NCBI GenBank assembly: GCA_003165295.1
Contig: PLTC01000040.1
Location: forward strand, 1 to 32,141
Source: Rhodospirillales bacterium
GTDB lineage: Bacteria > Pseudomonadota > Alphaproteobacteria > Azospirillales > Azospirillaceae
Length of the DNA stretch: 32,141 nt
Direction of reading: 5' to 3'
Shown: positions 1 to 32,141 of the stretch, one piece after another
How positions within the stretch are numbered: the stretch's first letter is position 1
Layout of the letters: each line of letters opens with the position of its first letter
Program-made: the position numbers and the translations under genes
Notes under the pieces: generated by a model
Told to the model about the DNA's origin: nothing
What the model saw: the letters and a program-made list of their open reading frames with translations, nothing else
Database searches by the model: none

Positions 1-1
1 C

Positions 2-1000
2 GTGCTGCATCTGCTGGCCGCCGCGGCGGAAGGTGAAATCGGCTTCACCATGGCCGACATCGACCGGCTGTCGCGCCGGGTGCCCAATCTGTGCAAGGTC
101 GCGCCTTCGGATCCCGAGACCCACCTGGAGGACGTGCATCGCGCCGGCGGCGTCATGGCCATCCTGGGTCAACTCGACCATGCCGGCCTGATCAACCGCG
201 AGGTGCCGACGGTCCATGCGCCGACCCTGGGCGCCGCCCTCGAACGCTGGGACATCTGCCGCAACCCGTCCGCCGAGACCGATACCCTGTTCCGCGCCGC
301 CCCGGGCGGCATCGCCACCACCGTCGCCTTCAGTCAAAGCCGGCGCTACGAGGCTCTGGACCTGGACCGCAGCCGTGGCACCATTCGCGATCTGGACCAT
401 GCCCACAGCCGGGATGGCGGGCTGGCCGTACTCTATGGCAATCTGGCCGAGCAGGGTTGCATCGTCAAAACCGCCGGAGTCGATGCCGGCAATCTGGTAT
501 TCGCGGGACCGGCGCGGGTCTATGAAAGCCAGGATGCGGCGGTGGCCGGCATTCTCTGCGGCGAGGTGGTGGCCGGAGAGGTGGTGGTGATCCGCTATGA
601 GGGACCGCGCGGCGGACCCGGTATGCAGGAGATGCTGTATCCCACCAGCTATCTGAAATCCAAAGGACTGGGCAAGGCGTGCGCGCTGATCACCGATGGC
701 CGGTTTTCGGGCGGCACGTCGGGGCTGTCCATTGGTCACGTTTCGCCCGAGGCCGCCGAGGGTGGCCTGATCGCCCTGGTCGAGACCGGTGATCGCATCG
801 AGATCGACATTCCCCGGCGTAGCCTCCGGCTGGCGGTGCCCGAAGCCGAGCTGACCCGGCGCCGGACCGCCCACGGTACGGGGGCCTGGCAGCCCAGGGA
901 TCGGACACGCACCGTTTCTCCGGCCTTGCGCGCCTACGCGGCAATGACCACCAGCGCCGCCCGCGGCGCCGTCCGCGACGTGTCCAGGGTCGAGGGCTGA
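2..1000 (+). CDS. ilvD: Dihydroxy-acid dehydratase, 3' part (5' end outside the window)
   Basis: This is the C-terminal 332 residues of dihydroxy-acid dehydratase, a cytosolic iron-sulfur enzyme that converts 2,3-dihydroxy-3-methylbutanoate and its isoleucine-pathway homologue to the 2-keto acids in branched-chain amino acid synthesis. The full protein is about 615 residues, so roughly the first 280 lie to the left. Visible landmarks are the cluster-cysteine motif [40 protein letters not shown] and the family signature [20 protein letters not shown]. The C-terminal end AVRDVS also matches IlvD. The match to the E. coli enzyme as I remember it is close along the whole length, which favours IlvD over the related sugar-acid dehydratases (Edd, xylonate dehydratase). 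The GTG at position 2 is an internal codon, not a start. Confidence 0.96.
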
Positions 1001-1305
1001 TCCGGGCGAGCCTGGATCGGGTTCAGGATGGCGTGCCCCCGATCCTCGGCGACCACGCGGCCAGCAGTTTTGGCTATTGGTTGGGATAGGGGTGTTTTTT
1101 TTCGGAGCCGGCGGGGGTCGGGAGGCAGGAAGTCGGATATGATTGTCGCTGGGAATCGTCGTCATCCCGAACCGCGTCTCGCAGTTCGATCGCCCGCGCC
1201 CTTCCTCAACATGACGTTGGTGAGCCAGGAACGAGGGGCTCTGCGTGAAAAAGGCCGAAGACGCCGCCATTCGCATTGAGAACCGCTGATCGCGTTTCGC
1301 CCGTC
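1001..1305. other. Intergenic stretch after ilvD
   Basis: No gene is supported here. An 8-bp inverted repeat (GGATCGGG at 1014-1021, CCCGATCC at 1038-1045) lies just after the ilvD stop and could end its transcript, although no T run follows directly. A run of eight T residues occurs at about 1095-1102 without a clear stem before it. A 17-bp sequence at 1272-1288 recurs inverted at 9185-9201, upstream of tssL. Confidence 0.5.
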
Positions 1306-1334
1306 TTGACCGACCAGCCTCCCTCACCTATCAT
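1306..1334 (+). promoter_or_regulatory. Sigma70-like promoter for the fluoride riboswitch transcript
   Basis: TTGACC at 1306-1311 and TATCAT at 1329-1334 are separated by exactly 17 bases. They are close to the housekeeping consensus, and transcription would start around 1340-1345, immediately before the riboswitch aptamer. The position makes sense, but the assignment rests on the motif alone. Confidence 0.6.
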
Positions 1335-1349
1335 GGTTTCCAGAATCGA

Positions 1350-1398
1350 TGGGGATGGAGTCCCCCGATAACCGCCGCAGAGGCTGATGGCTCCTACC
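1350..1398 (+). promoter_or_regulatory. Fluoride riboswitch (crcB motif)
   Basis: The sequence follows the conserved crcB RNA layout. GGGGATGGAG (1351-1360) is followed by TCCCCC (1361-1366), then ATAACCGCC (1368-1376) and GGCTGATGGCTCCTACC (1382-1398). GGGGA pairs with TCCCC, GCC (1374-1376) with GGC (1382-1384), and GGAG (1357-1360) with CTCC (1391-1394). Such RNAs bind fluoride with Mg2+ and turn on fluoride-resistance genes. Immediately downstream CCTACC (1393-1398) can instead pair with GGTAGG (1414-1419), which would compete with the aptamer pairing at 1391-1394, and a run of eight T residues follows at 1440-1447. This suggests control by transcription termination, although the terminator stem next to the T run is not clean. 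Confidence 0.85.
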
Positions 1399-1447
1399 AC
1401 GTGTTATGCGCGGGGTAGGTGTGTCCGGCCGGAGGGCGATTTTTTTT
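1393..1447 (+). terminator. Possible expression platform of the riboswitch
   Basis: The hairpin CCTACC (1393-1398) / GGTAGG (1414-1419), extended inward by CG/CG pairs at 1400-1401 and 1411-1412, overlaps the last conserved block of the aptamer. A T8 tract lies at 1440-1447, about 20 bases after the hairpin. This is further than in a simple intrinsic terminator, so either a second structure around TCCGGCCGGA (1424-1433) takes part or the arrangement is only partly functional. Confidence 0.4.
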
Positions 1448-1645
1448 GTTGCCCCTTTCGTCAAGGCCGTCTTCTCCCAGTTCGTTCGCAAGACTACTGG
1501 TGGGTGCCGAGCGGCGCCTGTGCCGCTTTCGATGTCGACTCTCTGCGCCGGCATCCGGGCGGTAACCGAGAAGGAGAGAGGCATGGGGGGACGTTTGGCT
1601 TGCTTCGGTATTATGGCTTGGTCTGGCACTGGTTGCGTCCGTGGT

Positions 1646-1957
1646 TTCGATCTGGGTCGCCAATTGTTCGAGTTGTTTCTCGACGAGGACATGCAATACT
1701 CCTGCGCCCCGTTCCGCGACGAAGGCGACAGTCTGGAAACGGCACAGAAGAACAAGGTGGCCTTGATTGCCCGCAAGCTGATGCTCCGCCCCGGCCTGAG
1801 CATCCTGGACATCGGCTCGGGCTGTGGGGGACTGGCGCTCTTACCTGCGGGGTGCCCAGTCCGAGCGTCTCCATGGCGGCTCCATGGTCTTTCACCTGCA
1901 GATGGCACGTGTCGGCCCGACGCCGTGCCTCTGACCCGCGACCACCTCCCTGAACCA
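1646..1957 (+). pseudogene. Remnant of cyclopropane-fatty-acyl-phospholipid synthase
   Basis: Pieces of a CFA synthase are readable, in order but in different frames. The frame starting at 1646 gives FDLGRQLFELFLDEDMQYSC and, after a short gap, KLMLRPGLSILDIGSGCGG, ending near 1840. These match the segment before and at the S-adenosylmethionine site (LDIGSGxGG). At 1842 the frame shifts by one and reads YLRGAQ, then HGGSMVFHLQMAR, which corresponds to the C-terminal 'HGGxMVFQxQLAR' of the family. A second shift restores the first frame for RPDAVPLTRDHL, the usual end of the protein. About 200 residues between the methyl-donor site and the C-terminus are deleted, and the N-terminal third was not found. 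The gene cannot make a working enzyme. It lies between the riboswitch and eno, and the long chimeric frame through it (1406-1987) ends by overlapping the eno start. Confidence 0.8.
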
Positions 1958-1980
1958 CCAACCCAACCGACCGAAGGTGA

Positions 1981-3285
<1,305 letters not shown>

Positions 3286-3289
3286 ACGG

Positions 3290-3625
3290 ATGGACAGTCC
3301 CTTTCTGGACCGATCGTTGTGGATCACCGATAACGTGTGCGCGGCGGCGATCCGCGATGTCAATCCGGTGTCACCCGGACATACGCTGATCGTGCCCAAG
3401 CGTCCGGTCCCGAGTATATTCGACTGCACCCACGCAGAGGTCCTGTCGATCTGGCTGCCGGTCGAAGAATGCAAGTGGGCCCTTGACGCCGAATTTAAAC
3501 CGCAAGGCCATCACGTCGGCATCAACTGCGGGGCCGATGCCGGGCAGCCCATCTTTCACGCCCACGTCCATCTCGTCCCGCGCTATCGGGGCGATCATTC
3601 CCCTCTGCGGCGGGGCACGGCATGA
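3290..3625 (+). CDS. HIT-family nucleotide hydrolase/transferase, short form
   Basis: A 111-residue protein with the histidine triad signature: GINCGADAGQ (residues 77-86) followed by H90-A-H92-V-H94 and LVPRYRGD. HIT proteins of this type hydrolyse phosphoramidate or dinucleotide bonds, such as AMP-lysine or diadenosine polyphosphates; the substrate here is unknown. Family members usually have 130-150 residues, so this one is compact at its C-terminus. I chose the ATG at 3290 because it is preceded by AAGGA at good distance and keeps the whole fold; a longer frame upstream overlaps eno. It starts 4 bases after the eno stop, so it should be co-transcribed with enolase and share fluoride control. 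A role in repairing nucleotide or phosphate adducts under fluoride stress is only a guess. Confidence 0.88.
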   Translation: MDSPFLDRSLWITDNVCAAAIRDVNPVSPGHTLIVPKRPVPSIFDCTHAEVLSIWLPVEECKWALDAEFKPQGHHVGINCGADAGQPIFHAHVHLVPRYRGDHSPLRRGTA

Positions 3626-3633
3626 CATCCGGG

Positions 3634-3656
3634 AGCGCGGCCGTCCCGGCCGCGCT
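3634..3656 (+). terminator. Hairpin ending the eno-HIT unit
   Basis: A perfect 10-bp stem (AGCGCGGCCG at 3634-3643, CGGCCGCGCT at 3647-3656) with a 3-base loop lies 9 bases after the HIT stop codon. The trailing sequence TCTGTC is only modestly T-rich. The site lies between convergent transcripts (HIT on +, tagF on -), so it may act in both directions. Confidence 0.65.
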
Positions 3657-3731
3657 TCTGTCAGATAACCTGACGCGATCAACTGGATATCGGGCAAAGC
3701 CCCCTTGCGTCATCCTTTACGCTCGACGGTA

Positions 3732-4475
3732 TCAGTCACTGTCTTCGGGGTAAACCGCGTCGGCGTTGCTCCAGCCCCAATAGTCCCAGGCACCGTCAAA
3801 AAAGGCGGTAACGGCCCGGGAATCGGGCAGGCCATCGCACACCGTCAAAGACGGCGCGACCCGGCCGGTGCCAAGGGTCCACCACAGGCTGTAGCGTTGG
3901 GGCAGGGTGGCGGCCAGTTCGTGGACCAGGGCGGGATAGGACAGGGCGGGCGGTTGGGTCGGGTCGAGGGAGACGTGCCAGCCCGGGCCGGTGCAGGCCA
4001 GTGGCGGCGCCGGCCCCTCCCGTTCGGGCGGACCCAGACCCTGGACCCGGGTGGTGAAGGTCTCGAGATGCAGGTTGGGGTCGAGGGCCTGACGCAGCAG
4101 GGCCTCGGCCCGGCCATACCAGGCGCTGGCCGTGACCGGCAGGGTGGCGGGGTCGGTGCCGGCGGGCACCGCGGTTACGAGGCACAACGGAAACACCCGG
4201 CCCAGGCGATCGGCGCCGGGCGCCAGCAGTCCTGCCACCGGGTCGGGGCCGCAGACGCCGGCCTTCAGGGCAAAGCGCCACACCGGTCCTTCGGCGACCA
4301 GCGGCGCCCAGACCTCGCCGAATCGGTCCCAGCCGCTTTGCCAGACCTCGTGAAGCCAGGTTTCCCAGGGTTCGAGGAACGAAGCCGGCAGGGCACGGGC
4401 CAGGAAATCCCCGTAAGAGGGCAGCTTGCCAAAAAAGCCGGGACCGAAGGCCGTGGTGCTCGCACGCGGGTTCAT
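3732..4475 (-). CDS. tagF: Type VI secretion-associated protein TagF
   Basis: A 247-residue protein of the TagF (BMA_A0400/ImpM) family. The diagnostic N-terminal motif FGKLPSYGDFLAR is at residues 15-27, followed by PWETWLHEVWQ and a long domain with SAWYGRAEALLRQAL. In Pseudomonas TagF represses type VI secretion after translation; in other species its role is less clear, and some carry it fused to a PP2C phosphatase (PppA), which this one is not. The start ATG overlaps the tssM stop by 4 bases (ATGA), so the two are translationally coupled. It is the last gene of the tssL-tssM-tagF block. Confidence 0.9.
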   Translation of the reverse strand: MNPRASTTAFGPGFFGKLPSYGDFLARALPASFLEPWETWLHEVWQSGWDRFGEVWAPLVAEGPVWRFALKAGVCGPDPVAGLLAPGADRLGRVFPLCLVTAVPAGTDPATLPVTASAWYGRAEALLRQALDPNLHLETFTTRVQGLGPPEREGPAPPLACTGPGWHVSLDPTQPPALSYPALVHELAATLPQRYSLWWTLGTGRVAPSLTVCDGLPDSRAVTAFFDGAWDYWGWSNADAVYPEDSD

Positions 4476-7400
4476 GGCGACTTTCCAGGGTCGAGGAGCA
4501 GGGCACGGTCGGCGGCCTCACCAAGACCGGCGAACCAACCGGCCATCGGTGCCGGCAGGGCCGCGGCCAGGGCCTTGACCCGGTCGGCGGCGCGACGGAC
4601 TCCGGCTTCGGCGGCGGCATCCCGGTTGGTGGCGGCCCAGGCGGCCAGGGCCTGCCGTAATTCGCCGAGAGCCGCCACCGCGGCGGTGATCGGGGCGGGT
4701 CCGCCGTCGGCTCCGGGCTGGGCCAGTGACCGCAGGGTGGCGAACCGCCGGCCCAGTTCGGCCGCAGCCGGGGTCCACCAGCCGGGATCGTCGGTGCCGG
4801 TGGCGGCGTGAACCGTCGTAACCACGGTGGCGCCGGCGGGCAGTCCGAGCATGCCGGCGGTGGTCGGACCGGCGTCGGCCGGTGTGGCTGCCGATGCCGG
4901 CGGTGTCGGTGATGGAAGGTCGGTTTCGGCGGCGACCGCCCGGGCCAGCACCGGCAGCGGCGAATCCGGGCCGGAGGCCGCAGCCAGCACCGGCAACAGC
5001 TCCGGCACGGTGCCGGTTGGTGCCAGGGTCAGATCGTCGAGCAGGTCCTGCCACTGGCGGGCGTAGGCGTTGAAGTAGCGGGTGGCCAGGTCCCGACGCA
5101 ACTGGCCGGCCCGGACGGCGATGGCTTCGGCATCCATGGAGAGGCCCGACACCCAGCCTTCCCCCGCCAGATCCGAGGCCACCTGGGCGATCACCGGCAG
5201 TACCGTTCGCAGGCATCCGTCCCGGGTATAAAGGCCGGGTATCGGTTCCGACAGCGCCTGACCCGAGCGTCGGACCAGCACCCGGGAAAGGGCGCCGCCG
5301 GTATGGTCGGGCAGTTGCCAGCCGGGCAGGCTGCGCAATTCCGGTGCGGTCCGCAGGAGCGCGGTGGCGCGATCGGCCAGGGAGAAGGCTGCCAGCCGCC
5401 GCCGTGCCTCGGCCACCACCGGGCCGATGTCGGTTCCGGCGGTGCTGACGGACAGGCCACCCTCGAGCAGCGTCTCCAGATAGTCGGCCAGCCGCCGCCG
5501 GTCGTCCTCGTGTTCCGGCCCGGGCAGGCCCGCGATCCAATCCATCGTGAACCATTGGGTGACGACGTAACGGTCCAGCGGGGCTTGCCCGGTCAGCATC
5601 AACAGCACCTTAAGCGCGTCGTAAAGACGTTCGGGCAACTGCGGAGCGGTCTCGGGAGCGGTGGCCAAATGCTGTTCCAGCCGCACCACCAGTCGGGGTA
5701 ACAGCAGGCGGCGCAGGGCGCGATGAAGGGCCGAGGCGGCCAGCTCGGGTAACCGGTCGCCCGCATCCAGACCCGGTGCCCACGGGATCGCGTCGGTGCC
5801 GGCCGGGACGGTTTTCCTGAGCGCCGCGATGGCGTCGAGAACCGGCAGGACCGGGGCGATGTCGCTCTCGGTGACCTGATCAACCAGCGGGCCGCCGGCC
5901 AGTCCGTCGGGCAGCAGGCGTTGGGCGTCATCAAGACCGACTTCCAGGGCGGCAAGCTGGCGATGGGTGGTGAGCCACGCCTGTCCCCATAACCCGGCCA
6001 GCAGCAGGGCGGCGGTGAGAGCGGTCAGCGTCGCCCAGCGTCGCTGCCGGAACAGCCGGGAGGAGGTGGCACCGGGCGGGCCGTCTCCGGCCAGATGGGC
6101 CTCGGCGAACACCACTTCGCGGAACAGCCGGTGCAGGAAAAAACCCTGATCGTCGTCAGGGCCGTGATCGACCTCGGGCAACCGGTCGTCGAGGCCAAAG
6201 GCCGAGACCATTTCAGCGGCGAGCGCGTCGATCGGGGGACCTTCGCGCCTCGCGCTGGTGAAATAGAGGCCGCGCAGCGTCAGCCGCCCGAGCGCCGGAC
6301 GGTCGGAGGCGGATTCGAAAGTTCGTGTCAGGAACCCGGTCAGCGGTGCCCCCATGGCCATCACCTGCTGGGGAAAGCCGGCGATCAGGGCACGGCACAC
6401 CGGGTCGGGCTCCTGGTCCAGTCGTTCCAGCATCCGGTGTTCCAGTCGGGCGATCAAAGGGTCAAAGAGACCGGAGAAGCGGTCGGCCAGGGTGGCGGTA
6501 CCCGAAGCCGCGGCGTTCGCGGGCTCTCCCGCTGGTTCTCCCACCAGGGGGAAGGTCAGGCCCCAGACCTGCCGGCGCTCCTCCGGGGACAACCCGGAAA
6601 AGAATTCCGAAAAGCCGGCGAGGCGGTCGGCCTTGGTCACCAGCAGATAGACCGGCAGCCGGACGCCCAGCCGGTCGTCGATTTCCGTCAATCTATGGTT
6701 GAGAGAGTCGGCGATGGCCAGAGGATCGGCGCCGTCCTGGCCGGTCAGATCGGCCAGACTCACGGTGACCACCAGGCCGTTGACCGGTTGCGCCGGCCGG
6801 TGCCGTTTCAAGAGATTGAGCAGGCCAAGCCAGGCGGCGTTGTCCAGCGGACGGTCGCTGTCCTGGGTCGTGTAACGGCCGGCGGTGTCAACCAGCACCG
6901 CTTCGGACGTGAACCACCAGTCGCAGCTTCGGGTTCCGGCGACGCCCTGGATCGGATGGCGGCCGAGCAGGTCGGACAACGGAAAGGTCAGTCCCGAGCG
7001 GGCAATGGCTGTGGTCTTGCCGGCGCCGGGCGCGCCGATCACCAGATACCAGGGCAGCCGGCGCAGGGACGAGCTGCCCAGGCGGTTGCTGTAGGTGGTC
7101 AGCGCCTCGGTCAGCCGGCGGCGCAACCCCACGATCTCGGCGCCGCCCGGTCCGCCGGCTTCTCCGGGGTCGGCCGGGATGCGGTCGGCCAGCAGCCGTC
7201 GGGGCAGTCGGAGCGGCGCCGTCGGCTCCAGCGGAAGGACCGTGCCGCTGCCGCTGCCGGTGGCCGTGATCAGTGCCCGGATCAGTCGGCGGTTGGCCCG
7301 GCGTTCCCGGACCTGGCGCATCTGGTTGAACAATCCCCAGGCGATCATTGCCATAATCACGCCGGCCAGCCGCGGCTCTTCGTCTTCGAAGGGCCGGAAG

Positions 7401-7654
7401 CCGCCCAGCGACAGCAGTGGACCCAGAAACCAGAGCAGCAGGCAGGCGGCCAGGGCGCCGGCAAGGCTGATCAGCCATTGGCTGGTCAGTGCCCGACGAA
7501 TTTGACCCAGGCTTTGGCTGACGCCGACCAGGAGACGCAGCCAGCGCCGCCGGCCCGGCCCCGGCCGGGTTCGCCGTGGTGGTCGGGCCGGGCGGGCGGT
7601 CTCCTGAGCCTCGGGGCTTTCCTGATCTTCCGGAGGGCTGTGATCCCAGGTCAT
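4472..7654 (-). CDS. tssM: Type VI secretion inner-membrane protein TssM (IcmF/VasK family)
   Basis: A 1060-residue TssM, slightly shorter than the usual 1100-1250. TssM spans the inner membrane and periplasm and, with TssL and the lipoprotein TssJ, forms the membrane core of the type VI secretion system. Two transmembrane helices are visible at about residues 62-83 and 95-112, followed by a cytoplasmic nucleotide-binding domain with Walker A GAPGAGKTT (about 207-215) and a Walker-B-like VDTAGRY. A third helix (about 555-575, LTALTAALLLAGLWGQAWL) leads into the large periplasmic part. The presence of Walker A suggests an ATP-binding TssM. It overlaps tssL and tagF by 4 bases each. The N-terminal 35 residues are rich in proline and arginine. 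The gene for its partner TssJ is not in the window. Confidence 0.94.
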   Translation of the reverse strand: MTWDHSPPEDQESPEAQETARPARPPRRTRPGPGRRRWLRLLVGVSQSLGQIRRALTSQWLISLAGALAACLLLWFLGPLLSLGGFRPFEDEEPRLAGVIMAMIAWGLFNQMRQVRERRANRRLIRALITATGSGSGTVLPLEPTAPLRLPRRLLADRIPADPGEAGGPGGAEIVGLRRRLTEALTTYSNRLGSSSLRRLPWYLVIGAPGAGKTTAIARSGLTFPLSDLLGRHPIQGVAGTRSCDWWFTSEAVLVDTAGRYTTQDSDRPLDNAAWLGLLNLLKRHRPAQPVNGLVVTVSLADLTGQDGADPLAIADSLNHRLTEIDDRLGVRLPVYLLVTKADRLAGFSEFFSGLSPEERRQVWGLTFPLVGEPAGEPANAAASGTATLADRFSGLFDPLIARLEHRMLERLDQEPDPVCRALIAGFPQQVMAMGAPLTGFLTRTFESASDRPALGRLTLRGLYFTSARREGPPIDALAAEMVSAFGLDDRLPEVDHGPDDDQGFFLHRLFREVVFAEAHLAGDGPPGATSSRLFRQRRWATLTALTAALLLAGLWGQAWLTTHRQLAALEVGLDDAQRLLPDGLAGGPLVDQVTESDIAPVLPVLDAIAALRKTVPAGTDAIPWAPGLDAGDRLPELAASALHRALRRLLLPRLVVRLEQHLATAPETAPQLPERLYDALKVLLMLTGQAPLDRYVVTQWFTMDWIAGLPGPEHEDDRRRLADYLETLLEGGLSVSTAGTDIGPVVAEARRRLAAFSLADRATALLRTAPELRSLPGWQLPDHTGGALSRVLVRRSGQALSEPIPGLYTRDGCLRTVLPVIAQVASDLAGEGWVSGLSMDAEAIAVRAGQLRRDLATRYFNAYARQWQDLLDDLTLAPTGTVPELLPVLAAASGPDSPLPVLARAVAAETDLPSPTPPASAATPADAGPTTAGMLGLPAGATVVTTVHAATGTDDPGWWTPAAAELGRRFATLRSLAQPGADGGPAPITAAVAALGELRQALAAWAATNRDAAAEAGVRRAADRVKALAAALPAPMAGWFAGLGEAADRALLLDPGKSP

Positions 7655-9030
7655 CGGCCGGACTCCGCCGGGGCCAGGATGATTTCGATCCGGCCGTTGC
7701 GGTTCCGGTCGGTCGGGCCGGCGGCGGGCGGTAGCGGCCCGCCATCGGCACTGCCTTCGATCTCGACCCGCTCGGGGGCGCGAAGGTGAGCAACCAGTAC
7801 CCGGGCAAAGGCCCGGGCCTGGGCCTCGGTCAGGGCTGTGCCGGAGGGAAAGCGCAGGGTCGGGACAAAACTGTCGTCGGTGTGACCGACCACCTGAATG
7901 TGCCCGGACTCGCGATCGAGGACCACCACCAGATGTTCGGCCAGATCGTGGCCGGGACCGGACAGGGTATCGTCGGCGCGGCCGAAGGCCAGGCTGGTGG
8001 GGATGCGGATCACGTCCCCGGCATCGGTGGTGACGACCTCGATCTGGCCGATGGCGGTTTCCCCGGCCAAAGCGTCCCGGAGCCGTCCCGCCCGGGCCGA
8101 CGGCGCCCGGACAACGGTCGTGGCGCCTGCGGCGGGCGGGCCGGCACGGGCTCCGGGTTCCGCGGGGCCGATCAGCGCCGGCCGGTCGGGCAGCAGGGCT
8201 GCCAACTGTCGGCAGGCGCCATCGATTTCGCTCCCCAGAGAAAAGGCCAGCAGAGCGTACAGTCCGGTCAGCAGAGCGCCTGTCACGGCGGCCGTGACCC
8301 AGACCGGCAGCACCGCACCCGGCGGTGGCCGGGGGGGCGGGACACCCGGCCAGGACGGCGACAACCCGGCGGCCGGGCCGCGTGCGGCGGCGATCAGCGC
8401 GTTGATGTCTTCACGCCGGCGGCGGAATTCGACGGCGCCGTTGGCCTGGGTCCGGGTGTCGCCTTCGAACCCCAGGGCGAGGCACACCGAGAACAATTCC
8501 AGTTCGTTCCGATGCCGGTCGGGCTCTCCCCGGATGTGCTGGAGCAGAGTCAGCAGGCTCGGTCCGGGCTCCAGCGACTGGTAGAAGGTCCGGGTCAGGC
8601 AGCATTCGGACCAACCCGTCCGCTGGCCCCAGGCGGTGTCGCCGATGATGTCGTCCAGGGCGGCGCACAGGATGAAATGGGCGGCGCGCATCTGGTCCGG
8701 CGGCATTCCGGCGGCGCGGGCGGCCGACGGGAACCGGCGCAGGGCGGCGATGATGCGGTGGCGCAGGTCCTCGGGATTGGGGGGCGGCGGCAGTTCGGAC
8801 AGCCGCAGCATCAGGGCCAGCAACGGCGTTGCGGTGTGCAGAATCGGGTTGGCCCCGGCTTCGACCGGCCGCGGCCCGCTGCCCCGCCGGTCCGCGCCGG
8901 TCGCCAGTCGGCTCAGCCGCGCCCGGATGCCCCCGAGCCAGGTCGGGGATCCCGAACCGGTGCCATCGGGGTCTTCTTCGGAAGGGCTGTCCGGCGTGTC
9001 TTGGAGGTGACCCATGGCTTGGTGACCCAT
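7651..9030 (-). CDS. tssL: Type VI secretion protein TssL with OmpA-like peptidoglycan-binding domain
   Basis: With the chosen start the protein has 459 residues. Residues about 60-215 form the cytoplasmic DotU/TssL domain (NPILHTATPLLALMLRL, ALDDIIGDTAWG, ELFSVCLALGFEGDTR). One transmembrane helix is at about 241-265 (LPVWVTAAVTGALLTGLYALL). The C-terminal domain (about 340-455) is OmpA-like, with VGHTDDS and NRNGRIEI, and would anchor the complex to peptidoglycan as in the specialised TssL proteins. The frame extends upstream to 9213, but those residues look untranslated. I prefer the ATG at 9030; the ATG at 9015 lies in a direct repeat of the same 10 bases (ATGGGTCACC twice), so the start is uncertain by five codons. 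It overlaps tssM by ATGA. Confidence 0.9.
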   Translation of the reverse strand: MGHQAMGHLQDTPDSPSEEDPDGTGSGSPTWLGGIRARLSRLATGADRRGSGPRPVEAGANPILHTATPLLALMLRLSELPPPPNPEDLRHRIIAALRRFPSAARAAGMPPDQMRAAHFILCAALDDIIGDTAWGQRTGWSECCLTRTFYQSLEPGPSLLTLLQHIRGEPDRHRNELELFSVCLALGFEGDTRTQANGAVEFRRRREDINALIAAARGPAAGLSPSWPGVPPPRPPPGAVLPVWVTAAVTGALLTGLYALLAFSLGSEIDGACRQLAALLPDRPALIGPAEPGARAGPPAAGATTVVRAPSARAGRLRDALAGETAIGQIEVVTTDAGDVIRIPTSLAFGRADDTLSGPGHDLAEHLVVVLDRESGHIQVVGHTDDSFVPTLRFPSGTALTEAQARAFARVLVAHLRAPERVEIEGSADGGPLPPAAGPTDRNRNGRIEIILAPAESGR

Positions 9031-9514
9031 GGCCCGGTGGCTGAAGGAAGGACCGCGCTTCGCCTTTGCAGACTGGGAACGGATGGACGAAGGCGGGCGG
9101 GTTCGGAAAACGAGGGAGTCTGTTCCGACGCTCCCGCCCGTTTGCCAGATCCACCGGAAACCGCCCAAAAAGTCAAGGGAGCGCCAGCGGTTCTCAATGC
9201 GGCTGAGTCGCATTTGCGAAGGGTCGGGTGGGGGACACCGCCCGAGGCCCTTTGACAGCCTGTTCCTGAAGGCGACCTGCCTGTGACCGGGGCGGGGGCG
9301 GGGGGGGCGGGCGTTCCGGGCGCCCGACGCGCGGCGTTATACTTCAAGCCCGATCAGGACGTCCCGGCGGCCGCATACGGGAATGCGTGACCAGCGCAGT
9401 TGCCGCGGCTATGAGTAATTTCCGGGGCTTTTGATCCCGAACGATGGGGGGTATTCTGGACATCGTAAATATTTACGGAAAGCGGTTGGTCATCCTCGAA
9501 AAGGACGATATCCC
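9031..9514. other. Upstream region of tssL with a G-run cluster
   Basis: No gene is supported. On the minus strand the stretch holds a TTGACT hexamer (9176-9171) that could be a -35 element for tssL, and overlapping palindromes around 9193-9215 (CTCA...TGAG and AATGCG...CGCATT) that resemble Fur-type operators. On the plus strand 9289-9311 has four G runs separated by single C residues. From about 9400 the sequence becomes clearly more AT-rich than the flanking genes. Confidence 0.45.
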
Positions 9515-9592
9515 ATGCGCGGCATCCTGTTGTGGGTGGTGGGAATTCCACTCCCAATTATTATCGTACTGTACCTGCTTCACGTCATCTGA
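9515..9592 (+). CDS. Tiny hydrophobic membrane protein (25 residues)
   Basis: ATG at 9515 opens a 25-codon frame ending with TGA at 9590-9592. The product, MRGILLWVVGIPLPIIIVLY followed by LLHVI, is essentially one transmembrane helix with a positive N-terminus. A good ribosome binding site (AAAGGA at 9499-9504) lies at suitable distance. The pattern 'ILLWxxGIPxPIIxxLxL' resembles small uncharacterised membrane proteins that I recall from other proteobacteria, often near stress genes, so I consider it real although no function is known. It lies in an AT-richer island between tssL and the DUF883 gene. Confidence 0.65.
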   Translation: MRGILLWVVGIPLPIIIVLYLLHVI

Positions 9593-9912
9593 GGGGATGG
9601 CTTCCGCGGAAAATAGTGTTCAATGCCTTCTATAGGCGGTAGTACGACGTCGTTACGGGACGAATCGAAGCCAAGTACGCCCACTATAACTTCTATTATG
9701 GTGAAGTCAGCGGCTTTTAGGCGATAAATGTCAGTAATGTGGATCAGTTAATACTTTTGCGGCGGTACTTGATAATATAAGGTATTATGCCAATATTGCT
9801 GTTTGTAATAAATCAGGCGATCAATCACCGACGCAAGGCACCGCATGCGGTCTCGTTGCTCTGGTGGTGACAGGTTCGATGTCGTCGTCGGTTTGATATG
9901 TTGGAGGCTTCC
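9593..9912. other. AT-richer spacer with a broken small frame
   Basis: No intact gene is supported. From 9598 to 9717 one plus-strand frame reads a protein-like stretch (WLPRKIVFNAFYRR, a TAG stop at 9640-9642, then YDVVTGRIEAKYAHYNFYYG and EVSGF before TAG), which may be a decayed gene. The rest, to 9900, is of low GC content and probably holds the promoter of the DUF883 gene. Confidence 0.35.
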
Positions 9913-10227
9913 ATGACCAGAAATACTGAAAGCGTTGCCGGAGAGTTCACCGCCGATCTGACCGCTCTGCGCGAGGATGTGGCGAGTTTGGCCGACAGGA
10001 TGGCCAAACTCGTGCAGCATCAGACACAGTCAGCCGGCCTTCGCGTCTCCGAAGCCGTCGACGACGCCACGGACAAGATCACCAGCACGGCCGCCAAGGC
10101 GCAGAAAACCGTATGCGCAGCGGGCCGCGAAATCGAGTCCAGCATCGAGCGCAATCCGTTGACATCGGTGCTGATTGCCTTCGGCGTGGGAATATCCCTT
10201 GGCCTGCTCAACCGCTTGCGCGGCTGA
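9913..10227 (+). CDS. DUF883/YqjD-ElaB-like membrane-anchored protein
   Basis: A 104-residue protein with an amphipathic, charged N-terminal part (residues about 10-80, alanine-rich with many D/E/K/R, predicted helical) and one C-terminal transmembrane helix (NPLTSVLIAFGVGISLGLL) followed by RLRG. This is the layout of the E. coli YqjD/ElaB group, tail-anchored inner-membrane proteins that bind ribosomes and are induced in stationary phase. I chose ATG 9913 rather than the in-frame ATG at 9898 because GGAGG (9903-9907) lies five bases before it. The next gene starts 6 bases after its stop, mirroring the yqjD-yqjE pair. Confidence 0.85.
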   Translation: MTRNTESVAGEFTADLTALREDVASLADRMAKLVQHQTQSAGLRVSEAVDDATDKITSTAAKAQKTVCAAGREIESSIERNPLTSVLIAFGVGISLGLLNRLRG

Positions 10228-10233
10228 TCGAGG

Positions 10234-10689
10234 ATGATCCGCTGGCTGACCGCCCTCTTGGGCGACGCGGTTGAACGGAGTTTGCGCACTGTGCTGTCCG
10301 GCGTCGTTGCCGTGACGATGGCTGCGTTGTTCACCGCGGTCAGCCTGGGGTTCGGCACGTTTGCGGCCTACGGCTATCTCCGCGGGGTGGAGGGCGCCAT
10401 CGGCGCGGCGTTGATCCTATGCTCGACCTATGGCTTGGTCGCCGTTGCGATCCTGGTGTTGTGGGCGGTACGTCATCGACATGTCCGTCGGGTACGGCGC
10501 GCCGCCTCAGCGCCGGCACCGGCCGCCACCGTCACGTCGGTTCTCCAGGCGCTGGCCGCCGCCGGCACCCCGCAGGACCGGGAGGTTATGGCTGCGGCGA
10601 TCCGGCTGGGACGCGAACTTTCACCGATGCATCTTCTCGCACTGGCGATCATCGGCGGCTTCATCGTCGGGAGAAAACTCGACAAATGA
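10234..10689 (+). CDS. Small multi-pass membrane protein, YqjE-like partner
   Basis: A 151-residue protein with two adjacent transmembrane helices (about residues 21-47 and 52-81), an alanine- and arginine-rich middle (HRHVRRVRRAASAPAPAA), and a possible third hydrophobic segment near the C-terminus (LLALAIIGGFIVG). It follows the DUF883 gene by six bases, so the two almost certainly form an operon. The N-terminal part resembles the holin-like YqjE proteins, but the C-terminal half is not familiar to me. The function is unknown; a role in the envelope during stationary phase or stress is inferred from the partner. Confidence 0.75.
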   Translation: MIRWLTALLGDAVERSLRTVLSGVVAVTMAALFTAVSLGFGTFAAYGYLRGVEGAIGAALILCSTYGLVAVAILVLWAVRHRHVRRVRRAASAPAPAATVTSVLQALAAAGTPQDREVMAAAIRLGRELSPMHLLALAIIGGFIVGRKLDK

Positions 10690-10761
10690 TCCCGGGCGCG
10701 GAGGTTTCGGCCACATGTCAAAATTTCATGTCAACGGTATAATACCGGCGGGCGTTGGGAG

Positions 10762-10842
10762 TGACCCATTGGCCGTTAGGGGGCTTCGCCCCCCCCTGGA
10801 CCCACCAAGGGCCAGCGGGGGGCGAAGCCACCCAACAGGTCA
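10762..10842. repeat. 81-bp palindromic element (MITE-like or long hairpin)
   Basis: A perfect 13-bp inverted repeat, GGCTTCGCCCCCC (10782-10794) and GGGGGGCGAAGCC (10817-10829), encloses TGG-CCC...GGG-CCA pairings, giving a stem of about 20 bp. Outside it, TGACCCATTGG (10762-10772) and CCAACAGGTCA (10832-10842) are inverted copies matching at 9 of 11 positions. It lies after the YqjE-like gene and before exoD and could end transcription. Its symmetric ends also fit a small non-autonomous repeat. Confidence 0.6.
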
Positions 10843-10949
10843 TCTTCCACGCTTGCGGGTATGAGGCGATATTGGCGGCCGTCCCGGGCTGTTTGCCGAT
10901 ATCTGGTGTCGAGTTCCACTTAACCCTTTTCTGATCAGGCACTAACGCC

Positions 10950-11594
10950 ATGCCGGACGCCGGTACCCCCGAGCTAAAACCGGAAATGCCCGCTGATGCC
11001 GGAAGGTTCATCTGCGTTTCCGCCGTATTGCAGCAGTTGCAAGACGAAGCGCCGACTGACCACTTCACCCTCGACTGGCTATTGGGCCGACTGAACAGGC
11101 ATTCCTTCGGCGTTATCATACTACTGCTCGCGGTGATCGCGATGGCACCGGGAATTTGCGTTGTCGCGGGCTTGTTGCTCATGGTCCCCGCGATCCAAAT
11201 GATCGCGGGTCACTCCGCCCCGGTCTTTCCACGCCGGATCGCCACCCGGCCCTTGCCAACCCGGCACCTCGCCCGCCTGATCCGCAGGGCCGTGCCCGTA
11301 CTGAGATATGTCGAGAAGATCGCCCATCCTCGCTGGCCCACGCCGCATCAGGCGACCAAGCGCTTCGTCGGCGTCATCGTGGTCATACAGAACACCACCC
11401 TGCTGTTCGCACCGATCCCCCTGTTCAACATCATTCCCGCGCTGATGATTATCCTGATCTCGCTGGCCTATCTCGAGGAGGACGGGCTCCTGCTGTCGAT
11501 TGCCTTGCTCGGCACGGTCGTCGTGCTGGCCGTGGTGTCGGCATCGTTCTGGGAAATCGTCCTCGGCGCGAAATGGATCACGGCTATCCTGTAG
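10950..11594 (+). CDS. ExoD-family membrane protein
   Basis: A 214-residue membrane protein of the ExoD family (exopolysaccharide synthesis protein of rhizobia). Typical are the N-terminal FTLDWLLGRLNRHSFGVIILLLA, the segment APGICVVAGLLLMVPAIQM, and the C-terminal helices around NTTLLFAPIPLFNIIPALMI and LLLSIALLGTVVVLAVV; I see four to five hydrophobic segments. In Sinorhizobium meliloti exoD mutants have altered exopolysaccharide and are alkali-sensitive; the biochemical role is unknown. It appears to be transcribed alone, after the palindromic element, and converges with the GTPase operon (36 bases between stops). Confidence 0.88.
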   Translation: MPDAGTPELKPEMPADAGRFICVSAVLQQLQDEAPTDHFTLDWLLGRLNRHSFGVIILLLAVIAMAPGICVVAGLLLMVPAIQMIAGHSAPVFPRRIATRPLPTRHLARLIRRAVPVLRYVEKIAHPRWPTPHQATKRFVGVIVVIQNTTLLFAPIPLFNIIPALMIILISLAYLEEDGLLLSIALLGTVVVLAVVSASFWEIVLGAKWITAIL

Positions 11595-11629
11595 ATCATC
11601 GCGGCCGACAGTACTGCGGCCATGAGTGG

Positions 11630-13180
11630 CTATTTCCGCTCCTCTGGTAAGAGTGCCTTTCCGATCTCACGCACGCCACCGACCGCCTGGCGCCATACTC
11701 GCGACCAGTCGATACCAGACTGTGCGTCGGTCAGGATACGGAGGAGCTGGGCCTTTCTGGCATCGGGAACCGCGGCAAGGATGCACGCCCAGACCGAGTC
11801 AACATTGTAAGCCGCCGCATGACCGGTGAGGCAGACGGGCACCACGTCACCGGCATCGAACCCCAGGTCATCGCAGGTCGCGGCGATGGCCTCGCGGATC
11901 GATCGCGCCTTGGCCGTGGTCGGGGTGCGGAGATCGTAAGGCGGGTTCCACTCGGTGTAGGGACGCAGGCAATCGATGTGGGTGAGCACCAGAATGATCG
12001 GCGGCCGCCGGCGGTTCGGGCGTTCGCCAAAGGCGCTCCGGAGGCGATCCAGGGCATCCCGGTCGATCGATCGTGCCGGACGGTTCGCCTGCGCCGTCCA
12101 AAGCACCAGATCGCAGTCGGCAGCCTCGCCGATCAGGCGGTCCACGGTTCGACTGTCCCCGCCGAGTCCGGGGCCGTCGAGAAACACCGCCCCTGGCAGG
12201 CCGTCGCGGCTGATTCGATGGGCGGTGAAGCCCGGTGTTGCCGCAAGCACGTCGACGGCCGCCTGCACCTCGCCCGACAGGGCATTGATCAGCGACGACT
12301 TTCCGGCGTTGATCTGTCCGGCCAGCACGATCCGGATCGGTTCCACCCGGGACGGAGCCCGCCGGGCATCCTGCTGTGCCGCCCTGGTCGAATAAAGGGC
12401 GATCTCATCGTCGGAGAGGCGCAGGCGTCCACTGTAAAGATTGATGGCTGCCCGCCCGATTTCATCGAGCAGAAGCCGGACGAATCTCGTTTTGGTCGCT
12501 TCGAGGGCGGGCAGGAACAGTTCCTGGCTCAGCCTGGCCCGAATTTCGTTGGTTCCCGCGGCCACAATATTGGGAATAATTCTGTAGAGACGATACAAGT
12601 TATAGGAAGCGTCATAGAATTTCCAGGCCTTCCGCATCTGCGGCATCCAGCCATACGCGCGTAGGGCCATGCCGACCGTGATCTGATCGCCAAACGGAAT
12701 GTTCCTGGCCACCAGTCCGCGCATGTCATGACTGACGCGTTCGGTCAGCAGCAGTGCCTCCGGCAACGAGAAGCCCCAGACCGCTTTTTTGTCACTCGGC
12801 CGATAGTGCCTCGCGACGGACTCGACGACTTTTTGCGCGAGTTTTCCAAACTCTTCGGCCGTGGTGACGGTGGTGGCGTCGGCGGCTTCGGTCAGTTGGA
12901 CCACCGTGGTCCAGGCCGCGTCGTCCTTTGGCGACCATGCCGCGTCCGGGAGCGGGATGGGGGCCGGCGATTTCGCCGCCCGTTTCAGCGCCCGCCGCCG
13001 GACGAACAGGGCGGCGCCGGAGGCAACAACGGTGGCGGCGGTCCAGGCCAGCAGCCAGAGCCAGCCATGCTCGAAAAGCCAATAATATCCAAACGGGATC
13101 AGCAAGAGGAAGGGCAGCGAAAAGATCGCCACGGCGATGATCGCGCCTTCGTGCGGGCGAAATTTTGCTGCGGCGCTCAT
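11630..13180 (-). CDS. Membrane-anchored GTPase (second gene of a GTPase pair)
   Basis: A 516-residue protein with two N-terminal transmembrane helices (about 13-35 and 38-60), a helical middle of about 200 residues, and a C-terminal small-GTPase domain. The G1 loop is GQINAGKSS (288-296), the G3 motif is DGPG (335-338), and a G4-like LTHID follows at about 400. The overall layout recalls the YeeP/YkfA-like and Era-like bacterial GTPases; the middle part is unfamiliar. Its ATG overlaps the stop of the upstream GTPase gene by 4 bases, so both are co-translated. The two together may form a heteromeric membrane-remodelling or transport-regulating device, but no substrate is suggested by the sequence. 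Confidence 0.85.
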   Translation of the reverse strand: MSAAAKFRPHEGAIIAVAIFSLPFLLLIPFGYYWLFEHGWLWLLAWTAATVVASGAALFVRRRALKRAAKSPAPIPLPDAAWSPKDDAAWTTVVQLTEAADATTVTTAEEFGKLAQKVVESVARHYRPSDKKAVWGFSLPEALLLTERVSHDMRGLVARNIPFGDQITVGMALRAYGWMPQMRKAWKFYDASYNLYRLYRIIPNIVAAGTNEIRARLSQELFLPALEATKTRFVRLLLDEIGRAAINLYSGRLRLSDDEIALYSTRAAQQDARRAPSRVEPIRIVLAGQINAGKSSLINALSGEVQAAVDVLAATPGFTAHRISRDGLPGAVFLDGPGLGGDSRTVDRLIGEAADCDLVLWTAQANRPARSIDRDALDRLRSAFGERPNRRRPPIILVLTHIDCLRPYTEWNPPYDLRTPTTAKARSIREAIAATCDDLGFDAGDVVPVCLTGHAAAYNVDSVWACILAAVPDARKAQLLRILTDAQSGIDWSRVWRQAVGGVREIGKALLPEERK

Positions 13181-14433
13181 GCCGATGCCCCATCATGCCG
13201 CCCGGTTGGCCGGTATCGCTTCCGCGCAAGGCCGATCGCTTCGGCCAGGGCGTCCGCATAGGTTTTCGCAATGACCGCCGGGATGAAGATGACATTTCGC
13301 CGCTTGTAGGCGAGGTAAACGCAGGCCGCTTTGCCGATGGCGAACGTCGTCGCGAAGCTGACGGCGGCCGCACTGACCGCGCCGACCGTTTGTCCGAACC
13401 CGGGAATCAGCTTTACCAACTCACGCAATCCGAACTTAAATCCATAGCGAAAGATGATACCCGTTCCGAGACATCCGGCAAATTCTCCGATCGCTTGTGT
13501 ATTCCACTCGACGCCGTAGATCCCGGCCAGACTGTGCAGCATCTTGCCCTGGACGACCGGAACCCCAACCAGGCCGACCGCCGGAACAAAATCGAGACCT
13601 CCCGCCGCCGCCGCATAGCCCATGATGTGCGGGTGCGCCCGTTTGGCGAAACTGTCCTCGCCGTCACGCTGCATGTGGCGGAGCATGGCCTCGAGCCCGA
13701 GCGGCGCCACCGCACCGATAGCTTCCCATAGCGCATCCAGGCCGTAATCGTTCGGCTCCAGGCCATCGTCGGGCAACGTGAAATCAACGGGAACGAACAG
13801 CAAAGGTCCCCGCCCGGGAATTGACGCAAAAAGGGTGCGCTGCGAGACCAACGAACGCAGGAGATCGTCGGAAACCCCGTCGGCACCAACCGGATTGGCG
13901 AACGGATAGGGCTGCACATGGTTGGTACCGGGCCGATATCCCTCGTGCAGGCAGGTTTGGACGACGATGACCGGCCACTCCGGATGTCGCCCCCTGACCG
14001 CGGAAAGAGCGTCGAGAATTGGCTTTTGGACCGGGTCGAGCGCCCGGACCACAGCCAGCAACAACTGCGAGCGGCTTTCACAGAACGCGATGTCTTCGGC
14101 TGGGTCATAGGCGACTTCCCCGAGGCCGCGGGTGTCGAGGAACCTCACGATCGGCGTTTCTGCGGGGAAATCAAATACCCGCGAGACGCGGGTACATGCT
14201 CGGAAGCCGGCGCCGATTTCGGCCGTGGTGGCGCTGGTCAATGTGCGAACGATTGAGGACTTGCCGGCACCGACCTTGCCAAGCAGCCAGAGCGTCGGCG
14301 CGGCCTGCCGGGCCTGCCCTGCAATTGACTCGGTGTCCGCCCAATCGGGCTTCGGGTCGATGACCACGCCCCTGAACGCGGCCCAGACGTGCGAGAAATG
14401 TCCGGCCAATGTCGCAAAGAGACCTCTCATCAC
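13177..14433 (-). CDS. GTPase with C-terminal hydrophobic DUF697-like domain (first gene of a GTPase pair)
   Basis: A 418-residue protein. The G1 loop GKVGAGKSS is at residues 52-60, G3 is DTRG (100-103). The expected G4 motif (N/TKxD) is replaced by TCLH in VVQTCLHEGY, so base specificity may be relaxed. The C-terminal third (about 265-400) is rich in glycine and alanine with hydrophobic stretches (GLDFVPAVGLVGVPVVQ, PGFGQTVGAVSAAAVSFATT), like the DUF697 domain found on YcjF-type GTPases, and probably inserts into or lies on the membrane. The start at 14433 (ATG ATG) is upstream of a good fold; the second ATG is an alternative. It is the first gene of a two-gene operon. Confidence 0.84.
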   Translation of the reverse strand: MMRGLFATLAGHFSHVWAAFRGVVIDPKPDWADTESIAGQARQAAPTLWLLGKVGAGKSSIVRTLTSATTAEIGAGFRACTRVSRVFDFPAETPIVRFLDTRGLGEVAYDPAEDIAFCESRSQLLLAVVRALDPVQKPILDALSAVRGRHPEWPVIVVQTCLHEGYRPGTNHVQPYPFANPVGADGVSDDLLRSLVSQRTLFASIPGRGPLLFVPVDFTLPDDGLEPNDYGLDALWEAIGAVAPLGLEAMLRHMQRDGEDSFAKRAHPHIMGYAAAAGGLDFVPAVGLVGVPVVQGKMLHSLAGIYGVEWNTQAIGEFAGCLGTGIIFRYGFKFGLRELVKLIPGFGQTVGAVSAAAVSFATTFAIGKAACVYLAYKRRNVIFIPAVIAKTYADALAEAIGLARKRYRPTGRHDGASA

Positions 14434-14601
14434 CTCGCGAAACTCCGCTGGGATATCCTTCGCCGGTCAGGCCCCAATCTTATCCGCTTTCCCGGAATTT
14501 TCCAGAAAAACAACGTGTCGATCACGACGTGATTCGCCGCCCGACCCCGGTATCCTTCTTGAATGAGGTTGATGTGATGCGTGATACCCCTCGTGATTGA
14601 A

Positions 14602-14636
14602 ATTTTTTCCGGCTCACGTTACGCCTCCGAAAAAAT
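14602..14636. repeat. AT-rich inverted repeat between the phasin-like and GTPase genes
   Basis: ATTTTTT-CGG (14602-14608 and 14610-14612) pairs with CCG-AAAAAAT (14627-14636), giving a 10-bp stem with one bulged C. It lies downstream of the phasin-like gene and upstream of the GTPase operon, both on the minus strand. It could be a weak terminator for the first or part of the control region of the second. Confidence 0.4.
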
Positions 14637-14661
14637 CCCCGGGGGTATTTGGCCGACACGG

Positions 14662-15030
14662 CTATTTGAGCCGCGTGCGGAGCAGCCGCCTCGCATTGGC
14701 GACCGCGGTCCGATGCACCGGAGCCATACCTTTACTGAGAATGCCGAGGGCGGCGTTCTGCATCCGGCTCGATCCCGGCTGGCTCATCATCAGCGACGGC
14801 GACCAGAACGAACGCATGGCCGCCATGCCCATGGCACTCCATGATTTGCTGAACGCGGTCGTCTTCTCTGAACACATGCGATGGAATTCCGCCTTGTCAC
14901 GCGCCGACGGCGTCGGCCCCGTGAGCGCGAGGCGTGTCAGCCGATGGCCGACCACCAGCGGAACAGCAAAGGCGAGTTCCGTCGCCATGCCGATCAGGGA
15001 CTTGGTCCTGCGCGGTCTGCGGTGGGTCAT
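14662..15030 (-). CDS. Phasin-like protein (polyhydroxyalkanoate granule-associated type)
   Basis: A 122-residue basic protein. The pattern ELAFAVPLVVGHRLTRLALTGPTPSARDKAEFHRM, then EKTTAFSKSWSAMGM, and near the end KGMAPVHRTAVANARRL, is that of the short 'polyhydroxyalkanoate granule-associated phasin' family, in which an amphipathic helix covers the surface of storage granules. I chose ATG 15030 because GAGGAG lies seven bases before it; the frame extends 13 codons further. There are no other polyhydroxyalkanoate genes in the window. The family match is from memory of the conserved blocks, so the function is moderately supported. Confidence 0.7.
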   Translation of the reverse strand: MTHRRPRRTKSLIGMATELAFAVPLVVGHRLTRLALTGPTPSARDKAEFHRMCSEKTTAFSKSWSAMGMAAMRSFWSPSLMMSQPGSSRMQNAALGILSKGMAPVHRTAVANARRLLRTRLK

Positions 15031-15181
15031 GTGCTTTCTCCTCGTTGGCAGATGGCGTCCGGTCCCCAAGATCGCCTATGGGCCAGAAAACGCCCCGGCC
15101 GTTCCGTTACCTTGCGGTGCCGGGTGGTCTCTGAGAGGCCGTCCACGAACTTATTGATAGAGTTCCGTTTCGCAACCCCGA

Positions 15182-15751
15182 TCAGAGGACAGCTTCGATC
15201 AGCCCGAGCGATTTTGCTTCCTGGGCTTCAATGTACCAGTTGGCGGGAGCGCGCAGGAGAACGTCGTCCATGGTCACACTTGAGCCGGCGATCAGATTTT
15301 CGAAGCCTTCATTCTGGATCACGATCGAACTTTCGATCTCATGGAGCGTCGCCTTGACGGTAGCAATGCAGGTGGTGAGCGGGCCGTCGAGCCTAAGCGT
15401 CTTGTTAAGCTTGCGCTCATGGATCATCAATCTCGTTCCGCGTGTTAGATAACGGTTCCTTCTTGCGAAGAAGCTCATGAAGGTTGTGCCTGCGGAATAG
15501 ATGGCCGCCTTGCCGAGGAACACAAAACGGCGTCCGGGCGCAATATCGCTGCGGAAGCGAATATCCTCACCCATCATGCGGGCGACCTCCGGATCGCCGC
15601 CAAGCGTCGATATCTCGACCACGATCAAGCCCCGCTCAGGGTCCCGATCAAGCTGCGCACGGAAACTGTTGTACATATCGTAGTCGACCGTACCAGACAG
15701 CAAGATGGCCGGAGAGACGAAGTCGGAGGCAGCGAGCGGTTCGTCCTGCAT
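15182..15751 (-). CDS. ClpP-fold protein, probably not a canonical Clp protease
   Basis: A 189-residue protein with the ClpP/crotonase fold layout. STLGGDPEVARMMGEDI (about 48-64) corresponds to the 'SPGG' oxyanion segment; YSAGT with S86 sits at the nucleophile position, and MIHERK with H111 at the catalytic histidine. The Asp expected in the 'RD-Y-msaeEA' block is missing: here the text is RAPANWYIEAQEAKSLGLIE. The start ATG 15751 has GGGGAG six bases upstream; the open frame continues 70 codons more but without a ribosome site. No Clp ATPase gene is near. Stand-alone proteins of this class occur in alphaproteobacteria, but their role is unclear. Confidence 0.72.
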   Translation of the reverse strand: MQDEPLAASDFVSPAILLSGTVDYDMYNSFRAQLDRDPERGLIVVEISTLGGDPEVARMMGEDIRFRSDIAPGRRFVFLGKAAIYSAGTTFMSFFARRNRYLTRGTRLMIHERKLNKTLRLDGPLTTCIATVKATLHEIESSIVIQNEGFENLIAGSSVTMDDVLLRAPANWYIEAQEAKSLGLIEAVL

Positions 15752-16148
15752 ATTTTTCTCCCCGAAGCGCCAGAACGCAGTCTGACTGGAGTTTATAGGG
15801 AAAGCCAAGCTATGGCCGACGACATCCGGCAGGGTGGCAACGCCCATGCCCGCTTCCATCGGCCGATTCGGTTTGCCGCAGCCGCGCCAGGGCAGGATAA
15901 GCCCACAGGGAGCCGCCCGGGACAACAACAGCGTCAAGAACCGGGAAAGAAGCCATGTCATTCGTCATCGAGTTCAACCTGGTGAGAAGTCCGGGCACCA
16001 GGCCGAATATCATGGCCATGTCCGATATCCTTGAGCGGATTGGATGCGAGACGGCCAACACGGTCACATCAGCACCTCAACTCAATACTCGCTGTTAAAG
16101 GATGACCGCAGGGGGACAGACAGGTACTGTCTCCCTGCGACCGCCAGA
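15752..16148. other. Spacer between the ClpP-like and PRC-barrel genes
   Basis: Nothing recognisable is encoded. The only notable structure is the hairpin at 16107-16139 described separately. The promoter of the ClpP-like gene should lie between about 15760 and 15900 on the minus strand. Confidence 0.4.
16107..16139 (-). terminator. Hairpin after the PRC-barrel gene
   Basis: CGCAGGG-G-GACAG (16107-16119) pairs with CTGTC-T-CCCTGCG (16127-16139), a 12-bp stem plus a G-T wobble with a 7-base loop, ten bases beyond the stop codon of the PRC-barrel gene on the minus strand. The following minus-strand bases GGTCATCCTTTAAC are only weakly T-rich. Confidence 0.6.
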
Positions 16149-16799
16149 TCAGTTGCTGTAAGTGAATTCCGGAAGGCTCTTCAGGGATTCTTTGGTCGCA
16201 TCGTGGAACACCACGTCCTTACCGCTCAGCTTGAGCGCATCATAGGGGACCACCACGTATTTCGTGCCCAGGCCCAGGAAGCCGCCGACCGACAGCACCG
16301 CGAACGGCACCTTCTCGTTGGGGGTGACGATCAGGTCGTCGACCGTCCCCACGGTCTCGTTGGCACCGTTGACGACGCTGGCCCCCACCACCTTGGAGGT
16401 CCGTTCGCCGTTGTTCGCCACCGACACATCAGGAAGGCTCGCGAGTGCCTCTTTGGTGGCGGCGCCGAACACGATCGCCTTGTCATGCACCACGAGCGAA
16501 CTGTAGGGCACGATTACATATTTCGTGCCCACGCCCAGGAAACCGCCAACTGAGAGAACCGCGAACGGCACACTCGCGTCCGGGGTGATGATCAAATCGT
16601 CGATCGTCCCCACCGCCTCGTTCGCCCCATTGACGACGGCACTGCCCACCACCTTGGACACACGGTAACCGGTGGCCTGTGACGACGGGTCGATCTTCGA
16701 CAAGGACAGCGTCTGGGGCACCCCTTGTGCCATGGCTGTAGTGCCCAAAGCGGCCGCGATGAACGCGGCACCCGCAAGAAATGTGATAGGACGCGCCAT
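16149..16799 (-). CDS. Secreted protein with two PRC-barrel repeats
   Basis: A 216-residue protein with a clear signal peptide (MARPITFLAGAAFIAAALGT, cleavage after AMA) and two near-identical PRC-barrel units of about 75 residues. Each has VVNGANE-VGT-DDLI-TP, then PFAVLSVGGFLG-GTKYV-VPY, and ends with ATKE-L-SLP. PRC-barrel domains bind small ligands or RNA in RimM and photosynthetic reaction centres. The secreted versions are common in alphaproteobacteria and linked to osmotic or envelope stress. The start ATG 16799 is preceded by GAGAGGAA. The high similarity of the two units shows a fairly recent internal duplication. Confidence 0.9.
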   Translation of the reverse strand: MARPITFLAGAAFIAAALGTTAMAQGVPQTLSLSKIDPSSQATGYRVSKVVGSAVVNGANEAVGTIDDLIITPDASVPFAVLSVGGFLGVGTKYVIVPYSSLVVHDKAIVFGAATKEALASLPDVSVANNGERTSKVVGASVVNGANETVGTVDDLIVTPNEKVPFAVLSVGGFLGLGTKYVVVPYDALKLSGKDVVFHDATKESLKSLPEFTYSN

Positions 16800-17519
16800 G
16801 AGAGTTCCTCTCTTTGATTGTTCAGGGATGTTTGGAAGGACTGGACCGCAGGGCGTTGCCGTCTCAGTCATCAGCAGTAAACCCCTATAAACCACCTTTT
16901 CAATGGCCGCGGGGTCTTCTTGTTCATCACGGATTGCTCAGCTTAGCTGTCGAAATTGGCGACATCGCACTGCGTTGTGACGATATCGCGCCGGGATATG
17001 CAGTAACAAGGTTCGGAAATTACGCAGTGTCCCCTTGCCCGAAACAGCCATAGGAGACGCGGGTGCGCAACGGCGGCATCCGGGACACCGATTCCGCCCG
17101 GGGGGCGGTATCGTTGCCGAAAATCAATCAGGGTGAGGTCGCGCAGCGGTAAATATTCCTACAGACCGAGGCTGGATGCCGACGACCCGGATCGAAAACG
17201 CGGCACAGGTGCCGATCTTCCGGCGGGCCGATGCGGACGACGGAGTAATCATGCCCGCCATGCACGGGGCGAAGATGACGTTGAATCGATAGCGCGCGGC
17301 CTCGCGCCGCGTCGCTATCGATCAGCAAAAAACAATCAGGGATCCATTCGGACAGGCACTGCGGCACAATCGCGGCGGCCGTCTGTTCGATACGATTACC
17401 TGATGACGATGACGTCCGGATCGATGGCCCGACTGATCAAGGTTGCGGAAACAACACCGACGTCCCCAGACCGACGCGGGCCAGACGGTCGTCTGGCCGC
17501 CGCGACGGCTTGATTATGG
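16800..17519. other. Long spacer (720 bases) with palindromes
   Basis: No gene is supported; short open frames on both strands show no protein-like character. The stretch contains the palindrome at 17285-17322 and a hairpin at 17479-17498 (GGCCAGAC/GTCTGGCC), the latter close to the end of the DUF2383 gene and possibly its terminator. Confidence 0.45.
17285..17322. repeat. 38-bp two-part palindrome
   Basis: ATCGATAGCG (17285-17294) and CGCTATCGAT (17313-17322) are perfect inverted copies, and inside them CGCGGC (17295-17300) pairs with GCCGCG (17306-17311). Together they give a 16-bp stem with a single bulged T. It stands alone inside a 720-base gene-free stretch. It could be a terminator remnant, a protein-binding site or a dispersed repeat. 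Confidence 0.6.
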
Positions 17520-18002
17520 TCAGATGTGAGCTTCGGCGCCCGGGTTTGCCCGTGCCTGGAATTCGTGCTTGAGGTCGCGGATCACGTCGTGGTCGGCCTT
17601 GACCCCTTCGTAGGCCTTGGACACGATCGCCTTGACCGGAGCGGTGAGGCTGCCCTCCTGAAGGGCGGCTTCGTACTTGTCCTTAATGTAGTCCTCGCCG
17701 CTTTCGACCTCGTTGATCACGCCCTCGTCACTGCCGGTGACGGCGTTCTTGAGGTTGAGGAACATGCGATGGCCGGCGGCAAGGATAGTGCCGCTGTCCT
17801 TCGGTTCGCCACCCAGATCCCGCACCTCGTCCTGAAGCGCGGCGGTCAGTTGGTGGCGTTGGGCGGCGCGAGCATCGAACAGGGACTTGAAACGCGGATT
17901 CTCGGCATCCTTGGCCGCGGCGCCGTATCCTTCCGCGCTGTCCAGGGTGGTCGCGATCAGGCCATTGAGCACGTCAATCTGTCGTTCGTTGATGCTGGGC
18001 AT
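17520..18002 (-). CDS. DUF2383 (PA2169-type) four-helix-bundle protein
   Basis: A 160-residue helical protein matching the PA2169/DUF2383 family, ferritin-like four-helix bundles of unknown function that are often in stress regulons. Typical text is LNGLIATTLDSAEGYGAAA, AAQRHQLTAALQDEVRDLGG, HRMFLNLKNAVTG and VESGEDYIKDKYEAAL. Acidic residues and one histidine (H95 region) are spaced as in di-iron carriers, but metal binding is unproven. I chose ATG 18002 (MPSINERQIDVLN) since AAGGA lies 8-10 bases before it; a longer frame adds 17 residues with no homology that I recognise. Confidence 0.85.
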   Translation of the reverse strand: MPSINERQIDVLNGLIATTLDSAEGYGAAAKDAENPRFKSLFDARAAQRHQLTAALQDEVRDLGGEPKDSGTILAAGHRMFLNLKNAVTGSDEGVINEVESGEDYIKDKYEAALQEGSLTAPVKAIVSKAYEGVKADHDVIRDLKHEFQARANPGAEAHI

Positions 18003-18424
18003 TGCTGATGTCCTTGGTTTCGTGGGGACGTGCCTTGTGATGGCTTCGGCCATCCCAGGCTGAGCGGCGACCCTCTCCGGCCAATGTCCCCGCGGGAGCC
18101 TGAACTATCGTCACGGAGAACCAGAAAGGGAAGGCTCGGAATTTACTGATAGTCTAACGACCTATATCAGTACGGAGTACGGAGTACGGAGTACGCTGGA
18201 CGATTCGCGGTCGCAGTCCCAAGGGTCGGGATGGATACCTGCCATTATTCCGGAATGAACACGATCCCCGACGCATCGGACGGAATGCACTGTCCGGATA
18301 CGATGGCGTTGAGAACCGGTCACGCCTGCGGGCGCAAGCGCCCCCTTCGGGGGCGGGTGCTGATGAATTCGATGACATCACCTCGCCGCCATGCTATAAA
18401 GAGAATTGGGTGGAGGAGGTGCTC
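18003..18424. other. Divergent spacer with short repeats
   Basis: No gene is supported. The stretch lies between divergently transcribed genes and so holds both promoters. It contains a 7-bp tandem repeat (TACGGAG, 18171-18194, just over three copies) and a short strong hairpin CGCCCCC-TTC-GGGGGCG at 18339-18355. Confidence 0.45.
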
Positions 18425-18649
18425 ATGCCGAAGCCTGGAAAGGTCGCCGTCATGCCCGGAGTCTTGCCCGTGATTCCGAAGCCGTCGTCGGCACCCGCCT
18501 CGGCCGCCGACGCACACGAGCGATTCATTCAACGGCTTCGCCTTGCGGCCGAGCGTGCGGCATCGGACCTCGAGGCCGACACCGTCAACTTGACGGGAAT
18601 AACCGACGAGGAACTGACTGCCCTCTGTAAAACCGTCAAAACGGTATGA
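18425..18649 (+). CDS. Hypothetical 74-residue protein
   Basis: The ATG at 18425 follows GGAGGAGG at 18411-18418, a strong ribosome binding site with about 6 bases spacing. The product has a proline-rich start (MPKPGKVAVMPGVLPVIPKP) and a charged, probably helical second half (DAHERFIQRLRLAAERAAS then LTGITDEELTALCKTVKTV). It has no signal peptide or membrane segment. I do not recognise the family. The upstream hairpin at 18339-18355 and the strong ribosome site support it being real. Confidence 0.55.
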   Translation: MPKPGKVAVMPGVLPVIPKPSSAPASAADAHERFIQRLRLAAERAASDLEADTVNLTGITDEELTALCKTVKTV

Positions 18650-18712
18650 CCGGAAGTATCCGGAGCCGGAATGAGCGAGTTTCCCGACGGCTCAAAAACT
18701 CGATTGAAGGCA

Positions 18713-18898
18713 TTAGGGCATATATTCCCGCCTCGTGCTTGTTGTCGTCGACGAGACGGTGGGGGGCGGCTGTGAGATGGTCGTCTGATCGGTCGTAGTG
18801 CTGGTCGTCCCGGAACTGCCGCAGGCTGACACAAGGACAGTACTGGTAAGGAGCACGGCGCCGATCAAGAGCCGAAAGTGCGGTGTCGTATTGGTCAT
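18713..18898 (-). CDS. Small lipoprotein
   Basis: A 61-residue protein with a lipoprotein signal peptide: a hydrophobic stretch LLIGAVLLTSTVLVSAC with lipobox LVSAC, lipidated at C26, followed by a serine/threonine-rich tail (GSSGTTSTTTDQTTISQ) likely to be disordered. TTGGAGA precedes the ATG at proper distance. No catalytic domain is present. Small, low-complexity lipoproteins of this kind are common in proteobacteria with unknown roles. Confidence 0.7.
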   Translation of the reverse strand: MTNTTPHFRLLIGAVLLTSTVLVSACGSSGTTSTTTDQTTISQPPPTVSSTTTSTRREYMP

Positions 18899-18991
18899 GG
18901 CGTGTCTCCAAGGTCATCGACGTGTGGGTAAGATAATCAGGAAGTGGACGGGTCGTGCGACCCGCCTCTTCAGGCTGCGTTAGTGCTGTTC

Positions 18992-19249
18992 CTAACGATC
19001 TATCGTGGAGTGGGTGGTCGTAGTGTCGCCGTTCGGGTCCGTTGTCTGGGTTCTGGTATTGGTTTCCGAGTCGCCGTAGCCATCAGTACGGGTCCTGGTG
19101 TGCTCGGTTTCGCTGCTGCCGCCGCCGTTGGTGATGGTTACCGAGGGGCCGCCGCCGTGCGTGACCGTCTCCGATGATGAACTCTGCGCCAGGGCGGCGC
19201 CCGTCGTCATCGCGAACGCCGTTATGCCAACGAGTAAAAATCGTGTCAT
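18992..19249 (-). CDS. Secreted Ser/Thr/Gly-rich protein
   Basis: An 85-residue protein with signal peptide MTRFLLVGITAFAMTTGAAL-AQ and a mature part of only about 63 residues, rich in T, S, G, E and D (SSSSETVTHGGGPSVTITNG, then TRTRTDGYGDSETNTRTQTT). It looks disordered and repeats the motif 'SET-T'. AAGGAA lies shortly before the chosen ATG 19249; the open frame runs far upstream to 19486 but antiparallel to the next gene, so the long form is unlikely. Function unknown. Confidence 0.65.
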   Translation of the reverse strand: MTRFLLVGITAFAMTTGAALAQSSSSETVTHGGGPSVTITNGGGSSETEHTRTRTDGYGDSETNTRTQTTDPNGDTTTTHSTIDR

Positions 19250-19388
19250 GTCATGGTTTCCTTGTAAGGACGGCGGTTTGGCCAGGATGGCGCGGGACGC
19301 CGATTGCTCCGGTTCTTGTGGACTTGAAAGGCTCCTGATTCGAACACCGCCCGGACGAGCAAATCCCCGGTCCCGATTCCCAGGCAGC

Positions 19389-19805
19389 TCACAGCGCCCG
19401 CGGTGGCGGCCTCGTGGCCTGGGGGGGCGGGGCCTCTTCTTGACCGTTACCGTTCGCGACCCTGGGTGGGTTGCCACGTCCGTCAACCAGGACGCCGCCG
19501 CGCTCTGTCGCCCGCTGTTGCAGGCGGGTCTTCCACTCGGTACGGACCCGTGCGCGGGCTTGGTCGTCGGTGGCGGAGTGCATTGATGCGCGATAGGTCT
19601 CCCGCTCGGCAGGTGTCATCAGGTCGCGTGCCCGCAACTTATTATTTTCTGCCGCAGGCTTCGCCTGCGAAGTGTTCGCCGCAGGAACCGTGGTGGTTGG
19701 CGCATTCCCCGCCTGCTGGGCTGACGCGGCTCCCGGAACGCCGACCAAAGCCGTCAGTGCAGCGGCGAACATCGCCACCACGTATATCTTGTTCCGTTTC
19801 TTCAT
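19389..19805 (-). CDS. Secreted protein of unknown function with 'MTPAERETYR' motif
   Basis: A 138-residue protein with a signal peptide (MKKRNKIYVVAMFAAALTAL, cleavage near ASA-QQ), a low-complexity linker, and a conserved-looking block LRARDLMTPAERETYRASMH with RVRTEWKTRLQQRATERG. I have seen this block in periplasmic hypothetical proteins of alpha- and betaproteobacteria. The C-terminal tail is proline- and glutamine-rich. GAGGAG lies 7 bases before the ATG at 19805. The function is not known. Confidence 0.78.
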   Translation of the reverse strand: MKKRNKIYVVAMFAAALTALVGVPGAASAQQAGNAPTTTVPAANTSQAKPAAENNKLRARDLMTPAERETYRASMHSATDDQARARVRTEWKTRLQQRATERGGVLVDGRGNPPRVANGNGQEEAPPPQATRPPPRAL

Positions 19806-19922
19806 GGTGCTCTCCTCAATGGTCCGATTTGGCTTAACCGGACCTAAACCGTTTTAAGGGGGCGGCGGTCACGGTCTGCACTTCTTGCAACAGACGCGGC
19901 GAAAGATTGTATGGCATTGAAA

Positions 19923-20129
19923 TCAGACGGTATTTCGACCGGACATGGCGAGAGAAAGACCACCGACAACGGCGGCAATCCCGGCGATGACATATATAAC
20001 AGTGTTGTTGGTGTGGCTTCCCGTTACCGCGGTGACGGCTTGGTCAACCGGGGCATTCCATGACTGGTAGCCGAAGTACAGCAGGACTACACCAATCGCC
20101 AATATGGCGAAGCCGATCACGCTCTTCAT
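19923..20129 (-). CDS. DUF3185-family small membrane protein
   Basis: A 68-residue protein with two transmembrane helices: VIGFAILAIGVVLLYFGYQS and VIYVIAGIAAVVGGLSLAM, joined by WNAPVDQAVTAVTGSHTNNT. The text FGYQSWNAPVDQ...FTGSHTDNT is the DUF3185 pattern. Function unknown; these proteins are often found beside CsbD-like and other stress genes, as here. GGTGGGGAG precedes the start. Confidence 0.85.
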   Translation of the reverse strand: MKSVIGFAILAIGVVLLYFGYQSWNAPVDQAVTAVTGSHTNNTVIYVIAGIAAVVGGLSLAMSGRNTV

Positions 20130-20241
20130 ATCGATTTACTCCCCACCTCGAGTCGGGTTGCCGAAGGCAAACCGCAGTTCCGAGTTCCCCGTGATCGCCC
20201 GGTTCCCCGAGACGACCGAGGTTCCGGCTTCCTTGCCTATA

Positions 20242-20412
20242 CTAATGTTCCAGTGCATCCTTGGCGCGACCGATGGTGTTCTGAACGGTGCCTTTGATCT
20301 TGTCGCCCTTGCCTTCCGCTTCCAGCTCGGGGTCGCCCAATATCTTGCCCGCCCCGTCCTTGATGGCGCCTTTGGCCTGCTTGGCTGCGCCGACGATACG
20401 ATCCTTGTTCAT
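20242..20412 (-). CDS. CsbD-family stress protein
   Basis: A 56-residue protein matching CsbD: MNKDRIVGAAKQAKGAIKDG, AGKILGDPELEAEGKGDKIKG and a C-terminal VQNTIGRAKDALEH. CsbD proteins are small, soluble and highly induced by general stress (sigma-B in Bacillus; stationary phase and EcfG responses in proteobacteria); the mechanism is unknown. The start ATG 20412 has GGCGGAGAGA upstream. Its neighbour downstream on the same strand is the DUF3185 gene, 112 bases away. Confidence 0.9.
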   Translation of the reverse strand: MNKDRIVGAAKQAKGAIKDGAGKILGDPELEAEGKGDKIKGTVQNTIGRAKDALEH

Positions 20413-20675
20413 GTCGCTGTCTCTCCGCCTGTTTGATGGTATCGCGAGCCAATCCTGCGGCTGCGGAAGCCGACTCTCAGGCCGCCGAAGGACTCGGGGC
20501 TTGTTGTCCGTTGCCTGTCGCGGAGGCACTTAGCCAAAATCGCCATCACCGCCTTTGAAGTGTCGTCTTTGAAGACAGGGCACACCAGAGTCGGAATATA
20601 CTCATTGCAATCCACAGGTATATTCAATCCGGCGGGAAAAGTGATATTTGCGGAGGGATTACGGACTCATGGGAA

Positions 20676-21542
20676 TCAATCGACGAATCCGGCGGCATTT
20701 CGCACCATTTCCGGCGTGTAGCCCGCCGCGCGCAAGGCACCGATGGCCTGTGCCCCGTCGCGTTTGGCGAGACGGCGCCCGCCGGCGTCGGTCAGCAACG
20801 GGTGATGGTGGTACCCGGGGGTGGGCAGGTCGAGCAACGCCTGAAGCAGGCGGTGAATGTGGGTGGCGTGAAACAGGTCCGCGCCGCGTGTGACCAGGGT
20901 GACGCCCTGGAGCGCGTCGTCGACGGTGACGCTGAGGTGGTAGCTGGTGGGGGTGTCCTTACGGGCCAGCACCACGTCGCCGAGTCGTTCGGGCGCGGCA
21001 CGCTGGGGGCCGGCGGCTCGGTCGTGCCAGACCAGCGGGCCGGTTTGCTCCAGCGCGCGGGCAACATCGAGCCGTAGCGCCAGCGGTTCGCCGCGGTCAA
21101 CGGTGGGCAGGTCGGCCGCGGGGTCGAAGGATCGGCGGGTCGGGCGACAGGTCCCGGGATAGATCGGGCCATCGCCGACACCGTCTTCTCCGGGGTGCGG
21201 GGCGTGGCCGGCAGCGGCGATGTCCTTGCGGCTGCACCGGCAGGGATAAAGGACGCCCCGCGCCCTGAGCCGGGCGAGCGCCGCCCGGTAGTCGTCGAAA
21301 TGCTCGGATTGCCGACGCACCGGCTGTTCCCATTCGAGGCCAAGCCAAGCCAGATCCTCCAGCAACCGGCGTTCGAAAGCCGGTTGGCACCGCTGCCGGT
21401 CGATGTCTTCAATGCGAAGCAGGAACCGTCCGCCGCCGATCCGGGCGGCGTGCCAGGCGAACAACGCGGCGTGGGCATGGCCCAGATGCAAAAGCCCGGT
21501 CGGGCTGGGAGCAAAGCGCGTAACCAGGGAAGCGACAGACAC
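20676..21542 (-). CDS. gluQ: Glutamyl-Q tRNA(Asp) synthetase
   Basis: A 288-residue truncated glutamyl-tRNA synthetase homologue (YadB/GluQ-RS) that activates glutamate without tRNA and attaches it to queuosine in the wobble position of tRNA-Asp. Motifs are RFAPSPTGLLHLGHAHAAL with the HLGH active site, LRIEDID, and zinc ligands C101, C103, Y128 and C132 (YPCRCSRKD, YPGTCR), the Cys-Cys-Tyr-Cys set typical of GluQ. The KMSKS loop is the LAKRDGA variant. It lacks the anticodon-binding domain of full GluRS. The start ATG 21542 keeps MSVASLVTRFAPSP. Confidence 0.93.
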   Translation of the reverse strand: MSVASLVTRFAPSPTGLLHLGHAHAALFAWHAARIGGGRFLLRIEDIDRQRCQPAFERRLLEDLAWLGLEWEQPVRRQSEHFDDYRAALARLRARGVLYPCRCSRKDIAAAGHAPHPGEDGVGDGPIYPGTCRPTRRSFDPAADLPTVDRGEPLALRLDVARALEQTGPLVWHDRAAGPQRAAPERLGDVVLARKDTPTSYHLSVTVDDALQGVTLVTRGADLFHATHIHRLLQALLDLPTPGYHHHPLLTDAGGRRLAKRDGAQAIGALRAAGYTPEMVRNAAGFVD

Positions 21543-21614
21543 GGCTTCGTCCCAAGGCAGGGAGGTGGGATGGGGCTCGGGCGTCGCGGCGGCCTGACGT
21601 TGGCCGGTCGTTGG

Positions 21615-21954
21615 TCAGTGTCCGAGCAACTTGACCAGTCCGACGATCAGCGCCGTTTGTGCTGCCATCGCGCCAAATACCCAACGCAGAATGTCCGCCT
21701 TGGTTTCGGCGGCGGTGGCCTTGATTTCGTCCTTCAACTCTACCCGGAGCGCCGAGAGGTCCGCCTTCAGGGCAGCCTCAACCGCTTTGAGGTTATCCTT
21801 GGTTGTGAGGTGCGACAGGTCCGTTGTTCCGGCTTCCTGAACCGCCACCGTCACGGCTTCGGCCTGGATGTCGGTGAACCCGGATTCCCGCAATCGCTTG
21901 ACCATCTTACAATCGCTTGACCATCTTATAGGTATCGAACGCGACCGCAGCCAT
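21615..21954 (-). pseudogene. DUF1640-like coiled-coil membrane protein gene, split by a 19-bp tandem duplication
   Basis: From ATG 21954 the frame reads MAAVAFDTYKMVKRL and stops at TAA (21909-21907). A 19-base sequence is exactly duplicated here (plus-strand 21891-21909 and 21910-21928), adding one base modulo three and creating the stop. The rest, KMVKRLRESGFTDIQAEAV, a charged coiled-coil (KDNLKAVEAALKADLSALRV) and a C-terminal transmembrane helix (WVFGAMAAQTALIVGLVKLL), is in the next frame. Removing one copy restores a protein of about 107 residues of the DUF1640/CCDC90-like type. An ATG at 21905, one base after the stop (TAAGATG), could restart translation and yield a 96-residue protein lacking only the first ten residues. 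So the gene is formally broken but may still be expressed. Confidence 0.75.
21891..21928. repeat. 19-bp exact tandem duplication
   Basis: CAATCGCTTGACCATCTTA occurs at 21891-21909 and again at 21910-21928 with no mismatch and no spacer. It lies inside the 5' part of the DUF1640-like gene and explains its frameshift. Confidence 0.95.
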
Positions 21955-22001
21955 GGGGCACCTCCGGCCCGGATGGTAACGCACGGTACAGCCGGAGTCG
22001 A

Positions 22002-22070
22002 CGCCTGCGATCGGGGCCTGCGATCGGGGCCTGCGATCGGGGCCTGCGATCGGGGCCTGCGATCGGGGCC
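22002..22070. repeat. 13-bp tandem repeat array
   Basis: The unit GATCGGGGCCTGC occurs four times in full (22009-22021, 22022-22034, 22035-22047, 22048-22060), followed by a partial fifth copy GATCGGGGCC (22061-22070) and preceded by the partial unit CGCCTGC (22002-22008). All copies are identical. It ends two bases before the stop codon of the GGDEF-EAL gene and lies about 50 bases upstream of the DUF1640-like gene. Such arrays vary in copy number by replication slippage. Confidence 0.95.
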
Positions 22071-22072
22071 GG

Positions 22073-24292
22073 TCATCGGGGGATCAGGTACCGCTCCAGG
22101 TCACTCGGCTTCATCGGCCGGCCGAACAGGTAACCCTGTCCGCGATGACAGCCCAGGTGGCTGAGCCAGGCGCGTTGGGCCTCGGTTTCGATGCCCTCGG
22201 CCAGGACTTCCAAGCCGAGACTGGTGGCCATGGCGATGATGGCGCGGGTGATGGCGGCGTCGTTGGCATCATGGGGCAGGCCGTCGACGAAGGCCCGATC
22301 GATCTTCAGTTCATTGATCGGCAGGCGCTTCAGGTAAGAGAGTGAAGAATGGCCGGTTCCGAAGTCGTCGATGGCCAGCTCGACTCCCAGGTCGCGGAGT
22401 TTGCAGAGAATATCGTAGCCGCTTTCGCCCTCGTCCATGATAAAGGTTTCGCTGACTTCCAGAAGCAGGCAATGGGCGGGCAGGCCGTGGGTCTCGAGGG
22501 CCTGCCGGACCATGGCCAGGGCATCGCCGCGAAAGATCTGGGGTCCGGCCAGATTGACCGCCATCCGCCTGAGCGAAAAACCCCGGTCGCGCCACGCGCG
22601 CATTTGCCGGCAGGCTTCGTCGAGCACCCAGGCGCCCAACGGAACGATCATTCCATTCGCTTCGGCCAGGGGAATGAAACCGGCCGGTGCGACCAGTCCC
22701 TTCTCGGGGTGCTGCCAGCGGACCAGGGCTTCGACGCCGATCATGGTTCCGGTTCCAAGGTCCCATAGCGGCTGGTAATAGACCACGAATTCCTGCCGCT
22801 GGATGGCCCGATGGAGATCCGCCTCCAACAGCAACCGCTCGGTTGCCCGGGCGGTCAGTTCGGGGGTGTAAAAGCAGAAGCGGTTCCGCCCCTGGCTCTT
22901 GGCCCGGTACAGGGCGGCGTCGGCGTGACTCAGCAGGGTGTCGATGTCCTCGCCGTCACCGGGGTAGAGCGCGATGCCGATACTGGCGGTCACGAAGAAA
23001 TCGTGGCCACCGATCAAAAACGGCGCATGGAGAATCTCATTCAGGCTCTTTGCCAGAACGGCGGCATCATCCTCCCGCGTCAGACCTTCCATCAGCACCA
23101 CCATCTCGTCGCCCCCCATGCGGGCGAGGGCGTCCTGTTCCCGGATCCGGCCCTTGAGACGCTGTGCCGCATCCCGCAGCAACTGATCGCCGGCCTGATG
23201 GCCAAAGCAGTCGTTGACGTGCTTGAAATTGTCCAGATCGACGAACAGGATGGCGAGCGACGTGCCCTGTCGGTTGGCCCGGGCGATGGCCTGGCCGGCG
23301 CGGGCATTGATCATCAGGCGATTGGGCAGGCCGGTGAGGGAATCGTAATTCGCCAGATACTCCAACATCGCCTCGTGACGCTTGCGTTCGGTGATGACGT
23401 CGAAAATGGCGACGAAATGTTCCGGCTTCGGGCAATAGACGGAAATCGAAAACCACATGCCCAGGCTTTTGACGCAGGCCTCAAATTGCTCGGGCGGGCC
23501 ACCGGCGGCCACCCGGCCATAGATTTCGAGCAGCTCGGGGTCGGTTTGACGGATGCCCGGAATAACCTCGCTGACCCGCTTCCCCGTCACTCCCTTCAAC
23601 CCGGTCTGGGCCTCGAAGGCAGCGTTGACACTGAGATAGATAAAGTCCTGAGGCTGTCCCTGTTCGAACAGCATAAGACAATAGGCGAAGCCGTTCAGCA
23701 TATGATCGAACAGGGAGCGATAGGTCTCCTCACTTTTTCGTATCTGCTGTTGGGCCTCCCAGAACGTCGTGATGTCGCGGGCAATCCCCAGCACCCCGAT
23801 CAGGATGCCACCGGCGTCGTACATGGGGGTCTTGATCGTTTCAAACAGGCGCCGCTGGCCATCGGGTGAGGTGATCCATTCCTCGTTGCCTCGGGATTCG
23901 TCGGCCACCAGCGCCTCAAGATCCTTCCTGCGGAAGAATTCCGCCCAGTCGGCGGCGAAAAAATCGCGATCGGTTTTGCCGATAACCTCCCCTTCGTTGC
24001 GGCCGATCAAGCGGCAACAGGCTGGGTTCAAGGCCAGGTAGACGCCGGCCGGGTCTTTGAGCCAGATCGGATCGGGAATGGTCTGGATCAGCGAGCGCAA
24101 AAGACTGGAGTCGTTGTCCTGTGCCGCTTCCGTAAGTTGGGCCGTGTCAACCCAGGATATCCTGCCGGCATCGACGCCTGACAGGCCAGGCATTTCACAT
24201 CCGGGTTGTCGAGACCGAGGGGCCAAAGATGAACGATACAAAGTGTTCATATCGCAAACGAACCTTTTCGTCGCAGATCTGGCACTGACCAT
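22073..24292 (-). CDS. PAS-PAS-GGDEF-EAL protein (cyclic di-GMP phosphodiesterase/cyclase)
   Basis: A 739-residue cytosolic signalling protein. PAS 1 lies at about residues 65-180 (IQTIPDPIWLKDPAGVYLAL to GVLGIARDIT) and PAS 2 at about 188-303, ending FDVITERKR. The GGDEF domain (about 310-478) has DSLTGLPNR, an RxxD inhibitory site (R384-D387) and the active-site text GGDEM (393-397), where F is replaced by M. The EAL domain (about 490-735) is intact: E521-A-L, DDFGTGHSSLSYL, KIDRAFV and AEGIETEAQ, so phosphodiesterase activity is likely. Cyclase activity is possible, since the fifth GGDEF residue tolerates changes. The first 60 residues are unstructured and the start is uncertain (ATG 24292, or ATG 24250 giving MNTLYRSS). 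No clear ribosome site marks either. Confidence 0.92.
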   Translation of the reverse strand: MVSARSATKRFVCDMNTLYRSSLAPRSRQPGCEMPGLSGVDAGRISWVDTAQLTEAAQDNDSSLLRSLIQTIPDPIWLKDPAGVYLALNPACCRLIGRNEGEVIGKTDRDFFAADWAEFFRRKDLEALVADESRGNEEWITSPDGQRRLFETIKTPMYDAGGILIGVLGIARDITTFWEAQQQIRKSEETYRSLFDHMLNGFAYCLMLFEQGQPQDFIYLSVNAAFEAQTGLKGVTGKRVSEVIPGIRQTDPELLEIYGRVAAGGPPEQFEACVKSLGMWFSISVYCPKPEHFVAIFDVITERKRHEAMLEYLANYDSLTGLPNRLMINARAGQAIARANRQGTSLAILFVDLDNFKHVNDCFGHQAGDQLLRDAAQRLKGRIREQDALARMGGDEMVVLMEGLTREDDAAVLAKSLNEILHAPFLIGGHDFFVTASIGIALYPGDGEDIDTLLSHADAALYRAKSQGRNRFCFYTPELTARATERLLLEADLHRAIQRQEFVVYYQPLWDLGTGTMIGVEALVRWQHPEKGLVAPAGFIPLAEANGMIVPLGAWVLDEACRQMRAWRDRGFSLRRMAVNLAGPQIFRGDALAMVRQALETHGLPAHCLLLEVSETFIMDEGESGYDILCKLRDLGVELAIDDFGTGHSSLSYLKRLPINELKIDRAFVDGLPHDANDAAITRAIIAMATSLGLEVLAEGIETEAQRAWLSHLGCHRGQGYLFGRPMKPSDLERYLIPR

Positions 24293-24351
24293 ACACGGGA
24301 ATCAGATGATCAATGCCGAGAAACGTCATCTAGTATTTTTTGGCAAAAGTC

Positions 24352-24410
24352 AAGTTTATTCTAAGCGCGGAACGTTGCTTGATCGTAAGATAGTTTTAGA
24401 ATAAAAACTT
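24352..24410. repeat. AT-rich inverted repeat upstream of the GGDEF-EAL gene
   Basis: TTTATTCTAA (24355-24364) and TTAGAATAAA (24396-24405) are perfect inverted copies, extended by AAG (24352-24354) and CTT (24408-24410) with two unpaired bases. The spacer is 31 bases. It lies about 60 bases before the presumed start of the GGDEF-EAL gene and may be a two-site operator or a weak hairpin. Confidence 0.5.
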
Positions 24411-24446
24411 AATTATTACCTTTGATCGAAATTGAGGTGTACCGAC

Positions 24447-24533
24447 ATGGGGCGTAACAACCCTGCATTGCGCATAAAATTGAAGGAGATTGGGGTTGTT
24501 GGGACGATCATTTTATTATCAGAGCAGCGATGA
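24447..24533 (+). CDS. Possible 28-residue small protein
   Basis: ATG 24447 follows GAGGTG at good spacing and encodes MGRNNPALRIKLKEIGVVGT followed by IILLSEQR. It has a basic start and a short hydrophobic stretch. The stop TGA overlaps an ATG (ATGA) that opens a further 20-codon frame (24530-24592, MIYVRKPEIGDIVRVPGLSG). Both read protein-like, but neither is long enough to exclude chance. Confidence 0.25.
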   Translation: MGRNNPALRIKLKEIGVVGTIILLSEQR

Positions 24534-24678
24534 TCTACGTTCGGAAGCCTGAAATTGGGGATATCGTCCGGGTTCCCGGTCTGAGCGGCTGACAAAGAAT
24601 GCCCGTCTTGCGCGGTTTTCGGGCCGCGCATCGGTTATGGCGTTGTCTCGCGCGTCGGTCGGGCAACCTGCCGGGTAT

Positions 24679-26691
24679 TCATCGTGGGGGATGGGGTGAG
24701 GGCGGTTGCCCGGCGTCGGATCGCTCGGGCAAATCACGAGTGGCGGTCCCCGATTCCAACAGGTGAGCGGAGCGGTCGCACATGTGGACCACCAACCGGC
24801 GCAGCTCGGGCAGGATTGCCTGAAACAGCGTGTGGCGCAAGGCGCGATCAGGAATCCGGGTCAGGAAAAAGGCGCTGTAACGCGCCATGCCTTTCAGGGT
24901 TCCCGCGGTCAGTGCCGGCACGCCCTGGTAACCGTCGCGGTCAAGCAAGGGCAACAGGGTATCCCAGAAGCTCATGATCCCGAGGCCATCGACCGCGGCC
25001 CGGTCGATCAGGTCGAGGAGCGTTGCGAAGAAGCGCCGGTGCTCCAGGGTCAGTTGCACCAGTCGGTCCGGAAAGAGGACAGCTCCAGGCTCCCGCCGTG
25101 GCAGGCTGGCGACGACTTCGTCCCGGGTTGCCCGGGAGCCCCGGCGCAGCGGCGGCAGCCGCACCGCCGCGGCAAGCCTGGGCTCGGCGCCATCGATGCG
25201 GGCACCATCGCTGCAATTGAAGACCCGGCTGCCGCTATGCCGGATCAGCAGCTTGAAGTTGTCGAGACCGATGGCGTAGACGACATCGGTCTTGATGGTG
25301 CCGCCGAAATTAGCCGGAGCCTCCACGGGCAGCGACCGGTCCTGTTCCTCGGCGATCAGGAAATCCAGGTCCTGATAGACGGTATTGCCGGCGTGCCCCA
25401 ATCCGGCGACCCGGGTCCCGAAATCGGCGCCGAAAAGATAGAGTTCCCGAAAACCCAGGCTGACCGCGAGCCGCGCTCCGGCGTTGACGGCGGTGGGAAA
25501 CGCCAGCACCATCGCCTGATCGGCCAGCCCGACCATGGTGCTGGCGGCGACGTAGGGCCGGACGTACATCAGGACGTCGTCGAACATTGGCGGCAGTCGG
25601 GGATCGACGGTCAGCGCCGCCACCAGGGTAATGCCGGTGAAGGGATGCTTGCCGGCGGTATGACCGAGGATGGTCACGGCTTCGGGCGCATTTTCGCATT
25701 CCAGGTGAAAATCCGGGACGAGGCCGTGGCTGAGACAGTTTTGCAGTGCGGTCCCGCACGAGATCAGCACCGCCCCCGGGCGTAAACGACGCAGGTCTTC
25801 GAGATCGCGATCGAGGGAGGGGCCGGCGCCCACGAGAATTGCCGGTTCGAGCCGGCGCGGCAGCGGCGCCGCCGGAACCAAAGCGAAGCGGTTGTGCGCG
25901 CAGTTGGCCAGGGTGTTGACGAGCATGATCAGCTCGTCTTCAAAGAAGCCGGTGGCGGCGAAGACCCGCTCGTAATGGGCCGGTAACTGGTCGCGGACCC
26001 GCTGGAACAGTTCGGCCGGATAGTGAATGAACAGCCACGCTCCATCAAGGTGGATGGCGCCATCGGCAGCCAGTTCCAGAATGACCTGTTCCACCAGTTC
26101 GCTCTCGGTGGTGGCGGTCAGCAGGGTAAAACGTCGGCCGGCGGCGTGATGGTGATCAAAGAACCGTTGCCAGTCGACGGTATGGCAGGAAAGCGCGAGA
26201 AATTCCGGCACCGGCTCGACCAGCACCACCCGTCGGGGTCTGGCCATCTCAATCAGAGCGTCCAGATGGTAGCCCAATCCGACCCCGAACACGACCAGGG
26301 TGCCGCCCGGCTCATCGGGCCGGTCGGTCAGGGTCAGTCCCCGGTCCAGCAAGCTCCGGCATTGGGCCTGGACCACCGCCATGAATTCCAGGCCGATGCC
26401 GTGGAACAGGTTTTCACCGCCCGGAGCGTGCCGGAATACCCGAAACGGTGCCCGACGGTAGGTCTCGATCTGTTGGGCGGCGATGGCGCGGGCGTCGCCG
26501 CGGTAAAGCCGGCCGGTGCCGAGAGCGACGTCCACCCCGACCCCGTCCGCGACCACCAGGAGGGCGGCAAGACCGTCAGGCAGTTGTCCTTCAAGTTGCG
26601 GAAAACAGGCCAGCAGCGCCGCTCTCGAACCGGGGGCGCTCACCTCCGGCCGGAGTGCCCGATCAATCCCCTCTCCGCCTTCCCCCGACAT
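24679..26691 (-). CDS. DUF115/Maf-type protein (possible motility-associated glycosyltransferase)
   Basis: A 670-residue cytosolic protein with the 6-hydroxymethylpterin pyrophosphokinase MptE-like (DUF115) domain found in Maf proteins. The core is at about residues 240-480: PAILVGAGPSLDRDLEDLR, AVLISCGTALQNCLSHGLVPD, FHLECEN, and near the end AVSLGFRELYLFGADFG. An N-terminal segment contains LVVFGVGLGYHLDALIE. Maf proteins transfer pseudaminic or legionaminic acid to flagellin in several bacteria; here no flagellin or sugar synthesis gene is near, so this role is inferred. I chose ATG 26691 because AAAGGAA lies five bases upstream; the open frame continues 166 codons further through a repeat array and is probably not translated. 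Confidence 0.85.
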   Translation of the reverse strand: MSGEGGEGIDRALRPEVSAPGSRAALLACFPQLEGQLPDGLAALLVVADGVGVDVALGTGRLYRGDARAIAAQQIETYRRAPFRVFRHAPGGENLFHGIGLEFMAVVQAQCRSLLDRGLTLTDRPDEPGGTLVVFGVGLGYHLDALIEMARPRRVVLVEPVPEFLALSCHTVDWQRFFDHHHAAGRRFTLLTATTESELVEQVILELAADGAIHLDGAWLFIHYPAELFQRVRDQLPAHYERVFAATGFFEDELIMLVNTLANCAHNRFALVPAAPLPRRLEPAILVGAGPSLDRDLEDLRRLRPGAVLISCGTALQNCLSHGLVPDFHLECENAPEAVTILGHTAGKHPFTGITLVAALTVDPRLPPMFDDVLMYVRPYVAASTMVGLADQAMVLAFPTAVNAGARLAVSLGFRELYLFGADFGTRVAGLGHAGNTVYQDLDFLIAEEQDRSLPVEAPANFGGTIKTDVVYAIGLDNFKLLIRHSGSRVFNCSDGARIDGAEPRLAAAVRLPPLRRGSRATRDEVVASLPRREPGAVLFPDRLVQLTLEHRRFFATLLDLIDRAAVDGLGIMSFWDTLLPLLDRDGYQGVPALTAGTLKGMARYSAFFLTRIPDRALRHTLFQAILPELRRLVVHMCDRSAHLLESGTATRDLPERSDAGQPPSPHPPR

Positions 26692-27049
26692 TGCCGTTCC
26701 TTTCCTGGTGGCAGCGGCTGCAAAGCCCTGGACGGCCGGCCCCGCGAGCGCGCCGTCTCCGATCGTCTCCGACCGTCTCCGACCGTCGCCGACCGTCGCC
26801 GACCGCCTCCACAGTCTACCGTACCCGTCGACCGACCCGCCATCGTCCTGGGGTGCCGCAAAAGGTCGGGTGCCTCGACGACGCGGGCAGGGGACGATTC
26901 GTCTCCGGCCCGGCGGGAGTTCGTTAACAAAGTATAGGAGTTCCAGGTTTTCCAGATGATTAACCATCGTTGAAGGGCAAAACCGCTTTCCTTGGAGGTT
27001 GCCGGCTCCTATACTCGACACCGGCCTGTCGCGTGGCGCCGGGAGGAGG
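26692..27049. other. Divergent promoter region between the Maf-like gene and a kinase gene
   Basis: The region separates two outward-reading genes and should hold both promoters. It contains a 10-bp tandem repeat array (26755-26810) close to the Maf-like gene, an AT-rich part around 26925-26985, and a widely spaced 10-bp inverted repeat, AGTATAGGAG (26931-26940) and CTCCTATACT (27006-27015). Confidence 0.5.
26755..26810. repeat. 10-bp tandem repeat array in the leader of the Maf-like gene
   Basis: Period-10 units: GTCTCCGATC, GTCTCCGACC (twice), GTCGCCGACC (twice) and a partial GCCTCC, from 26755 to 26810. The copies differ by one or two bases in a graded way, showing an older array than the one at 22002. 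It lies 64 bases upstream of the chosen start of the Maf-like gene. Confidence 0.9.
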
Positions 27050-29395
27050 ATGTGGGTGTCCCGATTTCCCGGCCGGGTGCGGCGGCGCATAAGGCTTGCC
27101 ATGCCAGATGAATTCCTGTCCGCACTATGGACGGTACCGGACGCTGCGGGCGTCGGGGATGGGCTGTGCATCACCGACGAGTCCGGCATCTTCCTGCGGG
27201 TAAACGACGTCTTTTGCCGGCTCCATGGCCGTGACGAAGGCGAGCTGTTGGGGCGGTCGGTCCTGGTCCTGGCCGAAGGCGGGGAGCGGCCGGCGTTCGG
27301 GGCCGGCTATATCGACCTGATCCGCGGGACGCTGGGCGAGCGGATGGAGTTGCACCTGCCGCTGCCGGGGGTGCCGGCACGGCAACTGATCGCCCGGGCC
27401 TTTGCCCTGACCGGTATGACCGGTGGCCGTTTCACCGTGACCATGGTCACGGCACGGGAGGTGATGCCGGCCGGGCGCGGTGACGGTTTTATCATCGCGG
27501 CCGATCCGGGCCTGGCGGTGCTGGCGGCGGCCGGCGACGGGGTGGTGGGCACCGATCGGAACGGCATCATCGACACCTTCGACAGCGGCGCCGAACGCCT
27601 GTTCGGCTACGACGCCGCGGAGGTGATCGGCGCCAGTGTCTCGGTGCTGATGCCCGAGTCCTATCGTCAGCAGCACGATCGCTATATGGCCGAAGCCGGG
27701 TGCAACCCGGCTTCGGGCAGGCACGAGCGCCAGCGCCGGGTGGTCGGCCAGCGCAAGGACGGCTCGGTGTTTCCGCTGGTGTTGCTGCTTGACGAGCGTC
27801 CGGTGGGCGCGCGCGGCGGCTACCTCGCGGTGCTGCTCCATGATGGTGATCACGAGATGAACCGGGCCAGCCTGGAGCAGACCAGCGCCCGGCTTTACGA
27901 TGCCCTGGGCTGCCTCAAGGAGGGCTTCTTACTGTGCGATGCCCGGGATCGCATCGTGGTGGCCAACGCCCGCATGCGCTCGCTGTTCGCGGAAATCGCC
28001 GACCTGATTGTGCCGGGCCGCAGTTTTAACGATCTGGTTCGGGCCTGTGCCCGGCGCGGTCTCTACAATCCCGGGGCGGAGGACCTGGAAGACTGGATCA
28101 CCGAACGCCTGGCCCGGCGCCGTCACCTGCCCAACCGTTTCGAGATGGATATTCGCGGCGGCCGGCGCATCGAAGTGCGCGAGCTGGCCACCGCCGAGGG
28201 CGCCTGCGTCAGCGTCTACGACGACATCACCGAACGCTACCACCGGGAACGGCAGTTGCGCGAGCGTGAGGCCGAACTGTCCACGGCACAGCGCATCGCC
28301 CGGTTGGGCGGCTGGCGGGTGGATCTGGCGAGCGGCAACATTACGTGGTCCCAGGAGATGTATCGCCTGTTTGGCGTGGAGCCCGGAGCGTTCCCGCTGT
28401 CGCCGGAGGCGGTGTTCGCGGTGATCCACCCCGACGACCGCGAGCGGGTGCGGCGCCTGCTGACCCGGCCGCCCCGACGCCTGCCGGCGCGGGAATGGGA
28501 ATTTCGGATCGTCCGCCCCAGCGGCGAGGAGCGGGTGCTGTGGGCCGAGAGTCAGAGCGAACGTAACCAGCGTGGCGAAGTGGTCGCCCATTTCGGGGTC
28601 TGTCAGGACGTGACCGCCCGCAGGCTTGACCAGTTGGCGTTGATTCAGGCGAAAGAGGCGGCCGAGCTGGCCAACCGCTCCAAGTCGCAGTTCCTGGCCA
28701 ATATGAGCCACGAGTTGCGCACTCCGCTCAATGCCATCATCGGTTTCAGCGAGATGATGGCGAGCGAGGTGCTGGGGCCGTTGGGCAACAAGCGTTATCG
28801 CGATTATGCCGAAGCCGTGCTTAACAGTGGCAACCATTTGCTTGAATTGATCAACGAGGTTTTGGACCTCTCGAAGATCGAAGCCGGCCGCTACGAACTG
28901 GCCGAAGAATGGTTGTGTCTTCGTGAAGTCTTCCAGGAGGCGCTGATTCTGGTCGGTCCGCGCGCCGAGGAAAAAGGAACCACCACCACCTTCTCCGGGG
29001 CCGGAGATCTTGCCCCGCAACTGCTGGCCGACCGTCGGGCATTGCGCCAGATGCTGCTCAATCTGCTGTCCAACGCCATCAAGTTTACGCCGGCGGGCGG
29101 CCGGGTGGCCATGCGGGCGGTTTGGGATCTCAGCGGTCTGCGCCTGGAGGTCGCCGATACCGGCGTCGGCATTCCTGCCGAGAGAGTGAGGGAGCTGGCC
29201 CAGCCCTTTGTCCAGATCGACAACGCCATGAACCGTCGCCACACCGGCAGCGGCATTGGCCTTTATTTGACTCGGAGTCTGGTTGAACTTCATCGCGGCG
29301 CCCTCGACATTTCCAGCCGTCAGGGCAGTGATTCCGGTACCACCGTCGCCCTGATTTTCCCGGCCGAACGTCTGCGCTTTCACGCCGACGGTTGA
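27050..29395 (+). CDS. Multi-PAS sensor histidine kinase
   Basis: A 781-residue kinase without membrane helices. PAS-like domains lie at about residues 28-140, 148-265 (DGVVGTDRNGIIDTFDSGAE to LHDGD), 275-400 and 405-535 (a PAS_3 type: RIARLGGWRVDLASGNITWS, HPDDRERV). The dimerisation/phosphoacceptor helix has LANMSHELRTPLNAIIGFSE with H554, followed by an ATPase domain with LLSNAIKFTPAGG, VADTGVGIP and GSGIGLYL. The second PAS is FixL-like, with H209 (QQHDRYM) and an arginine 20 residues later. The start is ambiguous: ATG 27050 follows GGGAGGAGG very closely; ATG 27101 (MPDEFLSALW) has AAGG at better distance. No response regulator gene is adjacent; the partner may be the hybrid kinase downstream or a protein elsewhere. 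Confidence 0.92.
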   Translation: MWVSRFPGRVRRRIRLAMPDEFLSALWTVPDAAGVGDGLCITDESGIFLRVNDVFCRLHGRDEGELLGRSVLVLAEGGERPAFGAGYIDLIRGTLGERMELHLPLPGVPARQLIARAFALTGMTGGRFTVTMVTAREVMPAGRGDGFIIAADPGLAVLAAAGDGVVGTDRNGIIDTFDSGAERLFGYDAAEVIGASVSVLMPESYRQQHDRYMAEAGCNPASGRHERQRRVVGQRKDGSVFPLVLLLDERPVGARGGYLAVLLHDGDHEMNRASLEQTSARLYDALGCLKEGFLLCDARDRIVVANARMRSLFAEIADLIVPGRSFNDLVRACARRGLYNPGAEDLEDWITERLARRRHLPNRFEMDIRGGRRIEVRELATAEGACVSVYDDITERYHRERQLREREAELSTAQRIARLGGWRVDLASGNITWSQEMYRLFGVEPGAFPLSPEAVFAVIHPDDRERVRRLLTRPPRRLPAREWEFRIVRPSGEERVLWAESQSERNQRGEVVAHFGVCQDVTARRLDQLALIQAKEAAELANRSKSQFLANMSHELRTPLNAIIGFSEMMASEVLGPLGNKRYRDYAEAVLNSGNHLLELINEVLDLSKIEAGRYELAEEWLCLREVFQEALILVGPRAEEKGTTTTFSGAGDLAPQLLADRRALRQMLLNLLSNAIKFTPAGGRVAMRAVWDLSGLRLEVADTGVGIPAERVRELAQPFVQIDNAMNRRHTGSGIGLYLTRSLVELHRGALDISSRQGSDSGTTVALIFPAERLRFHADG

Positions 29396-29773
29396 ATCAG
29401 AAGAACAGCCTGTCCGTTCCGGTCTGCCTTGTTGCCGCTGGGCGACATTGGCCGTTCGCGACGCCGCGACAATGCCCCCGCGCCATACGGGAGGCGTGGC
29501 AACGAATGGACGTCGTCATCTGTCGGGATATCCGGCGGTCTTTATTGAGATATGTGTTTTTAAACCGGCACGGCGCGGCTTGCCGTTCTTTTGGCAGATA
29601 CCGGAGTCTTCGGGCATGTCGCGTGTTAATAACCATATTCGGGGCAGGCCTATCTGAAAGAGTTAAGTCGTTTCTCACATTGACATCGATGGAACCACCG
29701 GACCACCTTTGCAAAGGAATGTTCGGGCGAATGCCGGCGGCTGGCGAGCAACGGATCGGCAAGGAGTTGCCTC
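29396..29773. other. Spacer between the two kinase genes
   Basis: No gene is supported. Short frames on both strands lack protein-like character. An AT-rich part at about 29540-29680 probably contains the promoter of the hybrid kinase; I see no clear -10/-35 pair. Confidence 0.4.
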
Positions 29774-31804
29774 ATGGATGTGCTGAGCCAGATGGTTTTC
29801 TGGGACGGTGCGCTGATGCTGGGCGCAATAGTCACAGTCCTTGGAATAATACTTAAAATCTTAGGCTTTAGGGTCCGAAGCGAGGGGGCGCCGGCGGAAA
29901 TTGTGCTTCAGGCCGCGATCGACGGGGTCGTTACTCTTGACGAGCGCGGTCGCATTGCCGGCTTCAACCCGGCGGCCGAACGCCTGTTTGGTTATGGCCG
30001 GGCCCAGGTGATCGGCTGCAATCTTGGAATGCTGATGCCCGAGCCGTACTGCTCGCAGTATGAGAGCCCGCCAGGCGATCCGCCGGGGGGAGGCGCCGTC
30101 CAGATGCCCGGCACCCGCCGCGAAGTGGTCGGCCGCCGCAGCGATGGTACGACCTTTGCCATGGAAGTGGCGCTCGGCGAAGGTTGGAGGCGTGGGCGTC
30201 GCCTGTTTGCCGCGGTCGTGCGCGACATCAGTGACCGCGAGCAGGGTGAAGCACAACTCAAGGCCAGCGAAAGCAAGGCCCGGGCGATTCTGGAAACGGC
30301 GGTGGACGGCATCGTTACCATTGATCGCAGCGGCATCATCTTGTCCGCCAATCCGGCCACGGTTCGTTTGTTTGGTTATCAGACGGACGAATTGACGGGC
30401 AGAAACGTCTCGATGCTGATGCCGGAACCCCATGCCGGCAAGCATGACGGGTACCTTCGCCATTACCTTCAAACGGGCGAGCGTCATATCATCGGCATCG
30501 GCCGGGAGGTTTTCGGTCGGCGCAAGGACGGCTCGACCTTTCCCATGGAGTTGTCGGTGGGTGAGGCGGTGGTCGGGGGCTGTCCGATCTTCACCGGCAT
30601 TGTCCGCGACATCTCCGACCGCAAGCGCGCCGAAGCCGAGCTTTCGGCAGCCCGGGATCAGGCCGAACGCGCCATTCTGTCCCAGTCCAAGTTTCTGGCG
30701 GCGGCCAGCCATGACCTGCGCCAGCCGATCCAGGCGCTGACGCTGTTCACCTCGGCCCTGGGCTCCAAGCTGAAGGGGACGCCGGCATCGGCTTTGCTCG
30801 ACGACATGAAGGGCTCGGTGGAAGCCATGACCATGTTGCTCGATGCCCTGCTCGACGTGTCCCGCCTGGACGCCGGCGTGGTGGTTCCCCACGAGACCAC
30901 CTTTTCCCTGGCCTCGGTGCTGGAGCGGCTGGCGGCGGAATTCAGGCCGCAGGCCGAGCAAAAGGAACTCGACCTGCGTGTCCAACCCTGTTCCGCCGTG
31001 GTGCGCACGGATCCGATTCTGCTCTACCGCATACTTCAGAATTTCATCTCAAATTCGTTGCGATACACCAGCCAGGGCAAGGTTTTGTTCGGCTGCCGGC
31101 GCCTTGGCCGTAAGCTGCGCATCTCGGTTCTTGACACCGGGATCGGCATTCCGGGCCACTTGCAGCAGGAGATTTTCAAGGAGTTCTTTCAGATCGGCAA
31201 TCCCGAGCGCGACCGCAGCAAGGGTCTCGGCCTGGGCCTTGCCATTGTGCAGCGCCTGTCCCGGCTTCTCCACGCCCCGGTCCTGGTCCGCGCCACGGAG
31301 GGACGGGGCTCGGCGTTTTCCATCGATATCCCGCTGGTCGGTTTCAACCGGATCGCCAATGTCTTCCCGTTGCGGCCCCCTCTTGCCCAGTTCACGCCCA
31401 CCGGCAAGGGTCTGATCTACGTCATCGACGATGAACCTTCGGTGCTCAAAGGGTTGCGGCTGGTGCTGGAGGACTGGGGCTACACCGTGCTGACCGGCCG
31501 GACCGAGCTGGAAGCGGTGAGCACCTTGACCCGGCGGCAGCAGGCGCCGGATCTGATTATTGCCGACTACCGGCTGCGCAGCATTTGCAATGGCGGGCAG
31601 GTGGTGGCGCAAATTCGGGAAATGTTCAACCGGCAGATTCCCGGAATTCTGATTACCGGCGATACCGCGCCGGAGCGCATCCGCGAGGCCACGGCCAGCG
31701 GCCTGCGGTTGATGCACAAGCCGATCGAGGCGGCCGAACTCCGTGCGGCGGTGCTGGACAGTCTTTCGGTGGCCACCGGCGAGGCCCGCAACACCGGCGT
31801 CTAA
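29774..31804 (+). CDS. Membrane-anchored FixL-like hybrid histidine kinase with receiver domain
   Basis: A 676-residue hybrid kinase. One transmembrane helix is at about residues 12-32. PAS 1 (about 42-155) and PAS 2 (about 167-283) are both FixL-like. PAS 2 keeps the heme pattern of Bradyrhizobium FixL at exact spacing: H224 (proximal His, KHDGYL), H238, and R244 in HIIGIGR, with MLMPEPH before and GRRKDGSTFPMELSVGE after. In PAS 1 the proximal His position is Tyr (SQYESP), so it should not bind heme. The phosphoacceptor H313 is in AAASHDLRQPIQAL, followed by an ATPase domain (NFISNSLRYT, LDTGIGIP, GLGLGLAIV) and a C-terminal receiver domain with D552-D553, phospho-acceptor D598 and K649. 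AAGGAG precedes the start. Predicted function: oxygen-responsive phosphorelay kinase. Confidence 0.93.
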   Translation: MDVLSQMVFWDGALMLGAIVTVLGIILKILGFRVRSEGAPAEIVLQAAIDGVVTLDERGRIAGFNPAAERLFGYGRAQVIGCNLGMLMPEPYCSQYESPPGDPPGGGAVQMPGTRREVVGRRSDGTTFAMEVALGEGWRRGRRLFAAVVRDISDREQGEAQLKASESKARAILETAVDGIVTIDRSGIILSANPATVRLFGYQTDELTGRNVSMLMPEPHAGKHDGYLRHYLQTGERHIIGIGREVFGRRKDGSTFPMELSVGEAVVGGCPIFTGIVRDISDRKRAEAELSAARDQAERAILSQSKFLAAASHDLRQPIQALTLFTSALGSKLKGTPASALLDDMKGSVEAMTMLLDALLDVSRLDAGVVVPHETTFSLASVLERLAAEFRPQAEQKELDLRVQPCSAVVRTDPILLYRILQNFISNSLRYTSQGKVLFGCRRLGRKLRISVLDTGIGIPGHLQQEIFKEFFQIGNPERDRSKGLGLGLAIVQRLSRLLHAPVLVRATEGRGSAFSIDIPLVGFNRIANVFPLRPPLAQFTPTGKGLIYVIDDEPSVLKGLRLVLEDWGYTVLTGRTELEAVSTLTRRQQAPDLIIADYRLRSICNGGQVVAQIREMFNRQIPGILITGDTAPERIREATASGLRLMHKPIEAAELRAAVLDSLSVATGEARNTGV

Positions 31805-31813
31805 GCGAGGCAT

Positions 31814-31846
31814 CCGGGGGCCGGGGCAGCAGAGCCCCGCTCCCGG
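31814..31846 (+). terminator. Hairpin after the hybrid kinase gene
   Basis: GGGGC (31823-31827) and GCCCC (31834-31838) around a 6-base loop, flanked by CCGGG (31814-31818) and CCCGG (31842-31846) with mismatches between, form a long GC-rich stem 9 bases after the stop codon. There is no T run, so it would be a weak or Rho-assisted terminator. Confidence 0.5.
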
Positions 31847-31916
31847 GCCTGTGCGAGACGTGCGATCAGGTCGTTGACATCGGTCCTGGCGCGCCTTAGT
31901 GTCCCGCTGTCTTCTG

Positions 31917-31970
31917 GATGCCGGCCACCGCCGGCATCAAAAGCGCCAGTCCGCGAGTTTCGCGCACTGG
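31917..31970 (+). other. Two consecutive hairpins in the ffh leader
   Basis: The first stem is GATGCCGGC (31917-31925) with GCCGGCATC (31930-31938), 9 bp and a 4-base loop. The second is CCAGT-C-CGCGA (31946-31956) with TCGCG-C-ACTGG (31960-31970), 10 bp with one C-C mismatch and a 3-base loop. They lie 35 to 90 bases before the ffh start and may shape the leader RNA or be binding sites. Confidence 0.5.
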
Positions 31971-32005
31971 TGCGTTGTCGTTTGGTGCGGCGGAGCGAAG
32001 CGGGC

Positions 32006-32141
32006 ATGTTTGACGGGCTGACGGGACGTCTTGGCGGTATCCTCGACCGGCTGCGCAAGCGGGGCGCGCTGAGCGAAGAGGACGTCACGGCCGCCCTGCG
32101 CGAAGTGCGGATCGCCCTGCTCGAAGCCGACGTGGCCCTGC
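32006..32141 (+). CDS. ffh: Signal recognition particle protein Ffh, 5' end (truncated by the window)
   Basis: The first 45 codons, MFDGLTGRLGGILDRLRKRG followed by ALSEEDVTAALREVRIALLE and ADVAL, are the N-terminal helical bundle of Ffh, the GTPase subunit of the signal recognition particle that delivers nascent membrane proteins to FtsY and SecYEG. The text matches Rhodospirillales Ffh proteins as I know them. A weak GGAG lies about ten bases before the ATG. The rest of the protein (about 400 residues with GTPase and M domains) lies to the right of the window. Confidence 0.93.
   Translation, partial: MFDGLTGRLGGILDRLRKRGALSEEDVTAALREVRIALLEADVAL

Follow-up and report, generated by a model that had tools for sequence, protein, structure and literature searches.

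A gene for a hybrid histidine kinase near the end of the analysed DNA (the window, the whole stretch of 32,141 nucleotides from a Rhodospirillales bacterium) appears to join a probable heme-based, O2-sensing PAS domain to a relay kinase of the NahK/ErcS type. The best explanation of its features, to which a probability of roughly 0.7 is given, is a membrane-anchored heme-PAS sensor that drives a NahK-type phosphorelay via its own receiver. Its mode of action is probably that of a FixL-type sensor, but it is neither FixL nor the rhizobial hybrid hFixL. A first-pass annotation had described an O2 sensor of a wiring other than that of FixL; this is still the best reading and the kinase class does differ, although heme and O2 binding is predicted from sequence and the second PAS domain (PAS2) falls outside the FixL clade. 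The kinase family, a close paralogue and the recurrence of the design in Rhodospirillales had gone unnoticed in that annotation.

The open reading frame matches the Pfam models for PAS (twice), HisKA, HATPase_c and Response_reg, each above its cut-off, and is likely to begin with a single membrane helix (Table 1); two relatives, P0002 and L021, also have a hydrophobic stretch at the start. The catalytic residues are intact: the phosphoacceptor lies within SHDLRQP, where classical FixL has HELNQP, and the receiver retains D552/D553, D598, T628 and K649. The phosphoacceptor type and its difference from FixL, the terminal receiver and the numbers of H313 and D598 had all been given correctly in the first-pass annotation.

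Table 1. Coordinates in the window of the hybrid kinase gene, its domains and key residues, and the neighbouring kinase gene.
Feature	Position	Strand	Remark
Neighbouring multi-PAS histidine kinase, no receiver	26999..29395	+	
Whole gene, TM-PAS1-PAS2-HisKA-HATPase-REC hybrid kinase	29774..31804	+	ATG start, 676 aa
Likely single N-terminal membrane helix, residues about 12-31	29807..29866	+	hydrophobic stretch read from sequence
PAS1, residues about 41-160	29894..30253	+	FixL-like
Tyr96 of PAS1	30059-30061	+	occupies the proximal His place
PAS2, residues 166-291	30269..30646	+	candidate heme domain
H224	30443..30445	+	candidate proximal heme ligand (BjFixL H200)
H230	30461..30463	+	replaces BjFixL R206 / SmFixL R200
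H238	30485..30487	+	BjFixL H214; not conserved in relatives
R244	30503..30505	+	candidate ligand-contacting Arg (BjFixL R220)
HisKA, residues 304-368	30683..30877	+	
Phosphoacceptor H313	30710-30712	+	within SHDLRQP
HATPase_c, residues 413-521	31010..31336	+	
Receiver domain, residues 548-660	31415..31753	+	
D598	31565-31567	+	receiver phosphoacceptor

With regard to the kinase, residues 298-661, including the receiver, align over the full length of NF041832, the model for NahK/ErcS-family hybrid kinases, with 368 bits against a cut-off of 400; relatives score 360-382 bits, all slightly below the same cut-off. The kinase is thus best described as NahK/ErcS-like, with a score under the curated cut-off. 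The FixL equivalog NF041777 gives 237 bits, far from its cut-off of 850. FixL-like proteins in the compared set carry HELNQP or HEINQP, and the kinase of the hFixL pRL90020 has HDFNN and is a good match to CckA-like models, so that FixL-type PAS domains pair with at least three kinase classes, the NahK-like target among them. In Legionella, the response of NahK to NO runs via the FIST protein NosP, with NarR as the phosphorylated substrate (PMC8846402). The target instead carries a FixL-type PAS sensor in the same chain. A NahK that partners NosP would call for a nosP (FIST) gene in the genome, and no FIST match was found (assembly about 91% complete).

An ungapped alignment places H224, H238 and R244 of PAS2 on H200, H214 and R220 of BjFixL, and puts a Tyr at the proximal position of PAS1, as had been noted from the sequence earlier. 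PAS2 has the proximal His and the Arg at FixL spacing together with the aliphatic I239, L260 and V262. Compared with classical FixL from B. japonicum and S. meliloti, it keeps the equivalents of H200, Y203, I215, R220, M234 and L236, whereas the H214 equivalent is as in the B. japonicum protein only and V262 is as in SmFixL. Apart from the variable position 214, the pocket string (HYHEHIIIRVMLV, against HYRERIIIRVMLV in SmFixL) departs from that of SmFixL at a single heme contact, 206. This is the sole conserved heme contact changed in PAS2, where H230 stands for R206 of BjFixL (R200 of SmFixL). It was reported that the R200H variant of SmFixL has heme spectra and CO rebinding near wild type, and that R200 variants autoxidise (PMC10765370); by analogy, H230 would be a tolerated change. 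His at this place is also found in rhizobial hFixL and several betaproteobacterial sensors.

In the proposed mechanism, PAS2 would hold heme via H224, and O2, another diatomic gas or a heme redox change would act at the iron. R244 and the aliphatic lid of I239, L260 and V262 would respond to the iron ligand; the change would then travel via a short linker to the dimerisation helix and set the autophosphorylation of H313. The receiver would take up the phosphate at D598 and hand it to an HPt protein or a response regulator whose gene lies elsewhere in the genome, a presumed partner such as NahK-type kinases use. For PAS1, which lacks the proximal His, a role in structure or dimerisation is probable.

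As the ligand, O2 is a first guess suggested by the pocket, with NO or redox as a live alternative. That a heme-binding PAS2 senses NO, CO or the redox state of heme, a sub-case which disputes the ligand only, appears unlikely, though less so than the other alternatives considered below. It would suit both the kinase family, with its NosP-mediated NO response in Legionella (PMC8846402), and the failure to find a FIST/NosP protein in the genome, and H230 may favour autoxidation as in the SmFixL R200 variants (PMC10765370), but the O2-sensing SmFixL has the same distal residues as PAS2 (R244, I239, L260 and V262).

The residues named in the first-pass annotation are confirmed, and its interpretation is supported in part. 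An alignment of 43 PAS domains from several phyla shows no exception to H224, Y227 and R244, and positions 206, 212 and 214 drift across related domains. The counterpart of H238 is Arg in SmFixL and Lys or Arg in most relatives, and H238 was rejected as a heme marker on account of this variability. The useful signature is H224 and R244 with aliphatic I239, L260 and V262, which a very large subfamily of PAS domains has in common. Far more than a hundred of the PAS domains examined show the His/Arg pattern, most of them outside FixL, which calls for caution in reading it as a mark of FixL.

When PAS stretches of this genome were aligned to a FixL-type profile, 19 distinct stretches covered both positions 200 and 220; His200 was present in 5/19, Arg220 in 11/19 and both in 3/19, and only two (PAS2 and the paralogue on contig C24) combined them with an aliphatic residue at 215. 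These low counts suggest that the pattern in PAS2 is more than chance. Across 159 related PAS stretches, R220 with aliphatic residues at 215, 236 and 238 accompanied His200 in 125 of 138 cases and was present in 2 of the 21 stretches without the His; this association is supportive and not a probability, because the stretches are not independent of one another and were collected with patterns from the same subfamily, and the uniformity of the relatives is for the same reason partly a product of selection. Planctomycete proteins (L033:467-3217 and L034:3419-5731) have five or more FixL-like PAS domains in tandem, each with the His/Arg pattern.

The predicted fold of PAS2 is that of a FixL-like PAS domain. 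Its AlphaFold model (mean pLDDT 88.5; the prediction input left out three rows from annotated plasmid records) has FixL structures as its best 20 matches in the PDB, namely the BjFixL tandem-PAS dimer and FixL heme domains, followed by DosP and later by LOV domains. By sequence, FixL heme domains come nearest among the solved proteins, with E about 1e-34, and heme-binding DosP is next (5e-14). As controls, PAS1 and the PAS of the neighbouring kinase likewise match FixL first, so this likeness shows the fold family and not heme, and the closest solved structure was rejected as proof of heme because it does not discriminate. In one PAS of the neighbouring kinase the His, Tyr203 and Arg220 of FixL are present, but positions 215 and 218 are both Arg; the distal pocket would then be charged, and heme there is doubtful.

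The controls bear on a further explanation, in which PAS2 descends from a FixL-type heme-PAS and has lost heme, H224 and R244 being remnants and the domain serving as a relay or binding another ligand. FixL-like PAS domains do lose the pattern in this very genome, in PAS1 and the neighbour's PAS, and heme measurements were found for none of the kinases in this group. This account seems rather unlikely all the same: several phyla, and the paralogue of the same genome, retain H224, Y227 and R244 together with the aliphatic pocket, and PAS1, which lacks the His, lacks the pocket pattern as well.

A receiver-bearing FixL is already known, though with another kinase class: hybrid FixL proteins occur in Rhizobium leguminosarum (PMC7888657). 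The hFixL of strain 3841 (pRL90020, of the hFixL-FxkR-FixK system) has, like the target, two PAS domains, a kinase and a C-terminal receiver, and its second PAS is FixL-type with His at the 206 place, as in PAS2. Its kinase is, however, CckA-like, whereas that of the target is NahK/ErcS-like, and its gene adjoins those of a Crp/Fnr-type regulator and a cbb3 oxidase, whereas the neighbours of the target are ffh and a PAS kinase. Neither the HDFNN kinase nor the linkage to fxkR/fixK that marks hFixL was found for the target. In the PAS tree, a supported clade of its own unites SmFixL, BjFixL, hFixL and Microvirga sequences; PAS2 lies outside it and pairs with the second PAS of a hybrid kinase from Azospirillum sp. 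B506 (L029), with the deeper forks unsure since the alignment has about 125 columns. PAS1 sits on a long branch. Classical FixL differs from the target further in having R206 and no attached receiver. That the target is an orthologue of FixL or hFixL acting on FixJ or FxkR, as its heme-type PAS with a receiver (PMC7888657) and the His at the 206 place might suggest, is hardly credible given the kinase class, the FixL equivalog score and the position of PAS2, and membership of either group was rejected on the kinase class and the PAS tree.

In Rhodospirillales, a dozen distinct genes encode this PAS-kinase fusion. One is the paralogue on contig C24 (63% identity over residues 161-665). Two other genomes of the genus also encode a FixL-type PAS with an HDLRQP or HDIRQP kinase and a receiver, as do Rhodospirillales MAGs and replicons of Azospirillum. 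The kinases compared (the C24 paralogue; L148-L150 and L029 of Azospirillum, with L148 and L149 from A. brasilense; L021-L023, L026-L028 and L030) have the same plan as the target, and His and Arg are kept in every one. The target differs in its additional PAS1 without His, and in several of the others the FixL-type PAS is followed by one more PAS ahead of the kinase. No published report of a fusion of a FixL-type PAS with a NahK-type kinase was found in the open-access literature. In two genomes a small protein adjoins the paralogue (L002:3207-3608 on the plus strand, L021:346-780 on the minus strand); it looks hemerythrin-like by eye and has no Pfam match.

It may be, at slightly under even odds, that these genes represent an uncharacterised Rhodospirillales lineage of NahK-type phosphorelay kinases in which an in-chain FixL-type heme-PAS replaces the NosP that acts in trans. 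If so, control by O2 or NO would need no FixLJ, and in the target there would also be a second FixL-like PAS, whose Tyr stands in the place of the heme His. Should PAS2 bind heme, FixL-type O2 sensing would reach NahK-type kinases, beside the HELNQP FixL and HDFNN hFixL proteins, and NahK-type phosphorelays, known for NosP-based NO control, would have acquired a sensor of their own. Because Azospirillum carries copies, these predictions are testable in culturable bacteria. The combination seems to be genuine, though a modest departure from a familiar sensor design.

The output of the relay can be narrowed somewhat from the genome, with absences that are provisional because the assembly is about 91% complete. 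Neither a FixL equivalog nor ccoN was found in it, so the classical output of an O2 sensor is not in sight, and cbb3 oxidase as the output was rejected for want of ccoN. Pfam scans of the larger open reading frames in the window gave no HPt domain and no other receiver; the genome has 23 HPt matches, among which three short open reading frames (contigs C165, C266 and C171) are candidate partners, none near the target. Where other genomes of the genus show a long enough region upstream of ffh, the target was not found in it, and the ffh neighbourhood therefore gives no functional clue.

Several other features of the window are recorded here. A PAS-GGDEF-EAL protein is encoded close to the kinases at 22073-24292 (minus strand). 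A Maf-type flagellin glycosyltransferase (Maf_flag10_N, MptE-like) is encoded at 24679-27189 (minus strand). IcmF-related and DotU genes that belong to a type VI secretion-like cluster lie at 4472-9213 (minus strand). In addition, a fluoride riboswitch (Rfam RF01734, 57.4 bits) lies at 1342-1403 on the plus strand, 5' of an open reading frame with a partial CMAS match (1406-1987) and an enolase gene (1984-3285).
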